Below, piece after piece: positions 1 to 64,000 of a DNA stretch of 64,000 nt. Source of the DNA: Streptantibioticus parmotrematis (GTDB lineage Bacteria; Actinomycetota; Actinomycetes; Streptomycetales; Streptomycetaceae); contig NZ_JAINVZ010000002.1 of NCBI RefSeq assembly GCF_019890615.1, positions 248,001 through 312,000 on the forward strand, given 5' to 3'. Below the pieces are notes generated by a model. The model worked only from the letters and a program-made list of their open reading frames with translations. It was not told where the DNA came from and did not search any database. The position numbers and the translations under genes were made by a program. Position 1 is the stretch's first letter. Every line of letters starts with the position of its first letter.

Positions 1-1179
1 GTGGACCTGGGCAAGGTCAACCGCCGCGTCAAGCGCCTCGCGCTGGCCCAGTCGCACGACATCACCGCCTCCGTGACCCGCGCCGGCGGCCGGGTGATGC
101 GCGGCCGCGGCCGCCTGGAGCCGACGCAGGAGCTGGACGGCACCCGTACCGTCACGGTGACCGCCGCGGACGGCACGACCGAGACGCTCAGCGCCGACGC
201 GGTCCTGGTCGCCACCGGCGCCCACCCCCGCGAGATCCCCGACGCCCAGCCGGACGGCGAGCGCATCCTGAACTGGACGCAGGTCTACGACCTGGAGGAG
301 CTGCCGGAAGAGCTGATCGTGGTCGGCTCCGGTGTGACCGGTGCCGAGTTCGCGGGCGCCTACCAGGCGCTGGGCAGCCGGGTCACCCTGGTCTCGTCCC
401 GCGACCGGGTGCTGCCGGGCGAGGACCCGGACGCGGCCGCCGTGCTGGAGGACGTCTTCCGCCGCCGCGGCATGAACGTGATGGCCCGCTCCCGCGCGGC
501 CGCCGCCAAGCGCGTGGGGGACCGCGTCGAGGTGACGCTCGCGGACGGCCGGGTGATCTCCGGTACGCACTGCCTGATGGCGGTCGGCTCGATCCCCAAC
601 ACCGAGGGGATCGGCCTGAAGGAAGCGGGCGTGCGGCTGAAGGAGTCCGGTCACGTGTGGACCGACAAGGTCTCGCGCACGACCGCCCCCGGCGTCTACG
701 CGGCCGGCGACTGCACCGGCGTGCTCGCGCTCGCGTCGGTGGCCGCGATGCAGGGCCGGATCGCGATGTACCACTTCCTGGGCGAGACGGTCGCGCCGCT
801 GAACCTCAAGACGGTCTCCGCGAACGTCTTCACCGACCCGGAGATCGCCACCGTCGGCTACAGCCAGGCCGACGTCGACAACGGCGTCATCGACGCCCGG
901 GTCATCAAGCTGCCGCTGCTGCGCAACCCGCGGGCCAAGATGCAGGGCATCAGGGACGGCTTCGTGAAGCTGATCTGCCGCCCCGGCACCGGGATCATCG
1001 TCGGTGGCGTGGTGGTCTCGCCGCGCGCCAGCGAACTGATCCACCCGATCTCGATCGCGGTCGACAACAACCTGACCGTCGAGCAGATCGCGAACACCTT
1101 CACCGTCTACCCGTCGCTGTCGGGTTCGATCGCCGAGGTGGCGCGGCAGCTGCACAGCCGCAGGACCGCGCAGAACTGA
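1..1179 (+). CDS. flavoprotein pyridine nucleotide-disulfide oxidoreductase family (LpdA-like NAD(P)H dehydrogenase), 5' truncated
   Basis: The gene enters from the left edge, so the GTG at base 1 is probably internal; the N-terminal FAD-binding motif is missing, roughly 80-90 residues by family length. What remains shows an NAD(P)H-binding Rossmann motif (VVGSGVTGAEFAG, about residues 106-118), the second FAD motif GVYAAGDCTG near residue 233 and the C-terminal dimerisation domain. The family is FAD-dependent. Here the interface segment reads VYPSLSGSIAE, where true lipoamide dehydrogenases have a His-Pro-Thr-Leu-Ser-Glu catalytic motif. This fits the LpdA-type NAD(P)H:quinone reductases rather than a lipoamide dehydrogenase. 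The exact electron acceptor is not visible. Confidence 0.85.
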   Translation: MDLGKVNRRVKRLALAQSHDITASVTRAGGRVMRGRGRLEPTQELDGTRTVTVTAADGTTETLSADAVLVATGAHPREIPDAQPDGERILNWTQVYDLEELPEELIVVGSGVTGAEFAGAYQALGSRVTLVSSRDRVLPGEDPDAAAVLEDVFRRRGMNVMARSRAAAAKRVGDRVEVTLADGRVISGTHCLMAVGSIPNTEGIGLKEAGVRLKESGHVWTDKVSRTTAPGVYAAGDCTGVLALASVAAMQGRIAMYHFLGETVAPLNLKTVSANVFTDPEIATVGYSQADVDNGVIDARVIKLPLLRNPRAKMQGIRDGFVKLICRPGTGIIVGGVVVSPRASELIHPISIAVDNNLTVEQIANTFTVYPSLSGSIAEVARQLHSRRTAQN

Positions 1180-1203
1180 CGCTCCGCCAAAAACCCTGCC
1201 CCA

Positions 1204-1234
1204 TGGGGAACCGGCCGGAACGGCTGGTTCCCCA
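1204..1234 (+). terminator. hairpin terminator after the flavoprotein gene
   Basis: A 13-bp stem with one G-T wobble (TGGGGAACCGGCC at 1204-1216, GGCTGGTTCCCCA at 1222-1234) and a 5-nt loop lies 25 bp after the stop codon. There is no U tract, as is usual in Streptomyces. Confidence 0.6.
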
Positions 1235-1298
1235 CGCGCGTTATAGCACCGGGACGGCCTGCCCGTGAACAACTTCTGTTAATTGGTGCAAACTACTG

Positions 1299-1332
1299 AA
1301 AGCAGACGCTCGTTGGCGTTACCGTCTGTTTT
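1299..1332 (+). promoter_or_regulatory. inverted repeat touching the deoR start, possible operator
   Basis: Arms AAAGCAGACG (1299-1308) and CGTCTGTTTT (1323-1332) pair over 10 positions with one mismatch, and the right arm directly abuts the GTG start at 1333. No Shine-Dalgarno sequence is seen there, so the repeat could be an autoregulatory operator or a structured leader. The call rests on symmetry alone. Confidence 0.35.
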
Positions 1333-2295
1333 GTGTTCGCAGCAGAACGTCGTCAGTTGATCCTCGAAATGGTGCGGGCGAACGGAGCGGTCTCGCTCCG
1401 GGAGCTCGCCCGCGTCGTCCAGACCTCCGAAGTGACCGTACGGCGTGATGTGCGGGCGCTGGAGGCCGAAGGACTGCTCGACCGCCGGCACGGTGGCGCG
1501 GTGCTGCCGGGCGGTCTGACCCGGGAGTCCGGCTTCCCCCAGAAGTCCCACCTGGCCACCGCGGAGAAGACCGCGATCGCCGACCTCGCGGCCGGACTGG
1601 TCGAGGAGGGCGAGGCGATCGTGGTCGGGGCCGGGACCACCACCCAGGAGCTGGCCCGCAGGCTCGCCCGCGTCCCCGGCCTGACCGTCGTCACCAACTC
1701 GCTGCTGGTCGCCCAGGCGCTCGCGCACGCCAACCGGGTCGAAGTCGTGATGACCGGCGGCACCCTGCGCGGCTCCAACTACGCGCTGGTCGGCAGTGGC
1801 GCCGAGCAGTCGTTGCAGGGGCTGCGGGTGTCGCGGGCCTTCCTGTCGGGCAGCGGCCTGACCGCGGAGCGCGGCCTGTCCACCTCCAACATGCTCTCCG
1901 CCAGCGTCGACCGCGCCCTGGTGCAGGCGGCGGCGGAGGTCGTGGTCCTCGCCGACCACGGGAAGCTGGGCACCGACACGATGTTCCAGACCGTGCCGTC
2001 CGACGTGATCACGCACCTGGTCACCGACGAGCCGCCCGCGGGCGAGGACCGGGCGGCGACCGAGCTCCAGGCGCTCGCCGACTGCGGGGTGCGGATCACC
2101 GTCGCGCAGGTGTCGCCCGCGGACGGCGGCGAGAGCGCGTCAGGCGGGCGGCCGCCGCGCAGAGACGTTCCGGTACCGGGCCCGCGCCGCCACGCCCGCC
2201 CGGGCGGCGCTACGCCGTCCGGCGGCGGCCCGTTGCGCGGGACGCCGTTGCCGCAGGACGGCCGGGTGGCCGACCTGACCCCGCGCAGGCGCTAG
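1333..2295 (+). CDS. DeoR/GlpR family transcriptional regulator
   Basis: A DNA-binding repressor of the DeoR family, which usually controls sugar-phosphate metabolism. Residues 5-58 form the helix-turn-helix (RRQLILEMVRANGAVSLREL and the following TVRRDVRALEAEGLL), and about 80-235 form the sugar-phosphate-binding DeoRC domain with the VVGAGTTTQELARRL and VVTNSLLVAQAL motifs. At 320 residues it is about 65 longer than usual; the extra C-terminus is a Gly/Pro/Arg-rich tail with no recognisable fold. The GTG at 1333 begins directly at the conserved N-terminus. The regulated genes are unknown, and the gene converges on accA2. Confidence 0.9.
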   Translation: MFAAERRQLILEMVRANGAVSLRELARVVQTSEVTVRRDVRALEAEGLLDRRHGGAVLPGGLTRESGFPQKSHLATAEKTAIADLAAGLVEEGEAIVVGAGTTTQELARRLARVPGLTVVTNSLLVAQALAHANRVEVVMTGGTLRGSNYALVGSGAEQSLQGLRVSRAFLSGSGLTAERGLSTSNMLSASVDRALVQAAAEVVVLADHGKLGTDTMFQTVPSDVITHLVTDEPPAGEDRAATELQALADCGVRITVAQVSPADGGESASGGRPPRRDVPVPGPRRHARPGGATPSGGGPLRGTPLPQDGRVADLTPRRR

Positions 2296-2329
2296 CCGTA
2301 CGTCGCCGCGTACGCCATCGCGTACGCGA

Positions 2330-2368
2330 AGGGCCCCGGCCGCCTCAGGAACAGGCGGCCGGGGCCCT
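2330..2368. terminator. bidirectional hairpin terminator between deoR and accA2
   Basis: A perfect 16-bp stem (2330-2345 with 2353-2368, GC-rich) with a 7-nt loop lies between two convergent genes, so it can serve both strands. Confidence 0.75.
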
Positions 2369-2388
2369 CGCATCCGCGCGGGGCGGGG

Positions 2389-4164
2389 TCAGTCCTTGAT
2401 CTCGCAGATCGCCGCGCCGGAGGAGACCGAGGAACCGACCTCGGCCGCCAGGCCCTTGACGGTGCCGGCCCGGTGGGCGTTGATGGGCTGCTCCATCTTC
2501 ATGGCCTCCAGGACCACGATGAGGTCGCCCTCGGCGACTTCCTGGCCCTCCTCGACCGCGACCTTGACGATCGTGCCCTGCATCGGGGAGGCGAGGGTGT
2601 CACCCGAGGCCGCGGCGCCCGCCTTCTTGGCGGTCTTGCGGCGGGTGGCCTTCTTCGCGCCGGCCGCCGGGGCCACCGCGAGGCCGCCGCCGAACGACGC
2701 GGGCAGGGTGACCTCCAGGCGCTTGCCGCCGACCTCGACGACGACGGTCTCGCGGCCGCCCTCGCCCTCCTCGTCGTCCACCGCGCCACCGGCGAACGGC
2801 GGGATGGTGTTGTCGAACTCGGTCTCGATCCACCGGGTGTGGACGGTGAACGGCGCGTCGGAGCCGGTCAGTTCGGGGCCGAACGCCGGGTCGGTGACGA
2901 CCGCGCGGTGGAACGGGATGGCGGTCGCCATGCCCTCGACCTGGAACTCGGCCAGCGCCCGGCTCGCCCGCTCCAGCGCCTGCCTGCGGGTGGCGCCGGT
3001 GACGATCAGCTTGGCCAGCAGCGAGTCCCACGCCGGGCCGATCACGGAGCCGGCCTCCACGCCCGCGTCCAGCCGCACACCGGGGCCGGAGGGCGCGTCG
3101 AAACGGGTCACGGTGCCGGGGGCGGGCAGGAAGTTGCGGCCCGGGTCCTCGCCGTTGATGCGGAACTCGAAGGAGTGGCCGCGCAACTGCGGGTCGTCGT
3201 AGCCGAGTTCCTCGCCGTCGGCGATGCGGAACATCTCGCGCACCAGGTCGATGCCGGCGACCTCTTCGGTCACCGGGTGCTCCACCTGGAGGCGGGTGTT
3301 GACCTCAAGGAAGGAGATCGTGCCGTCCTGGCCGACCAGGAACTCGCAGGTGCCCGCACCCTCGTACCCGGCCTCCGTCAGGATGGCCTTGGAGGCGCGG
3401 TACAGCTCGGCGACCTGCGCCTCGGACAGGAACGGCGCCGGGGCCTCCTCCACCAGCTTCTGGTGGCGGCGCTGGAGCGAGCAGTCACGGGTGGAGACGA
3501 CGACCACGTTGCCGTGCTTGTCGGCCAGGCACTGGGTCTCCACGTGCCGGGGGCGGTCGAGGTAGCGCTCGACGAAGCACTCGCCACGGCCGAAGGCGGC
3601 GACCGCCTCGCGGACCGCGGAGTCGTACAGCTCCGGGACCTCTTCGAGGGTGCGGGCGACCTTCAGGCCGCGGCCGCCGCCGCCGAACGCCGCCTTGATG
3701 GCGATGGGCAGGCCGTTCTCCCGGGCGAAGTCCACGACCTCCTCGGCACCGGAGACCGGGTCCGGGGTGCCGGCGACCAGCGGGGCACCGGCGCGCTGCG
3801 CGATGTGGCGGGCGGCCACCTTGTCGCCCAGGTCGCGGATGGCGTGCGGGGGCGGGCCGATCCAGATCAGCCCCGCGTCCAGCACCGCCTGCGCGAACTC
3901 GGCGTTCTCCGACAGGAAGCCGTAACCGGGGTGGATCGCGTCCGCCCCCGAATCCGCCGCCGCCTTCAGCACCTTGGCGATGTCCAGGTAGCTGGTGGCC
4001 GGGGTGTCGCCGCCCAGCGCGAACGCCTCGTCGGCCGCGCGGACGTGCAGAGCGTCCCGATCCGGATCGGCGTAGACGGCTACGCTGGCGATCCCGGCGT
4101 CCTGGCAAGCACGGGCGACGCGGACGGCGATTTCGCCGCGGTTGGCGATGAGCACCTTGCGCAC
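2389..4164 (-). CDS. accA2: acyl-CoA carboxylase alpha subunit: biotin carboxylase fused to biotin carboxyl carrier protein
   Basis: Carboxylates biotin with ATP and bicarbonate, then presents it to a beta subunit such as PccB, giving malonyl- or methylmalonyl-CoA for fatty acid and polyketide synthesis. Domains in order: biotin carboxylase N-terminal (1-110), ATP-grasp with the GGGGRG loop near 165 (115-320), biotin carboxylase C-terminal (335-440), a Lys/Ala-rich linker, and a C-terminal biotinyl domain with EAMKM carrying the biotinylated lysine. GTG at 4164 is chosen because an AAGGAGGGA ribosome site precedes it and the protein then starts [11 protein letters not shown], as in the family. 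In S. coelicolor this subunit is shared by the acetyl- and propionyl-CoA carboxylases (recalled knowledge). Confidence 0.95.
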
Positions 4165-4548
4165 GATGGCTCCCTCCTTGAAACAAGCCGAGTTTAGGGA
4201 CTGCCGACACGTCATGCCGAGTCACCCCTATGGGTGAGCTTGCCCACACGCAGGGTGGTACCGATCTCTCGCGCGACGCTGGAGGCCTTGTCGGTCCACG
4301 GTACGCCGGGTGATCGCGCCATCCGGCCGGATCGCCCCCGCGGCACGGACCCGGGGGCGAGCAGGGGCGATTCTTTGTGGGATTCCCACGAGTGAAGGCC
4401 GGAAAGTCTGACGTGTGCCGGTTGACGCACGGCGGATACCCGACAGATGCACGACGGAGACGCGACAGAGATCGTCCGGCGTCTTGTGGCCAGGATTACC
4501 CGTTAGTAGCGTCAATCCCGTTGATACCGCCGGTAACGAGGGGGGCCC
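4165..4548. promoter_or_regulatory. 384-bp divergent intergenic region between accA2 and a membrane protein gene
   Basis: No gene is seen. It must hold the accA2 promoter (leftward) and the promoter of the gene at 4549 (rightward). The only clear symmetry is TCACCC-CTAT-GGGTGA at 4222-4237, about 60 bp upstream of accA2, which could be a small operator or hairpin. Confidence 0.4.
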
Positions 4549-4992
4549 ATGCGCAGACCGATAGCCGCGGTCACGGCGGTCGCACTGGTGGTGGACGCGT
4601 GCGCCGTGGCCTTCGTCAACGTGATCCTGGGCCTCGCCGTCAAGCGCCAGAACATGTCGCTGGCCGGGCTGAAGCCGAAGGCCATGTCCTCGGGGGCGTT
4701 CGGGGCCGCGGTGCTGTTCGGGCTCTTCCTGCTGGTGTGCGCGGCCTTCGCGGCCCGCGCCGCGATCACCGACCGGGGTCCCGGCCGGGTCGGGCGGATC
4801 GTGCTCGTCGTCTGCGCGGTGGTGCACGGCGTGCTGGGCGCGTTCCTGGTCGGGATGATGGGGTGGCTCGCGTTCGCGGCGATGATGGTGGTGCTGGCCC
4901 TCGTGGTGGCCACGCTGATGTCCTACGCGCCGCCGCGCCCGGTACCGGCCGACGGGCCGCCGGACGGCTCGCCCAGCCCCACCACCGGGTGA
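4549..4992 (+). CDS. small integral membrane protein of unknown function
   Basis: 147 residues with about four hydrophobic segments (roughly 5-30, 50-72, 82-102 and 105-127), separated by short polar loops, and a Pro-rich cytoplasmic tail (PPRPVPADGPPDG). No catalytic motif is visible. An AGGGGGG ribosome site (GAGGGGGGCCC) precedes the ATG. It lies between accA2 and maf, and its place in the gene order matches a conserved hypothetical membrane protein of Streptomyces (recalled). The function is not known. Confidence 0.75.
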   Translation: MRRPIAAVTAVALVVDACAVAFVNVILGLAVKRQNMSLAGLKPKAMSSGAFGAAVLFGLFLLVCAAFAARAAITDRGPGRVGRIVLVVCAVVHGVLGAFLVGMMGWLAFAAMMVVLALVVATLMSYAPPRPVPADGPPDGSPSPTTG

Positions 4993-5016
4993 CCCGGCCC
5001 CACCGAACCGGGTGAC

Positions 5017-5619
5017 CTACCGGACCCACAAGTCCGTGATGCGCACGCCCAGTTCGGCCAGCAGGCGGCGCAGCAGCGGCAGCGACAAGCCGATCACGTT
5101 GCCCGGGTCGCCGTCCACGCCCTCGACGAACGGCGCCGACCGGCCGTCGAGGGTGAACGCGCCCGCCACGTACAGCGGTTCGCCGCTGGCCACGTACGCC
5201 TCGATCTCGGCGTCGTCCGGCGTGCCGAACCGCACCGTGGTCGACGCCGTCTCGCTGACCCGCTTGCCGGTGGCCGTGTCGATCACGCAGTGCCCGGTGC
5301 GCAGCACGCCGTTGCGCCCGCGCATCGCCCGCCAGCGCTCCACGGCGTCGGCGGCGTCCTTCGGCTTGCCCAGCGCCCGCCCGTCGAGGTCCAGCACCGA
5401 GTCGCAGCCGACGACCAGCGCGTGATCGTCCAACCCGCCCGCCACCGCGGTCGCCTTGGCCTCGGCCAGCACCCGGGCCAGCTCGGCCGGGGTGGGTGCG
5501 CTGATCGCCTCCTCGTTCACCCCGCTGACCACCACCCGCGGATCGAGTCCGGCCTGCCGCAGCAGTCCGAGCCGGGCGGGGGAGGCGGAGGCGAGCACCA
5601 GGGTGCGGTCAGCGGTCAT
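5017..5619 (-). CDS. maf: Maf family nucleoside triphosphate pyrophosphatase
   Basis: Hydrolyses non-canonical or surplus nucleoside triphosphates to monophosphate plus pyrophosphate; the family is also linked to septum formation. The N-terminus [19 protein letters not shown] carries the Ser-x-x-Arg substrate loop of Maf proteins. [24 protein letters not shown] near 70-90 gives the catalytic Asp and Lys region. At 200 residues it has family length. It follows mmpB on the same strand and may be the last gene of a pccB-pccE-mmpB-maf transcription unit. Confidence 0.93.
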
Positions 5620-5655
5620 GCGGATCAGGGTAACGAGCGCCGCGCGGCGGCCGGC

Positions 5656-5817
5656 TCACGGCCGCCAGGCGGCCAGCACCATCAGCAGCGGCAGCAGCGC
5701 CGCCATCAGCAGCCCGGCCCGCCGCATCCTCGCCAGCGCCCGCCGCAACTCCGCATCTGGTACGTCGGATTCGTGGGATTCATCGGGTTCGTCGGATCGG
5801 CGGTCGGACCACAGCAT
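5656..5817 (-). CDS. mmpB: morphogenic membrane protein MmpB (small ORF)
   Basis: A 53-residue peptide. It begins MLWSDRRSDEPDESHE, has a charged acidic N-terminal half, and carries an ELRRALARMRRAG segment followed by one transmembrane helix (about residues 33-50). The MLWSD start, ELRxAxxRMRRAG motif and single C-terminal helix match the small Streptomyces protein named MmpB. Its position between pccE and maf also fits. It is short enough to be missed by length-filtered gene finders. Confidence 0.8.
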   Translation of the reverse strand: MLWSDRRSDEPDESHESDVPDAELRRALARMRRAGLLMAALLPLLMVLAAWRP

Positions 5818-5904
5818 CCCCCGATCCTGCGCCGAGCCGGTCGGCCCGCGCCTGAGTAGGAGTACTCAGAACGCGCGGGCCGACCGTCCCACCGCTTGCG
5901 CGCC

Positions 5905-6111
5905 TCAGTTCGGCCAGAACGCGGTGCGCCACACGCCCGCGCCCGCCCTCGGCAGCGGGCGCAGCGCCGGCGAGCGCGCCGGGTCCGCCCACGCCCGCAG
6001 CGGTGTGCCGCCGCCCTCCGTGTCCTCGCCGGACGCCGTGCGGGCCTGGACGACCGCCAGCGCCGCGGCCAGTTCCTCAGGGGTCGGGTTGCCCCGTACG
6101 ACCTTGATCAT
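5905..6111 (-). CDS. pccE: acyl-CoA carboxylase epsilon subunit
   Basis: A 68-residue accessory subunit that binds the beta subunit and stimulates actinobacterial acyl-CoA carboxylases. The N-terminus IKVVRGNPTPEELAALAVV-like segment and the C-terminal WRTAFWPN tail are typical of the family. It starts 9 bp after the stop of pccB and is surely cotranscribed with it. In S. coelicolor the pair is PccB-PccE, specific for propionyl-CoA (recalled). Confidence 0.92.
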   Translation of the reverse strand: MIKVVRGNPTPEELAAALAVVQARTASGEDTEGGGTPLRAWADPARSPALRPLPRAGAGVWRTAFWPN

Positions 6112-6120
6112 CGCGGCCTC

Positions 6121-7701
<1,581 letters not shown>

Positions 7702-7748
7702 ATCCGGCGGCTCTCCTGCTCGTCTGGTCGGACATACGGGTGCGCGAC

Positions 7749-7764
7749 GTGACTAACGAGTAAC
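7749..7764. promoter_or_regulatory. dyad GTnACT-N4-AGTnAC between pccB and birA
   Basis: The sequence GTGACTAACGAGTAAC has partly symmetric arms and sits in the shared 150-bp divergent region. It could bind a regulator of both genes. The evidence is symmetry only. Confidence 0.25.
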
Positions 7765-7851
7765 GCTGTTTCCTCAGCGTAGTGTCGAGGTGGCGCTGTG
7801 AGCACTGCGGCGTTGGCCACACTGGGCCGTGCGGGCTCGTAGGGTGCCGTC

Positions 7852-8730
7852 ATGACCTCCAACCGCTGGGCCGACCTCGACCGCCCGCCGCTGAACGAGA
7901 CCGCGCTGCGCCGCGCGCTGCTGACCGACGACAGCCTGTGGACCTCGCTGGACGTCGTCGAGAACACCGGCTCCACCAACAGCGACCTCGCGGCCCGGGC
8001 CCGCGAAGGTGCCGCCGGGGGCGCGGTGCTGGTCGCCGAGGAGCAGTCGGCGGCGCGCGGGCGGCTGGACCGCCGCTGGTCGGCGCCCGCCCGCTCCGGG
8101 CTGTTCTTCTCCGTGCTGCTGCGGCCGACCGGGGTACCGGTAGAGCGCTGGGGCTGGCTGCCGCTGCTCGCCGGGGTCGCCACCGCCGCCGCGGTCTCCC
8201 GCACCGCGGGCGTCGACACCGGCCTGAAGTGGCCCAACGACCTGCTGGTCACGGTCCCCGAGGACTCCGACAAGCTCCGTCCAGGGGAGACCCCACCCGG
8301 CTCCGAGCGCAAGGCGGCGGGCATCCTCGCCGAACGCGCCGGGGACGACGGCATCGTCCTCGGCATCGGACTGAACGTCACGCTGACCGAGGACGAGCTT
8401 CCGGTGCCCACCGCCGCCTCGCTCGCGCTCGCCGGGGCGAAGACGACCGACCGCGACCCGCTGCTGCGCGCCGTGCTGCGCTCGCTCGGCGAGTGGTACG
8501 GCTCCTGGCGGGCCGCCGAGGGCGACGCGCACGCCTGCCGCCTCCAGGAGACCTACGCGGCCGGCTGCTCCACCCTGGGCCGCACGGTCCGCGTCGAGCT
8601 GCCGGGCGGTCAGGACCTGGTCGGCGAGGCGGTCGCCATCGACGGCGACGGGCGGCTGGTGGTCGACACCGGGGAACGGCGCGAAACCGTCGCCGCGGGT
8701 GACGTGGTGCACGTACGAGCGACGTCCTGA
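7852..8730 (+). CDS. birA: biotin--[acetyl-CoA-carboxylase] ligase
   Basis: Activates biotin with ATP and joins it to the AccA2 biotinyl lysine. The 292 residues show the ligase core: NTGSTNSDLAARA (about 40), AEEQSAARGRLDRRW (about 63-77, the biotinyl-AMP loop) and GLKWPNDLLV (about 123-132). A C-terminal SH3-like domain occupies about 240-290. There is no N-terminal helix-turn-helix, so this is a group I ligase without repressor activity. It is divergent from pccB, whose partner it biotinylates. Confidence 0.94.
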   Translation: MTSNRWADLDRPPLNETALRRALLTDDSLWTSLDVVENTGSTNSDLAARAREGAAGGAVLVAEEQSAARGRLDRRWSAPARSGLFFSVLLRPTGVPVERWGWLPLLAGVATAAAVSRTAGVDTGLKWPNDLLVTVPEDSDKLRPGETPPGSERKAAGILAERAGDDGIVLGIGLNVTLTEDELPVPTAASLALAGAKTTDRDPLLRAVLRSLGEWYGSWRAAEGDAHACRLQETYAAGCSTLGRTVRVELPGGQDLVGEAVAIDGDGRLVVDTGERRETVAAGDVVHVRATS

Positions 8731-8844
8731 GCGTGAGCTACGGCACACTGCCGTATCGTTGACCCGACGTTCTCCTGGGGCATCCCAGGTGACCCCCAGT
8801 GTGATCGGAAGGGCAGTGGTCAAGAGCCGGGCAGGGGGCGGGCG

Positions 8845-9921
8845 GTGACCGCGGACGACGAGCCGCGCACCGGCGGCGCCAGCACTCCCGAGGAACGCAG
8901 CGAGGCGGTCGGCGCGAACCCGCTGGCGCTCCGCCTCGAACAGCTGATCCTCGGCGCCGACCGCCGGTACACGCCGTTCCAGGCGGCCCGCAGTGCCGGG
9001 GTCTCGATGGAACTGGCCTCCCGCTTCTGGCGGGCCATGGGCTTCGCCGACATCGGGCAGGCCAAGGCGCTCACCGAGGCGGACGTGCTGGCGCTGCGGC
9101 GGCTGGCCGGTCTGGTGGAGGCCGGACTGCTGAGCGAGTCGATGGCGGTGCAGGTCGCCCGTTCCACCGGCCAGACCACCGCCCGCCTCGCCGACTGGCA
9201 GACCGACTCCTTCCTGGAGGGCCTCACCGAACCGCCGGAGCCCGGGATGACCCGGGCCGAGGTGGCGTACCCGCTGGTCGAGCTGCTGCTGCCGGAGCTG
9301 GAGGAGTTCCTGGTCTACGTCTGGCGGCGGCAGCTGGCGGCGGCCACCAGCCGGGTCGCGCAGGCCGACGACGAGGAGGCGGTCAAGCGCAGGCTCGCGG
9401 TGGGCTTCGCCGATCTGGTCGGCTTCACCCGGCTGACCCGCAGGCTGGAGGAGGAGGAGCTCGGCGAGCTGGTCGAGGCGTTCGAGACCACCACCGCCGA
9501 CCTGGTCGCCGCGCACGGCGGCCGCCTGATCAAGACGCTCGGCGACGAGGTGCTCTTCGTCGCCGACGACCCCGGGGTCGCGGCGGAGATCGGCCTGCGC
9601 ATGATCGAGACGCTGACCGGCGACGAGACGATGCCTGCGCTGCGGGTCGGGATGTCCTTCGGCACGGTGACGACCCGGATGGGCGACGTCTTCGGCACCA
9701 CCGTCAACCTGGCCAGCCGGCTGACCTCGATAGCGCCCCGGGACGCGGTCCTGGTCGACGGCTCGCTGGCGCAGGCGCTGGGCGAGTCGGGCGACGCGCC
9801 CGTCTCCGAGGCGGAGGTCGACGAGGACGACAAGTACCGCTTCGCGCTCCAGCCGATGTGGCGCCGTCCGGTGCGCGGACTGGGCGTCGTCGAGCCCTGG
9901 CTGCTGACGCGGCGCGGCTGA
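8845..9921 (+). CDS. cya: class III adenylate/guanylate cyclase with N-terminal helical domain
   Basis: Makes a cyclic nucleotide, probably cAMP. Residues 30-130 form a MerR-like helical segment (RYTPFQAARSAGVSMELASRFWRAMGF). About 185-345 form the class III cyclase homology domain with metal aspartates in FADLVGFTRL and KTLGDEVLF, and a transition-state Asn/Arg in VNLASRLTS. At 358 residues it resembles the Streptomyces enzyme SCO4928 (recalled). GTG at 8845 is used. No transmembrane segment is visible, so it is cytosolic. The next gene starts 19 bp downstream. Confidence 0.9.
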   Translation: MTADDEPRTGGASTPEERSEAVGANPLALRLEQLILGADRRYTPFQAARSAGVSMELASRFWRAMGFADIGQAKALTEADVLALRRLAGLVEAGLLSESMAVQVARSTGQTTARLADWQTDSFLEGLTEPPEPGMTRAEVAYPLVELLLPELEEFLVYVWRRQLAAATSRVAQADDEEAVKRRLAVGFADLVGFTRLTRRLEEEELGELVEAFETTTADLVAAHGGRLIKTLGDEVLFVADDPGVAAEIGLRMIETLTGDETMPALRVGMSFGTVTTRMGDVFGTTVNLASRLTSIAPRDAVLVDGSLAQALGESGDAPVSEAEVDEDDKYRFALQPMWRRPVRGLGVVEPWLLTRRG

Positions 9922-9940
9922 GCTGCCATGATCGGCGCTC

Positions 9941-10756
9941 ATGACGGAGCAACAGCAGACACAGCGGTACGGGGAGTGGGTCGCCGTCCGGCGACACGGT
10001 GACCGCGGGTTCGTGGCGGAACTGGTCCTGGACCGGGTCAAGGCGATGAACGCGATCTCCACGCGGATGGCCGGGGACGTCGGCGCGGCCTGCGCCGACC
10101 TCGCGGCCGACGCCGGGGTGCGGGTCGTCGTGCTGACCTCCACCCACGAGCGGGCCTTCTGCGTGGGCGCCGACCTCAAGGAGCGCAACGGCTTCAGCGA
10201 CGCCGACCTGATGCGGCAGCGCCCGGTGACCAGGGCCGCGTACACCGGCGTGCTGGAACTGCCGATGCCGACGATCGCGGCGGTGCACGGCTTCGCGCTC
10301 GGCGGCGGCTTCGAACTCGCGCTGTCCTGCGACGTGATCGTGGCCGACGGCACGGCGGTGGTGGGCCTGCCCGAGGTCTCGGTCGGCGTCATCCCCGGAG
10401 GTGGCGGCACCCAGCTGCTGCCGCGCAGGGTCGGCGCGGCGCGGGCGGCCGAGCTGGTCTTCACCGCCCGCCGCGTTGAGGCCGCAGAAGCCCGTGAGCT
10501 GGGCCTGGTCGACGTGCTGGTGGACGACGGACAGGACCGCGAGGAGGCGTTGGCCATGGCCGAGCGCATCGCGGCCAACTCGCCCATCGGCCTGCGCAGC
10601 GCCAAGCGCGCGCTGCGGCTGGGGCAGGGGCTGGGCCTGCGGGAGGGCCTGGAGGTCGAGGACGCGGCCTGGCGGGCGACGGCGTTCTCGGCGGACCGGG
10701 CGGAGGGGGTCGCCGCGTTCAACGAGAAGCGCAAGCCGGACTGGCCGGGGGTGTAG
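9941..10756 (+). CDS. enoyl-CoA hydratase/isomerase family protein
   Basis: A crotonase-fold enzyme that probably hydrates 2-enoyl-CoA in fatty acid or branched amino acid breakdown. The CoA oxyanion-hole motifs are RAFCVGADLKER (about 67-78) and HGFALGGGFELALSCD (about 112-127), and the catalytic glutamate lies in LPEVSVGVIPGGGGTQLL. At 271 residues it is of normal length. It is close behind the cyclase gene but has its own likely start region. The exact acyl-CoA substrate cannot be inferred. Confidence 0.9.
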   Translation: MTEQQQTQRYGEWVAVRRHGDRGFVAELVLDRVKAMNAISTRMAGDVGAACADLAADAGVRVVVLTSTHERAFCVGADLKERNGFSDADLMRQRPVTRAAYTGVLELPMPTIAAVHGFALGGGFELALSCDVIVADGTAVVGLPEVSVGVIPGGGGTQLLPRRVGAARAAELVFTARRVEAAEARELGLVDVLVDDGQDREEALAMAERIAANSPIGLRSAKRALRLGQGLGLREGLEVEDAAWRATAFSADRAEGVAAFNEKRKPDWPGV

Positions 10757-10793
10757 GTCTTTTTGGGCGGGGGCAGGGAGGCGGGGGCCGGAA

Positions 10794-11118
10794 GGCGGAG
10801 TGTCACGTCTGCGCCGCTGCGCGGCTTGAGGGGGCGGAGGCGGGGGCCCCGGTGCTGCGCACCTCGCTGATGCCCGGGCGCTGCGCGCCCGGAACGTGGC
10901 GGCCCGGGGGCGTCCCTTGCCGGATTACTTGTCACGTCGTTGTCTCCGGCAAGGAATTCCACCGCCAAAGTCCTTGCCGGAGACAACGGTGAAGCAAGCG
11001 ATTCGGGAACCATGCCTCCTACGGCCGCGCAGCGGCCGGTGTCGGCAGGTGCGCAGCACCTAGGCCCCCCGCCTCCGCCCCCTCAAGCCGCGCAGCGGCG
11101 CAGAAGAAGCACTCCGCC
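10794..11118. repeat. 325-bp imperfect palindromic element with long inverted terminal arms and a central hairpin
   Basis: The outer arms GGCGGAGTG (10794-10802) and CACTCCGCC (11110-11118) pair. After a 6-nt asymmetry, arms of about 56 nt (10809-10864 with 11047-11103) pair almost perfectly. At the centre is a perfect 17-bp stem (10939-10955 with 10971-10987, arm GTTGTCTCCGGCAAGGA) and a 15-nt loop. Smaller hairpins lie between. It fills most of the 490-bp gap between the enoyl-CoA hydratase and GGDEF genes, has no coding potential, and looks like a MITE-type non-autonomous element. Confidence 0.75.
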
Positions 11119-11246
11119 CCCGAGAGCCGCCCGCCCCATCACTGCTCTGTTCAGCCCTAACGCACCGTCACGCGAGTCAAAACCTCCCGGATGTCCTTAG
11201 CCTTGGGAGACCGAACGACGAACGGCGCGACGGAGGGCGGTGAGCG

Positions 11247-12410
11247 GTGAGCGCGGAGATGGTGGGTGACGGGCGGATGATGGCCGTCGTGGGGCTCGCC
11301 CAGGCCGTGGCGACGGCGCAGACGCCCCTGGACGCGGCGTGCGCGGCCGTCGGGCGCGCGCGCACCGCCCTGCGCGGCACGTTCGCCGCCGTCTCGGTGT
11401 GGGAGCGGGAGTCCGGGCAGCTGCGGGTGCTGGTCAACGACGGCGACCTCGCTCCGGGCGAGGAGCCGCTGCCCACCGACGAGACCTATCCGGTCAACGA
11501 CTTCCCCGAGGTCGTGGAGTACCTGCACGACGAGTGGGCCGGCGGCGGCGAGCCGCACGCGTGGGTGGAGACCGTGGACGGCGCGGGCGCGGGCGCGTAC
11601 CCGCACCAGAGGGTCGCCGCCCTGCGCCGCAGGGGCCGGGGGTGCTGCGTGGTCGCCCCGATCGTGCTGCACGGGCGGGCCTGGGGCGAGCTGTACGTCG
11701 CCCGCGAGCCGGGCGCGCGGATCTTCGACCGGGCGGACGCGGAGTTCGCCACCGTGCTGGCCGCCGTGATCGCGGCCGGGATCGCGCAGACCGAGCGGCT
11801 GGAGGAGGTGCGCAGGCTCGCGTTCACCGACCCGCTCACCGGGCTCGCCAACCGGCGGGCGGTCGACGCCCGGCTGGACCAGGCGCTGGAGCGCCACCGG
11901 CAGCAGGGCACCCCGGTCAGCCTGGTGGTCTGCGACCTGAACGGGCTCAAGCGGGTCAACGACACCCTCGGCCACGAGGTCGGCGACAAGCTGCTGGTCG
12001 GCTTCGGCTCGGTGCTGTCGCTGTGCGGCGCGATGCTGCCCGGCAGCCTCGCGGCCCGACTGGGCGGCGACGAGTTCTGCCTGCTGGCGGAGGGGTGCGA
12101 GGCGGCCGAGGTGGAGAAGGCGGCGGTCGAGCTGTGCTCCCGGGCGCGCTGGCTGGGCCTGGGCGACGGGGTGGCGGTGGGCATGGCGTCCACCGACTCG
12201 CCGGCCGGGCCGGTGCGCTCGGCGCGGCGGCTGTTCCGGCTGGCGGACGCGGCGCAGTACCGCGCCAAGGCGGAACGATCCGCCAGGCCGGTGGTCGCCG
12301 GGCGCGCGGTGGCCGAACTGGCGGACTCCACGCCGTCCCGCCCGGACGAGCGGCGCAGCTTCCGGGGGCGTCGGCCGCGTAACGGTTCCCGGCCGGGTCG
12401 TGACAGCTAA
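11247..12410 (+). CDS. GAF-GGDEF diguanylate cyclase
   Basis: Makes cyclic di-GMP, which controls Streptomyces development. Residues 10-180 form a GAF-like sensory domain, and about 190-345 the GGDEF domain with an intact LGGDEF signature and the upstream FTDPLTGLANRRAVDARL motif. The residues five positions upstream of GGDEF are not Arg-x-x-Asp, so no product-inhibition I-site is seen. GTG at 11247 has GGAGGG nine bases upstream. There is no membrane segment. By position it corresponds to the S. coelicolor protein I recall as CdgE (SCO4931). Confidence 0.9.
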   Translation: MSAEMVGDGRMMAVVGLAQAVATAQTPLDAACAAVGRARTALRGTFAAVSVWERESGQLRVLVNDGDLAPGEEPLPTDETYPVNDFPEVVEYLHDEWAGGGEPHAWVETVDGAGAGAYPHQRVAALRRRGRGCCVVAPIVLHGRAWGELYVAREPGARIFDRADAEFATVLAAVIAAGIAQTERLEEVRRLAFTDPLTGLANRRAVDARLDQALERHRQQGTPVSLVVCDLNGLKRVNDTLGHEVGDKLLVGFGSVLSLCGAMLPGSLAARLGGDEFCLLAEGCEAAEVEKAAVELCSRARWLGLGDGVAVGMASTDSPAGPVRSARRLFRLADAAQYRAKAERSARPVVAGRAVAELADSTPSRPDERRSFRGRRPRNGSRPGRDS

Positions 12411-12436
12411 CGATTCACTGTCTATGGTTCGTGAAT

Positions 12437-13993
12437 ATGAATATGCACAGTGTGGTCTTGGGATCGTCGGGGACCAGCGCGGACGACGTGCTGGCGGTGG
12501 CGCGGGGTGCCGCGCGCGTCGAGCTGTCCGCCGAGGCGCTGGAGGGCATCGCCGCCTCGCGCGCGGTCATCGACGAGCTGGCGGCGTCCTCCCGTCCGGT
12601 CTACGGCGTCTCGACCGGCTTCGGCGCGCTCGCGGTCATGCACATCGGTCCCGAGCTGCGCGCGCAGTTGCAGCGCTCCATCGTCCGTTCGCACGCGGCC
12701 GGGATGGGCCCGCGGGTCGAGCGCGAGGTCGTGCGGGCGCTGATGTTCCTGCGCCTGAAGACGCTGGCCTCGGGCCGTACCGGCGTGCGGCCGGTGGTCG
12801 CCGAGACCATGGCGGCGATCCTCAACGCCGGGATCACCCCGGTGGTCCACGAGTACGGCTCGCTGGGCTGTTCCGGCGACCTGGCGCCGTTGTCGCACTG
12901 TGCGCTGACCCTGATGGGCGAGGGCGAGGCCGAGGGCCCGGACGGCGTGGTGCGCCCGTCCGGCGAGCTGCTCGCCGAGCACGGCATCGAGCCGGTCGAG
13001 CTGCGCGAGAAGGAGGGCCTGGCGCTGCTCAACGGCACCGACGGCATGCTCGGCATGCTGCTGATGGCCGCTTCCGACCTGGCCACGCTCTTCAGCTCCG
13101 CCGACGTCACCGCCGCGCTGTCCCTGGAGGCGCTGCTCGGCACCGACAAAGTGCTCGCCCCCGAGCTGCACGCCATCCGCCCGCACCCCGGCCAGGCCGC
13201 CAGCGCCGAGAACATGCGCCGGGTGCTGGAGGGCTCCAGCCTCACCGGCCACCACCAGGACGCCGCCCCCCGCGTGCAGGACGCGTACTCCATCCGCTGT
13301 GCGCCGCAGGTCGCGGGCGCCGGCCGGGACACCCTGGCGCACGCCCGCCTGGTCGCCGACCGCGAGCTGGCCGCCGCCGTGGACAACCCGGTGGTGCTGC
13401 CGGACGGCCGTATCGAGTCCAACGGCAACTTCCACGGCGCGCCCGTCGCGTACGTGCTGGACTTCCTGGCGATCGCCGCCGCCGACCTCGGCTCGATAGC
13501 GGAGCGGCGCACCGACCGCCTGCTGGACAAGAACCGCTCGCACGGCCTGCCGCCGTTCCTCGCCGACGACCCGGGCGTCGACTCCGGCCTGATGATCGCC
13601 CAGTACACCCAGGCGGCGCTGGTCAGCGAGAACAAGCGGCTCGCGGTACCGGCCTCCGCCGACTCCATCCCGTCCTCCGCGATGCAGGAGGACCACGTCT
13701 CCATGGGCTGGTCGGCCGCCCGCAAGCTGCGCCTGGCGGTGGACAACCTGGCCCGGATCGTCGCCGTCGAGCTGGTCGCCGCCACCCGCGCCATCGAGAT
13801 CCGCGAGCAGGCGCACGAGGAGGCCGCCGCCGCGCCCGCGACCCGCGCGGTCATCGAGGCCGCCCGCGCCGCCGGTGTGCAGGGCCCGGGCCGGGACCGT
13901 TTCCTGGCCCCGGACCTCGCGGCGGCCGAGGCGTTCGTCCGCTCCGGCGCCCTGGTGCGCGCCGCCGAGTCGGTCACCGGCCCGCTGGCGTAA
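12437..13993 (+). CDS. hutH: histidine ammonia-lyase
   Basis: Deaminates L-histidine to urocanate, the first step of histidine use. The 518 residues match the Streptomyces enzyme end to end, from MNMHSVVLGSSGTSADD to PVTGPLA. The prosthetic MIO group forms from the tripeptide in GSLGCSGDLAPLSH (about residues 140-153). Streptomyces histidases read Cys-Ser-Gly here, where most family members have Ala-Ser-Gly. ATG at 12437 is chosen because it aligns with the known N-terminus; GTG at 12431 and ATG at 12443 are alternatives. Only 26 bp separate it from the GGDEF gene. Confidence 0.96.
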   Translation: MNMHSVVLGSSGTSADDVLAVARGAARVELSAEALEGIAASRAVIDELAASSRPVYGVSTGFGALAVMHIGPELRAQLQRSIVRSHAAGMGPRVEREVVRALMFLRLKTLASGRTGVRPVVAETMAAILNAGITPVVHEYGSLGCSGDLAPLSHCALTLMGEGEAEGPDGVVRPSGELLAEHGIEPVELREKEGLALLNGTDGMLGMLLMAASDLATLFSSADVTAALSLEALLGTDKVLAPELHAIRPHPGQAASAENMRRVLEGSSLTGHHQDAAPRVQDAYSIRCAPQVAGAGRDTLAHARLVADRELAAAVDNPVVLPDGRIESNGNFHGAPVAYVLDFLAIAAADLGSIAERRTDRLLDKNRSHGLPPFLADDPGVDSGLMIAQYTQAALVSENKRLAVPASADSIPSSAMQEDHVSMGWSAARKLRLAVDNLARIVAVELVAATRAIEIREQAHEEAAAAPATRAVIEAARAAGVQGPGRDRFLAPDLAAAEAFVRSGALVRAAESVTGPLA

Positions 13994-14011
13994 CGGGCCG
14001 GGGCACACGCC

Positions 14012-14359
14012 TCAGAACAGGACGAGGGCGCGGCGCCTGGAGTACAGCAGGAGCGCCGCGCCCACGCCCAGGAAGGCGCTGCCGCCCACCAGGTACGGCG
14101 TGGTGTCGACGCTTCCGGTGTCGGCGAGCCCCGCGGCGGTGGCCGCGGCGGCGCCCCTGACGGTGTCCGCGGTGTGCCGGGTGGCCGCGGCGGTACCGGA
14201 CGACCGCGTGGAGGCGGTCGTCCCCGCCGAGGCGGCGGACGCCGTCGCGGAGTGCTCGGGATGCTCGACCGACGCGGACGCCGAGGGCACGAAACACAGG
14301 GCGGCGAGCAGTCCCCCCGCGACCGCGGTCGTGGTGGTGAGCGAACGGCGCGTGGCCAT
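14012..14359 (-). CDS. small LAxTG-type sortase substrate, surface protein
   Basis: 115 residues with an N-terminal signal peptide (MATRRSLTTTTAVAGGLL, cleavage likely after SASA near 29). A Ser/Thr/Ala-rich low-complexity stretch follows, then LADTG at 78-82, a hydrophobic helix (about 88-106) and an RRR tail. LAxTG is the signal recognised by class E sortases, which attach chaplins to the Streptomyces wall. An AAGGGGG ribosome site precedes the ATG. It converges on hutH. The role beyond surface display is unknown. Confidence 0.75.
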   Translation of the reverse strand: MATRRSLTTTTAVAGGLLAALCFVPSASASVEHPEHSATASAASAGTTASTRSSGTAAATRHTADTVRGAAAATAAGLADTGSVDTTPYLVGGSAFLGVGAALLLYSRRRALVLF

Positions 14360-14536
14360 GGAACCCCCTTGCAGATACGGCGAGTTCACCGTGGCGACGA
14401 TGTTAGTGAGATTCGAGCGCCGCTGGGAAGTCACCTGGTAATGCGCCCGCTCAGCGGCCCTCCGGCGGTGGTGAACGCCGCCGCGCCCGCCGTGTCCGGG
14501 CCACCGCGGGCGCCCCGGGCGCCTACCCTCCGTCGC

Positions 14537-14947
14537 ATGAGTACGGAGAACGAACCCCCCAACGGCGCCACGGAGACCGAGATCGAGACCGAGGCCGAGG
14601 GCGACGGCGCCCGCTACGTCCGCCTCCAGGTCGAACTGGTCCTGGAGCTGACCGACACCGGCGAACTGACCGGCGCCGCGCTGGACCAGATCACCGGCGA
14701 CGAGTTCATGCCCGACGACGAGCGGGCGCACGCCAGGGACGCCGTCCAGCGCGACGAGGCCGAGGCGCTCGCCTATCTGGTCGACCCTTTCGACCTGGTC
14801 ACCGGGGTCCCCGGGGTGGAACTCGTGCAGGCGTCGTGGAACAGCGCCCACACCGAGTACGACCCGGACGACGACGAGTGGGACCTGTGGGAGGACGAGG
14901 CCGACGACGAGGTTGACGAGGAGACCGAGGAGACCGAGGACGAGTAG
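14537..14947 (+). CDS. highly acidic conserved hypothetical protein
   Basis: 136 residues, rich in Glu/Asp. The central part (about 25-115: YVRLQVELVLELTDTGEL and similar) looks folded, and the last 30 residues are an acidic tail of Asp/Glu repeats. No known catalytic motif. ATG at 14537 is the first start after the divergent promoter of the surface-protein gene. A strong hairpin follows the stop codon, so this is probably a single-gene unit. Function unknown. Confidence 0.7.
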   Translation: MSTENEPPNGATETEIETEAEGDGARYVRLQVELVLELTDTGELTGAALDQITGDEFMPDDERAHARDAVQRDEAEALAYLVDPFDLVTGVPGVELVQASWNSAHTEYDPDDDEWDLWEDEADDEVDEETEETEDE

Positions 14948-14966
14948 GCCTCACAGGAGGCCCACA

Positions 14967-15001
14967 GGGCCCGTGACCAGCGAGAACGCGGTCACGGGCC
15001 C
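14967..15001 (+). terminator. hairpin terminator after the acidic protein gene
   Basis: A perfect 12-bp stem (GGGCCCGTGACC at 14967-14978 with 14990-15001) and an 11-nt loop, 20 bp beyond the stop codon. Confidence 0.7.
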
Positions 15002-15125
15002 CACGTGTGCCCGGGTGCGATTCCTCACAGAAACCCAGGGAACGGAACGGACCTATGGCCACAGATGTTCTCCTTTAGTGCGTCGGCGTGAAACCCGCGC
15101 AGTAGCCGTATGGATGGAGATAGGT

Positions 15126-16403
15126 GTGAAGTCCCCCTCGCAGGCCGGTCCCGGCACGTCCTCCGAGCAGCGCCGCCGGCGCGTCGCACGGCGCGGCGTC
15201 GCCACGGCGTCGGTGCTGCTCGGCGGCGCCCTCGCGCTCACCGCGTGCGGCGGATCGGGCTCGCACGCCGCGTCGAAGGCGACCGGTGCGGCCGCCGCCG
15301 ACTCGGCGCCCGCGAAGGACATCTCGCAGGCGAAGATCACCATCACCCCGAAGGACCGGAGCTCCGGCGCGAGCATCGCCGCCGACTCCAAGGTCACCGT
15401 GGCGGACGGCACCCTCACCCACGTGACGATGACCGAGGCCGTCAGCGGCAAGGCGGTGGCGGGCCGGATATCCGCCGACGGCAAGAGCTGGACGCCGGAC
15501 GACCGGCTGTCGCGTGCCACCCAGTACCGGATCTCCGCGAGCGCCAAGGACGCGGGAGGCCGCCCGGCGGACGCGAACGCGACGTTCACCACCGTCTCGC
15601 CCGCGCACAGCTTCATCGCGTACTACACGCCGGACGGCGGCTCCACGGTGGGCGTCGGCATGCCGGTCTCGCTCGACTTCGACAAGGCGATCACCGACAA
15701 GCGGGCCGTCGCCTCGCACATCTCGGTCTCCACCAGCAGCGGCCAGCGCGTGGTCGGTCACTGGTTCGGCGACCAGCGGCTCGACTTCCGGCCGCAGCAG
15801 TACTGGAAGCCCGGCTCCAAGGTCACCCTCAAGATGGACCTGGACAACGTCAAGGGCGCCTCCGGTCTCACCGGTGTGCAGAACAAGACCGTCACGTTCA
15901 CCGTGGGCCGTTCGCAGGTCTCCACGGTCGACGCCGCCACCCAGACCATGACGGTGGTCCGCGACGGCCGGGTGATCCGCACGATCCCGGTCTCCACCGG
16001 CAGCCCGCAGCACACCACGTACAACGGGCAGATGGTGATCTCCGAGAAGTACCAGCAGACTCGGATGAACGGCTCCACGGTCGGCTTCGGCGGGGAGTAC
16101 GACATCCCGGACGTGCCGCACGCGATGCGGTTGAGCGCGTCCGGCACCTTCATCCACGGCAACTACTGGTCCGCGCCGGGCATCTTCGGTTCGGCCGCGA
16201 CCAGCCACGGCTGCATCGGGATGCGCGACGTCAAGGGCGCGGGCGACCCGACGACCAACGCCGCGTGGTTCTACGGCAACTCGCTCGTGGGTGACGTGGT
16301 GATCGTCAAGAACTCCCACGACAAGACCATCGCGCCGGACAACGGGCTCAGCGACTGGAACATGCCGTGGAGCCAGTGGACCGCGGGCGGCGCCGCGTCC
16401 TGA
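15126..16403 (+). CDS. L,D-transpeptidase lipoprotein (Ig-like domains plus YkuD)
   Basis: Makes 3-3 peptidoglycan cross-links outside the membrane. The protein begins with an Arg-rich n-region and a lipobox LTAC (Cys41), so it is lipid-anchored. Two Ig-like domains occupy about 60-285, and the YkuD domain carries His344 and the SHGC motif with catalytic Cys363. GTG at 15126 is preferred because GGAG lies 6 bp upstream; ATG at 15114 is an alternative. The 425 residues agree with actinobacterial Ldt proteins such as LdtMt2. No partner gene is adjacent. Confidence 0.93.
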   Translation: MKSPSQAGPGTSSEQRRRRVARRGVATASVLLGGALALTACGGSGSHAASKATGAAAADSAPAKDISQAKITITPKDRSSGASIAADSKVTVADGTLTHVTMTEAVSGKAVAGRISADGKSWTPDDRLSRATQYRISASAKDAGGRPADANATFTTVSPAHSFIAYYTPDGGSTVGVGMPVSLDFDKAITDKRAVASHISVSTSSGQRVVGHWFGDQRLDFRPQQYWKPGSKVTLKMDLDNVKGASGLTGVQNKTVTFTVGRSQVSTVDAATQTMTVVRDGRVIRTIPVSTGSPQHTTYNGQMVISEKYQQTRMNGSTVGFGGEYDIPDVPHAMRLSASGTFIHGNYWSAPGIFGSAATSHGCIGMRDVKGAGDPTTNAAWFYGNSLVGDVVIVKNSHDKTIAPDNGLSDWNMPWSQWTAGGAAS

Positions 16404-16480
16404 CGGCCCGTCAGGCTTTTTAGGGGGGGTCGGTTCACCCTGGTGGTACGGACCGGCGCGCCCCGTGAGCGCCGGATCTT

Positions 16481-16517
16481 CTCACCGCGGTCTCATCCAC
16501 GCCTCAGCGACCCCTCA
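16481..16517 (+). promoter_or_regulatory. four CTCA direct repeats at exact 11-bp spacing, OmpR/PhoB-type box
   Basis: CTCA begins at 16481, 16492, 16503 and 16514. This gives a helically phased run upstream of a possible -10 TAAGCT (16529-16534) and the permease start at 16577. Direct repeats with 11-bp period are the usual binding sites of OmpR-family response regulators. The cognate regulator is not in this window. Confidence 0.6.
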
Positions 16518-16576
16518 CCGCCGCTCCCTAAGCTGGGGTGCGGGAGCGGTGGGCGGCGGCACTGGCGAGGGTTGGG

Positions 16577-18070
16577 ATGTTCTTCACCTGTCTACGGCGT
16601 GAGCTGCGACGTCCTGGCAGGCGCGTGCTCGCGGTGATGGCGGGGCTCGCCCTCGCCGTCGCCCTCGTCCTCACCACCTGCGCGCTGCGCGCCGGAACGC
16701 AGCGGGCCCGCGACGAGGTGCTGCGTTCCGCGTACGGCACCGGCACCGATCTGACGGTGACGCGGGCCGCGCCGGGCGACGGCGGCGCTCCCGGGCTGGA
16801 GTTCGCGGCCCGCGTCGGCCCCACCACCCGCGACGGCGACCGCGTCACCGTGCGGGGGCCCGCGCCGCTGGACGCCTCGGCGGTCGCGAAGGTCGCCGCG
16901 CAGCCCGGGGTGGCGCGGGCGGCGGGCGGCCTGGCGCTCGACGTCACCGCGACGCACGGCGACACCGCGACGCACGGCGACACCGCGACGCACGGCGACA
17001 CCGCGACCCACGGCGGCCGAGCGACGCACGGCGGCGGCGCACAGCTGAGCGCGTACGGCGTGGACGTGACCGCGCCGGGTCTCGGACCGCTGAGCGCCTC
17101 CACGATCACTCGCGGCACCGCCTTCACCGCCGCGCAGGGCGACGAGCCCGTCGCGGTGGCCGACAGCGGCTACGCCCTGGCCCACCATCTCGGCATCGGC
17201 TCGTCGGTGACGCTGGCCGGGACCGCGTACCGGATCGTCGGCATCGCCACCACGTCCGACAGCACCGCCCCCGCGCAGCTCTACCTCCCCCTGCGACGCG
17301 CCCAGGCCCTCGCCGGCACACCCGGAGCGGTCGGCACGGTCTACGTCACGGTGTCGCAGGAGCCGGCCGGTGCGGCGGGTGCGGCGGGTGCGGCGGCCAC
17401 GGCCTCGGGCGACCCGGCGCAGGGGGTGGCCGCCGCGATCCGTGCCGCCCTGCCCGGCACCACCGTCTCCACCTCCGCCGACCTCGCCGCGGGCGTCAGC
17501 GGCCCGCTGGCCACCACCTACCGCTGGACGTCAGGACCCGGCGGCTGGGCCGCGTTCGGCGTGGCGGCGGCCGCCGTCGTGGCCGCCGCGGTCCTGATGG
17601 CCTCCGCGATCGGCCGACGCGAGCGGGGGTACGCGACGCTGCGCGCCCTCGGCTGGGGGCGCGCCCGGATCGCCCGGCAGGCGGTCGGTCTGGCGGGCGC
17701 GACCGGTCTGATCGGCGCCGCCGCCGGGCTGGCCCTCGGCCTGACCGCCACCCGCCTGCTCACCGCGATCGGACCCACGCTCACCGCCCGCCCCTCCGGC
17801 TCCGGCGCCTCCCACACCCGGGCCGGAGACCTCGCGGCGGTCGCCGGTTCCCCCGGCGACCTCGACGGCTTGCACGCCGTCACCCGCGGCGCGGGGCACA
17901 CGGGCGGCCGGGCCCTGAGCGTCGCCCTGACCGCGCCCGTCTCCTCCTCCCTGATCGCGCTCGCCGCCGTCCTCGCGCTGGGCGCCGCCCTGCTCGTGGC
18001 GGCCTGCGGCGCCTGGCGGGTGGGCCGGCCGCGACCGGTGAGCGCGGCACGCGCCTCGGCACGGCCGTAG
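16577..18070 (+). CDS. ABC transporter permease, FtsX/MacB type
   Basis: 497 residues. An N-terminal helix (about 17-35) is followed by a large extracytoplasmic region (about 40-310). An FtsX domain of three helices (about 335-360, 375-400 and 455-480) has the cytoplasmic motif GRRERGYATLRALGWGRARI. Such permeases couple ATP hydrolysis to envelope work or drug/peptide export rather than import. It forms an operon with the ATPase 9 bp downstream. ATG at 16577 has a GAGGG site; GTG at 16538 would add 13 residues. The extracytoplasmic part contains a tandem repeat of His-Gly-Asp-Thr-Ala-Thr units (see the repeat feature). Confidence 0.85.
   Translation: MFFTCLRRELRRPGRRVLAVMAGLALAVALVLTTCALRAGTQRARDEVLRSAYGTGTDLTVTRAAPGDGGAPGLEFAARVGPTTRDGDRVTVRGPAPLDASAVAKVAAQPGVARAAGGLALDVTATHGDTATHGDTATHGDTATHGGRATHGGGAQLSAYGVDVTAPGLGPLSASTITRGTAFTAAQGDEPVAVADSGYALAHHLGIGSSVTLAGTAYRIVGIATTSDSTAPAQLYLPLRRAQALAGTPGAVGTVYVTVSQEPAGAAGAAGAAATASGDPAQGVAAAIRAALPGTTVSTSADLAAGVSGPLATTYRWTSGPGGWAAFGVAAAAVVAAAVLMASAIGRRERGYATLRALGWGRARIARQAVGLAGATGLIGAAAGLALGLTATRLLTAIGPTLTARPSGSGASHTRAGDLAAVAGSPGDLDGLHAVTRGAGHTGGRALSVALTAPVSSSLIALAAVLALGAALLVAACGAWRVGRPRPVSAARASARP
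16946..17035 (+). repeat. five tandem copies of an 18-bp unit within the permease gene
   Basis: Three identical copies of ACCGCGACGCACGGCGAC are followed by two diverged ones, adding six residues per unit (Thr-Ala-Thr-His-Gly-Asp). The number is a multiple of three, so the frame is kept. His/Asp-rich periodic sequence outside the membrane could bind metal, or may only be replication slippage. Confidence 0.85.
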
Positions 18071-18079
18071 GCTGCCGCG

Positions 18080-18808
18080 ATGGGATCACCCATGTACCGG
18101 CTGACCGCCGTCACCAAGCGCTACGGGCCGGCCGACGACACGGTCGAAGGGCTCAGCGACGTCACGCTGTCCGTCCCCCGGGGCGGGCAGCTCGTCGTGC
18201 AGGGCCCGCCCGGCGGCGGCAAGTCCACGCTGCTGCGGCTGCTCGGCGGCCTCGACCGCCCGACCGAGGGCACCGTCGAACTGGACGGCACGGACCTGGC
18301 CGCGCTGGACGACGGCACGTTGGCCGCCGTACGCGCCGAGCACATCGGATTCGTCCCGCGCCGTGCGCACCTGCTGCCCGCGCTGACCGCCCGGCAGAAC
18401 GTGGAGGCCGCCCTCGTGCCGCTCGGCGTACGGCGCGGCGAACGGCGGACGCGGGCGGCGCGGGCGCTGGAATGGGCCGGTCTCGGCGCTCGACTGCGGT
18501 GCGTACCGGCCGAGTTGACGCCCGCCGAACGGCAACGGGTGGCGGTCGCCCGGGCCGTGGTGAAGCGACCGAAGGTGCTGTTGGCCGACGAGCCGACCGG
18601 GGGCCTCGGCCGACAGGACGCCGCGGAGGTGCTGGCGCTGCTGGAGGCCGCCCGCCATGCCGACGCCGTCCCGGAACCGGGGTACGTCCCGACGCTGGTG
18701 ATGGTCACGCACGACTCGGCGACCGCGCGCCGGGCACCCCGGCTGGCGGTGCTCAGGCGGGGGCGCGTCGAGCTGACGGAGCGCGAGGGCGGGGACGCGT
18801 CGAGCTGA
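18080..18808 (+). CDS. ABC transporter ATP-binding protein, LolD/MacB type
   Basis: Energises the permease encoded just upstream. Of 242 residues, Walker A is QGPPGGGKST (41-50), Walker B VLLADEPTGGL (about 170) and the H-loop VMVTHD (about 212). The signature is unusual: ELTPAERQRVAVARA in place of LSGGQ, so the two glycines are lost. ATP hydrolysis may be weak or need another subunit. The C-terminus ends within a 32-bp tandem duplication whose second copy shifts the frame and supplies the stop. Confidence 0.88.
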   Translation: MGSPMYRLTAVTKRYGPADDTVEGLSDVTLSVPRGGQLVVQGPPGGGKSTLLRLLGGLDRPTEGTVELDGTDLAALDDGTLAAVRAEHIGFVPRRAHLLPALTARQNVEAALVPLGVRRGERRTRAARALEWAGLGARLRCVPAELTPAERQRVAVARAVVKRPKVLLADEPTGGLGRQDAAEVLALLEAARHADAVPEPGYVPTLVMVTHDSATARRAPRLAVLRRGRVELTEREGGDASS

Positions 18809-18827
18809 CCGAGCGCGAGGGCGGGGG
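18764..18827 (+). repeat. 32-bp tandem duplication across the ATPase stop codon
   Basis: CGCGTCGAGCTGAC begins at 18764 and again at 18796, and the copies agree over about 30 bp. As 32 is not a multiple of three, the second copy is read in another frame and its CGAGCTGAC gives the TGA stop. The gene end was therefore reshaped by the duplication. Confidence 0.75.
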
Positions 18828-18857
18828 CGCGACGGGCGGATGACGCGAGTGGGTCGC

Positions 18858-19640
18858 TCACGGTGCGAAGTACGCCCCCGGCGCCACCCCCACCGTCCTG
18901 CGGAACGCCGCCACGAACGCGCTCGGTGAGGCGTAGCCGACGCGGCGGGCCACCGATGCCACCGGGGCGCCCGCCGCCAGCAGCGGCATCGCCTCCTGCA
19001 ACCGCAGTCGCGCCCGCCAACTCCCGTACGCCATACCGGTCCCGGAGACGAACGCCCGGGCCAGCGTGCGCCCGCTGGCGCCGACCAGCGTCCCCCACTC
19101 GGCCAGTGTCCGCCCGTCGGCCGGGTCCGCGCGCAGCGCCTCGGCGACCCGCCGGGCCCGGGGGTCGTCGGGCATCGGCGCCAGCACCGTCGTCACCGAG
19201 ACCGGCCGCAGCTGGTCGAAGACGACGCCCTCGGCGCGGGCCCTGGCCGCCTCGCCCACCGAACCGTCGGCCAGGTGGCAGATCAGCTCGCGCAGCAGCG
19301 GCGAGACGGCCACGACCGTGGGCGCCGACCAGCGCACCGGGCACCGCGCGGGCGGGAAGTACAGGCTGCGCGACAACGTGGCGACCGCGGCGCCGGTGGC
19401 GTGCGGGGTGCGCGCGGGCAGCCACAACGCCATCGACGGCGGCAGCACCCAGACGCTGCCCGCCGCGCGCACGGTCAGAACTCCCTTGAAGGACCAGGCG
19501 AGTTGGTGGTGCGCGTGGACGTGCTCCTCGAACCACTGGCCGTCGGCGAGGGCGAAGGCGCCGACCGCGATGGCGCTGGTGGGCGGAGCGTCCGGGCTCA
19601 CGGGCGGGTCGTGCAGAGGGGGTTGTCCTTCTCGCGACAT
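18858..19640 (-). CDS. AraC family transcriptional regulator
   Basis: 260 residues. An N-terminal cupin-like sensor (about 20-150) contains EEHVHAHHQLAW, and a C-terminal double helix-turn-helix (about 165-258) contains RTLAEWGTLVGASGRTLARAF and the typical VGYASPSAFVAAFRRTVGVAPGAYF. ATG at 19640 directly opens the folded region; upstream in-frame sequence is probably not coding. It is divergent from the methyltransferase by only 55 bp, so it likely controls that gene and itself. The inducer is unknown. Confidence 0.88.
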   Translation of the reverse strand: MSREGQPPLHDPPVSPDAPPTSAIAVGAFALADGQWFEEHVHAHHQLAWSFKGVLTVRAAGSVWVLPPSMALWLPARTPHATGAAVATLSRSLYFPPARCPVRWSAPTVVAVSPLLRELICHLADGSVGEAARARAEGVVFDQLRPVSVTTVLAPMPDDPRARRVAEALRADPADGRTLAEWGTLVGASGRTLARAFVSGTGMAYGSWRARLRLQEAMPLLAAGAPVASVARRVGYASPSAFVAAFRRTVGVAPGAYFAP

Positions 19641-19695
19641 CAGTTGGCACTCCAGCCGGTGGTGGACATTCGCCCCCCGTTCTAGCGTCGAACGC

Positions 19696-20265
19696 ATGCC
19701 GATGAATCTCATCCACCGTAAGTTGTGCAGTTCCGACGCGTGGGCGCGCAAGATCGAGGAGGGCGTCCTGCCGTGGGCCCTGGACGGCCTCGACCTGGGC
19801 ACCGACGTACTGGAGATCGGCCCCGGCTTCGGCGCCACCACGCGCGTCCTGGTCCGGCGGGTCCCGAGGCTGACCGCGCTGGAGGTCGACCCGGCCTCGG
19901 CCCGGCTGCTGGAGCGGGAGTTCGGGGACCGGGCGCGGATCGTCCAGGGCGACGGCAGCGCGATGCCGCTGCCGGACGCGGCGTTCGACGCGGTGGTGTG
20001 CTTCACGATGCTGCACCACGTGCCGTCCCCGGCCCTCCAGGACCGCCTGTTCGCCGAGGCCCGCCGGGTCCTGCGCCCAGGAGGCGTCTTCACCGGCACC
20101 GACAGCCTGACCAGCCGCAGATTCCGCCTCCTCCACATCGGCGACACGAGGGTGGAGGTGGACCCCGACACCCTCCCGCCCCGCCTGAGCGAGGCGGGCT
20201 TCGGCAAGACGGAGGTCGTACGGGGGGAGGGCAGCTTCCGCTTCAGGGCGTGGACGGGGGACTGA
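19696..20265 (+). CDS. class I SAM-dependent methyltransferase
   Basis: 189 residues with the Rossmann motif I VLEIGPGFGATT (about 38-49), an acidic ribose-binding residue in ALEVDPASA, motif II/III DGSAMPLPDAAFDAVVCFTMLHHV and the post-motif RVLRPGGVF. The acceptor is unknown; the UbiE/COQ5-like layout suggests a small molecule. The start could be ATG 19696 or the ATG two codons later. It shares a 55-bp divergent promoter region with the AraC regulator. Confidence 0.85.
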   Translation: MPMNLIHRKLCSSDAWARKIEEGVLPWALDGLDLGTDVLEIGPGFGATTRVLVRRVPRLTALEVDPASARLLEREFGDRARIVQGDGSAMPLPDAAFDAVVCFTMLHHVPSPALQDRLFAEARRVLRPGGVFTGTDSLTSRRFRLLHIGDTRVEVDPDTLPPRLSEAGFGKTEVVRGEGSFRFRAWTGD

Positions 20266-20312
20266 GGCGTCCTCGGCGGTCGCCGCTACCCGGCGTGGGC
20301 GTATCGGGCTCT

Positions 20313-21050
20313 TCAGCTCTGCGCCGTCGGCCGGACGATGATCTCGTTGACGTCCACCGTCTTCGGCTGGGATATCGCGAAGGCCATCGCTTCGGCTATC
20401 GCGGTCGGCGGGATCGCCAGGTCGTCGCGCATCTTCGTGATGTTCGCCCTGACCTCCGGGTTGCTGGACGCCTCCGCGAAGTCCGTCGCCGTGACGCCGG
20501 GGGAGACCGTGGTGACCCGCAGGTCCGCGCCCGCCTCCTGGCGCAGGCCCTCGCAGATCGCGCGGACCGCGACCTTCGTTCCCGCGTAGACCGCCATCGA
20601 CGGCACCACGCGGTACGCGGCCGTGGACGCCGTCGTGACGAAGTGGCCCGCGCCCTGGGCGCGGAAGACCGGCAGCGCGGCGGCGATGCCGTGCAGCACG
20701 CCCTTCACGTTGACGTCGACCATGTGGTCCCACTCCTCGACCCGCAGGTCGTCCAGTGGCGAGATCGTGCCGACCCCGGCGTTGGCCACGAACACGTCGA
20801 GTCGGCCGAACCGTTCGACGGCCAGCGCGACCATCGCCTCCAGGTCCTCCCGCCGGGTCACGTCCGCGCGGACCCACGCCGCCTCACCGCCCGCCTTCAC
20901 GATCCGGTCCGCCAGTTCCGTCAGCCGCTCGGACCTGCGGCCGCCGAGGACGACCCGGGCGCCGCGTTCGGCCAGCAACAGCGCCGCCGCCTCGCCGATG
21001 CCGCTGCCGGCCCCCGTGATCGCCACGACCTTGCCGGTGATTCCGGACAT
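20313..21050 (-). CDS. short-chain dehydrogenase/reductase
   Basis: NAD(P)-dependent oxidoreductase of 245 residues. The dinucleotide motif TGAGSGIG lies near 10-17, the NAG motif is FVANAGVG (about 89), the catalytic Ser is in TTASTAAY, and Tyr-x-x-x-Lys is YAGTKVAV (about 155). GGRRSERL after strand 2 suggests NADP preference. A CAGGAGGC site precedes the ATG. It is divergent from an XRE/MmyB regulator; this pairing is common in actinomycetes, and the regulator probably represses it. Substrate unknown. Confidence 0.9.
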   Translation of the reverse strand: MSGITGKVVAITGAGSGIGEAAALLLAERGARVVLGGRRSERLTELADRIVKAGGEAAWVRADVTRREDLEAMVALAVERFGRLDVFVANAGVGTISPLDDLRVEEWDHMVDVNVKGVLHGIAAALPVFRAQGAGHFVTTASTAAYRVVPSMAVYAGTKVAVRAICEGLRQEAGADLRVTTVSPGVTATDFAEASSNPEVRANITKMRDDLAIPPTAIAEAMAFAISQPKTVDVNEIIVRPTAQS

Positions 21051-21111
21051 CGGGTGCCTCCTGTTTCCGTCGTTCCATTACGTACGACCATCAGTCTTGA
21101 CGCGGCTTAGC

Positions 21112-21144
21112 CTGGTATCCAGACCGCGTTCATTCTGGAACCAG
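21112..21144. promoter_or_regulatory. pair of CTGG-CCAG dyads between SDR and XRE regulator
   Basis: CTGGTATCCAG (21112-21122) and CTGGAACCAG (21135-21144, extended to TCTGGAACCAGA) are centred about 22 bp apart, two helical turns, in the 108-bp divergent gap. They are good candidate operator half-sites for the neighbouring regulator. Confidence 0.5.
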
Positions 21145-21158
21145 AGGTGCCATTCGCC

Positions 21159-22085
21159 ATGCCCGCCCATCCTCCGGAGCGACGTCGCCAGCTCGGCGCG
21201 TTCCTGCGCAGCCGCCGGGAACGCCTCACGCCCGAGGAGTGCGGCCTGCCGTCGACCGGGCGGCGCCGCACGCCGGGGCTGCGCCGGGAGGAGCTGGCCC
21301 TGCTCGCCGGGATCAGCGCCACCTGGTACACGTACCTGGAGCAGGGGCGGGACATCCGCGCCTCGGAGCAGGTGCTGACCGCCCTGGCCGTCGCGCTCCG
21401 CCTCGACCGGCACGAACGCGACCACCTGCTGGGCCTCGCCGGTCACCCGCGGGCGGACGCGACCGGCGAACGCGAGCCGCTCACCGCCGCCGCGGCCGCC
21501 GTCCCCCTGCTCCTCCAGCCGGCTCCCGCGTACGTCATCGGCGGCACCTACGACGTGCTCAGCCACAACGCGGCCGCCGAGGAGCTGTTCCCCGGCCTGG
21601 TGCGGGAGGGGCGCCCGGCCAACTTCGTGCGCTGGGTCTTCCTCGAACCGGTCGCCCGCGACGTCGTCGTCGACTGGGAGCCGGAGGCCCGCGGCCTGCT
21701 CGCCCGCCTGCGCACCCTCGCCGCCCGCCACCCCGGCGACCCGCGTTGGACACGACTGGTCGAGGAGCTGCGCGAGGGCAGCCCGCAGGCGCGCGCCTGG
21801 TGGTCCCGCTACGAGGTCCAGCCCCGCCACAGCGGCCGTAAACGCCTACGGCATTCGGGCCGGGGCATCGTCACGTACGCCTATACGGCCTTCCACCTGG
21901 CGGAGCAGCCCGAACAGACCCTCGTCGTCTACGTACCGGAGGACGGTCACAGGCCCGAGGACGGCCCCACGCCCGAGGACGGCCCCACGCCCGAGGACGG
22001 CACCCCGCCGCCCGGCCCGCGGCCCCCTCAGGCCCTCGCCACGCCCACCGGGCAGGAGACGCCCGTGCCGCCCAGGCCGCAGTAG
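21159..22085 (+). CDS. XRE family regulator with MmyB-like ligand-binding domain
   Basis: A DNA-binding helix-turn-helix (about 10-80; [27 protein letters not shown] is the MmyB hallmark, of which [13 protein letters not shown] is the core). An MmyB domain (about 100-255) follows and probably binds a lipid-like ligand. The last 45 residues are a Pro-rich tail with repeated PEDG units. ATG at 21159 is chosen; GTG at 21147 would add four residues. The tail overlaps the 3' end of msrA on the other strand by 58 bp, so it may be a recent extension. The likely target is the divergent SDR gene. Confidence 0.88.
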
Positions 22086-22681
22086 CCCGCGGGGTTCTTG
22101 TCCAGGTACTGCTGGTGGTACTCCTCGGCGGCGTGGAACGGGCCCGCCGGGGCCAGTTCCGTGGTGATCCCGCCGTAGCCGTTCGCGGACAGGACCGGCT
22201 GGAAGGCGTCGCGGGAGGCGGCGGCGGTCTTCGCCTGGAGGTCGTCGTGGGTGTAGAGCGCCGAGCGGTACTGGGTGCCCACGTCGTTGCCCTGGCGGAA
22301 GCCCTGCGTGGGGTCGTGCGACTCCCAGAAGACCTTCAGCAGCTGCTCGTACGAGACGACCTCCGGGTCGAAGACCACCCGGACCGCCTCGGTGTGGCCG
22401 GTCTCGCCGGAGCAGACCTCCTCGTACGTCGGGTTCGGCGTGTGGCCGCCCTGGTAGCCGACGAGCGTGGTCCACACGCCCGGCGTCTGCCAGAAACGCC
22501 GCTCCGCTCCCCAGAAGCAGCCCAGGGCGAAGTCCGCCACCTCCAGGCCCTGCGGGTACGGGCCGAGGATCGGGTTGCCGAGGACGGTGTGCCGGGGCGA
22601 CCCGGCGAGCACGGGTTCGGTGCGGCCGGGCAGGGCCTCCTGCGCGGTGGGGAGCTTCGTCTTGAAGCGGCTGAAGAACAT
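22028..22681 (-). CDS. msrA: peptide-methionine (S)-S-oxide reductase
   Basis: Repairs methionine S-sulfoxide in proteins. The 217 residues carry the active site GCFWGAE with catalytic Cys55 and a resolving Cys region near the C-terminus ([12 protein letters not shown]). The N-terminal extension of about 45 residues is normal for actinobacterial MsrA. ATG at 22681 gives [11 protein letters not shown], the usual start. Its end overlaps the convergent regulator gene. It is divergent from cystathionine gamma-synthase, a methionine-pathway gene. Confidence 0.95.
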
Positions 22682-22748
22682 CGCTACCTCTCCGAGGGAT
22701 CCGGGCCGACCTGACGACGTCAGCGTCAACGCCGACGGTCCGCGGGGG

Positions 22749-22774
22749 ATTCCTTCCCGGCATTCCTTCCCGGC
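22749..22774 (+). repeat. 13-bp tandem direct repeat upstream of cystathionine gamma-synthase
   Basis: ATTCCTTCCCGGC occurs twice head to tail in the msrA/cystathionine synthase divergent gap, 17 bp before the ATG. It overlaps the expected ribosome-binding region. No SAM riboswitch is recognised. Confidence 0.6.
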
Positions 22775-22790
22775 GCATTACGCTCGCACC

Positions 22791-23951
22791 ATGAGTGAGC
22801 ACCACACCCACCAGGACCGGGGCTTCGAGACCCGCGCCATCCACGCCGGCCAGCCCGCCGACGCCCAGACCGGCGCCGTCGTGACGCCGATCTACCAGGT
22901 GTCGACGTACAAGCAGGACGGCGTCGGCGGCCTGCGCGGCGGCTACGAGTACAGCCGGTCGGCGAACCCGACCCGTACCGCGCTGGAGGAGAACCTCGCC
23001 GCGCTTGAGGGCGGCCGCCGCGGTCTGGCGTTCGCCTCCGGGCTCGCCGCCGAGGACTGCCTGCTGCGCACCCTGCTCGCCCCCGGCGACCACGTGGTGA
23101 TCCCCAACGACGCCTACGGCGGCACCTTCCGCCTGTTCTCCAAGGTCGTCGAGCGCTGGGGCGTGGAGTGGTCGGTGGCCGACACCTCCGACACCGCCGC
23201 CGTGAGGGCGCAGCTGCGGCCCAACACCAAGGTCGTCTGGGTGGAGACGCCCAGCAACCCGCTGCTCGGCATCACCGACATCGCGGCGCTCGCCGCCGTC
23301 GCGCGCGGCGCGGGCGCCCACCTCGTCGTCGACAACACCTTCGCCAGCCCCTACCTCCAGCAGCCGCTGGCGCTCGGCGCCGACGTCGTCGTGCACTCGA
23401 CCACCAAGTACATGGGCGGCCACTCCGACGTGGTCGGCGGCGCGCTGGTCACCTCCGACGCGGAGCTGGGCGAGCGGCTGGCGTACCACCAGAACGCGAT
23501 GGGCGCGGTGGCTGGTCCGTTCGACGCGTGGCTGGTGATGCGCGGGATCAAGACGCTGGCGGTGCGCATGGACCGGCACTGCGCGAACGCCGAGCGGGTC
23601 GCCGAGATGCTCAGCAACCACCCGAAGGTCAGCCAGGTGCTCTACCCGGGCCTGCCCACGCACCCCGGGCACGAGGTCGCCGCCAAGCAGATGAAGGCGT
23701 TCGGCGGCATGATCTCGTTCCGCGTCGAGGGCGGCGAGGAGGCGGCGGTCGGGGTCTGCGACCGGGCGAAGCTGTTCACCCTGGGCGAGTCGCTGGGCGG
23801 CGTGGAGTCGCTGATCGAGCACCCGGGCCGGATGACCCACGCCTCGGCGGCGGGTTCCGCGCTGGAGGTGCCGAACGACCTGGTCCGGCTGTCGGTGGGC
23901 ATCGAGGCGATCGACGACCTGCTGGCGGACCTGCGGCAGGCGCTGGGCTGA
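22791..23951 (+). CDS. metB: cystathionine gamma-synthase (PLP-dependent)
   Basis: Joins cysteine to O-succinyl- or O-acetylhomoserine, giving cystathionine for methionine synthesis; family members can also act as gamma-lyases. The 386 residues include ETRAIHAGQ at the N-terminus, the YSRSANPTR substrate segment, and the PLP lysine at position 206 in HSTTKYMGGHSD. The C-terminal SLGGVESLIEHPGRMTH is diagnostic of the Cys/Met metabolism PLP family. Synthase is preferred over lyase by overall similarity only. Confidence 0.9.
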   Translation: MSEHHTHQDRGFETRAIHAGQPADAQTGAVVTPIYQVSTYKQDGVGGLRGGYEYSRSANPTRTALEENLAALEGGRRGLAFASGLAAEDCLLRTLLAPGDHVVIPNDAYGGTFRLFSKVVERWGVEWSVADTSDTAAVRAQLRPNTKVVWVETPSNPLLGITDIAALAAVARGAGAHLVVDNTFASPYLQQPLALGADVVVHSTTKYMGGHSDVVGGALVTSDAELGERLAYHQNAMGAVAGPFDAWLVMRGIKTLAVRMDRHCANAERVAEMLSNHPKVSQVLYPGLPTHPGHEVAAKQMKAFGGMISFRVEGGEEAAVGVCDRAKLFTLGESLGGVESLIEHPGRMTHASAAGSALEVPNDLVRLSVGIEAIDDLLADLRQALG

Positions 23952-24013
23952 TCCCCACAGCTGATCCCCATAGCTGATCCCCATAGCCGTATCACGTCGC
24001 GCCGCCGCCCGGC

Positions 24014-24280
24014 TCACCAACCGCCGGGCGGCGGCGGCACGTTGAGCGGGGGAGGGGAGGGCCAGACCGCGATCGCCCAGACCGCGGCGGCCACGACGGC
24101 GGCGAGCAGGAGCAGCACGAGGGCGGTACGGGCCAGGCGTCTTCGGCGCAGGCGGCGCGAGCCGCGCGCCATCGCGCGGGCGGCCAGGTCGGGCGGGACC
24201 ACCGGGTAGGCGGCGTCCAGCATGGCGTGGACCTCGCCCTCCTTGCCGCCCGGCAGCCGGTCGACCGCCTCGCCGCTCAC
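24014..24280 (-). CDS. small single-pass membrane protein downstream of a sigma factor, possible anti-sigma partner
   Basis: 88 residues: a short polar N-terminus, an Arg-rich stretch (RRLRRRRLAR), one transmembrane helix (about 54-72) and a Pro-rich outer tail (PPPLNVPPPPGG). Its ATG overlaps the stop of the sigma-factor gene by 4 bp, so the two are translationally coupled. Position suggests a membrane regulator of that sigma factor, but there is no zinc-anti-sigma His-x3-Cys-x2-Cys motif, so this is inference. Confidence 0.7.
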   Translation of the reverse strand: MSGEAVDRLPGGKEGEVHAMLDAAYPVVPPDLAARAMARGSRRLRRRRLARTALVLLLLAAVVAAAVWAIAVWPSPPPLNVPPPPGGW

Positions 24281-24777
24281 CGGGATCCTCCGGGACCACG
24301 GCCGCCCGGAGCGCGGCTCGCATCGCGGTCGCTCCGATCGCGGCTCCCGGGATCACGGCTGCGCATCGCCGCCACCGCGCGCTGGCACAGGGTGCGCAAC
24401 CGCTCGGTGGGCAGGCCCAGTTGGGCGGCGGCCTGCTCGTCGGCCAGGCCCTCGTACATCCGCAGCACCAGCACCAGCCGCTCCCTGGGCGGGAGCCGGT
24501 CCAGCCTGCCGCCGCACGGGCGCCGGTAGCGCCAGGCGCGGTGCGCGTAGCCCGCGGTCAGCTCCTGACGGGCGTGCGCGTACGGGTCCTCGCCGCGCAT
24601 CCGGAACCAGTCGGCGTACGTGCGCGACAGCGCGGCGACCACCAGCCGCTCGGCCTCGCCGGGATCGCCGGTGAGCAGCGTCGCGACGTGCAGCAGCCGT
24701 CCGCCGGCGCCCGCGGTGAACGCCTGGAACTCGCGGGCCCTGCGCTGCTCCTTGATCCGCCGTCGCGCGCTGACCAT
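24277..24777 (-). CDS. SigE-family RNA polymerase sigma factor (ECF-like)
   Basis: 166 residues. Region 2-like sequence is FQAFTAGAGGRLLHVATLLTG with the following ADWFRMRGEDPYAHARQEL (about 15-80), and region 4 helix-turn-helix is LPPRERLVLVLRMYEGLADEQAAAQL (about 95-140). This is the pattern of the actinobacterial SigE-family sigma-70 proteins, but the region 2 core is diverged, so promoter melting may be weak. The ATG giving MVSARRRIKEQ at 24777 is used. A coupled small membrane protein follows. Confidence 0.75.
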   Translation of the reverse strand: MVSARRRIKEQRRAREFQAFTAGAGGRLLHVATLLTGDPGEAERLVVAALSRTYADWFRMRGEDPYAHARQELTAGYAHRAWRYRRPCGGRLDRLPPRERLVLVLRMYEGLADEQAAAQLGLPTERLRTLCQRAVAAMRSRDPGSRDRSDRDASRAPGGRGPGGSR

Positions 24778-24901
24778 GCCTCCCCCCGGCACAGTGGTTT
24801 CGGGCCATGGGACGGCATCGCGGCCGCCCCGGTCAAGAGGCGTGCGGCACCCGTTCGGCGTGAGGCGGCACGCGTTCGGCCGCCGAGGATCTCCGGGGCG
24901 G

Positions 24902-25384
24902 TCAGTCGCCCTGCGCCACCGTCAGGTGGTACTCCGACAGCGCCAGGTTGAAGCGCGTCAACAGCTCGGTGAACGCCTCGCGTTCGTCCGCCGACCAGTC
25001 CTCGGTGACCTGGGCCATCAGCTCGCGGCGGGAGGCGCGGACCTCCTCCAGGCGCTCGATCCCGCGCGGGGAGAGCGCGAGCACCACGGCCCGGCCGTCG
25101 TCGGGGTGCGAGGTGCGCTTGACCAGGCCCGCCTCGACCAGGGGCGCGACCTGCCGGGTCACGGTGGAGGAGTCGATGCCCATGCCCTCGGCGAGCGCCT
25201 TGACGCCCATCGGGCCTTCCCGGTCGAGCCGGTTGAGCAGCAGGTACGCCGCCCGGTCCATGGAGTTGCGGGCCTTGCCCACGCCGCCGAGCCGGGTCTG
25301 CTCGGCCCGGCGGGCGAAGAGCGCCACCTCGTGCTGGAGGCGCTCGTAGAGTGCGGTGGACGTCATGTCAACGGTGGTCGGCAT
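24902..25384 (-). CDS. MarR family transcriptional regulator
   Basis: 160 residues with the winged helix-turn-helix of MarR proteins: GPMGVKALAEGMGIDSSTVTRQVAPLVEAGLVKR, then the wing HPDDGRAVVLALSPRG (about 60-110). They act as dimers that release DNA on binding small phenolic or drug ligands. ATG at 25384 is used. It is divergent from ilvA by 96 bp, so it may control its own gene and possibly ilvA. No palindromic operator stands out in the gap. Confidence 0.88.
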   Translation of the reverse strand: MPTTVDMTSTALYERLQHEVALFARRAEQTRLGGVGKARNSMDRAAYLLLNRLDREGPMGVKALAEGMGIDSSTVTRQVAPLVEAGLVKRTSHPDDGRAVVLALSPRGIERLEEVRASRRELMAQVTEDWSADEREAFTELLTRFNLALSEYHLTVAQGD

Positions 25385-25480
25385 GTCGGAAGGGTACGCG
25401 GACGGGCTGTTCCCCGTACCCCCGCTGTCCAAACATCGGACCGTCGAGCCGAACCGGCGGCGCCCTGCCATGCTGAACGC

Positions 25481-26722
25481 ATGGACCACCGCACCACCGG
25501 CCGCGGGGTCGCACGCCCCGCCGCCGTCACGCTCGACGACGTACGCCTCGCGGCCAAGACGCTCTCGGGCGTGGCCAGGACGACCGCGCTGGAAGGCAGC
25601 CGTCACCTGTCCGCCCTGGTCGGTGCCCCGGTCCACCTCAAGTGCGAGAACCTCCAGCGCACCGGCTCGTTCAAGCTGCGCGGCGCCTACGTGCGGATCG
25701 CGGGCCTGACCGCCGCCGAGCGGGCCGCCGGGGTGGTCGCGGCGAGCGCGGGCAACCACGCGCAGGGCGTCGCGCTGGCCGCCTCGCTGCTGGGCGTGCG
25801 GGCCACCGTCTTCATGCCCACCGGCGCACCGCTGCCGAAGGTCGCGGCCACCCGGGACTACGGCGCCGACGTGCGCGCGCACGGCCAGGTCGTCGACGAG
25901 ACGCTGCACGCCGCGCAGGAGTACGCGAAGGAGACCGGCGCCGTCCTCATCCACCCCTTCGACCACCCGGACGTCGTCGCGGGCCAGGGCACCGTCGGCC
26001 TGGAGATCCTGGAGCAGTGCCCCGAGGTGCGCACCGTCGTCGTCGGCATGGGCGGCGGAGGGCTCGCGGCCGGGATCGCGGTGGCCGTCAAGTCGCTGCG
26101 GCCGGACGTGCGCGTGGTGGGCGTGCAGGCGCAGGGCGCCGCCGCGTACCCGGTGTCGCTGGCGGCGGGGCGGCCGGTGGCCCTCCAGTCGCCGCACACC
26201 GTGGCGGACGGCATCAAGGTGGGCCGCCCCGGAGACGTCCCGTTCCGGATCGTCGAGGAGCTGGTGGACGAGGTCCGCACGGTCTCGGAGGACGCGTTGT
26301 CGTCGGCGCTGCTGCTGTGCCTGGAGCGCGCGAAGATGGTGGTGGAGCCCGCCGGGGCCAGCCCGGTGGCCGCGCTGCTGTCGGACCCGGGCGCGTTCGA
26401 GGGCCCGGTGGTCGCCGTGCTGTCCGGCGGCAACGTCGACCCGCTGCTGCTGCAACGGGTGCTGCGGCACGGCATGGCGGCGGCCGGCCGCTACCTGTCG
26501 CTGCGGGTGCGCCTGACCGACCGGCCGGGGGCGCTCGCGCTGCTGCTGGGGGTGCTGTCGCAGGCCGACGCCAACGTGCTGGACGTCGGCCACGTGCGCA
26601 TCGACCCGCAGTTGCAGCTGACGGAGGTGGAGGTGGAACTGCACCTGGAGACCGAGGGACCGGAACACTGCGCGCGGCTGATCGAGGCACTCGGCGGGGC
26701 GGGCTACACGATCATCCGCTGA
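25481..26722 (+). CDS. ilvA: threonine ammonia-lyase
   Basis: Deaminates L-threonine to 2-oxobutanoate, the entry to isoleucine synthesis, and in Streptomyces also a source of propionyl units. The PLP lysine is Lys65 in RTGSFKLRGAY, the glycine loop is GMGGGGLAAG (about 190), and a C-terminal ACT-like domain (about 338-413: RLTDRPGALALLLGVLSQADANVLDV) fits a regulated enzyme. The single short ACT domain is as in the degradative/CatIlvA-type enzymes, not the double domain of E. coli IlvA. Confidence 0.93.
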   Translation: MDHRTTGRGVARPAAVTLDDVRLAAKTLSGVARTTALEGSRHLSALVGAPVHLKCENLQRTGSFKLRGAYVRIAGLTAAERAAGVVAASAGNHAQGVALAASLLGVRATVFMPTGAPLPKVAATRDYGADVRAHGQVVDETLHAAQEYAKETGAVLIHPFDHPDVVAGQGTVGLEILEQCPEVRTVVVGMGGGGLAAGIAVAVKSLRPDVRVVGVQAQGAAAYPVSLAAGRPVALQSPHTVADGIKVGRPGDVPFRIVEELVDEVRTVSEDALSSALLLCLERAKMVVEPAGASPVAALLSDPGAFEGPVVAVLSGGNVDPLLLQRVLRHGMAAAGRYLSLRVRLTDRPGALALLLGVLSQADANVLDVGHVRIDPQLQLTEVEVELHLETEGPEHCARLIEALGGAGYTIIR

Positions 26723-26797
26723 GCGGACCGGTCGGCGCGGTCGGACTGGTCGGACAGGCCGGACCGTCGGCACGGGTGACGGCCCGCATATCGGTTG

Positions 26798-26813
26798 ACG
26801 CGATATATCGCGT
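26798..26813. promoter_or_regulatory. perfect 16-bp palindrome ACGCGATATATCGCGT, likely operator of the DrrAB operon
   Basis: The palindrome lies about 130 bp before the ABC transporter start in the 223-bp gap after ilvA. It is flanked by further ATATCG/CGATA elements (26789-26792 and 26817-26822), giving a cluster of related half-sites. Palindromes of this AT-centred type are often bound by PadR or TetR repressors, but no such gene is adjacent. Confidence 0.5.
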
Positions 26814-26945
26814 TAGGCGATACTCGTCAGAGCGGTCCGGGCGTCTGTCGCGCCCGTACGCCTTTCGTTCCGTATGTTCGTACGGCTGGCGGCCCGCCAG
26901 TGGTACATCCTCATCCCGCCCGCTCCACACACTGGGAGACCCCAC

Positions 26946-27998
26946 ATGCCAGGCGCCATCCACGCCGAAGGGCTGGTGAAGACCTTCGGCGACGTCAGGG
27001 CTCTGGACGGTGTCGATCTCGACGTGCCCACCGGCACCGTCCTCGGTCTGCTCGGACCCAACGGCGCCGGGAAGACCACCGCCGTCCGCGTGCTGACCAC
27101 CCTGCTGCAACCCGACAGCGGCACCGCGCACGTCGCCGGCATCGACGTGCTCAAGCGACCCAACGAGGTGCGCAGGTCGATCGGTCTGTCCGGCCAGTTC
27201 GCGGCCGTCGACGAGTACCTGACCGGCCGGGAGAACCTCCAGATGGTGGGCCAGCTCTACCAGCTGTCCGCCCGCGTCGCGAAGATCAGGGCGCTGGAGC
27301 TGCTGGAGCGCTTCCACCTCGCCGATGCCGCCGACCGGCCCGCCAAGACCTACTCCGGCGGCATGCGGCGCCGACTCGACCTGGCCGCCGCGCTGGTCGT
27401 CAGCCCGCCGGTGATGTTCATGGACGAGCCGACCACCGGCCTCGACCCGCGCAACCGCCAGCAGTTGTGGGAGGTCATCGAGGAACTGGTCTCCGGCGGC
27501 ACCACGTTGCTGCTCACCACGCAGTACCTGGAGGAGGCCGACCGCCTCGCGCACGACATCTGCGTCATCGACCACGGCAAGGTGATCGCCCGCGGCACCT
27601 CCGACCAGCTCAAGGCCCGCACCGGCGGCGAGCGCGTCGAGGTCGTCGTGCAGGACCGCGACCTGCTGGCCACCGCGACCGAGGTGATGACCGGCTTCGC
27701 CAAGGGCGAGGCCAAGGTCGAGCGGCAGATGCGGCGCATCACCGTGCCCGTCACCGGCGGCGCCAAGCTGCTCGCCGAGGTGATCAGGGAACTGGACACC
27801 CGCGGCATCGGGATCGACGACATCGGCCTGCGCCGCCCGACGCTGGACGACGTGTTCCTGTCGCTGACCGGGCACGCGGCCGAGGAGGCCGACTCCGACG
27901 AGGAGACGCCCGGCGGCTCCGGCCCGGACGCCGCCACCGGCACGGGCACGGGCACTGGCACCGGCAACGGCAACGAGACCGAGGAGGCGGCCCGATGA
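26946..27998 (+). CDS. daunorubicin-resistance-type ABC transporter ATPase (DrrA-like)
   Basis: Energises export of a hydrophobic compound with the permease encoded next. The 350 residues show Walker A GPNGAGKTT (about 39-47), signature YSGGMRRRLDLAAAL, Walker B VMFMDEPTTGLD and a C-terminal DrrA-type domain (about 230-320). The final 30 residues are a low-complexity Gly-Thr-Gly run with acidic residues. The stop overlaps the permease ATG by 4 bp. The substrate is unknown; no biosynthetic gene adjoins it. Confidence 0.92.
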   Translation: MPGAIHAEGLVKTFGDVRALDGVDLDVPTGTVLGLLGPNGAGKTTAVRVLTTLLQPDSGTAHVAGIDVLKRPNEVRRSIGLSGQFAAVDEYLTGRENLQMVGQLYQLSARVAKIRALELLERFHLADAADRPAKTYSGGMRRRLDLAAALVVSPPVMFMDEPTTGLDPRNRQQLWEVIEELVSGGTTLLLTTQYLEEADRLAHDICVIDHGKVIARGTSDQLKARTGGERVEVVVQDRDLLATATEVMTGFAKGEAKVERQMRRITVPVTGGAKLLAEVIRELDTRGIGIDDIGLRRPTLDDVFLSLTGHAAEEADSDEETPGGSGPDAATGTGTGTGTGNGNETEEAAR

Positions 27999-28852
27999 CC
28001 ACGGCCACCGCGACCGACCAGACCCTCGCCCCGCGCCCCGCGGGCGGTCCGCTCCAGGCGGCGCACGACTCGCTGGTGGTCGCCAAGCGCAACCTGATCC
28101 GGATGCTGCGCATCCCCGAGGTCGTCATCTTCGGCCTCATCCAGCCGATCATGTTCGTCGTGCTGTTCAGCTACGTCTTCGGCGGCGCCATCCCGGTCCC
28201 CGGCCAGCACGGCAGCGACCCGTCGGTCTACCGCAACTACCTGATGGCCGGCATCTTCGCGCAGACCGTCACCTTCGCCACCGCGGGCGCCGGCGCGGGC
28301 ATCGCCGACGACATGCACAAGGGCCTGATCGACCGCTTCCGCTCGCTGCCGATGGCGCGCGGCGCGGTGCTGACCGGGCGGACCATCGCCGACCTGGTGC
28401 AGACCGCGCTGACCGTCGTGGTGCTCTCGATCGTCGCGGTGATCGTCGGCTGGCGGGTGCACAACGGCGTCTTCGACACGCTCGCCGCGTTCGGTCTGCT
28501 GCTCCTGCTCGGGTACGCGTTCTCCTGGATCGGCGCGCTGATCGGCCTGTCGGTGCGCACCCCGGAGGCGGCCACGTCCGGCGGGCTGATCTGGCTGTTC
28601 CCGCTGACGTTCATCTCCAACGCGTTCGTGCCCACCAGCAACATGCCGTCGTTCCTGCGCACGATCGCCGACTGGAACCCGTTCAGCGCGACCGTGCAGG
28701 CCTGCCGCCAGCTGTTCGGCAACCCGACCGGGATCGTCTCGCACGCCTGGCCCATGCAGCACCCGGCGTGGGCGTCGCTGATCTGGTCGGTCGTGATCGT
28801 CCTGGTCTTCCGCACCTGGTCCGTGCACAAGTACCGCACGGCTGCTGCCTGA
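27995..28852 (+). CDS. ABC-2 type permease (DrrB-like)
   Basis: 285 residues with about six transmembrane helices. The ABC-2 domain spans about 30-285, and the characteristic PFSATVQACRQLFGNP segment lies near the C-terminus. It is translationally coupled to the ATPase through an ATGA overlap and forms a DrrAB-type efflux pump. A strong hairpin follows. Confidence 0.92.
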   Translation: MTTATATDQTLAPRPAGGPLQAAHDSLVVAKRNLIRMLRIPEVVIFGLIQPIMFVVLFSYVFGGAIPVPGQHGSDPSVYRNYLMAGIFAQTVTFATAGAGAGIADDMHKGLIDRFRSLPMARGAVLTGRTIADLVQTALTVVVLSIVAVIVGWRVHNGVFDTLAAFGLLLLLGYAFSWIGALIGLSVRTPEAATSGGLIWLFPLTFISNAFVPTSNMPSFLRTIADWNPFSATVQACRQLFGNPTGIVSHAWPMQHPAWASLIWSVVIVLVFRTWSVHKYRTAAA

Positions 28853-28880
28853 TCCTCCTGCCGCCTGCCGCCGCACACGC

Positions 28881-28918
28881 ACGAGGGCCGCGAGCGTTCG
28901 ATCGCTCGCGGCCCTCGT
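28881..28918. terminator. bidirectional terminator between the ABC operon and greA
   Basis: A perfect 16-bp stem (ACGAGGGCCGCGAGCG at 28881-28896 with 28903-28918) and a 6-nt loop between convergent genes. Confidence 0.8.
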
Positions 28919-28938
28919 CGTACGGTCAGCGGCCGGTC

Positions 28939-29436
28939 TCAGCCCTGGTACGGCTTGGCGTCCAGGATGCGCACCGCCGCCTTCGAGCCGTTCGGCAGCT
29001 CGTAGGAGGCGTCGTCACCGGTCTTCTTGCCGTTGACGGCGGAGCCGAGCGGGGACTGCGGCGAGTAGGTGTCGATCTCGTCGGAGACGTACTCGCGCGA
29101 GCCGAGCAGGAACGTCAGCGTGTCGTCGGGGTCGCCGTCGAAGGCGATCGTGACGACCATGCCGGGCGCGACCACGCCGTTGTCCGCGGGCGCCTCGCCG
29201 ACCTTCGCGTGCTGGAGCAGCTGGGTCAGCTGGCGGATGCGCAGTTCCAGCTTGCCCTGGTCCTCGCGCGCGGCGTGGTATCCGGCGTTCTCCTTGAGGT
29301 CGCCCTCCTGGCGGGCTTCCTCGATCTTGGCCACGATCTCGGCGCGTGCGGGACCCGACAGGTGCTCCAGCTCGGCCTTGAGCTGGTCGTACGCCTCCTG
29401 GGTCAGCCAGGTGACGCTCTCGCTGGTCTGGGTCAC
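28939..29436 (-). CDS. greA: transcription elongation factor GreA
   Basis: Rescues backtracked RNA polymerase by stimulating transcript cleavage. The 165 residues form an N-terminal coiled coil (about 10-85, including IEEARQEGDLKENAGYHAAREDQG, whose acidic tip holds the catalytic Asp/Glu) and a C-terminal FKBP-like domain (about 90-165, SPLGSAVNGKKTGD). GTG at 29436 has GAGGAG six bp upstream and gives VTQTSESVTWL, the normal actinobacterial start. Confidence 0.96.
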   Translation of the reverse strand: MTQTSESVTWLTQEAYDQLKAELEHLSGPARAEIVAKIEEARQEGDLKENAGYHAAREDQGKLELRIRQLTQLLQHAKVGEAPADNGVVAPGMVVTIAFDGDPDDTLTFLLGSREYVSDEIDTYSPQSPLGSAVNGKKTGDDASYELPNGSKAAVRILDAKPYQG

Positions 29437-29805
29437 AGGTGCTCCTCGTCGGTACTCGGCTTGCGGTGGTTCTGGTGGTGGTTCTCGCGGTGTCGGGCGG
29501 CTCTGGTGGCCGTCGGTCCGCCGTCCGGCGGGTGGTGCCGCTCCCGGCGGGCGCGGCGCGTCCGGCGCCAGATGTACGACACGCCCCTCCAACCAGCTTG
29601 CGCCATGTCGGACGGGCGAAACCACGAGCGTAACAATTCCCGCGGCCCGGCGGGAGGAGGGCAGGGGTGAATCACCCCTGGCGCCGCGCCCGCCGGAAAC
29701 CGGCCCTCCGGTCCGTAAGCCGTGCCGTCGGCGCTGGTCAGCGCGGTACGCGGCGCAGCGTGGTCCGAGGCTCAGCGCGGTACGCGGCGCAGCGCGGTCC
29801 GAGCC
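29437..29805 (-). promoter_or_regulatory. 369-bp gap upstream of greA containing a tandem repeat
   Basis: No gene is supported. The greA-proximal part should hold its promoter. The distal part is the 34-bp tandem repeat described separately. In-frame sequence continuous with greA exists but has no ribosome site and is not conserved in character. Confidence 0.4.
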
Positions 29806-29820
29806 TCAGCGTGCCGTGCA
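29738..29820. repeat. 34-bp tandem repeat (two copies plus a partial third) ending at a stop codon
   Basis: TCAGCGCGGTACGCGGCGCA starts at 29738 and 29772 with few differences. A third partial copy starts at 29806, where its TCA is the reverse-strand stop of the DUF4307 gene. The repeat appears to have grown outward from the gene end. Confidence 0.75.
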
Positions 29821-30210
29821 GCTCAGCAGCTCGGCGTCGGTGGCGCGGGCGGTGGTGCGGATCGTCACGCCCGTGACCACGGTGGTGCCGTGCTGCGTGA
29901 CGGTGACGTCCTTGCGGCCGACCTCGTCCTTGTCGACGTCCTCGGAGACCACCGTGCACACGGCGGTCTGGTCGGCGCCCTTGTAGACCTGGATGGTGGC
30001 GTTCACCTGGGAGGCGGAGACCACCTTGAAGGTCAGGACGTCGGCGTTGACGCTGCTGCCCGACATGTACGACCAGCCGTACAGACCCAGTGCCACCACC
30101 GCGAGGGCGCCGGTCACCCAGGCCGCGACGCGCAGCTTGCGGTCGGAGCGGTCGGGGGTCCTGGGGCGCCCGTAGCGGCCCTCGGGCAGCCCTTCGCGCA
30201 CGGCGGTCAT
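29806..30210 (-). CDS. DUF4307 membrane protein
   Basis: 134 residues: a polar N-terminus (LPEGRYGRPRTPDRSDRK), one transmembrane helix (about 28-50) and an extracytoplasmic beta-rich domain with two cysteines (CTVVSED, LLSCTAR) that could form a disulfide. This is the DUF4307 pattern found beside mca in actinobacteria. The biochemical role is unknown. It is divergent from mca by 130 bp. Confidence 0.85.
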   Translation of the reverse strand: MTAVREGLPEGRYGRPRTPDRSDRKLRVAAWVTGALAVVALGLYGWSYMSGSSVNADVLTFKVVSASQVNATIQVYKGADQTAVCTVVSEDVDKDEVGRKDVTVTQHGTTVVTGVTIRTTARATDAELLSCTAR

Positions 30211-30340
30211 GTCGGTTCCTCCAGCGGCGGGGCCACGGAATTATTCAGGCCCCCGCGTCGGTCACTATAGAGGGCGTCCCCGGACGCGATGACAGTGCTC
30301 CCGGAACGGCTCCGGAGCCCCATTTCCTAAGGATCTTGTC

Positions 30341-31216
30341 TTGACCGAGCAGCTGCGGCTGATGGCCGTACACGCGCACCCCGACGACGAGTCCAGCAAG
30401 GGCGCGGCGACGATGGCGAAGTACGTCTCCGAAGGCGTCGACGTGCTGGTGGCCACCTGCACCGGCGGCGAGCGCGGTTCCGTGCTCAACCCCAAGCTCC
30501 AGGGCGACCCGTACATCGAGGAGCACATCCACGAGGTGCGGGCCAAGGAGATGGACGAGGCCCGGCAGATCCTCGGCGTCAAGCAGGCGTGGCTCGGCTT
30601 CGTGGACTCCGGCCTGCCGGAGGGCGACCCGCTGCCGCCGCTGCCCGAGGGCTGCTTCGCGCTCCAGGACGTGGACGAGGCGGCCGGTGCGCTGGTGAAG
30701 CTGATCCGCTCGTTCCGCCCGCACGTGATGACCACGTACGACGAGAACGGCGGCTACCCGCACCCCGACCACATCATGACCCACAAGATCTCGATGGTCG
30801 CCTTCGAGGCGGCGGGCGACCCGTCGCGCTACCCGGAGGCGGGCGAGCCCTGGGCGCCGCTGAAGCTCTACTACAACCAGGGCTTCAACCGCGACCGCAC
30901 CCTCGCCCTGCACGAGGCGCTGCTCGCCCGGGGCCTGGAGTCGCCGTACGGGGACTGGCTGGAGCGCTGGGAGAAGATGGACCGCCCCGAGCGGCAGATC
31001 ACCACCTACGTGCCGTGCGGCGACTTCTTCGAGATCCGCGACAAGGCGCTGCTCGCGCACGCCACCCAGATCGACCCGGACGGCTTCTGGTTCCACGTGC
31101 CGATGGACCTCCAGAAGGAGGTCTGGCCGACCGAGGACTACGAGCTGGCGAAGTCGCGGGTGCCCACCAGCCTGCCGGAGTCGGACCTCTTCGCGGGTGT
31201 CGGCGAGGCCGGGTAG
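30341..31216 (+). CDS. mca: mycothiol S-conjugate amidase
   Basis: Cleaves mycothiol conjugates of toxins and antibiotics, releasing mercapturic acids for export; found only in mycothiol-making actinobacteria. The 291 residues start at TTG with AAGGAT upstream, giving MTEQLRLMAVHAHPDDE. The zinc ligands lie in HPDD (13-16) and in GGYPHPDH (about 140-147), and TCTGGERG and NQGFNRDR are family motifs. The LmbE-like fold is shared with MshB, but length and motifs fit Mca. Confidence 0.96.
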   Translation: MTEQLRLMAVHAHPDDESSKGAATMAKYVSEGVDVLVATCTGGERGSVLNPKLQGDPYIEEHIHEVRAKEMDEARQILGVKQAWLGFVDSGLPEGDPLPPLPEGCFALQDVDEAAGALVKLIRSFRPHVMTTYDENGGYPHPDHIMTHKISMVAFEAAGDPSRYPEAGEPWAPLKLYYNQGFNRDRTLALHEALLARGLESPYGDWLERWEKMDRPERQITTYVPCGDFFEIRDKALLAHATQIDPDGFWFHVPMDLQKEVWPTEDYELAKSRVPTSLPESDLFAGVGEAG

Positions 31217-31219
31217 ACA

Positions 31220-31549
31220 ATGGTCGGTGTGAACGCATCCTTCGCCCCCGTGCCGGCACACTCCGCCCTGGTCATGCTCGCGGACGTCGACCAGAACAAG
31301 GTCACGCCCGGTCTGCTCGGTTTCGTCGTCTTCGCGGCGCTCGGCGCGGCCGTGTGGCTGCTGCTCAAGAGCATGAACAAGCAGTTCAAGAAGGTGGACT
31401 TCGAAGAGGCCCCCGACCCGGAGCCGGGTGCGGGACGTAAGGAGAAGGCGTCCGGCCCGGCTTCGGCCGCCCGTGGCTCCGCCGCAGGTTCGGCCGCCGG
31501 TTCCACGACCGGCTCCGCTTCCGGCGGGGCGGCGCGCGGCGAGGGCTAG
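31220..31549 (+). CDS. small single-pass membrane protein downstream of mca
   Basis: 109 residues with one transmembrane helix (about 29-48, LLGFVVFAALGAAVWLLLKSM), a basic segment NKQFKKVDFEEAP, then a Gly/Ser/Ala-rich tail. The start could be ATG 31220 or GTG 31229. It begins a few bases after mca, so it is probably cotranscribed. This gene is conserved beside mca in Streptomyces (recalled). Function unknown. Confidence 0.75.
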   Translation: MVGVNASFAPVPAHSALVMLADVDQNKVTPGLLGFVVFAALGAAVWLLLKSMNKQFKKVDFEEAPDPEPGAGRKEKASGPASAARGSAAGSAAGSTTGSASGGAARGEG

Positions 31550-31576
31550 GCGGCCCGCGGAGGAACGCGATCACCC

Positions 31577-31600
31577 GGGGGCCGGTCCCGACCGGCCCCC
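31577..31600. terminator. hairpin between the mca operon and the STAND gene
   Basis: Perfect 11-bp arms GGGGGCCGGTC and GACCGGCCCCC (31577-31587, 31590-31600), 28 bp past the stop of the membrane protein gene. A GGCCCCCGCAGGCGGG motif recurs twice just beyond it. Confidence 0.55.
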
Positions 31601-31700
31601 GCAGGCGGGCGTTTCCTCGGTTCCAGCGGCCCCCGCAGGCGGGTGTGTCCGACATCACGCCAAGCGCTGCCTCAGCCGTCCGCCCGGGCCCCGTACGCCC

Positions 31701-34700
31701 TCAGCCGTCCGCCCGTGCGTCCTCCCGCAGGGCCAGCCGTTCGCGGGCCGCGCGTGCCGGTGTCATGCCGAGCCGCCAGACCTCCCACGCCGCCCCCGGC
31801 TCAAGACCGCGCCGCAGCACGTGGGACCACGCCGTGACGTACTCGGCGATCGCCGGGTCGCGGCCCTCGAAGTCGTCGGACGCCAGCGCGGCCAGCTCCT
31901 CGCGGGCTTCCGCCGCGCCCTCCTCGGAGACCAGCGGAAGATACGTGCAGCGCAGGAAACGCGCCCAGTCCTCGCCCCTGCGGTCCCCGACGCCCCGGAA
32001 GAGGGCGACCGCCTCGTCGGCGAGCGCCAGCGCCTGCGGCAGCCGCCCGTTGCCCGCGTCCACCACCGACAGCTCCACGCACGACCACGCCTCGCCGTGC
32101 GGCACGCCGGTGCGGTGGAAGTCCTGCCGGGCGTCCTGGAGCATCTGCCGGGCGAAGCCGCTGTTGCGCAGGTTGCCCACCCGCCGCGCCCGCACGTCCC
32201 GGGTGACGCGGCCCGCGTGGTGCCGGGCGCAGGCCAGCCCGTAGACGTCGCGCATCCGGCTGAACATCCCGCGGGCCCGTTCCAGCGACCGCAGCGCCTC
32301 GTCGGCGTCGCCGGTCTCCTCCTGCGCCTGGCCCAGGTAGTACAGCGTCCACGCCTCGCCGCGCGCGTCCTCGTTCTCCCGGTGGCGGGCCAGCGCCTCG
32401 CCGAGCCCCGCCACCGCGTCCGCCGCCTCGCCGCGGGCCAGCCGGGCGCGGGCGAGCTGGGTCAGCGTCCAGGCGGTGCCGCGGTTGTCGCGGGTGGCGG
32501 TGTATTCCTGCGCCGCGTGCCGCAGTTCGGCCTCGGCCAGCGCGACCTGCCCGAGCCGCAGGTAGGCCTGCCCCAGCTGCATGTGCGCCCACGCCTGCCC
32601 GTGCACGCTCTCGCTCTCGCCGTGCAGCTCCAGTGCCAGCAGCAGCATCCGCAGCGCGTCGGCGACCCGGCCCTGGTCGCGCAGGACGGCGGCGAGCGCG
32701 TGCAGCGTCCAGGCGCGGTCGGCGCGCAGGTCGTCGCCGCTCTGCAGGTCCAGCGCCTCGCGCAGCTTGGCCGCCGCCTCGGTCAGGTTGCCCTGGTGGT
32801 GCAGGGTGATGCCGAGGCTGCACAACGCGCGGGCCGCGCCGGCCGGGTGCTGCGCCTCGAAGTAGAGGTTGACCACCGACGTCAGCGTGGAGCGCGCCCG
32901 GTCCAGCTCGCCCAGCTGCCGGGCGGCGATGCCGGTGCGCCACTGCACCGAGCGCACCAGCAGCCCCTGGTCGACCTGCTGGGTCAGCTCGCTGATCTCG
33001 CCCAGCCGGTACAGGTCGCCGCGCAGCAGGCAGTAGTCGCACAGCGCGCCCAGCAGGTGCAGCACGGCGGCCTGGTCGACGCCCTCGGCGGTGCGCAGCG
33101 CGGCGGTGATGAACGACGACTCCTCGTCCAGCCAGCGCAGCGCCGCGTCCAGTGAGGCGAAGCCGTGCGAGCCGACCGCGCCGCCCGCGTCGTGCCCGGC
33201 GCGGGTCGAGGTCTTGCCGTCGACCAGCCGGATCACCAGGTCCGCCAGCTCCGAGTAGGTGCGGATCAGGCGTTCCTGCGCGGCGGCCCGCTCGTCCGGC
33301 TCCTCCTCGTCCAGCAGCCGGGCCAGCGCGAAGCCGCGCACCGCGTCGTGCAGCCGGTAGCGGCTGCCGCGGACCGGCTCGACCAGCCCGGCGCGCGCCA
33401 GGTCGCCGAGCCTGCGGGCGGCCTCCGCCTCGTCGGTGGACAGCAGCGCGGCCCCGGCGGCGGCGCCCAGGCTGGCCCGGCCCGCCAGCGCGAGCCTGCG
33501 CAGCAGCCGCCGGGAGACGTCGGGCTGGTCCCGGTAGCGCAGGCTCAGGGCGCGCTCCAGCGGGTCGATCGGGCCGTACGCGTCGAGGTCGTCGGCGAGC
33601 CCGCGCAGGGTGCGCGAGCCCAGCGAGGTCCCGGCGGCGCGCAGCGCGAGCGGCAGCCCGCCGCACAACTCCCGTACGCGGTCGGCCGACGCGGGGTCGT
33701 CGGGCAGCGGCTTGCCGTCCGCCAGTTCGCGCAGCAGCCCGTACGCGTCCGGCGCCGCCAGCGCGTCGACCGGCAGGTGGTGCACCCACGCGGTGTCCCC
33801 GAGGCCGAGCTCCAGCGGCCGGGCGCCGGTGACCAGCACCAGGCTCTCGGAGTGCCGGGGCACCAACTCCCTTACCTGCGCCGGGTCGTCGGCGTCGTCC
33901 AGCACGACGACGACGGGCAGGCCGGTCAGGTGCTTCTGGTACTGCTCGCTCAGCAGCCTCAGGTGCTGCTCCTGCGACGGGCGCTCCCGGAACAGCAGTT
34001 GGTCGCGCGGCGCGCCCAGCCGGTTGAGCAGGTGCAGCAGCGCCTCACGGGTCGACAGCGAGCCCTCGGGGTCGCCGCCGCGCAACGTGACGACGCAGGC
34101 GCCGCGGAACTGGTCGCTCAACTGCTGCGCGGCGCGCACCGCGAGCGAGCTGCGGCCGGACCCGGTGGGCCCGTGCAGCACGACGACGACCGGCTTCGTC
34201 TCGGTGGACGCCCTGGCCTGCTGCACCCACTGGCTGATCCGCGCGAGGTGCTCCTTGCGCCCGGCGTACGGGCCCTGCGGGCGCGGGAGCTGGCCGAACG
34301 ACTGCTGGAGGACGGAACGTTGCCGGGCGGCGGCGCTGCGGTCCTGGGTCTTGCGGGGCTGGGGCAGCGAGGTGGTCTTCGTGGCGGGCGGTGGCGCGTC
34401 CTTGGGGGCCTTGGTGGCCGGGCGCACGGCGCGTTCGCGTTCCAGGAAGGGGGTCACTCCGCGCCGCTCCAGGGCGGTCAGCCAGGCGGAACGAAGGCGT
34501 TGCGCGTCATCGTCCGGGCGGCGGCGCATCGCCTCGCGGGCGGCGCCGGCCGCACCGGTGGCGGCGGCCACCACGACCCCGGTGGTCAACGCGGCCCCGG
34601 CGGTCAGTCCGTGCCCGAGGTCCATGGCGAACGCGGCGACCCCGGACACCCCGGCGAACACCGCGGGTCCGGCGGCCCTCGCCGGGCTGAGCGCGCCCAG

Positions 34701-34856
34701 GTAGGCCGCGTACTCGGGACCGGCCTGCTCCGCGATCTCGTCCAGCGCGGCCAGCGCCCGCGCGGTCAGCTCCTCCCCGTCGCGCCCCTGCCCCGCGACG
34801 GCCCGCACCACGCGCTCGGCCTCCCGCCGATCCCCCTCCCGAAGCCCCTCGCCCAT
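31701..34856 (-). CDS. STAND-family NTPase with tetratricopeptide repeats (NB-ARC-TPR)
   Basis: A large signalling ATPase of 1051 residues. Order: a variable N-terminal region with a hydrophobic stretch (about 62-105), a Pro/Lys linker, an NB-ARC-type ATPase with P-loop HGPTGSGRSS (228-237) and Walker B VVVVLDDAD (about 320), a winged-helix/ARC section, then a long TPR array (about 600-1000, e.g. GEAWTLYYLGQAQEETGDADEAL). It resembles AfsR-like proteins but lacks an N-terminal DNA-binding domain. The ATG at 34856 has GGGGAGG upstream. It is divergent from the RiPP cluster by about 290 bp and may respond to a ligand through its TPRs; antiphage STAND function is another possibility. Confidence 0.85.
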   Translation of the reverse strand: MGEGLREGDRREAERVVRAVAGQGRDGEELTARALAALDEIAEQAGPEYAAYLGALSPARAAGPAVFAGVSGVAAFAMDLGHGLTAGAALTTGVVVAAATGAAGAAREAMRRRPDDDAQRLRSAWLTALERRGVTPFLERERAVRPATKAPKDAPPPATKTTSLPQPRKTQDRSAAARQRSVLQQSFGQLPRPQGPYAGRKEHLARISQWVQQARASTETKPVVVVLHGPTGSGRSSLAVRAAQQLSDQFRGACVVTLRGGDPEGSLSTREALLHLLNRLGAPRDQLLFRERPSQEQHLRLLSEQYQKHLTGLPVVVVLDDADDPAQVRELVPRHSESLVLVTGARPLELGLGDTAWVHHLPVDALAAPDAYGLLRELADGKPLPDDPASADRVRELCGGLPLALRAAGTSLGSRTLRGLADDLDAYGPIDPLERALSLRYRDQPDVSRRLLRRLALAGRASLGAAAGAALLSTDEAEAARRLGDLARAGLVEPVRGSRYRLHDAVRGFALARLLDEEEPDERAAAQERLIRTYSELADLVIRLVDGKTSTRAGHDAGGAVGSHGFASLDAALRWLDEESSFITAALRTAEGVDQAAVLHLLGALCDYCLLRGDLYRLGEISELTQQVDQGLLVRSVQWRTGIAARQLGELDRARSTLTSVVNLYFEAQHPAGAARALCSLGITLHHQGNLTEAAAKLREALDLQSGDDLRADRAWTLHALAAVLRDQGRVADALRMLLLALELHGESESVHGQAWAHMQLGQAYLRLGQVALAEAELRHAAQEYTATRDNRGTAWTLTQLARARLARGEAADAVAGLGEALARHRENEDARGEAWTLYYLGQAQEETGDADEALRSLERARGMFSRMRDVYGLACARHHAGRVTRDVRARRVGNLRNSGFARQMLQDARQDFHRTGVPHGEAWSCVELSVVDAGNGRLPQALALADEAVALFRGVGDRRGEDWARFLRCTYLPLVSEEGAAEAREELAALASDDFEGRDPAIAEYVTAWSHVLRRGLEPGAAWEVWRLGMTPARAARERLALREDARADG

Positions 34857-35148
34857 CCGCGCCTCCCCGTCATCCGCCTCGTTCCGGCCAACAGGCCGCG
34901 TACAGAAGGCTTTTGACCGTACGGGACGAGGTACGGGCTCGCATAGCCAAAAGGCCGCGTGGCGGCGGCTTCCGACGGACGGCATCGCCGGGAGCCGGTT
35001 CGCCGCCGGGGTACAGCACGCGTACAGCCGCCTCCGGCATGGTGCGGGGAACCGCGCGGGCGAAGGGACGGGGCGTCTTCGTCAGCAGGACGACCTCCGG
35101 GAGCATTCCGCGACCGGGACAGCGAGAACGAGTACCCGGAGGAGACAG
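34857..35148. promoter_or_regulatory. divergent control region between the STAND gene and the RiPP cluster
   Basis: 292 bp without a gene. A TTGACC element lies at 34913-34918 and a direct repeat GTACGGG at 34919 and 34931 (12 bp apart). Such repeats could be regulator half-sites for the cluster, but the spacing does not match the usual 11-bp SARP pattern. Confidence 0.35.
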
Positions 35149-36087
35149 GTGGAAACAGACCCGGATCTGGAGACGCGCCGGACGGGCGACATGGGGGTAC
35201 TGGCCGGGGCGCTGCGGCTTCTGGCAGCCGCTCCCGTGCCGACTGACGGCATTCCTCGGACGTTCGAGGCGTCGGAGGACGCGCTCGGCGTACTGACGAT
35301 CGACCACATCGAGGACTTCCTCGAAGCGAGCCTGCTGCGATACCCGTTCGCCGGGCTGGTAAAGAACGGTGTCCCGGTGCCGGTCGCGGAGTACACGACC
35401 ACGAAACGCGTCGCCGCGTCCGGGCAGTCGCTGTACGTCGATCCGAAGGCGGTGCTGCGCCACTTCCACGCCGGTGCGACGCTGGCGTTGCGCGGTCTCG
35501 AACAGTGGCACGTTCCCGCGCGTGAACTGGTCCGGGGACTGAGCGCGGCGGTGGGCGCCGAAGTGCGCGCGACGGCCTTCCTGACGCCGCCCGGCTCGCA
35601 GGGGCTGGCCGTCCACCGGGACGAGTACCACGTCTTCGCCGTCCAGACGTACGGACGGAAGCGGTGGTTGCTGCACGGCGTGCCCGATGACGACCGCTGG
35701 CGGGGCGGCCGGATCGCCGGGGACGCCACACCGGCGGTCGACGAGGTCGTCGAAGTACGGGCGGGCCATGTCATGTTCATGGAGTGCGGCACCGCGCACG
35801 AGGCGATGACCGAGAGCGAGCCGTCCCTGCACATCGGCATCGGAGTCCACCCGCCGCGGGTGACCGATGCGGTGAAGTCGCTCGTCGGCCAAGTGCTGCG
35901 ATCCGTCGGGCCCGACTTCCTCTCGCTGGACAGGACGGCGGCGGAACAGCAGATCAGGGTCGCCGTGTCGCGGGTCGTCCTGGAACTGGCGGCGTGCGAT
36001 GCCGGGAAGGCCGCGGCGGCCCTGTTCGACGAGGCGACCGCCCTGGCGCGCGCTCCGCGGCCGTCGTTCCGGCTCGACCGGGCCTGA
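35149..36087 (+). CDS. JmjC/cupin_4 Fe(II)/2-oxoglutarate hydroxylase, RiPP cluster
   Basis: 312 residues of the JmjC-like cupin_4 (ribosomal oxygenase) type. The iron triad is His156-x-Asp158 in AVHRDEYHVFAVQ and His217 in CGTAHEA; GRKRWLLHG (169-177) is the family's signature after strand 4. Relatives hydroxylate His or Arg side chains of proteins, which suits the His-containing core peptide of the precursor 109 bp downstream. GTG at 35149 has GGAGGAG upstream. It opens the cluster. Peptide substrate is inferred from position, not shown. Confidence 0.82.
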   Translation: METDPDLETRRTGDMGVLAGALRLLAAAPVPTDGIPRTFEASEDALGVLTIDHIEDFLEASLLRYPFAGLVKNGVPVPVAEYTTTKRVAASGQSLYVDPKAVLRHFHAGATLALRGLEQWHVPARELVRGLSAAVGAEVRATAFLTPPGSQGLAVHRDEYHVFAVQTYGRKRWLLHGVPDDDRWRGGRIAGDATPAVDEVVEVRAGHVMFMECGTAHEAMTESEPSLHIGIGVHPPRVTDAVKSLVGQVLRSVGPDFLSLDRTAAEQQIRVAVSRVVLELAACDAGKAAAALFDEATALARAPRPSFRLDRA

Positions 36088-36195
36088 GTCCTGGCCCCGG
36101 CTGCGGCGCCCGTCACCACGTCCTTTCACGGCGTGACAGCGCGCGTACAGGCCTGATCGTCATAGTCCTGGTGAACGCGAAACCCGCGTTCCCTG

Positions 36196-36366
36196 ATGGA
36201 GGTGATCGCCATTCCTGGTTCACTCATTTCTCCGACCGTCGCCGAACTCGAGTCAGAGCTCATCATTCCGGTGGAGCTGCCGGAGGAGGAAGAGCTCGAG
36301 GCTCTCTACGCTCCGTGCGGTTGCGGAGTCGAGGCGTGTCACGGCGGCTGCGAGCACTGCGGCTGA
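36196..36366 (+). CDS. RiPP precursor peptide, Cys-rich core
   Basis: 56 residues from ATG 36196 (51 from ATT 36211). An acidic, hydrophobic leader (AELESELIIPVELPEEEELE) precedes the core CGCGVEACHGGCEHCG, with Cys at 41, 43, 48, 52 and 55, His at 49 and 54 and three Cys-Gly pairs. The core has no Ser or Thr. GGAGGTGATC, a near-perfect match to the 16S rRNA tail, lies inside the first codons at 36198-36207. The best-spaced start after it is ATT 36211, not the ATG. It lies directly before a DUF2063-like partner and MNIO gene, as in methanobactin-type systems. Too short for most gene finders. Confidence 0.8.
   Translation: MEVIAIPGSLISPTVAELESELIIPVELPEEEELEALYAPCGCGVEACHGGCEHCG
36198..36207 (+). 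promoter_or_regulatory. unusually strong Shine-Dalgarno that decides the precursor start
   Basis: GGAGGTGATC pairs with ten bases of the 16S anti-SD. It is followed after nine bases (counted from GGAG) by ATT at 36211. The small ORF at 37242 has GGAG, the nearly identical TGATCGCCC, then ATG at the same spacing. This parallel favours translation from ATT or an originally ATG codon. Confidence 0.5.
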
Positions 36367-36373
36367 CGTCATC

Positions 36374-36414
36374 GCCGTCGTCCGGCCCGGTCGCCCGCCG
36401 GGCCGGACGACGGC
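36374..36414 (+). terminator. 17-bp perfect hairpin after the precursor stop (attenuator)
   Basis: GCCGTCGTCCGGCCCGG (36374-36390) pairs perfectly with 36398-36414 around a 7-nt loop. It sits 8 bp after the precursor stop and 28 bp before the next start. Such hairpins in RiPP operons let most transcripts end after the precursor, so that peptide is made in excess over enzymes. Confidence 0.8.
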
Positions 36415-36442
36415 ACCGAGTCATGATGAAAGGCGGGCTCTC

Positions 36443-37267
36443 GTGGAACTCCTCGACGCTCAGATCGCCCTCTTCAAGCTCTACATGAATCCGGGCTATC
36501 GGATCGCCCACAGGATCAGTCCTCACGAATGCGCGGAGTCGTTCGGGCTCGGGCCCGAAGGCCAGGAATTCCTGGCCGCTGTTCCGCCGCGGGAGATCGA
36601 GTCGTTCGCCGACAGCCTCACGGCGAAGAACAAGAATCTGCTGGCCCGGGGTATGCCGACCGCTTATCGCTGGCTGAAGGCGAACAACCCCCGGATCATT
36701 GGTGAATACGTCGACGCGCACTTGCCGAGTCCGTCCCGCCCGCGTGAGGCGTACGTGTCGGATTTTGTCGGCTACCTGAGCGAGTGCGGACTCTTCTACG
36801 ACGGCCTTCCCCGCTCGGTGCCCGAGGTCGCACGCTTCGAGTGGCTCCTCGCCACGGCCAACTCCGCAGCGAGCACGGCGGTCCGGGCCGCTGTCCCGGA
36901 GTCGGAACCGGCGTGCGATCCCACCTCGGGCGCGGTCTTCTGGCGGAGCGAAGGCACGCACGTCGCGAGTTTCGCGGTGGACGTCGTCGGCATCGTCGTG
37001 AGGAAGAGCGACATGACGGACACCGGGTCGCCGACACACCTCATCGTCTCCGTGCGCCGGGGCGCGCGGACGCCGCGGATCCTGCGGGTGACCCGGGGGG
37101 CGGCCTGGGTGGCCGACAGGCTCAGCCGTCCGGCACGGGTCGCGGAACTCCTCGACGCGGATGGGGCCGATGACGCCGGAATCCGGAAGGACACCATCGG
37201 CCCGATCCTGGAAAAGCTCATGGAATCCGGAGTGATCGCCCATGTCTGTGGCGCGTGCGCGGAATGA
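36443..37267 (+). CDS. MNIO partner protein, DUF2063/HvfC-like with C-terminal RRE-like domain
   Basis: 274 residues. Residues 1-140 carry DUF2063-type features: AYRWLKANNPRIIGEYVDAHLP and EVARFEWLLATA. Residues about 210-268 (RILRVTRGAAWVADRLSRPA then LLDADGADDAGI and ILEKLMESGVIAHV) look like a winged helix of the RiPP recognition element type. In known systems (MbnC, TglI) this partner binds the leader and presents the core to the MNIO enzyme. GTG at 36443 follows AAAGGCGGG. The assignment is by pattern, not by alignment; a hidden RRE is the less certain part. Confidence 0.7.
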   Translation: MELLDAQIALFKLYMNPGYRIAHRISPHECAESFGLGPEGQEFLAAVPPREIESFADSLTAKNKNLLARGMPTAYRWLKANNPRIIGEYVDAHLPSPSRPREAYVSDFVGYLSECGLFYDGLPRSVPEVARFEWLLATANSAASTAVRAAVPESEPACDPTSGAVFWRSEGTHVASFAVDVVGIVVRKSDMTDTGSPTHLIVSVRRGARTPRILRVTRGAAWVADRLSRPARVAELLDADGADDAGIRKDTIGPILEKLMESGVIAHVCGACAE

Positions 37268-37454
37268 CGATGCCGGCGGCGCCGGCGTAGTCGTGATCGA
37301 AGACATCACAGAAATCCTGCGAGCCTCCGGCGGACGTTTGGCCGACGGCTGTGAAGCCTGTCGTGCCTGCGGCGTCTGGCGCCTGCGGACGGCAGAGACG
37401 TGCGGACCGGAACTAGGAGACCACCCTCATGACCCTGGACGTCGTGACCACTGA
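37242..37454 (+). CDS. possible second Cys-containing small peptide of the RiPP cluster
   Basis: 70 residues filling the gap between the partner and MNIO genes and overlapping both by 26 bp. Leader-like VVVIEDITEILRASGGRLA precedes DGCEACRACGVW and a further TCGPELGD, with Cys at 37, 40, 43 and 54. GGAG lies nine bp before the ATG. Cys-x-x-Cys-x-x-Cys could be a modified core or bind iron-sulfur or another metal. The C-terminal third merely overlaps the MNIO start in another frame, so only the first 55 residues may matter. Alternatively it is non-coding. Confidence 0.45.
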   Translation: MSVARARNDDAGGAGVVVIEDITEILRASGGRLADGCEACRACGVWRLRTAETCGPELGDHPHDPGRRDH

Positions 37455-38313
37455 CGGCCTCACCCGGCGCATCGCGCGCCGGGGCGCCGGCGTCGGCTAT
37501 CGCCGGGAGTTGCACGAGGATCTCGCGACGCATGCCGGACAGATCGACGTCGTGGAGATCCTCGCCGACCAGTGGCGCATGCCGGGCGGCCTCGACACGG
37601 TGCGGGAGGTGTGCGGGCGGTTCCGTGCGGTCCCGCACGGCGTGGGCCTGTCCTTGGCGGGAGCCGGCAGGATCGACCCCGACTACCTCGTATTCATCAA
37701 GGAACTGTCGGGTATTTGCGAGGCGGACTACTACAGCGAACACCTCGCGATGACCCATGTCCCGGGCGTGAACTCCGGCCATCTGTGCCCGCCGATCCTC
37801 AGCGAGGAGAGCCTGCGGCGGTGCGTGCGCAACGTTCTCGAGACGCAATCGGCCATCGGGATGCCGCTCGCCATCGAGAACATCACCTACAACGTCACCC
37901 TCGGCAGCCATCTCGACGCCGCGTCCTTCCTGGCAGAACTGGTGGACCGGACCGACGCCCTGCTCCTCCTGGACGTGGCCAACCTGTACATCAACTCTGT
38001 CAACTTCTCGTTCGACGTCGACGAGTACCTCGACCAGCTGCCGCTCGAACGCGTCGTCCACATCCACCTCGCGGGCGGCGTCACCAGGTCGGACGGCACG
38101 CTGATGGACACCCACTCAGAGATCATCGGCGATTCGGTCTGGCAGCTGGCCGAGAAGGTTTCGCGCAGGTGCGCCCCCAGTACCGTGATCATCGAACACG
38201 ACAGCAACTTCCCCGAGTTCCGGCGGCTCGTCGACGAAGTGGGCGATGCCCGGGGCATCTTTTTCGCGGATACCGATGACGGACGGCCCGTCGGCCGGGC
38301 GTGCGCGATATGA
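37429..38313 (+). CDS. MNIO enzyme (DUF692), multinuclear non-heme iron oxidase of the RiPP cluster
   Basis: 294 residues of the DUF692 TIM-barrel family (MbnB, TglH, ChrH relatives), which oxidise cysteine or other residues of precursor peptides using two or three iron ions and O2. Likely metal ligands are His70 (VPHGVGLSL), His105 (SEHLA), Glu150 (AIENITYN), Asp182 and Asn185 (LDVANLYIN), His213 (HIHLAGG), Asp227-x-His229 (DTHSE) and Glu257. ATG at 37429 has AGGAG upstream. The likely substrate is the Cys-rich peptide at 36196. Confidence 0.9.
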   Translation: MTLDVVTTDGLTRRIARRGAGVGYRRELHEDLATHAGQIDVVEILADQWRMPGGLDTVREVCGRFRAVPHGVGLSLAGAGRIDPDYLVFIKELSGICEADYYSEHLAMTHVPGVNSGHLCPPILSEESLRRCVRNVLETQSAIGMPLAIENITYNVTLGSHLDAASFLAELVDRTDALLLLDVANLYINSVNFSFDVDEYLDQLPLERVVHIHLAGGVTRSDGTLMDTHSEIIGDSVWQLAEKVSRRCAPSTVIIEHDSNFPEFRRLVDEVGDARGIFFADTDDGRPVGRACAI

Positions 38314-40250
38314 GGGGCGCAGCCGGTACCGCGGACGATCCGGGGGAACGGTCCGTGGCCGTCATCGGTGCGGGACCGAGTGGCCTGTCGGTCCTGGAAC
38401 GGATCTGTGCCAACGTGCGGTCGGTGGGCGGGGACACGCGCCTTCGGATGCATCTCGTCGATCCCTATGTCGAGGCCGGAGGTCGTGTCTGGCACCGGGA
38501 CCAGCCCGGGCGGTTGTGGATGAACACGGTGGCCGGAACCGTGACGATGTTCACCGACGCAACGGTGGACTGCGAGGGGCCCGTACGTCCGGGGCCGACC
38601 CTGCACGAGTGGGCGGTCGCGCAGGGGACGCCGCTGAGCGAGGACTCGTCGCTCGATCCGCTCGTGCCCGAGACCTCACGACAGCGGTGGGCGTCCCGGC
38701 GGGTCATGGGCGAGTACCTGCGGTGGTTCCTGGAGCATGTCGAGGAGCAGTGTCCGCCCGGCGTCACCGTGGAGCGGCACGCGACCGTCGCGGTCGAGGT
38801 GACCTCACGCGTGGCGCGGGGCAGGACGACACAACTGGTGCGGCTGCAGGGTCGTGACGAGGCGCTGGAGTGCGACTACGTCGTCTTCGCGTACGGCGGA
38901 CCCGGTTCGGCCCTGACAGCCCGGCAGAAGCGGCTGCGTGACGCTGCCCGGTCGAGTGGGGGCAGCTATGTCCCCGCCGGCACCGCCTCGGTGGAGGCGG
39001 TCGCGGCGGTGGCGGCGGGGGAACCCGTCCTCATGCGGGGCATCGGCCTGACGTTCTACGACTACCTCCAGCTGCTGACGACCGAACGAGGCGGACGATT
39101 CGTTCGGGAGAAGCCCGGTTCCCTCACCTACGTCCCGTCGGGTCGCGAGCCGCGGATCATGGTCGGATCGCGTCGCGGTGTTCCGCACCGTCCCGCTCCG
39201 TGGCCGCAACTCCCGCTTCCACGGCAGTGCGTCGTGCCTCGCTGGCCGGACGCGGACTCGTTGTTCGCGGCGGCGCGGGTGAGCGATCCCGCCGCGGCCG
39301 TGGCGGACATCAAGCGGCGCGTGACGTACGAAGCCGAGTACGCTTACTACTTCGAGCTGTTCGCCTCCCATCCGGACCGGGTGGCCTCGGCGTGGGACGA
39401 GTTCTCCGTCAGACTCCGACAGGCCCGGGCAGGGGGCCGGGCGCGGCTCGCGATGGTCACTGCGGCGGTGCGGTCCTCCGAGGACGTCTTCGATCTGGAG
39501 CGGACGACGGACCCCCTGCGAGAAGCGACGTTCGGGGATCTCGGCAGCCTCCAGACGTGGATGCGCCGTCACGTGGCGGCGTCCTCGCGGCGTTCCATGA
39601 GCCCGGACCACAGTGCCGACCGTGCGGCGTTGACCGCGCTCTCGCGCGTGTCCAACCTGCTGGTCGAGATGCCGCGAGACGGTCTGCGACGGGAGTCGAC
39701 CGAGGCCGTCGCGGGGGTCAGGCGGTGGTTGGCATCACAGATCAAGTACCTCGCAGGCGGGGCCCCGTGGCCGCGCCAGGAAGAGTTGATCGCTCTGTCC
39801 CGGGCGGGCGTCGTCACCTTCCTGGGACCGATCGGCGAGGTGACCGCGGACGGGACCGGGCGGCTGCGCTGCCGGTCGCTCTGCGTCCCGGACACGGAGA
39901 TCCACTTCTCGAGTCTCGTCGAAGCGCGTATGCCGGACCCGGCCGCCGGGACTCCGGTCGTTTCCTCCACGGAGGCACCGGTGCGTCTGTCCACCGCGGC
40001 CTGCGCCGACGGCGTGTCCGGTGGTGTGGTTCCCGCGGCCCGGGCGCCGAAGTTCAGGGTGTCCGACGCCGGTCAGGTGCTGACCCCGTCCGGCATGCCT
40101 GATCCGCACTGGTACGCCGTCGGGGCCTCGGCCGCGACGCCGACCCACTCCAGCCTGCCGAGAGTGCGGATGAACTCGGCCCTCCTGCGCAGGACCGACA
40201 GGATCGCCCGGTCCGTACTCGCCGACCTGCGTCGGCACCAGGAAGACTGA
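38310..40250 (+). CDS. FAD/NAD(P)-binding oxidoreductase of the RiPP cluster
   Basis: 646 residues of the FAD-NAD(P)-binding family of large actinobacterial flavoproteins. The dinucleotide motif VAVIGAGPSGLSVLERI is near the N-terminus, WMNTVAGTVTMFTD lies about 70, and FAYGGPGS is near 200. A GVGASAATP-like C-terminal motif (YAVGASAATPTHSSLPRVRMNS) closes the FAD site. The ATG at 38310 overlaps the MNIO stop (ATGA), so it is coupled. It could oxidise the peptide or supply electrons; neither is shown. GTG at 38301 is an alternative start. Confidence 0.78.
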   Translation: MRGAAGTADDPGERSVAVIGAGPSGLSVLERICANVRSVGGDTRLRMHLVDPYVEAGGRVWHRDQPGRLWMNTVAGTVTMFTDATVDCEGPVRPGPTLHEWAVAQGTPLSEDSSLDPLVPETSRQRWASRRVMGEYLRWFLEHVEEQCPPGVTVERHATVAVEVTSRVARGRTTQLVRLQGRDEALECDYVVFAYGGPGSALTARQKRLRDAARSSGGSYVPAGTASVEAVAAVAAGEPVLMRGIGLTFYDYLQLLTTERGGRFVREKPGSLTYVPSGREPRIMVGSRRGVPHRPAPWPQLPLPRQCVVPRWPDADSLFAAARVSDPAAAVADIKRRVTYEAEYAYYFELFASHPDRVASAWDEFSVRLRQARAGGRARLAMVTAAVRSSEDVFDLERTTDPLREATFGDLGSLQTWMRRHVAASSRRSMSPDHSADRAALTALSRVSNLLVEMPRDGLRRESTEAVAGVRRWLASQIKYLAGGAPWPRQEELIALSRAGVVTFLGPIGEVTADGTGRLRCRSLCVPDTEIHFSSLVEARMPDPAAGTPVVSSTEAPVRLSTAACADGVSGGVVPAARAPKFRVSDAGQVLTPSGMPDPHWYAVGASAATPTHSSLPRVRMNSALLRRTDRIARSVLADLRRHQED

Positions 40251-40265
40251 AGAACAGGAAGACGC

Positions 40266-40958
40266 ATGGAGCTCCTTCACAGTTCGGACCAGTTCGCCGT
40301 GTTCGACGACTTTCTCGGTGCCGAGGCTTTTCAGCAGATGCAGGCGTACCTGGGGTCCGAGAACTTCACCTACGTCAGGTCGCGCCGGTGGCACACCGCC
40401 TTCAAACTGCTGGATGGCGATCCGCTCGTCGGCTCCTCCGTGTTGAGCGATCACCCGGCGCCGCCGGAGAACGTCCTGGTGCACCCCTGCGGAAGGGGCA
40501 TCGACGTGGTCGCCACCGCGATCAAGGCGGCGCTGCCCGATCTTGCCCCCTGGGTCGGCAAGCAGGGTGAAGCCTGGGAATTCTTCACCTGCACGTCTTA
40601 CATCTATCCCATGGGAAGCGGATTGTCCTGGCACAAGGACGCCAAAAACAGGGCCGGTTCCTACGTCCTCTACCTCCACCCCGAATGGCAGCCCAAATGG
40701 GGAGCGGAGCTGCTGCTGTCCGGCACACCGGAGTGGCATCGCGGTACCGGGGACGAGCAGCCCCAGCGGGCGACCGGAACACCCGGCGGAATCGGCCAGT
40801 TCGTCACGCCGTACCCGAACCGGCTCGTGGTCATGAAGGCGGGCGTCATGCACGCCGTCAAGAAGGTGGACGTGACGGCGGGCGACCACGCCAGGTATTC
40901 GATCGCGGGCTTCTTCCAGACCGCGGCCGAACCGGCACCGCAGGACAGGGCCTCGTGA
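40266..40958 (+). CDS. 2-oxoglutarate/Fe(II) dioxygenase (prolyl-4-hydroxylase-like) of the RiPP cluster
   Basis: 230 residues with a double-stranded beta helix. The iron triad is His123-x-Asp125 (SWHKDAKN) and His196 (AGVMHAVKKV), and Arg210 (HARYSIAGF) should bind 2-oxoglutarate. YIYPMGSGLSWHKD and the strand pattern resemble P4H-type enzymes. Proline 40 lies directly before the first Cys of the core, so a hydroxylated core residue is plausible. AGGAAG precedes the ATG. The next gene overlaps its stop by 4 bp. Confidence 0.85.
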   Translation: MELLHSSDQFAVFDDFLGAEAFQQMQAYLGSENFTYVRSRRWHTAFKLLDGDPLVGSSVLSDHPAPPENVLVHPCGRGIDVVATAIKAALPDLAPWVGKQGEAWEFFTCTSYIYPMGSGLSWHKDAKNRAGSYVLYLHPEWQPKWGAELLLSGTPEWHRGTGDEQPQRATGTPGGIGQFVTPYPNRLVVMKAGVMHAVKKVDVTAGDHARYSIAGFFQTAAEPAPQDRAS

Positions 40959-42712
40959 TCCGGCCGGAGCGCCCCGGCCCGCAAGGAGACAGCGGCGTCG
41001 GCAGGACGGATGTCTGGCGCCGGGTGCTGCGCCTGTTCAGGCCGCATCGACGCCAGCTCGCCCTGTCATTGCTGATCGTCGCGATCATCTCGGGACTGAA
41101 CGCCTCCAGCCCGGTCCTGCTGCGCGCTGTGATCAACGACGCGCTGCCACACTGTCGCACCGGCCTGCTCGCGGTCCTGTGCGTCCTGATGATCCTTGCC
41201 GGAATGCTCGCCGGGGGACTGTCGATTCTGCTCGCGGCCATCAACAACCGGACAGGTCAGCGCATCGTCCACACCCTGCGGACGGATCTGTACGGCGCGA
41301 TGCAGGAGATGCCGCTCGACTACTTCGGTGAGGAGTCCACTGCTGAGATCCAGGCGCGCCTCGCCAGTGACATCGGTGGTGTCAGCGATGTCATGACGTT
41401 CGCCGCGCACTCGCTGCTCGGCGGCGCAGCGACGTTCGTCACCTCGGCGGTCGTCATGCTGTACATGAGCTGGCCGATAGGGCTTGCCTCGGTTGTGCTG
41501 TCGCTGGCCCTCAACCTGCTGAACAACAGGTTCGCGCGCAAGCGGCGCCGCCTCGCCAGGGAACAGCAGAGCCACGTGGCGCGGATGCTTCAGATCTCCG
41601 GCGAGCACCTCTCGCTGGCCGGTGTGATCATCGGGCGGACGCTGGCGCGCGAGGACTGGCAGCGTGACGTGTTCGAGCGCGCCTCGTCGGATGTGCGGGA
41701 CAAGGCCATCAGGCAACGGCTCGCCGGGCGGACCGCGTTGGCCCTGATCGCGATGACTCTTGCCTGCCTTCCGGCGTGTGCCTACTGGGCCGCCGGGACC
41801 GTTTTGCCGGGGTTGTCGCTGGGCGCGGTCGTGGTGCTCACGACACTGCAGACGAGGCTGTCCACACCGATCCAGCAACTGCTGCAAGTCAGTGCCGAGA
41901 TCCAGAGCTCCGCGGCCATGTTCGAGCGGATCTTCGCCTACCTCGATCTTCCGCGTACGCGCCGGCGCAGCCCGCGTGCCGCGTTGACCCGCCCGCGGGA
42001 GCGGCCCGGCTCGATCCGCCTGGACGGCGTCGGATACGGCTTCCCGGGCAGTGGCCGACGGGTGCTCGACGGGTTCAGCGCGACGATCCACGCCGGATCA
42101 CGGACCTTCGTGATGGGCGAGTCCGGTGCGGGCAAGAGCACGCTCGGGCTTGTGATCTCGGGACTGGTCCAGCCTGACGCTGGAGAGATCTCCGTTCGCC
42201 CGCCCGACGGTCCGCGTACCGCGTCGTTGTGCGACCACGTCACGCTCGTGCCGCAGGAAGCCGTACTGTCGAACGCGACCATCCGTGAGAACCTCTTGTT
42301 CGCCCGGCCGGACGCCGATGACGCCGACATCGCGAAGGCCCTCGAGACGGTGTGTCTGTCCGGCCTTGTGGCAGGGCTCACGCTGGGCCTCCAGGCGCCG
42401 GTCGGAGAGCGTGGCGCCCAGCTTTCCGGTGGGGAACGGCAGCGGCTCGCGTTGGCCCGGTCGCTCCTGGCCGGCTACCCCGTCATGGTCATGGACGAGA
42501 CGCTCAGCGGTGTCGACAGCGAGACAGCCGAGCAGATCTACCGGAACCTGGACCGTGACTTCCCGGGCAGGACCCTCATCTTCATCACGCACCGACTGCC
42601 GGAGGCGCTGCCCGGCTCCGACCTGATCGTCATGGCGAAGGGCGCGGTCGGCTACCACGGGACGCGCGACCGGACCACGCCGCCCGCCCCCCAGGGGATG
42701 CCGGCTCGCTGA
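40955..42712 (+). CDS. ABC exporter, fused permease-ATPase, of the RiPP cluster
   Basis: 585 residues: six transmembrane helices (about 25-310) followed by an ATPase with Walker A GESGAGKST, signature LSGGERQRLALARSLL, Walker B VMVMDE and H-loop ITHR. It is a type I exporter, probably a homodimer that secretes the modified peptide. There is no N-terminal C39 peptidase domain, so it does not itself cut the leader. GTG at 40955 overlaps the previous stop (GTGA). Confidence 0.92.
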   Translation: MIRPERPGPQGDSGVGRTDVWRRVLRLFRPHRRQLALSLLIVAIISGLNASSPVLLRAVINDALPHCRTGLLAVLCVLMILAGMLAGGLSILLAAINNRTGQRIVHTLRTDLYGAMQEMPLDYFGEESTAEIQARLASDIGGVSDVMTFAAHSLLGGAATFVTSAVVMLYMSWPIGLASVVLSLALNLLNNRFARKRRRLAREQQSHVARMLQISGEHLSLAGVIIGRTLAREDWQRDVFERASSDVRDKAIRQRLAGRTALALIAMTLACLPACAYWAAGTVLPGLSLGAVVVLTTLQTRLSTPIQQLLQVSAEIQSSAAMFERIFAYLDLPRTRRRSPRAALTRPRERPGSIRLDGVGYGFPGSGRRVLDGFSATIHAGSRTFVMGESGAGKSTLGLVISGLVQPDAGEISVRPPDGPRTASLCDHVTLVPQEAVLSNATIRENLLFARPDADDADIAKALETVCLSGLVAGLTLGLQAPVGERGAQLSGGERQRLALARSLLAGYPVMVMDETLSGVDSETAEQIYRNLDRDFPGRTLIFITHRLPEALPGSDLIVMAKGAVGYHGTRDRTTPPAPQGMPAR

Positions 42713-42749
42713 GCCATCGGGGCCGCAACCCAGAGGAACGGAACATCGC

Positions 42750-44474
42750 ATGCCCTACGTACTCGGACTCGGGGGTCCGTACCGCCACGACGCCTCCGCG
42801 TGTCTCGTCGACGAGACCGGACAGATCGTCGCTTTCGCCGAGGAGGAGCGCTTCAGCAGGCGCAGATGGAGTGCCGGAACGCGCAAGACATCGAGATCGG
42901 TGAGCTTCTGCCTGGATCGTGCGGGCATAGGCCTCGCGGACGTGGACGACATCGTCGCCGGCTTCGTCCCGCGCTGGCTGGACGGGCCCGCCATCCGGCA
43001 CCGGCGACTGATCCGGCAGACGCTCGAGCCCAGGTACTTCGACGGCCACCAGCCGGTGGAGGTCAGTGTGATCGGGCATCACCTGGCCCACGCCGCCTCC
43101 GCCTTCCATTGTTCGGGATTCGACCGTGCGGCTGTGCTGGTGGTCGACGGTGCCGGCGACGGCGCGGCCACCAGCCTCTACCGCGGCACGCCCGACGGCC
43201 TCGAACTGGTGGAGGACTACCCGTTCAACCAGTCGCTCGGGCTGCTGTACGAGAGTGCCGCCGGATACCTCGGACTCGGCGATCTGGGCGGCGCCGACAA
43301 GCTGATGGCACTCGCGGCCTACGGCGAACCACGGTATGACCTGGGCTTCCTCACCGAGACCGCCTCCGGCTACGCTATCGACCTGTCGAAGTACGGGATG
43401 GGTCCGCGGGATACCGGGGGTTTCCGGCACGTCACCCCGGACTGGTCGCGGCGCATGAAGGAATGCTGCCGCGCCGCGTACGCGGCGCTGGGAGTGCCGG
43501 AGCGCACCAGCTGGCTCAGCTACGACCGCGCCTCGGGAGGATTCAGCCGGTGCGACGACTTCACGCCGGAACAAGCCGACCTGGCCGCTTCGATGCAGGC
43601 CGCACTGGAACGGTGTCTGCTCTCCCTGGCCCGCCGGGCCCTGGCCGCCTCCGGTACCACTCGGCTGTGCCTGGCCGGGGACGTCGCCCTGAACTGCGCC
43701 GCCAACGGCGTTTTGCAGCGCTACAGCGGGGCGACCGAACTCTTCGTGCAGCCCGCGGCCGACGACGCGGGCATCGCCATTGGTGCGGCACTGGAGGTGG
43801 CGCGTCAGCGCGGCTACGCGACGATCCCGTCGCGGCGTATGACACACATCGCGTTCGGCCCCGACTTCTCCGACGAGGGGATCGGACGTGTCCTGGACGA
43901 GACCGGCGCCCGCTACACCCATCACGGCGATGCGGTCGTGGAAGCAGCCGCGACGGCGCTCGCCGACGGCAGCGTCATCGGCTGGTTCCAGGGCCGCGCC
44001 GAAGGAGGACCGAGAGCCCTCGGCCGTCGAAGCATCCTCGGGGACCCTCGTTCCGTCACGACGCGTGACCGCATGAACCGGGACATCAAGAGGCGCGAGT
44101 GGTGGCGTCCGCTCGGTCTGAGCGTTCACGCGGACGCCGCCGGGGACCTCGTTCTCACTCCGTCGCCGGGCAGTACCGATTTCATGGCTGTCGCCCATTA
44201 CGCCACCGAGACGGCCAGGACCAGGGCCCCTGCGGCGGTGCACGTGGACGACACCTTGCGCCCGCAGGTGGTGACCGCCGCGGCGGACGACCGGTATGCC
44301 CGGCTCCTCCACGCGTTCGGTGCCCGCACCGGAGTCCTCGCGCTCGTCAATGCCTCGTTCAACGACGAGTCGGAGCCGATCGTCTGCTCACCGGCGGACG
44401 CTCTGCGCATGTTCTGGTCGTCGCCGATGGACGCCCTGGCGATCGGCGGCTTCTGGCTCGACAAGCGGCGATAG
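42750..44474 (+). CDS. carbamoyltransferase, NodU/CmcH family, RiPP cluster
   Basis: 574 residues with the bipartite fold of O-carbamoyltransferases. The Kae1-like N-terminal half has a metal site GHHLAHAAS (His110, His111, His114) and VVDGAGDGAATSL. The C-terminal YrdC-like half has AEGGPRALGRRSIL and NASFNDESEPIVCSP. It makes carbamoyl-AMP from carbamoyl phosphate and moves the carbamoyl group to a hydroxyl. As the core peptide lacks Ser and Thr, the acceptor may be a hydroxyl added by the two oxygenases, or Tyr38. GAGGAACGG precedes the ATG. Confidence 0.9.
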   Translation: MPYVLGLGGPYRHDASACLVDETGQIVAFAEEERFSRRRWSAGTRKTSRSVSFCLDRAGIGLADVDDIVAGFVPRWLDGPAIRHRRLIRQTLEPRYFDGHQPVEVSVIGHHLAHAASAFHCSGFDRAAVLVVDGAGDGAATSLYRGTPDGLELVEDYPFNQSLGLLYESAAGYLGLGDLGGADKLMALAAYGEPRYDLGFLTETASGYAIDLSKYGMGPRDTGGFRHVTPDWSRRMKECCRAAYAALGVPERTSWLSYDRASGGFSRCDDFTPEQADLAASMQAALERCLLSLARRALAASGTTRLCLAGDVALNCAANGVLQRYSGATELFVQPAADDAGIAIGAALEVARQRGYATIPSRRMTHIAFGPDFSDEGIGRVLDETGARYTHHGDAVVEAAATALADGSVIGWFQGRAEGGPRALGRRSILGDPRSVTTRDRMNRDIKRREWWRPLGLSVHADAAGDLVLTPSPGSTDFMAVAHYATETARTRAPAAVHVDDTLRPQVVTAAADDRYARLLHAFGARTGVLALVNASFNDESEPIVCSPADALRMFWSSPMDALAIGGFWLDKRR

Positions 44475-44494
44475 TGCGCGGGCCGCGACGGCGC

Positions 44495-47233
44495 TCATCC
44501 GCCGGCCTCGGAGAGCCGCGCGCGGATGTCCGCGGCCTGCGTGCTGCCGACGGCGGCGAGCAATTCGTGCGCGACCGTCCAGGCGCGCCGGGCCTGCACG
44601 AGATCCCCCGCGCGCCGGTGGGCGTCGCCCAAGTCGCGCAGTGCTGCGGCCTGCCCGGGCCGGTTTCCCGCGTCACGGTGGACGCGGACGGCCTGCCGCA
44701 GCGATTCCAGCGCCGCCGTGTCCTGGCCGAGTCGTTGCTGCACGGCGGCGAGACCGGTGAGCACCTGGCCCTCGGCGTCGGGTCGTCCGCTCGAACGGTA
44801 CGTGTCGCGTGCCTCGTTGTAGCGCTGCAAAGCTTCGTCGAGCCGGCCGGCGTCGACGTCGACGCAAGCGAGGTTGTACAGCGCCGCACCGCGCAGGTGC
44901 GGGGAATCGGTCTGCTCGGCGATGGTCAGGGCCCGGTGGAGCACCTCGACGGCCTGGGCGTTCGATCCTGTTGCGTGGTAGGCGTCCCCGAGGTTGTTCA
45001 GGACGAAGCCTTCCATGATCTGGTCGCCCGAGGCGTGGTTCAGCTCCGCCGCCCGCCGGAAGTGCTCGATGGCCTCGTCGAGCCGCCGCAGAGACAGACA
45101 GACGACTCCGGCCAGGTTGGCGACCACGGTCTCCGGACGGGGGTCGGCAAGACGGCGTGCGGCACGCAGGCCCGTCTCACAGAGCGCCAGCCAGTCCGAC
45201 CAGTATCCCCGCAGGTGGCACACGTCGGCCAGAACCAGAGGGGCGTACCAGACCAGGTCGTGCATCTGCCGGCGCCCGGCTCGCTCGGCCAGAGCGGTCA
45301 GGTTCGCGCGCTCCCGCTCGAGCCAGCCCAGCGCGCTCTCGCGGTCGGCGAAGCCGGGAACCTCGGCAGGACCCTCGTACGGCGGGGGCGCGCTGTCCCG
45401 GCTGGGACGGATCGCGCGCCGCGCGTTGTCGGCGGCATTCAGGTACCAGGTGAGGAGACGGCGCACCGCCGCGTCGCGTTCCGGCTCGCCCTCCTCCCTG
45501 CCGACGCGCTCGCTCGCGTACTCGTGGACCAGGTCGTGCAGCCGGTAGCGCCCGGCCTCCGGGGCGTCCGCCAGGTGCGCGCCGATGAGGTGGCCGAGTG
45601 CCGTCTCCGCTTCGCCCGGGAAGACGTCCGCCAGCGCGGCGAACTGGACCGGTCCGAACCATTCGCCGTCCCACAGCCCGAGAAGGCGCAGTCCTCGGGC
45701 GGTGGCGGGGGGCAGGGCCACGTAGCTGGTCTCCAGGCAGGTGCGCACCGACCTCTGACCGTCGTCGAACTCGTCGAGGTGGGGATGCGAGCCGGACAGG
45801 CGGCGCGCCATGTCTGCGACCGACAGGTCGGGCCGGGTCGCCAGCCGGGCACCGATGAGCCGGATCGCCAGCGGCATGCCGCCGCACGCGGTCAGCACTC
45901 GCTCGGTCGCCTCCGGTTCCGACGCGGCGCGGGCGGCACCGACGATGTCGGCGAACAGCTTCGCCGCGTGATCGGGGACGAGTGCCGTGAGGCCGAACGA
46001 CTGGACCCCGTCGAGCGCCGCGAGCCTCGTGCGGCTGGTGACGATCGCGGCGGACCCTTGGTACCCGGGAAGCAACAGACTGACCTGCGCCGTATCCGCG
46101 GCGTCGTCGAGCACTACGAGCACCCGGCGCTCGGCGAGCAGGCTGCGGTACAGGACGGCGAGTTCGTCCTCGGTCGCGGGAAGCGCGCCGTCACCTCTCA
46201 GCGCCCTGATGAACTGGGCCAGTACCGAGGTCGGCGAACGAGGAGCGTCACTGGTGCCGCGCAGATCCGCGAACAGCTGGCCGTCGGGGAAGGCACCGCG
46301 CACCTGGTGCGCGGCTTTCAGCGCGACGCTGGTCTTGCCGATGCCCCCCAAGCCGGTGACGGCCACGACGGGCACGCCGTCGGCCGGTGTCCCGAGGGTC
46401 CGCGTCAGTTCCCCGACCAGTTCCGTGCGACCGACGAAGTCGTTCACACCGGCGGGGAGCTGCCGGGGGACCATCACCTGGCGGGCCGACACCGACGAGG
46501 ACGGTGGCGGCACGCTCAGGGCGGGATCGCCCGCCAGGATCGCCTCGTGCAGACTCCGCAGCTCGGGACCCGGGTCGAGTCCCAGTTCACGCACCGACTC
46601 GGCGTGCCCGGCCCGGTACGTCTCCAGGGCCTCGCCGGGAACGCCCGACCGGTAGAGGGCGAGCATCAGCTGCCCGCGCAGACGTTCTCGTAGCGGGTGC
46701 TCGTTGAGGACCGGGCGGAGTGCGGTGACCAGCTCGGCGTGACGACCGGCGTCCAGCGAGGCCTGCGCCCAGTCCTCGAACGTCACCAGCCGGGCTTCCT
46801 CCAGCGCGAACGCCTCCATGTCGACACACGGGGAGGAGGGGATGTCGGCGAACGCCCGGCCGCGCCACAGTGACAACGCCTGGTCGAGCAGATCGACAGC
46901 GGCATCGCCCTGGGCCTCGGCGCCGCGGCGGGTCAGCTCCCGGAACCGGAGGCAGTCCGCGGCGCCGGCGCGCAGGCTGTAACCGGACGGCCCATTGGCC
47001 ACCGATCCGGGCCCGAGGAGGCGACGCAGTCGGGAGATCCGCACCTGCACCGCGTTGCGCGGATCCGCGGGCACACGCTTGCGCCACACAGCCTCCGTCA
47101 GGTGTTCGACCGTGACCGGTTCTCCCGCGTGCACCAGCAACTCGCCCAGGAAGGCCCGGTCCCGTGCCGAGGCGGGGCTGATCCACCGAGTACCGTCGCC
47201 CAGCAACAACGGCCCCAGGACCGCGAATTCCAT
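44495..47233 (-). CDS. AfsR/SARP family regulator with NB-ARC and TPR domains
   Basis: 912 residues. An OmpR-type winged helix (about 1-95, [14 protein letters not shown]), a bacterial transcriptional activation domain (about 96-235), an NB-ARC ATPase with P-loop GLGGIGKTS (294-302) and GGMPLAIRL, then TPRs (about 690-900). SARP proteins switch on antibiotic clusters, so it is the likely activator of the adjacent RiPP genes. AAGGGAG precedes the ATG at 47233. It converges on the carbamoyltransferase gene with only 20 bp between them. Confidence 0.93.
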
Positions 47234-47518
47234 TGGCCGGCTCCCTTCCTCGATGGCGGCACTGTGGCACACCGCCTCGGGGCGGCCGTTCGCGGTGTCC
47301 GCGGGCAGCGAGGTGCGTGCTCAGCGCCTATGTCACGGCATGATGCCTGGTCGCGCTGCGTGACCGCACGGCGGCGTGGGATTCGTGAACGGGCGAGGGA
47401 CCGCGGTGGGCCTCGATGGCGCGGCAGCGGGGCGGCGAGGCACACGGAGGAACGGGGTTCCGGCCCTGTCGGGCCGGGCCGCACCGGCCGAGGCGGGCGT
47501 TGTGGGAGGCTGGATCGC

Positions 47519-49543
47519 ATGAACCGGCTGGCTGGTGTGACCTCGCCTTATCTGCTTCAGCACGCGGACAACCCGGTGGACTGGTGGCCCTGGTCCCCCG
47601 AGGCGTTCGCGGAGGCGCGGCGGCGCGACGTGCCGGTGCTGCTGTCCGTGGGGTATTCGGCGTGCCACTGGTGTCATGTGATGGCTCGGGAGTCGTTCGA
47701 GGACGTTGCCACCGCTGCTGTCGTCAATGACGGGTTCGTCGCGGTCAAGGTGGATCGGGAGGAGCGGCCGGACGTCGACGCCGTGTACATGGAGGCGGTG
47801 CAGGCGGCTACCGGGCAGGGTGGGTGGCCTATGACCGTTTTTCTGACGCCGGACGGGGAGCCGTTCTACTTCGGGACCTACTTTCCGCCTGAGCCACGGC
47901 ACGGCATGCCCGGGTTCCGGCAGGTGCTGGAGGGCGTGCGCAGCGCTTGGCGGGACCGGCGCGAGGAGGTCGGGGAGGTTGCCGGGCGGATCGTGCGGGA
48001 TCTGTCCGAACGACGGATCGCGCAGGTCGGGGGCGCCGCGCCGGGGGCCGAGGAACTGGGGGCCGCGCTGCTGGGGCTGACGCGGGAGTACGACGCCACG
48101 CGGGGCGGGTTCGGGGGCGCGCCGAAGTTCCCGCCGTCGATGGCGCTGGAGTTCCTGCTGCGGCACCACGCGCGCACCGGTTCCGAGGGCGCGTTGCAGA
48201 TGGCGGCCGACACCTGTGAGGCGATGGCGCGCGGCGGGATCTACGACCAGCTCGGCGGCGGCTTCGCGCGCTACAGCGTGGACCGGGAATGGGTCGTGCC
48301 GCATTTCGAGAAGATGCTGTACGACAACGCGCTGCTGTGCCGGGTGTACGCGCATCTGTGGCGGGCCACCGGCTCTGACCTCGCGCGGCGTGTGGCGGTC
48401 GGGACCGCCGACTTCATGGTGCGTGAACTGCGCACCGCGCAGGGCGGGTTCGCCTCCGCGCTGGACGCCGACAGCGACCGCGCCGACGGCACGCACGCCG
48501 AGGGCGCGTACTACGTGTGGACGCCCGATGAGCTGCGCGAGGTGCTGGGGGAGGAGGACGCCCGGCTCGCCGCGCAGTACTTCGGGGTGACCGAGGACGG
48601 GACCTTCGAGCACGGCGCCTCCGTACTCCAGCTCAAGGGCGGGGAGTTGGCGGACGGCGAACGGATCGGGGAGGTGCGGGCTCGGCTGCTGGAGGCGCGG
48701 GAGCTGCGGCCCCGGCCCGGCCGGGACGACAAGGTGGTCGCCGCGTGGAACGGGCTGGCGATCGCCGCGCTCGCCGAGACCGGCGCGTACTTCGAGCGCC
48801 CCGACCTCGTACGGGCCGCGCTGGACGCCGCCGACCTGCTCGTACGGGTGCACATGGACGACGAGCACGCGCGCCTCGCCCGCACCTCGCGCGACGGCGT
48901 CGTAGGCGCCAACTCCGGTGTCCTGGAGGACTACGCGGACGTGGCCGAGGGCTTCGTCACGCTGGCCGGGGTGACCGGCGAGGGCGTGTGGCTGGAGTTC
49001 GCCGGGCTGCTGCTCGACACCGTGCTGCGGCACTTCGCCGACGGGGACGGCGGCTTCCACGACACCGCCGACGACGCCGAACGCCTCATCCGCAGGCCGC
49101 AGGACCCCACCGACAACGCGACCCCCTCGGGCTGGACCGCCGCCGCGCAGGCGCTGCTGTCGTACGCGGCCCACACCGGCTCGGAACGCCATCGCACCGC
49201 CGCCGAGGGCGCGTTGGGGATCGTGGGCGCGCTGGCCGGGCGAGCACCGCGGTTCATCGGCTGGGGCCTGGCGGCGGCGGAAGCGGCGCTGGACGGACCC
49301 CGCGAAGTGGCCGTCGTCGGACCCGCGGGCGATCCGGCGACCGCCGCGCTGCACCGGACCGCGCTGCTGGGGACCGCGCCGGGCGCGGTGGTCGCCGTGG
49401 GCGAGCCGGACGGCGAGGAGTTCCCGTTGCTGCGCGACCGGCCGCTGGTCGACGGCCGCCCGGCCGCGTACGTGTGCCGCCACTTCACGTGCGACGCGCC
49501 GGTGACGGATGCGGAGGCGCTGGCGGAGCGGCTCGGGGGCTGA
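47519..49543 (+). CDS. thioredoxin-domain protein, DUF255/YyaL family
   Basis: 674 residues. An N-terminal DUF255 domain (about 1-165) is thioredoxin-like and has an SACHWCHVM motif with Cys49 and Cys52; a barrel of six-hairpin glycosidase type (about 230-600) follows. The same layout occurs in bacterial YyaL and human SPATA20. Its true substrate is not established. The ATG at 47519 gives [23 protein letters not shown], the conserved start. Confidence 0.9.
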
Positions 49544-49563
49544 GGGCGGAGTGCCTCAGGGGC

Positions 49564-50193
49564 TCAGAGGGCGTGCCGGCCCAGGCCGTCCGCGAGGATG
49601 TCCAGGGTGCGTTCCAGCAGTGCGCCCAGGTCCTCGGTGCCGTCGTTCTCGACCCAGTGCATCATCGTCTCCTGCCAGCCGCCGAGCAGCGCGCCCACCA
49701 CGATGCGCAGGCCCAGGTCGTCGGCGGGGCGGCCGGTGCGGCGGGCGAGGACGTCGACCAGCAGGCCGCAGGAGACGGACATGTTCTCGCCCATCCGGGC
49801 CCGGATCGCCGGCACCTCGCGCACCAGCCGCATCCGTTGCAGCATCTCGTCGTGTTCCCCGGCCGCCATCTGGCGGGCCAGCGGCACGACCGCCTGCCGC
49901 AACGAGTCCACGATCGGCTCGTCCGCCGGGCGTTCCAGCAGCGCGGCCTCCATCAGCGGGTCGTACTCGTCGGTGAGGACGACGTCCTCCTTGGTGGGGA
50001 AGTACCGGAAGAAGGTGCTGGGGGAGACCTCGGCGGCGGCGGCGATCTGCTCGACGGTGGTCGCGTCGTACCCCTGGCGTTCGAAGAGCCGGTAGGCGGC
50101 GTGCCGTATCCCCTGGCGGGTCCTGATCTTCTTGCGCTCCCGCAGGCCGAGCGCGGGGGCGGCGGGGGTGGTAGCGGAGGCCATGTCCGTCAT
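49564..50193 (-). CDS. TetR family transcriptional regulator
   Basis: 209 residues. The helix-turn-helix (about 18-65) reads RQGIRHAAYRLFERQGYDATTVEQ and VSPSTFFRYFPTKEDVV, and the rest forms the ligand-binding dimer domain. Its ATG overlaps the stop of the MFS gene by 4 bp, so exporter and repressor are one operon. It probably represses that operon until a drug-like ligand binds. Confidence 0.9.
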   Translation of the reverse strand: MTDMASATTPAAPALGLRERKKIRTRQGIRHAAYRLFERQGYDATTVEQIAAAAEVSPSTFFRYFPTKEDVVLTDEYDPLMEAALLERPADEPIVDSLRQAVVPLARQMAAGEHDEMLQRMRLVREVPAIRARMGENMSVSCGLLVDVLARRTGRPADDLGLRIVVGALLGGWQETMMHWVENDGTEDLGALLERTLDILADGLGRHAL

Positions 50194-51752
50194 TGTCGTG
50201 CATCGGCCGGTGCGGGGGCCACGGCGGCGGCCGGTGCCTGGGCGGTACGCGAGTCCGGCAGCCGCAGCGCCACCAGCACCGCCGCGACGACCGCCGTCAC
50301 CCCGCACAGCAGCAGGACGACGTCCATGCCGTGCACGTAGGCGGCGTTCGCGGAGGCCGCGAGGCGGGGGTCGTGGAGGGTGGCGGCGACCGTGTGCGCC
50401 GCGACCACCGACTTGCCGGCGACCGCGCCCGCCGCGGGCGGCAGCCCGGCCGTGTCCAGCCTGGCGCCGAACGCCGAGGCCAGCACGCTGCCCAGCAGCG
50501 CCACCCCGATCGCCCCGCCGGTCTGCCGCAGCGTCATCAGCAGCCCAGAGCCGGAACCGGCGCGCTCACGCGGCAGCGTCCCCAGGGCGGCGTCCATGGC
50601 CGGGATCATGGCGAAGCCGAACCCGAAGCCGGTCACCGACAGCCACAGCGCGGTGTAGCCGTAGCCGTCGTCCGCCGTGGTGCGGCTGCCCAGGAACGCG
50701 GCGGCCGCCAGCACCAGCAGCCCGCCCGCGATCACCGGCCGCGGCCCGAAGCGGGCGACCAGCGGCGCGGCGGCCCGGGCGGTCACCAGCAGCCCCGCCA
50801 TCATCGGCAGCAGCCGCACGCCCGTGCCGAACGCGTCGGCGCCCAGCACCGCCTGGAGGTAGTTGGGCAGCACGAACAGCAGCCCCATCAGCACGAACAT
50901 CACCAGCGTCGCGGCGACCGCGTTCCACAGGAAGTTGCGCTGCCGCAGCAGGCCGACGTCCAGCATCGGCCGTACGGCCACCCGCTCGCGCAGCACCAGC
51001 GCGGTCAGCAGTGCGGCGGCGCCGAAGAACATGACCAGCACGAGGGGATCGCCCCAGCCCCGGCGCGGCGCCTCGATGATCCCGTAGACCAGCGCGCCGA
51101 GCCCGACGCAGTTGAGCGCGGAGCTGATCGTGTCGATGCGCGGGGCGGACGGGTCGGAGGACTCGCGCAGCAGGAAGACGCAGGCGGTGATGCCGATGGC
51201 GACCATGGGCACGTTGATCAGGAAGACCGAGCCCCACCAGAAGTGGTCCAGCAGCCAGCCGCCGATGATCGGGCCGAGCGGCATGCCCAGCGCGGTGGCG
51301 GCGGTCAGCATGCCGATCGCCTTGGTGCGCTCCCCGGGTCCGAAGACGGCCGGGAGCACGGCCATCGCCAACGGCATGATCAGCGCGGCGCCCAGCCCCA
51401 TGCCGGTGCGGGCGGCGATGACCCCGGCGGGCGAGCCGGCCAGCGCCCCGGCCAGCGAACCGGCGAGGAAGAGCGCGAGGCCGACGACGAGCATCCGGCG
51501 CCGCCCGAAGCGGTCGCCCAGCAGGCCCGCCGGGAGCATCAGCGCGGCCAGCACGACGGTGTAGGAGTCGGCGATCCACTGCTGCTGGCTGATGTCGGCG
51601 CCCAGCTGCGAAGCCATCGTGGGCAGCGCGACGTTGAGGATCGTGGCGTCGAACCCGACGACGAGCATGCTCGCGACGAGCGCGCCCAGAGCCCACCAGC
51701 GCTTGGGGTCGGGCGGGGCGGAGGTGGCGGGCGCGGGGGTGGTGGCGTGCAT
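50190..51752 (-). CDS. MFS drug exporter, DHA2 (EmrB/QacA) family
   Basis: 520 residues with 14 predicted transmembrane helices. Motif A is GLLGDRFGRRRMLVVG (about 80-95), and motif C lies in LGMPLGPIIGGWLL. The proton antiporters of this family export lipophilic drugs. ATG at 51752 is chosen because AAGGG lies six bases upstream; GTG at 51761 would overlap it. It is followed by its TetR regulator. Confidence 0.92.
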   Translation of the reverse strand: MHATTPAPATSAPPDPKRWWALGALVASMLVVGFDATILNVALPTMASQLGADISQQQWIADSYTVVLAALMLPAGLLGDRFGRRRMLVVGLALFLAGSLAGALAGSPAGVIAARTGMGLGAALIMPLAMAVLPAVFGPGERTKAIGMLTAATALGMPLGPIIGGWLLDHFWWGSVFLINVPMVAIGITACVFLLRESSDPSAPRIDTISSALNCVGLGALVYGIIEAPRRGWGDPLVLVMFFGAAALLTALVLRERVAVRPMLDVGLLRQRNFLWNAVAATLVMFVLMGLLFVLPNYLQAVLGADAFGTGVRLLPMMAGLLVTARAAAPLVARFGPRPVIAGGLLVLAAAAFLGSRTTADDGYGYTALWLSVTGFGFGFAMIPAMDAALGTLPRERAGSGSGLLMTLRQTGGAIGVALLGSVLASAFGARLDTAGLPPAAGAVAGKSVVAAHTVAATLHDPRLAASANAAYVHGMDVVLLLCGVTAVVAAVLVALRLPDSRTAQAPAAAVAPAPADARQ

Positions 51753-51814
51753 GGCGTTCACCCTTCGGTGGCCGGGGCCTGCTCCGGCGGTGGGAACGGC
51801 GGAGAGGATCCGGT

Positions 51815-51838
51815 AGTAAGTCTTATATGACAGTCACT
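51815..51838. promoter_or_regulatory. imperfect 24-bp dyad upstream of the MFS/TetR operon
   Basis: AGTAAGTCTTATATGACAGT and the next four bases form a dyad centred on TATA with most positions symmetric, in an AT-rich stretch about 65 bp before the MFS start. The AT content is strikingly unlike its surroundings. It is a likely TetR operator. Confidence 0.5.
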
Positions 51839-51972
51839 CTCAAAAAATAGTAACTCCCGTGGCGGCATGGCGCCAGGTGCCCAGGTGGGAACGGGTGCGG
51901 GCAGGGGTGCCGGCGGGGGTGCGGGCGGGGGTACGGGTGCGGGCGTGTGTGTACGTGGGTGTGTACGCGAAA

Positions 51973-52013
51973 ACGAGGACGACCCGCGGCGGGTTGCCGC
52001 GGGTCGTCCTCGT
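51973..52013 (-). terminator. 18-bp perfect hairpin after the lipoprotein gene
   Basis: ACGAGGACGACCCGCGGC (51973-51990) pairs perfectly with 51996-52013 around a 5-nt loop, 33 bp beyond the lipoprotein stop on the minus strand. Confidence 0.8.
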
Positions 52014-52046
52014 GCGGGAGGTCTTACGGGGAGGGCGCCGGGATCG

Positions 52047-52520
52047 TCAGTACGTCCAGTGCGGGCGGCCCGACTCCATGACGCAGCGGATGACGCGGCC
52101 GGCGCTGTCCGTCGTGGACTTGCCCAGGTCGGCGTCACGGCAGAACTCGCCCGCGCGGTAGCAGTTGCCCGCGTTCGAACGGATGCTGCACACCGATGCC
52201 GCCGCATGGGTGGTCGGCGCGGGCTCGGCCGGACGGGTGACGGGCGGCGGCGCCGGGTGACGCGTCGCGGTGTGCGTGGGTGCCGGAGCGTGGGTGCGGG
52301 GAGCCGCCGGGGTGGGCGTCGGCTTGGCGGCGGGCGTCGAGGGCGAGGGCGGCGGCGAAGGGGGCGGCGCGGTCGTCGGGGCCGCGGTCGTCGTGGCCGC
52401 CGTGGGCGCGGTCGTGGCGGGGGCGACCCCGCTCGCGCCGGACGCCGTGGGCCCGCAGGCCGCGAGGGAGCAGGCCGCGGCGAACGCGGCCACGGATATG
52501 GCGAAATGACGGCGTTTCAT
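52047..52520 (-). CDS. secreted lipoprotein with Pro/Thr linker and Cys-rich C-terminal domain
   Basis: 157 residues. A signal peptide ends in lipobox LAAC (Cys22). A long Thr/Ala/Pro-rich linker (about 25-105) is followed by a 50-residue domain with four cysteines (SVCSIRSNAGNCYRAGEFCR and RVIRCVMESG), probably two disulfides. This small C-terminal domain is common in actinobacterial surface proteins. Function unknown. Transcription is from its own promoter, away from the PAQR gene's end. Confidence 0.75.
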   Translation of the reverse strand: MKRRHFAISVAAFAAACSLAACGPTASGASGVAPATTAPTAATTTAAPTTAPPPSPPPSPSTPAAKPTPTPAAPRTHAPAPTHTATRHPAPPPVTRPAEPAPTTHAAASVCSIRSNAGNCYRAGEFCRDADLGKSTTDSAGRVIRCVMESGRPHWTY

Positions 52521-52668
52521 GGCGGGACGGTAGTCCCGCGCCGGTTGTGAAGAGAAGGTGTAGGAGTGGTGGAGCCTGGATGGATGCGGTGTCGTTACCT
52601 GGCGTGCGGGCCGCTCACCGGAGCGTGTGCGTGCGGGCCGTCCAGTGGCGCGTACACGCGTACGCCGC

Positions 52669-53418
52669 TCACCTGTGCGTGTACGCCACCAGGGAGATCC
52701 CCACGTAGTGGACGATGAACGCGGCCAGCGTGAACGAGTGGAAGACCTCGTGGAAGCCGAACCAGCGCGGTGACGGGTTGGGCCGCTTGATCCCGTAGAT
52801 CACGCCGCCCGCGCTGTAGAGCAGGCCGCCCAGCGTCACGCAGACCAGCACCGCGACGCCGCCGGTGCGCATGAAGTCGGGCAGGAAGAACACCGCTGCC
52901 CAGCCCAGCGCGAGGTAGCAGGGCGTGTAGAGCCAGCGCGGCGCGCTCACCCAGAAGACCCGGAACGCTATTCCGGCCAGCGCGCCCGCCCAGATGAACC
53001 ACAGCAGCGCGGTCGCCGTCCCCGACGGCAGCAGCAGGATGGCGAGGGGGGTGTACGTACCGGCGATGATGAGGAAGATGTTGGCGTGGTCCAGACGGCG
53101 TAGGACGGCCGACGCCTTCGGTCCCCAGTTGCCCCGGTGGTAGAGCGCGCTCACTCCGAACAGCAGGCAGGCGGTGAGCGTGTAGACCGCGCAGCCGACC
53201 CGCGCCCGCGGGCTGTCGGCCAGCGCGGTCAGGAGCACGCCCGCGAAGAGCGTGGCCGGGAACATCCCGGCGTGCAGCCATCCGCGCAGCTTGGGCTTGA
53301 CGACGGCCTGCGCCTGCGCGACGGCGGCCTGTGCTTGCGCGACGGCACCCTGACCCTGGCTCGCGGCGGCGGCCGATGCCGAGCCGCGAGTCTCCTCGAC
53401 CGGTGTCATGCCCGTCAT
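52669..53418 (-). CDS. hemolysin III / PAQR family membrane protein
   Basis: 249 residues with seven transmembrane helices. It carries the family's metal-site motifs: SALYHRGNWG (Ser-x3-His), LDHANIFLIIAGTYTP, and FHEVFHSFTLAAFIVHY (His-x3-His). PAQR relatives are thought to act on membrane lipids or ceramide-like molecules; true haemolysis is doubtful. An Ala/Gln-rich N-terminal extension (QAQAAVAQAQA) precedes the first helix. ATG at 53418 is used. A palindrome overlaps its start region. Confidence 0.88.
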   Translation of the reverse strand: MTGMTPVEETRGSASAAAASQGQGAVAQAQAAVAQAQAVVKPKLRGWLHAGMFPATLFAGVLLTALADSPRARVGCAVYTLTACLLFGVSALYHRGNWGPKASAVLRRLDHANIFLIIAGTYTPLAILLLPSGTATALLWFIWAGALAGIAFRVFWVSAPRWLYTPCYLALGWAAVFFLPDFMRTGGVAVLVCVTLGGLLYSAGGVIYGIKRPNPSPRWFGFHEVFHSFTLAAFIVHYVGISLVAYTHR

Positions 53419-53421
53419 GCT

Positions 53422-53439
53422 ACCTACGCCACCGTAGGT
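53422..53439. promoter_or_regulatory. palindrome ACCTACGCCACCGTAGGT at the PAQR gene start
   Basis: Perfect 7-bp arms (ACCTACG / CGTAGGT) with a 4-bp spacer, only 4 bp upstream of the ATG. A TTACGAGTAAGTAA stretch follows at 53439-53452. A bound repressor here would block transcription of the gene. ACCTACG-N4-CGTAGGT resembles operators of TetR regulators of lipid genes in actinobacteria (recalled). Confidence 0.55.
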
Positions 53440-53518
53440 TACGAGTAAGTAATGAATGGGCGTTGAAGTGGCAATGCTCACCTCGCCGGGGCTGGACAGA
53501 TCGGGTGTACGGGCCAGA

Positions 53519-53532
53519 CACTCATATGAGTG
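53519..53532. promoter_or_regulatory. 14-bp perfect palindrome upstream of pckA
   Basis: CACTCATATGAGTG lies about 117 bp before the PEP carboxykinase start in the divergent region. It is a candidate operator for control of gluconeogenesis. No bound regulator is known to me. Confidence 0.45.
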
Positions 53533-53648
53533 CGGTCGGCACCGGATGAGCGGCCATGAAGCATCCGGGTCGCAGCCCCCAAGGGGCCCCCTCAACCCTC
53601 GACATTGACGCCCGGCTTCCTCGTGGTCCCGGGCGGGACGGAGCGATC

Positions 53649-55460
53649 GTGGCGCGCGGCAATGCGGCTCCCACCACACACCAGGACCTGATCGCATGGG
53701 TCGGCGAGATCGCCGAGCTGACCCAGCCCGACGAGATCGTCTGGTGCGACGGCTCGGAGGACGAGTACCAGCGGCTGTGCGACGAACTCGTCGCCAAGGG
53801 CACCTTCAAGCGGCTCGACCCCGTCAAGCGCCCCAACTCCTACTACGCGGCGTCCGACCCGACCGACGTGGCCCGCGTCGAGGACCGCACGTTCATCTGC
53901 TCCGAGAAGGAGGAGGACGCCGGCCCCACCAACCACTGGAAGGCCCCCGCCGAGATGCGGGAGGTCTTCGCCGGTGACAAGGGGCTGTTCCGCGGCTCGA
54001 TGCGCGGCCGCACGATGTACGTCGTGCCGTTCTGCATGGGCCCGCTGGGCTCGCCGCTGTCGGCGCTGGGCGTGGAGATCACCGACTCCGCCTACGTCGC
54101 CGTCTCGATGCGCACCATGACCCGCATGGGGCAGCAGGTCCTGGACGAGCTGGGCGAGGACGGCTTCTTCGTCAAGGCCGTGCACACCCTCGGCGCCCCG
54201 CTGGAGGCGGGCCAGGCCGACGTGCCGTGGCCGTGCAACTCCACCAAGTACATCTCGCACTTCCCCGAGGACCGCGAGATCTGGTCCTACGGCTCGGGCT
54301 ACGGCGGCAACGCGCTGCTCGGCAAGAAGTGCTACGCGCTGCGCATCGCCTCGGTCATGGCCCGGGACGAGGGCTGGCTCGCCGAGCACATGCTCATCCT
54401 GAAGCTCACCCCGCCGAAGGGGCAGCCGAAGTACGTGGCCGCCGCGTTCCCGTCGGCCTGCGGCAAGACCAACCTGGCCATGCTGGAGCCGACGATCCCC
54501 GGCTGGACCGTGGAGACCATCGGCGACGACATCGCGTGGATGCGCTTCGGCGAGGACGGCCGCCTGTACGCGATCAACCCCGAGGCGGGCTTCTTCGGCG
54601 TCGCCCCCGGCACCGGCGAGCACACCAACGCCAACGCGATGAAGACCATGTACGGCAACTCGGTCTTCACCAACGTCGCCCTCACCGACGACGGCGACGT
54701 GTGGTGGGAGGGGATGACCGAGGAGACCCCGGCGCACCTGACGGACTGGAAGGGCAACGACTGGACGCCCGAGTCCGGCACGCCCGCCGCGCACCCCAAC
54801 GCCCGCTTCACGGTGCCCGCTTCGCAGTGCCCGATCATCGCGCCCGAGTGGGAGGACCCGCGGGGCGTGCCGATCTCGGCGATCCTGTTCGGCGGGCGGC
54901 GTGCCTCCGCGGTGCCGCTGGTCACCGAGTCGTTCGACTGGCAGCACGGGGTGTTCCTCGGTGCGAACGTGGCCTCCGAGAAGACCGCCGCGGCCGAGGG
55001 CAAGGTCGGCGAACTGCGCCGCGACCCGTTCGCGATGCTGCCGTTCTGCGGCTACAACATGGGCGACTACTTCGGTCACTGGGTGAAGATCGGGCAGACG
55101 CACGACGCGGCGAACCTGCCGAAGATCTACTACGTCAACTGGTTCCGCAAGGACGCGGGCGGGCGCTTCGTCTGGCCGGGCTTCGGCGAGAACGGGCGCG
55201 TGCTCAAGTGGATCGTCGAGCGGCTCAACGGCGAGGCGGCGGGCGTCGAGACGCCGATCGGCGTGCTGCCGGAGCGCGGCGCGCTCGACACGGCCGGCCT
55301 CGACATCTCCGAGGCGGACCTCGACCTGCTGCTGTCGGTCGACGAGGAGGTCTGGCGCGAGGAGGCTTCGCTGATCCCGCAGCACCTGGAGACCTTCGGT
55401 GACCACACCCCGAAGGAACTGTGGGACGAGTACCGGAGCCTGGTGCGACGTCTGGGCTGA
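53649..55460 (+). CDS. pckA: phosphoenolpyruvate carboxykinase (GTP)
   Basis: Interconverts oxaloacetate + GTP and PEP + GDP + CO2, the first committed step of gluconeogenesis. The 603 residues have the P-loop-like [13 protein letters not shown], the metal site [21 protein letters not shown] and the GTP-class [16 protein letters not shown] at 53649 is chosen because GGAG lies just upstream and the protein has family length; ATG at 53556 would add 31 residues of unusual sequence. It ends with a hairpin terminator. Confidence 0.96.
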
Positions 55461-55467
55461 TTTCTTT

Positions 55468-55496
55468 AGGGGCGCGGGGCGTTTCCCCGCGCCCCT
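55468..55496. terminator. pckA terminator hairpin
   Basis: Perfect GGGGCGCGGGG (55469-55479) and CCCCGCGCCCC (55485-55495) arms, extended by an A-T pair, with a 5-nt loop and TTT following. Located 8 bp after the pckA stop. Confidence 0.85.
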
Positions 55497-55528
55497 TTGG
55501 GCTTGATGGGCTGAGCCCGAGATCTTTT

Positions 55529-55653
55529 AGGGGCGCGGGGAACTGCGCGAGCAGCCACGACGGACCGGGACTGGGTCACCGGTCTGGGGGCCTACGGTCG
55601 TTGTTCGGCCACCGGCCGGTGGTGGCTGAGCGCGCAGTTCCCCGCGCCCCTTT
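55529..55653. repeat. Streptomyces-type GGGGCGCGGGGAACTGCGCG inverted repeat
   Basis: A left arm AGGGGCGCGGGGAACTGCGC and onward (55529-55558) pairs with a right arm (55622-55651) over about 30 bp, with a 63-bp interior. The arm sequence is a very common dispersed repeat in Streptomyces genomes (recalled). It shares its first 12 bases with the pckA terminator, suggesting a common origin. It lies between convergent genes. Confidence 0.8.
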
Positions 55654-55694
55654 CGGGGCTTCGGGGTGGGCGCGATCGCCTGGTTTTCAGGGGC

Positions 55695-56906
55695 TCAGAA
55701 CTGCGCGTAGCCGTCCAAGAAGGAACCGATCCTCTGGACCGCGTCCGTCAGGTCCTCCGCCCTCGGCAGCGTCACGATGCGGAAGTGGTCGGGCTCCGGC
55801 CAGTTGAAGCCCGTGCCGTGGACGATCATGATCTTCTCCGCCCTCAGCAGGTCCAGGACCATCTGGCGGTCGTCCTTGATCTTGTAGACCGACGGGTCCA
55901 GCCTCGGGAACGCGTACAGCGCGCCCTTCGGCTTGACGCACGTGATGCCCGGGATCGCGGTCAGCGCCTCGTACGTCGCGTCGCGCTGCGCGCGCAGGCG
56001 GCCGCCGGGCAGGACGAGGGAGTTGATCGACTGGTGACCGCCCAGCGCGGTCGCGATCGCGTGTTGCGCGGGCATGTTCGCGCACAACCGCATGTTCGCC
56101 AGGATCGTCAGGCCCTCGATGTAGCTGCCCGCGTGCGCCTTCGGTCCGCAGACCGCCATCCAGCCGCTGCGGTACCCGGCGACCCGGTACGCCTTGGACA
56201 GCCCGTTGAACGTGAGCGTCAGCAGGTCGGGCGCGAGGGCGGCGGTCGGGGTGTGGGTGGCGTCGTCGTAGAGGATCTTGTCGTAGATCTCGTCGGAGCA
56301 GACGATCAGCTGGTGGCGGCGGGCGATGTCGGCCAGGGACCGGACCATCTCGTCGTCGTAGACCGCGCCGGTGGGGTTGTTGGGGTTGATGACGACGATC
56401 GCCTTGGTGCGGTCGGTCACCTTGCGCTCGATGTCGGCGAGGTCCGGCATCCAGTCGGACTGCTCGTCGCAGCGGTAGTGCACGGCCGTGCCGCCGGCCA
56501 GCGAGACCGCGGCGGTCCACAACGGGTAGTCGGGGGCGGGGACCAGCACCTCGTCGCCGTCGTCCAGCAGCGCCTGCATGGACATCTGGATCAGTTCGGA
56601 GACGCCGTTGCCGAGGTAGACGTCCTCGACGTCCAGCTCGATGCCCTGGGGCTGGTAGTGCTGGACGACCGCGCGGCGTGCCGACAGCAGGCCCTTGGCG
56701 TCGCCGTAGCCGTGCGCGTCGCCGAGCGAGCGCAGCATGTCTTCCAGGATCTCCGGCGGGCACTCGAAGCCGAAGGGCGCCGGGTTGCCGGTGTTCAGCT
56801 TGAGAATGCGGTGACCCGCCGCCTCCAGCCGCATCGCTTCTTCGAGAACCGGGCCCCGGATCTCGTAACACACGTTCGCGAGCTTCGTCGACTGGATGAC
56901 CTGCAT
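55695..56906 (-). CDS. PLP-dependent aminotransferase, class I/II (alanine aminotransferase-like)
   Basis: 403 residues of the aspartate aminotransferase fold I family. The PLP lysine lies in NGLSKAYRVAGYRSGW (about 240), with NPNNPTGAVY and SDEIYDKILYD upstream and the carboxylate-binding Arg in HFRIVTLP. Similarity to AlaA/alanine transaminases fits a pyruvate-linked role, but the amino donor cannot be read from sequence. ATG at 56906 has AGGG upstream; GTG at 56912 is an alternative. Confidence 0.9.
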   Translation of the reverse strand: MQVIQSTKLANVCYEIRGPVLEEAMRLEAAGHRILKLNTGNPAPFGFECPPEILEDMLRSLGDAHGYGDAKGLLSARRAVVQHYQPQGIELDVEDVYLGNGVSELIQMSMQALLDDGDEVLVPAPDYPLWTAAVSLAGGTAVHYRCDEQSDWMPDLADIERKVTDRTKAIVVINPNNPTGAVYDDEMVRSLADIARRHQLIVCSDEIYDKILYDDATHTPTAALAPDLLTLTFNGLSKAYRVAGYRSGWMAVCGPKAHAGSYIEGLTILANMRLCANMPAQHAIATALGGHQSINSLVLPGGRLRAQRDATYEALTAIPGITCVKPKGALYAFPRLDPSVYKIKDDRQMVLDLLRAEKIMIVHGTGFNWPEPDHFRIVTLPRAEDLTDAVQRIGSFLDGYAQF

Positions 56907-56957
56907 GCGCACACCCTACGGGCAGCCTCCGCGCCCCGCCCGGTGTTTTTCGCCACG

Positions 56958-58586
56958 TCACCGCACCGGTGGGCGTGAGGACGGCGCCCGCGAACGGCGC
57001 ACCGACCGCCCCGCCAGCACGCCCGTCCGCCGCCCGTCCTCCATGACGAATCGGCCGTCGATCAGCACGTACGGGATCCCGGCGGGGGCGGTCCTGGGCG
57101 CGGCGTAGGTCGCGCCCGCCGTCACCGTCGCGGGGTCGAAGAGCACCAGGTCGGCGCGGTGGCCCACCCGGATCAGGCCCCGGTCGGCCAGGCCCAGGCG
57201 GGCGGCGGGGCGCCCGGTGAGGTGGGCGACGCACTCGGCCAGCGACAGCACGCCCATCTCGCGCACGTAGTGGCCGAGGTAGTGCGGGAAGGTGCCGTAC
57301 GCGCGCGGATGCGGCTTGTCGCCGCGCAGGATGCCGTCGCTGCCGCCGGTGTGGGCCGGGTGGCGCATGATCGCGCGGACGTTCGTCTCGTCGCCGACGT
57401 GCTGGAGGATCGTCGTCGCCAGCCGGTCCGCCAGCAGCAGGGCCCGCGCCACGGCGAACGGCTCCTCGCCGCGTTCCCGCGCGATCCCCGCGATGGTCGC
57501 GCCGACCTGCCCGGCGAGCGCCCGGTCCCCGACGCCGGAGACCTCGACGGTGTCCCAGTCGACGGGCACGCCGTGGCAGCCGTCGGAGCCGGTGACCTCC
57601 ATCGCGTGCCGTATCCGCGCGGCCGTCGCGTCGTCGCGCAGCGCGCGCAGCGTCGCCTCGGGGCCGCCCTCGGTGGCCCAGCCCGGCAGCAGCGCGGCGA
57701 GCGTCGTGCAGCCCGCGAGGTACGGGTAGCTGTCGAGGGTGACGTCGGCGCCGTGCGCGATCGCCTCGTCCAGCAGGGCCAGCATCTCTCCGGCGCGACC
57801 GGCGTTGGCGGGGAAGTTCATCGTGGCGTGCGCCAGGTGCAGCGCGCAGCCCGCGTCCCGGGTCACCGTCAGCATCTCGCGGTACGCCTCCAGCGCGCCC
57901 GCGCCGTAGCCGCGGTGGTGGGGGCAGTAGTAGCCGCCGTGGGCGGCCACCACCCGGCACAGCGCGGTGAGTTCTGCGGTCGGCGCGTACATGCCGGGGG
58001 TGTAGGTGAGCCCGGACGACATGCCGACCGCGCCCTCCGCGAGCCCGGCCGCCACCAGCGCCTTCATCCGGTCCAGCTCGTCCGCCGTCGCCGGGCGGTC
58101 CGACCAGCCGACCACCATCGCCCGTACCGTCCCCTGCGGCACCAGGTAGGCGGCGTTGACGGCGATGCCCTGCCGGTCCAGCCGGTCGAGGTAGCCGCCG
58201 ACCGAACGCCAGTCGAAGTCGACGTCGCCGCCGTCGCCGTTCCACCCCGCGATGTGCGCCCGCACCGCCTCCAGCGTGGCGTCGTCCACCGGCGCGTACG
58301 ACAGCCCGTCCTGGCCCAGCACCTCCAGCGTCACGCCCTGCGCGGTCTTCGCCTCGTGCGCGGGGTCGCGCAGCAGGGCGAGGTCGCTGTGGGCGTGCAT
58401 GTCGATGAACCCCGGTGCCAGCGCGAGCCCTTCGGCGTCCAGCACCCGGCGCCCGCCCGGCCGGCGGCCCGTCCCGTACGGCACGACGGCGGCGATCCGC
58501 CCGTCCGCGAGGGCGACGTCGGCGCGGTACGGGGACGTGGCGCCGGTGCCGTCGACCACGGTCGCGTCTCGCAGGACGAGATCCAA
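56958..58586 (-). CDS. N-acyl-D-amino-acid deacylase family amidohydrolase
   Basis: Hydrolyses N-acyl-D-amino acids in family members. Its 542 residues form a metal-dependent amidohydrolase barrel with His64-x-His66 (IDMHAHSDL), the D-aminoacylase segment GVTLEVLGQDGLSYAP, further metal ligands in HHRGYG (about 225) and LHLAHATM, and the catalytic Asp region GGSDGILRGDKPHPRAYG. It is followed on the same strand by the aminotransferase and preceded by the amino acid deaminase, forming a D-amino-acid use module. Confidence 0.9.
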   Translation of the reverse strand: MDLVLRDATVVDGTGATSPYRADVALADGRIAAVVPYGTGRRPGGRRVLDAEGLALAPGFIDMHAHSDLALLRDPAHEAKTAQGVTLEVLGQDGLSYAPVDDATLEAVRAHIAGWNGDGGDVDFDWRSVGGYLDRLDRQGIAVNAAYLVPQGTVRAMVVGWSDRPATADELDRMKALVAAGLAEGAVGMSSGLTYTPGMYAPTAELTALCRVVAAHGGYYCPHHRGYGAGALEAYREMLTVTRDAGCALHLAHATMNFPANAGRAGEMLALLDEAIAHGADVTLDSYPYLAGCTTLAALLPGWATEGGPEATLRALRDDATAARIRHAMEVTGSDGCHGVPVDWDTVEVSGVGDRALAGQVGATIAGIARERGEEPFAVARALLLADRLATTILQHVGDETNVRAIMRHPAHTGGSDGILRGDKPHPRAYGTFPHYLGHYVREMGVLSLAECVAHLTGRPAARLGLADRGLIRVGHRADLVLFDPATVTAGATYAAPRTAPAGIPYVLIDGRFVMEDGRRTGVLAGRSVRRSRAPSSRPPVR

Positions 58587-58617
58587 GGGGGCCGCCTTCG
58601 CGGTGAGTCGGGACGCG

Positions 58618-59871
58618 TCAGAAGAACGTGCGCACGAAGTCGGTGACCGTGCCGTCCTGTTCGACCACCGGGATCAGCTGCCACTTGTCGAAGGACGTGC
58701 ACGGGTGCGACAGGCCGAGCCCCACCCACTCGCCGACCTCCAGCGGTGTCTCGGGGGTGAGTTCCACGAACGCGTGCTGGTCGGCGAGCTTCGTCACGCG
58801 CAGTCCGTCCGCCGGGCGCAGCGAGCCGTCCGCGCCCCGGATCACCTGCGGTACGGGCATGCCCAGGTCGTACGGGGCGTCGCGCTTGCCCGCGTTGAGG
58901 AACGCGCGGTCCGGCTCCGGCCGGGAGACGACCTGCGTCCACAACCGCAGCGCCGGTCGCAACGAGCCCTCGGCCGGTACGCGGTCGTGGAACGGCGTGA
59001 TCTCGCTGTAGTGGCCGTCGTCGTGGGTGACGTAGGCGCCCGAACGCAGCAGCCGCAGCACCGGCTTCGACAGCCCGTCGACCGGCTCGAAGGCCTTGGC
59101 CACCGCGTCGAACCAGGCGCTGCCGCCCGCGCTCAGCACGATCTCGTCCGCCTCCGCGAAGCGGCCCGCCGCGTCGAACCGCCGGGTCAGCGCCACGAGT
59201 CGGTCCAGCCACGCGGTGACCGCGTCCTCCGTCTTCTCCGGGACCTCGCCCTCGTAGCCCGCGACGCCCACCAGCCGCAGCCACCGGGAGGCCGCCACCG
59301 CGTCGGCGACGACGTCGGCCGCCGCTTCGTCGCGCACCCCGGTGCGTCCGCCGGGCACGCCCAGTTCCACGACCACGTCGAGCGTCGCGGTGAGCGCCGC
59401 GTCCATCAGCTCCACGCCGCGCACCGAGTCCACGTAGCACACCAGCCGGAACTCCGGGTCGGACGTCAGCTCGGCGCAGATCCAGCGCAGCGCCGCCGGG
59501 TCCACGACCTGGTTGGCCAGGAAGATCCGCCGGACGCCGTACGCGCGGTAGACGCGGGCCTGCCAGGGGGTCGCGGCGGTGATGCCCCAGGCGCCGCGCG
59601 CCAGTTGGCGGTCGAAGAGCTGCGGGGCCATCGAGGTCTTGCCGTGCGGCGCGAAGGCCAGCCGGTGGTCGTGCGCGTAGTGCTCCAGCTGGTCGAGGTT
59701 GTGCTCCAGCGCGGGCGCGAGCAGCGTCAGCACGGGGGTGAGGAAGCCGCCCTCGAACAAGTCGCGGCGCTCGGCGGCCAGTTCACCGAGGGTGCGGCCC
59801 TCCGCGTCCGGCGGCAGGCTCTTGAAGCGGTGGTCGACCCGTTCCCGCGACAGCTCCGCGACGGTGGGCAT
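58618..59871 (-). CDS. PLP-dependent amino acid deaminase (alanine racemase-fold, DSD1-like)
   Basis: 417 residues. A fold-III (alanine racemase-like) barrel has the PLP lysine in FAPHGKTSMAP. A C-terminal domain has a possible zinc site (LSHPCTSFDKW). Relatives are D-serine dehydratase and D-threonine aldolase, so a D-amino acid substrate is likely. ATG at 59871 has GAGGAGG upstream, giving MPTVAELS. It lies 31 bp before the deacylase gene and is divergent from a PfkB kinase with a shared operator. RidA nearby would deal with its enamine product. Confidence 0.85.
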   Translation of the reverse strand: MPTVAELSRERVDHRFKSLPPDAEGRTLGELAAERRDLFEGGFLTPVLTLLAPALEHNLDQLEHYAHDHRLAFAPHGKTSMAPQLFDRQLARGAWGITAATPWQARVYRAYGVRRIFLANQVVDPAALRWICAELTSDPEFRLVCYVDSVRGVELMDAALTATLDVVVELGVPGGRTGVRDEAAADVVADAVAASRWLRLVGVAGYEGEVPEKTEDAVTAWLDRLVALTRRFDAAGRFAEADEIVLSAGGSAWFDAVAKAFEPVDGLSKPVLRLLRSGAYVTHDDGHYSEITPFHDRVPAEGSLRPALRLWTQVVSRPEPDRAFLNAGKRDAPYDLGMPVPQVIRGADGSLRPADGLRVTKLADQHAFVELTPETPLEVGEWVGLGLSHPCTSFDKWQLIPVVEQDGTVTDFVRTFF

Positions 59872-59889
59872 CCGGCCTCCTCGACGAGT

Positions 59890-59910
59890 GCGTTGCATCC
59901 TGTGCAACGC
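59890..59910. promoter_or_regulatory. IclR-type operator GCGTTGCA-N5-TGCAACGC
   Basis: Perfect 8-bp arms with a 5-bp spacer lie in the divergent region between the deaminase and the PfkB kinase. The TTGCA/TGCAA core is the usual IclR-family half-site. The IclR gene is in the rightward operon, so the site likely serves autoregulation and both transcription units. Confidence 0.7.
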
Positions 59911-59982
59911 TCATTGCGTACGGTGCTTCCCGTTGTCTAACATCCGGCGCGGCGGCGGGTCAACGGAAGGACGGAGGCGGAC

Positions 59983-61104
59983 GTGCTCTTCACGACGGAA
60001 CGGGAGCCGGACCGCGACGGCGGCGGCGCGGAGTTCGACGTGGTGTGCGTCGGCGAGTCCATGGCCGCCTTCACGCCCGAGACGCGCGGCCCGCTCGCCG
60101 GTGTGACCCGCTTCCACCGGGGCATCGGCGGCGCCGAGTCCAACGTCGCCTGCTACCTGGCCCGTTACGGCCATCGCGCCCGCTGGGTGAGCCGGGTCGG
60201 CACCGACCCCTTCGGCGACCATCTGCTGGCGGAGATCGCCGCGTGCGGCGTGGACGTGCGCGCCGTCGAGCGCGATCCGCACCGGCCCACCGGGATCTAC
60301 TTCAAGGAGCGGCTGGCGGACCGGACCGGGGTGCTCTACCACCGTGCCGGGTCCGCCGCGTCCGCGATGTCCCCGGAGGGCGTGGCGGGGGACGGCGCGA
60401 TGGGGTCCGCCGTGCGGTCCGGCCGCGTCCTGCACCTGTCGGGCATCACCGCCGCCCTGTCCGCGCCCTGCCTCGCCCTGCTCCGGACGCTGACCGCGCG
60501 GCGGCCGGGCCGGCCGGTGGTGTCGTTCGACGTCAACCACCGCCCGGCGCTGTGGCGTTCGGGAGATCCGGCGGTGCTGGCGGAGCTGGCCCGCGACTGC
60601 GACGTGGTGTTCGTCGGCGAGGACGAGGCGCACGAGGCGTGGGGCCTCCCGGACGCCGACGCGGTACGGGCCGCGTTGCCGGAGCCCGGCCTGCTCGTCG
60701 TCAAGCGCGGCCCGGACGGCGCGATCGCGTACGCCTGCGGCGCACCGGCCGTCGAGGTGCCCGCGCCGCGCGTCGAGGTCGTCGAACCGGTCGGCGCGGG
60801 CGACGCGTTCGCCGCCGGGTTCCTCTCCGGCTGCCTGCGCGGGCTGCCGATGGCACACCGGCTGCGGCACGGGCATCTGCTGGCCGCCGCCGCGCTCACC
60901 GTCCACGCCGATCTGGGCACGCCGCCCGCCCGCGACGACGCCGACGCGCTGGTCGCGCTGGACGAGGCCGCCTGGCGGGGGCTGCGGCTGGCGGCGGGCT
61001 GGACGGAGGGCGGGGGGCGGACGGAGGCGGCGGGCGCGAGCCGGACTGAGGCGGCTGGTGCGGGCCGGACGGAGACCGCGGGCCGGACGGAGACCGCATC
61101 GTGA
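59983..61104 (+). CDS. PfkB family carbohydrate kinase (2-keto-3-deoxygluconate kinase-like)
   Basis: 373 residues of the ribokinase fold. The N-terminal VVCVGESMAAFTPETRG opens the fold, GGAESNVACYLARYG is the substrate motif, and the C-terminal PfkB signature PVGAGDAFAAGFLSG (about 265-280) holds the catalytic Asp. KDG kinases have this exact opening. The last 40 residues are an imperfect repeat of Arg-Thr-Glu-Ala-Ala-Gly units. Its stop overlaps the IclR GTG start by 4 bp. Confidence 0.87.
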   Translation: MLFTTEREPDRDGGGAEFDVVCVGESMAAFTPETRGPLAGVTRFHRGIGGAESNVACYLARYGHRARWVSRVGTDPFGDHLLAEIAACGVDVRAVERDPHRPTGIYFKERLADRTGVLYHRAGSAASAMSPEGVAGDGAMGSAVRSGRVLHLSGITAALSAPCLALLRTLTARRPGRPVVSFDVNHRPALWRSGDPAVLAELARDCDVVFVGEDEAHEAWGLPDADAVRAALPEPGLLVVKRGPDGAIAYACGAPAVEVPAPRVEVVEPVGAGDAFAAGFLSGCLRGLPMAHRLRHGHLLAAAALTVHADLGTPPARDDADALVALDEAAWRGLRLAAGWTEGGGRTEAAGASRTEAAGAGRTETAGRTETAS

Positions 61105-61895
61105 GTCAGAGCGTCGATCGCGCGCTGAGCATCCTGCCGCTGCTCGCCGAGGGCCCGGCCGGGCTCGAACAGGTCGCGACGCGGCTGGACGTCCACAAGT
61201 CCACCGCCCTGCGCCTCCTGCGCACCCTGCACGCCCACGGCCTCGTGCACCGCCAGCCGGACCAGCGCTACCGGCTGGGCGCCGGGCTGTTCGGGCTCGC
61301 CCAGCACGCGATGGAGGCGCTGGACGTCCGCGAGACCGCGCACCCCTATCTGGTCGCGCTCGGCGAGGAGTGCGGGCACACCGTGCACCTGGCGGTGCGC
61401 GAGGAGGGCGAGGTGGTCTACGTCGACAAGGTGGACAGCCGCTACCCGGTGCGGATGTACTCGCGCGTCGGGCGGCCGGTGGCGATCACGGTGGCCGCCG
61501 TCGCCAAGGTGCTGCTGGCCGACCTCCCCGAGCCCGAACGGCGTTCCACAGCAGCCCGGTTGGAGTATCCCGCCTACACCCCGTGCTCCACGCCCGACGC
61601 CGCCGCCTACCTCGCCGAACTCGCCGTCGTACGCGAACAGGGCTGGGCCGCCGACCTCGGCGGCCACGAGGAGTCCATCAACTGCGTCGCCGCCCCGGTG
61701 CGCGGTCCGGACGGCCGGGTCGCCGCCGCGCTGTCGATCTCGGCGCCCAACGTCGTCGTCACCGCCGAGGAACTGCTCGCCCTGCGCCCGCTGGTGCTCA
61801 GCACCGCCCGGGCCGTCACCCGCGAGTACGCGGGCGGCGACGCGATCCCCAATCCGCTCCCCAACCCGAGCCAACGAGAGGCCGATCGAGCATGA
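61101..61895 (+). CDS. IclR family transcriptional regulator
   Basis: 264 residues: winged helix-turn-helix (about 1-60, EQVATRLDVHKSTALRLLRTLHAHGLV) and the IclR effector domain (about 75-245, VYVDKVDSRYPVRMYSRVGRPVAI and CVAAPVRGPDGRVAAALSIS). It starts at GTG 61101 overlapping the kinase stop and ends overlapping ridA, so kinase, regulator and RidA are one coupled operon. The likely operator is at 59890-59910. Confidence 0.92.
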   Translation: MSQSVDRALSILPLLAEGPAGLEQVATRLDVHKSTALRLLRTLHAHGLVHRQPDQRYRLGAGLFGLAQHAMEALDVRETAHPYLVALGEECGHTVHLAVREEGEVVYVDKVDSRYPVRMYSRVGRPVAITVAAVAKVLLADLPEPERRSTAARLEYPAYTPCSTPDAAAYLAELAVVREQGWAADLGGHEESINCVAAPVRGPDGRVAAALSISAPNVVVTAEELLALRPLVLSTARAVTREYAGGDAIPNPLPNPSQREADRA

Positions 61896-62296
61896 GCGAC
61901 AAGGTCGCCGTCACCCCCGCCACCCACACCGCCCCGCCCGCCCGCTTCTCGCACGGCGTGCGCAAGGGCGGCGTCCTCCAGGTCGCCGGACAGGTCGGCT
62001 TCCTGCCCGCGCAGGAGGGCCGGAAGCCGGAACCGGCCGGCCCCGGCCTGCGCGAGCAGACGCTCCAGACCCTGGCCAACGTCCAGGCGGTGCTGGAGGA
62101 GGGCGGGGCCGGCTGGGAGGACGCGGTGATGCTGCGCGTCTACCTCACCGACACCGCGCACTTCGCCGAGTTCAACGCGCTCTACGACGAGTTCCTGGCG
62201 GAACGGGTGACGGTGCCCCCGGCCCGTACCACCGTCTACGTGGGCCTGCCGGCCGGGCTGCTGGTGGAGATCGACGCGCTGGCGGTGCTGGGCTGA
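61892..62296 (+). CDS. RidA/YjgF/YER057c family enamine/imine deaminase
   Basis: 134 residues with the conserved fold: FSHGVRKGGVLQVAGQVGF, QTLANVQAVLEEGGAGWEDAV and the Arg-containing VPPARTTVYVGLPAGLLVEIDALAVL. RidA hydrolyses reactive 2-aminoacrylate and other enamines made by PLP enzymes, matching the amino acid deaminase encoded divergently. ATGA overlap with the IclR gene. Confidence 0.92.
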   Translation: MSDKVAVTPATHTAPPARFSHGVRKGGVLQVAGQVGFLPAQEGRKPEPAGPGLREQTLQTLANVQAVLEEGGAGWEDAVMLRVYLTDTAHFAEFNALYDEFLAERVTVPPARTTVYVGLPAGLLVEIDALAVLG

Positions 62297-62314
62297 ACGC
62301 GCCGGTCCTCGCGG

Positions 62315-63307
62315 TCAGGCCTGGCGGGCGCGGGACGCGAGGCGGTCGGCGAACGCGGTGACGAGGTCGCGCAGTTCGTCGGGGCGCTCGATGACGAACG
62401 GCCGGTCGAGGGCGGCGAGCAGCGGAGGCAGCCAGTCGAGCCGTTCCGCCCGCAGCTCGACGCGCCACCAGCGTCCGGCCGCCGGGTCGTCCTGGTCCGC
62501 CGCGGGCTCGTGTTCCTCCAACTCCGCGATGCTGGCGGGGAGATGGGCACGGATCCGCTCGACCGTCCCGTGCACCCGCAAGGTCACCTCGTGCCGGTAC
62601 TCGGCCGTGGCGAACGCCGACAACAGGCGCTGTGCCGGGTCGGGACCCGCGGGCGCCTCGAACGAGCCGGGCAGGGTCCGCGCGTCCGCGATGCGATCGA
62701 GCCGGAAGGTCCGGTCCTCGCCGATCCGGGCGTCCTGGCCCGTGACGTACCACCGGCCCCCGTGGACGACGATCCCGTACGCGTGCAGCGTGCGGTCGCT
62801 GCGCCGTCCGTCGCGGTCCGTGTAGCGGATGGAGACCGGTCGGCGGTGGCGCACCGCGTCGGCGACGGCGAGCAGGACGTCGGCGTCCGGGGTGTCGGAC
62901 GCTCCGGGCTGTTCGGTGAAGGCGAGGGATTCCAGGAGCGTGTCGAGGCGACGGGCGATGTGCCGGGGCAGCACCCGCCGGATCTTCGCCGACGCCGTCT
63001 CGTTCGCCGTCTGCTGCGCCGTCGTCAGCCCCGCACGACGGCCGGCGAACAGGCCGAGCAGCACGGCCAGCGCCTCGTCGTCGCTGAACATCAGCGGAGG
63101 CAGGCGGTACCCGGGAGCGAGCCGGTACCCGCCGTAGCGGCCGCGCACCGATTCCACGGGGACGTCCAGGTCGATCAGCTGGTCCACGTAGCGCCGCACG
63201 GTGCGCCCTTCCACACCGAGGCGGTCGGCCAGCTCGGCGACCGTCCGGGTGCCGCCGGACTGCAACAGCTCCAGGAGTGTCAGCACGCGGGCGGTGGGTC
63301 GGGACAT
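62315..63307 (-). CDS. helix-turn-helix WYL-domain transcriptional regulator
   Basis: 330 residues: an N-terminal HTH_11 domain (TRTVAELADRLGVEGRTVRRYV), a WYL-type sensor domain (about 135-210, AYGIVVHGGRWYVTGQD) and a C-terminal WCX segment. Such proteins respond to ligands or single-stranded nucleic acid. It is divergent from the VOC gene by 107 bp and probably represses it. Confidence 0.88.
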   Translation of the reverse strand: MSRPTARVLTLLELLQSGGTRTVAELADRLGVEGRTVRRYVDQLIDLDVPVESVRGRYGGYRLAPGYRLPPLMFSDDEALAVLLGLFAGRRAGLTTAQQTANETASAKIRRVLPRHIARRLDTLLESLAFTEQPGASDTPDADVLLAVADAVRHRRPVSIRYTDRDGRRSDRTLHAYGIVVHGGRWYVTGQDARIGEDRTFRLDRIADARTLPGSFEAPAGPDPAQRLLSAFATAEYRHEVTLRVHGTVERIRAHLPASIAELEEHEPAADQDDPAAGRWWRVELRAERLDWLPPLLAALDRPFVIERPDELRDLVTAFADRLASRARQA

Positions 63308-63414
63308 GTCCGCAGCCTAACGCGAATACAGGACCGATTCTGTCCGGTATCCGTCCTAGGCTGCGAAGCACAGGCCGGAACGTGCGGGCCTTCAGCACAG
63401 CCAAGGAGATTCCC

Positions 63415-63816
63415 ATGGAGTTCGTCTCGATCCGCATCATCACCGACGACGTGGCCCGCCTCGTCGCGTTCTACGAGCGGGCCACGGGGGCGCGGGCGAC
63501 GTGGTTCACCGAGGAGTTCGCCGAACTGAAGACGGCGGCGGGCGCCACCCTCGCGATCGGCGGCACCAGCACCGTCCCGCTGTTCGCCCCGGGCTCCGCC
63601 CGCCCGGCGGACAACCACAGCGTGATCACGGAGTTCCTCGTCGACGACGTGGACCGCGTCCACGAGAGCCTGACCGGCTTCGTCACCGACTTCGTCGCCG
63701 GTCCCACCACGATGCCCTGGGGCAACCGCTCGCTGCTCTTCCGCGACCCCGACGGCAACCTCGTCAACTTCTTCACGCCCGTCACCCCGGCGGCCATCGA
63801 GAAGTTCGCACGCTGA
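63415..63816 (+). CDS. VOC family protein (glyoxalase/bleomycin-resistance fold)
   Basis: 133 residues of two betaalphabetabetabeta modules: EFVSIRIITDDVARLVAFYERATGA at the start and LLFRDPDGNLVNFFTP at the end, with metal-ligand positions as in VOC enzymes. The reaction is unknown. AAGGAG precedes the ATG. It pairs with the divergent WYL regulator. Confidence 0.88.
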   Translation: MEFVSIRIITDDVARLVAFYERATGARATWFTEEFAELKTAAGATLAIGGTSTVPLFAPGSARPADNHSVITEFLVDDVDRVHESLTGFVTDFVAGPTTMPWGNRSLLFRDPDGNLVNFFTPVTPAAIEKFAR

Positions 63817-63831
63817 CGCCTGCGCGGGGCC

Positions 63832-63936
63832 GTGCGCGCGGGAGTCGCCGCCGGCGACGGCGGAGCCGAGGCGTCGCGGCCGTCACCCTGGTCGTCGCGG
63901 GACGAGATCCGGGTGGACGAGTTCCTGGCCCGCTGA
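63832..63936 (+). pseudogene. possible gene remnant after the VOC gene
   Basis: A 34-codon frame ends DEIRVDEFLAR-stop, which looks like the tail of a real protein, but no matching start region is present. It may be a fragment left by deletion or plain chance. Confidence 0.2.
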
Positions 63937-63952
63937 GCGCTAGCGGACACTC

Positions 63953-64000
63953 ATGACCGATGCCATCGACGGCCTGGGCGTGGATCGCGGATCACGGGAT
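63953..64000 (+). CDS. possible start of a gene running off the right edge
   Basis: ATG at 63953 opens 16 codons (MTDAIDGLGVDRGSRD) to the window end, 17 bp after the preceding stop. No clear ribosome site is seen. Too short to identify. Confidence 0.25.
   Translation, partial: MTDAIDGLGVDRGSRD

Follow-up and report, generated by a model that had tools for sequence, protein, structure and literature searches.

The window, the whole 64,000-nucleotide stretch of soil-bacterium DNA analysed here, carried what is most likely an MNIO (DUF692)-kind RiPP cluster with a real gene set. Five clusters from streptomycetes were compared (the window, L005, L006, L008, and L042), and the core common to all five comprised a Cys-rich precursor peptide (A), a TglI-like partner protein, a microprotein (B), the MNIO, a CreE-type flavoenzyme, and an ABC exporter. 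As a whole, the region is probably a mobile biosynthetic cluster that makes a small Cys-rich RiPP. The unprecedented parts were the flavoenzyme and microprotein B, rather than the carbamoyltransferase and the cupin_4 hydroxylase. We tentatively propose that an enzyme of the nitrosuccinate synthase fold may have been redirected to a ribosomal peptide for N- or S-oxygenation, alongside a tri-iron MNIO whose third, required subunit may be the dedicated CxxCxxC microprotein B. To our knowledge, there is no precedent for an enzyme of this fold acting on a ribosomal peptide or for an MNIO with a microprotein as third subunit.

Organization of the Cluster

The genes from the cupin_4 gene to the carbamoyltransferase gene (35149-44474) formed a run on the + strand, with starts and stops that overlapped or nearly did so, as had been claimed earlier. 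The Cys-rich peptide, the MNIO, the flavoprotein, the 2OG-Fe(II) oxygenase, the ABC exporter, the carbamoyltransferase, and the upstream cupin_4 gene were confirmed where the original prediction had placed them; that inventory missed microprotein B and the kinship of the flavoprotein to L-aspartate N-hydroxylases. The core set was found in at least five streptomycetes and in five independent contexts, with MNIO identities of 53-62%. Other candidate members were rejected: G096 (L010) gave a weak MNIO fragment match and nothing more, L007 had an MNIO alone at the background level of 37-40%, and L043 possessed a partner and an MNIO but belonged to a different cluster type. No leader peptidase gene was encoded in the cluster, and the sigma-70 and terminator scans gave no signal above chance.

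Precursor Peptide A

Precursor peptide A (36196..36366, + strand) consisted of an acidic leader and a Cys-rich core (...LYAPCGCGVEACHGGCEHCG) that contained no Lys. It had neither a signal peptide nor a match in Pfam or NCBIfam, and its start codon in the window was uncertain (ATG 36196, GTG, or ATT behind GGAGGTGATC). The original prediction had considered that the peptide at 36196 might be absent from all homologous loci; instead, homologous precursors were present in all five clusters, with a conserved leader and a variable Cys-rich core, which is the pattern of a RiPP precursor. The A peptide of the window matched each of the other four better than shuffled sequences did (p <= 0.001). A occurred in two tandem copies in L008 and was already a gene in the public annotation of L042. 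L006 at first appeared to have no precursor, since none was found upstream, and A was then located downstream on the opposite strand.

A perfect 17-bp hairpin resembling an attenuator or terminator (36374..36414, + strand; MFE z -5.4) was located between A and the partner gene. L005, L008, and L042 had hairpins of similar strength and different sequence at the corresponding place. A precursor that is produced in abundance would be expected to be followed by hairpins of this kind, which were strong, unrelated in sequence, and present in four of the five clusters.

The MNIO Enzyme and Its Partner

MNIO enzymes are a continuing source of new peptide chemistry, and the family is mostly uncharacterised. 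The MNIO in the window (37429..38313, + strand; PF05114, 2.5e-68) contained the iron ligands H70, H105, E150, D182, N185, H213, D227, H229, and E256, which were mapped from the two- to three-iron site of TglH (H71, H107, E151, D184, N187, H216, D229, H231, and E258) and were invariant in all five clusters. It fell below every NCBIfam equivalog cut-off (BufB, HvfB, ApyH, ChrH, and MbnB), and the best was BufB with 199 bits vs. 310.

The partner protein (36443..37267, + strand) had been described as DUF2063/RRE-like. However, neither the DUF2063 signature of a PME-type 1 partner nor any other Pfam or NCBIfam match was found, and its AlphaFold model, which was of medium confidence (mean pLDDT 63), matched TglI 8hi7_A (Foldseek E 5e-4, probability 1.0, TM about 0.40). 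Judged by this predicted fold, the partner is of the TglI type (PME-type 2). It was about 30-35% identical to the partners in the other four clusters.

The pair resembled TglH-TglI of the 3-thiaglutamate (pearlin) pathway in the nine-residue iron ligand set, in the TglI-fold partner, and as a pair acting, here presumably, on Cys (PMC10880893). However, TglA is a scaffold to which one Cys is added by a peptide aminoacyl-tRNA ligase (PMC10880893); no such enzyme was present here, and the multi-Cys core of A is genetically encoded. Cys-rich precursors are also associated with MNIOs in the bufferin and adjamnio systems, in which, as in the window, type-2 partners accompany precursors that have no signal peptide, whereas bufferins have DUF2063 partners and Sec signal peptides (PMC12452194). 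The main text of that paper makes no mention of carbamoyl-, 2OG- or N-hydroxylase-type genes (PMC12452194).

Microprotein B

Microprotein B (37242..37454, + strand) overlapped the stop of the partner gene and the start of the MNIO gene, and it carried the motif GCEACRACGVW (motif DNA 37347-37379). It was conserved in all five clusters with nine invariant residues and the consensus GC[DE]ACR[AG]CxxW; the overlap with the partner stop was seen in four of the five, and B usually showed translational coupling to the partner gene before it and the MNIO gene after it. Third codon positions accounted for 10 of the 15 variable columns of the motif, and among the 395 genomes of the family the motif was limited to two, both cluster-bearing. 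A chance ORF was excluded by this conservation, the cluster specificity, the third-position variation, and the homology statistics. Judged from these comparisons, B is cluster-specific and under coding constraint. It matched no Pfam or NCBIfam model, and no counterpart was found in published peptide pathways.

B is most likely an accessory to the partner-MNIO complex; the main alternative is a second substrate. We also considered, as a rather unlikely explanation, that B instead of A is the main MNIO substrate, with GC[DE]ACR[AG]CxxW as its core and A as a co-product or as a peptide whose maturation falls to the flavin and 2OG enzymes. B was the most conserved short sequence of the cluster, was Cys-rich (CxxCxxC), directly preceded the MNIO, and had an acidic, leader-like N-terminal half. 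It was predicted to be unstructured (mean pLDDT 58, a low-confidence and uninformative model from an alignment of four rows), and its motif as a core would parallel the SNKEWQE of StdA. However, the variable core, the tandem duplication, and the attenuator of A are typical of a precursor. Because B overlaps the partner stop in most clusters and no hairpin followed it in the window, B would be expected at the level of an enzyme and not of a precursor, which also argues against B as the main substrate.

The small ORFs A and B bear on a further explanation, in which the region is an oxidative small-molecule or protein-modifying operon, the small ORFs are spurious, and no RiPP is made. The lack of any Pfam or NCBIfam model for either peptide would fit this. 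However, both were homologous across the five clusters, the motif of B varied mostly at third codon positions, A is an annotated gene in L042, and MNIOs with TglI-like partners modify peptides in the characterised cases consulted; a non-RiPP operon is highly improbable.

The CreE-Type Flavoenzyme

The flavoenzyme (38310..40250, + strand; PF13454, FAD-NAD) was a paralogue of CreE-type flavin monooxygenases, and its best start (ATG 38310) overlapped the MNIO stop. It aligned over its full length (residues 15-626) with the L-aspartate N-hydroxylase of PDB 8cp2 (phmmer E 4e-67). Like CreE, FzmM, and the Streptomyces V2 enzyme (PDB 8cp2), to which it showed full-length homology, it retained the FAD/NADPH dinucleotide motifs and the catalytic Asn62 (PMC10404684). 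The aspartate-binding arginine cluster was checked at R13, R266, R276, R409, R412, N413, R416, and R577. By alignment, R13, R266, R276, R409, and R412 were lost in all six MNIO-linked copies, whereas CreE-type homologues and a second CreE-type enzyme in the same genome kept all aspartate-site residues. The MNIO-linked enzymes formed a clade apart from the CreE-type enzymes (support 100/100). In contrast to CreE and 8cp2, the enzyme in the window lost entry-chamber arginines for aspartate, had no nitrosuccinate lyase partner, and adjoined an MNIO and a precursor. A CreE function was rejected, the aspartate-site residues being gone. On the sequence evidence, the enzyme is a neofunctionalised paralogue of the L-aspartate N-hydroxylase (nitrosuccinate synthase), and the loss of the site shows what its substrate is not, rather than what it is. 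No paper linking a CreE-type enzyme to a RiPP was found in the literature.

Another explanation is that the flavoenzyme still turns a non-Asp substrate into a small N-oxygenated building block that is later joined to the peptide or used separately. The homologue 8cp2 acts on a free amino acid (PMC10404684), and the plasmid relatives adjoin pcaB/CreD-type or nitronate monooxygenase genes, contexts that predict a free amino acid. However, genes for a ligase, a carrier protein, or a nitrosuccinate lyase were not seen in the clusters, and the Asp-binding arginines were missing in every MNIO-linked copy; we regard the separate building block as unlikely.

Oxygenases, Carbamoyltransferase, and Exporter

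The prolyl-4-hydroxylase-like 2OG-Fe(II) oxygenase (40266..40958, + strand; PF13640, 1.9e-10; H123-x-D125...H196) was present in four of the five clusters, with 44-45% identical homologues in L006, L008, and L042 and none in L005, and the HxD motif was retained in all four enzymes. The ABC exporter (40955..42712, + strand; best start GTG 40955) comprised membrane and ATPase domains (PF00664 and PF00005) and was 44-50% identical to the exporters of all four other clusters; no peptidase domain was found in it.

Two further genes were strain-specific accessories. The JmjC_2/cupin_4 2OG-type hydroxylase (35149..36087, + strand; PF08007, 4e-15) kept the HxD...H motif (H156, D158, and H217) and matched NO66, MINA, and ribosomal-oxygenase structures. 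The TobZ-type O-carbamoyltransferase (42750..44474, + strand; PF16861 and PF02543) aligned with TobZ in both domains (E 6.5e-92 over 4-571), with the HDAS and HHLAHAAS motifs in the alignment. Neither had a homologue in L005, L006, L008, or L042, and because of this absence the pair was rejected as the defining feature of the system.

The original prediction was well supported in its reading of an MNIO RiPP system, given the precursors in all five clusters and the retained iron ligands, but it placed the novelty, an MNIO joined to carbamoylation and two oxygenases, on the wrong genes: each pairing has a published precedent, and the carbamoyltransferase and cupin_4 genes occurred only in this strain. 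The std cluster of Streptomyces thermodiastaticus already combines an MNIO with a NodU-type carbamoyltransferase (PMC13174530, 2026 preprint). It resembles the present cluster in the MNIO with an RRE-type partner and in the NodU-like carbamoyltransferase, which in std modifies a ribosomal peptide and here would do so; std alone has a YcaO-TfuA pair, an MFS permease, an SNKEWQE core, and a carbamoyltransferase that is fused to a protease and modifies Lys, and as described it is without a flavoenzyme, a 2OG enzyme, a B protein, and a Cys-rich core (PMC13174530). The cluster in the window had no YcaO, TfuA, or S8 domain, its carbamoyltransferase was unfused, and its core offered no Lys, all of which set it apart from the std (homocitrulline) type. 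The biphenomycin-type pbs/bpm clusters likewise contain an MNIO, a partner, and a JmjC/cupin hydroxylase within one RiPP cluster, but they differ in their FxF-type core, arginase, and B12-radical SAM enzyme, and no Cys-rich core, flavoenzyme, or carbamoyltransferase is described in them (PMC12257519).

The carbamoyltransferase, with or without the cupin_4 hydroxylase, may be an unrelated accessory gene beside the pathway, a passenger of the same variable slot; this is a real possibility, though not the one we favour. It is missing from all four related clusters, and the nearest relatives on plasmids (52-53%) belong to small-molecule clusters. However, its start follows the ABC gene by 37 bp in the same orientation and within the same island, no inverted repeat or terminator lies between the two, and the 2OG and cupin enzymes could provide a hydroxyl acceptor.

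Proposed Route

From the gene content, homology, conservation, retained and lost motifs, hairpins, and the empty site, we infer the following chemical steps, their order, and the role of B. By limiting read-through, the hairpin that follows the A gene would keep precursor A more abundant than the enzymes. Once the TglI-like partner has bound the acidic leader of A and presented the Cys-rich core, the tri-iron MNIO may oxidatively rearrange or cyclise at least one cysteine. The CreE-type flavin monooxygenase, presumably no longer built for free aspartate, would oxygenate the peptide itself at an amine or a thiol, and the 2OG oxygenase would hydroxylate a side chain. The product would leave through the ABC exporter, and a protease encoded elsewhere would remove the leader. 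A further hydroxyl from the cupin_4 hydroxylase and a carbamate from the O-carbamoyltransferase might be added in this strain alone.

The cluster makes two additions to the MNIO systems: a lineage of flavin N-oxygenases that arose from a known small-molecule enzyme and has clearly lost its substrate site, and an MNIO-tied microprotein that is conserved. Should the peptide be the substrate of the flavoenzyme, N- or S-oxygenated peptides, which would be interesting as metal ligands or reactive groups, could be obtained by a route that is genetically encoded and guided by a leader. Since the same genome encodes a true CreE-type enzyme elsewhere, the substrate switch is directly testable. The strain-specific cupin_4 and carbamoyltransferase genes provide a natural test of tailoring on a single scaffold.

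Chromosomal Slot and Regulator

The unit was located in an accessory island (34932..47501), the extent of which was set relative to the same-genus genome G016. Both flanks were collinear with G016 at 93% identity, and window positions 34932-47501 were swapped there for unrelated DNA, which supported the earlier view of an inserted accessory island. The G+C content was 0.698 in the island and 0.735-0.746 in the flanks, and no att-type repeat was found at the island ends. The whole unit is rare and occupies a variable chromosomal slot. Inside the island, an AfsR/SARP-type (BTAD-NB-ARC-TPR) regulator (44495..47272, - strand; PF03704, 6e-38) is a candidate cluster regulator; a regulator 31% identical to it adjoins the L008 cluster.

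Gene Content and Distribution of the MNIO Cluster

The Streptomycetaceae genome carrying the window (G000:C12:248001-312000) was 7.4 Mb. Its MNIO cluster (35149-44474, + strand) comprised genes for a cupin_4/JmjC protein, the Cys-rich precursor A (56 codons; 36196-36366), a 274-aa partner without any Pfam match (36443-37267), the MNIO, a FAD/NAD protein (the flavoenzyme; 38310-40250), a 2OG-Fe(II) oxygenase, an ABC exporter and a carbamoyltransferase. The genes listed for this run in the original prediction were all present on the + strand, and what it omitted was a second small ORF, microprotein B (37242-37454, + strand), overlapping the stop of the partner gene and the start of the MNIO gene.

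An MNIO search of 84,980 genomes returned two close loci, in Streptomyces sp. ADI95-17 (L005) and S. corallincola (L006); a third related cluster (L008, genome G069) came from the sampled family genomes, and a plasmid search yielded a fourth (L042; MNIO 62% identical) on a megaplasmid of Streptomyces sp. NBC_01527. A, partner, B, MNIO, flavoenzyme and exporter were common to all four. The 2OG enzyme was present in L006, L008, and L042, and the carbamoyltransferase and cupin_4 genes in none (0/4). L042 carried two flavoenzyme genes, the second of them divergent. This cluster family is rare: among 298 family genomes, the partner had a close match in one other genome and a weak match (E 1.9e-4) in another. 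The partner profile found no additional family member in 395 class genomes, only L043, a different cluster type. MNIOs of any kind occurred in 249 of 298 genomes, at ~35–40% identity.

Precursor A and Microprotein B

The A homologues shared an acidic leader (e.g., VAELESELIIPVELPEEEELEAL; LAEEVEEELLIPVKLDEDD), followed by short, variable, Cys/Gly-rich C-terminal cores starting near P-x-C. Window A aligned with that of each of the other four clusters better than shuffles did (p ≤ 0.001). L008 carried A in two tandem copies, and in L006 the gene was downstream of the exporter on the opposite strand. A strong hairpin separated A from the partner gene in all four clusters having that gene order (MFE z-scores −5.4, −4.1, −7.9, and −4.3); the window hairpin had perfect 17-bp arms, and the four sequences were unrelated to one another. 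Hairpins that limit read-through are common downstream of precursor genes in RiPP operons, and the one behind the A gene marks A as the abundant product. At 36196-36215, the ATG of A lacked a good upstream ribosome site. GGAGGTGATC lies immediately 5′ of an in-frame ATT, the homologues align best when the start is placed at this ATT, and rare ATT initiation is possible.

B had nine invariant residues, most within GC[DE]ACR[AG]CxxW. Third codon positions made up 10 of the 15 variable columns of the motif; of 68 codon differences between pairs, 44 were synonymous. Among 395 family genomes, the DNA motif was found in two, each time exactly within the cluster, and the controls gave no matches. In four of five clusters, the start of B overlapped the stop of the partner gene, as ATGA in two of them. 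Its AlphaFold model was of low confidence. An accessory role is favored for B, the main rival being that B is a second substrate; no inverted repeat was found after B in the window, and expression at the level of an enzyme is thus expected.

MNIO, Partner and Flavoenzyme

Nine iron ligands have been reported in TglH (PMC10880893). They corresponded to H70, H105, E150, D182, N185, H213, D227, H229, and E256 of the window MNIO and did not vary across the five clusters; the HxD pair for Fe3 was among them. The window MNIO scored under all NCBIfam equivalog cut-offs. The best match of a partner model built from four sequences was TglI, which places the partner in PME-type 2 in the sense of PMC12452194. 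Type-2 partners go with signal-peptide-free precursors (PMC12452194), and the window precursor likewise has no signal peptide.

The PDB relative of the flavoenzyme was 8cp2, the L-aspartate N-hydroxylase of Streptomyces sp. V2, whose product is nitrosuccinate (PMC10404684). Plasmid relatives of the flavoenzyme family adjoined pcaB-type lyases or nitronate monooxygenase, matching the nitrosuccinate-pathway expectation. True CreE-type enzymes retained the aspartate-binding residues R13, R266, R276, R409, R412, N413, R416, and R577, as did a second CreE-type copy in the host genome (G000:C7:154605-156437), beside which no MNIO or precursor match was found. All six MNIO-linked flavoenzymes had lost R13 (to S/Y/F/M), R266, R276, R409, and R412 while retaining GxGxxG and Asn62, and most had a Pro/Trp-containing insertion near R276. 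They formed one group in the tree (support 100/100), on a long branch from the CreE-type group. These features suggest that the flavoenzyme operates in the manner of class B flavin monooxygenases but falls outside the aspartate N-hydroxylases. From the gene context, we infer that it acts on the peptide. The second MNIO-linked flavoenzyme of L042 (8389-10347), divergent from the operon, grouped with the L006 enzyme and not with its neighbor, which indicates two subtypes.

Tailoring, Export and Comparison with Known Systems

The 2OG enzyme retained HxD...H, and the carbamoyltransferase was of the TobZ type, its closest plasmid relatives lying in a radical SAM/P450/SHMT/glycosyltransferase cluster. 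The carbamoyltransferase start was 37 bp downstream of the exporter gene, and no inverted repeat or terminator was found in this gap. If the gene belongs to the pathway, the acceptor would likely be a hydroxyl from the 2OG or cupin enzyme. No peptidase domain was recognized in the exporter.

An MNIO with a carbamoyltransferase has already been published (std; PMC13174530, where crocagin is given as the other case of a carbamoyltransferase in a RiPP pathway), as has an MNIO with a JmjC hydroxylase (pbs/bpm; PMC12257519). Within the open-access literature, no paper was found with both "RiPP" and "nitrosuccinate," on PF13454 with ribosomally synthesized peptides, or on an MNIO linked to a flavin N-oxygenase.

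Genomic Island

The same-genus genome G016 was 93% collinear with the window up to 34931, resuming at 47502. The interval between, which includes an AfsR/SARP regulator (44495-47272), is replaced in G016 by unrelated DNA whose translations were read as an IS-like fragment plus a helicase-like gene. The L042 cluster was megaplasmid-borne, with an IS6 transposase and an integrase nearby.

In the window (47502-49543) and at L077 (G007:C3), the interval 5′ of a DsbH-type (DUF255) gene was an accretion spot; in G016 this spot held an IS-like fragment along with a helicase-like gene. In G007, a second copy of ~800 bp from the 5′ end of DsbH lay 15 kb upstream (83% identity), and G005 had similar fragments.

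Other Loci

L043 (G515:C12:86000-105000) was a distinct MNIO cluster with a Cys-rich peptide (..SSCGGCNGCMGCSM), a partner matched by the family's partner profile, the MNIO, and pairs of asparagine-synthetase-like enzymes, GT4 glycosyltransferases and carbamoyltransferases. Its product may be a further RiPP of the MNIO-carbamoylation kind, perhaps glycosylated. At L006 (15799-18264), a RamC/LanKC-like synthetase adjoined the MNIO cluster of S. corallincola and the displaced precursor gene, a possible hybrid cluster. In L051 (NZ_CP108024, 4703-7173), a gene for a 45-aa acidic peptide precedes two genes for JmjC cupins, one for a GNAT and one for an MFS transporter; the locus resembles a small RiPP cluster with cupins as its only modifying oxygenases.
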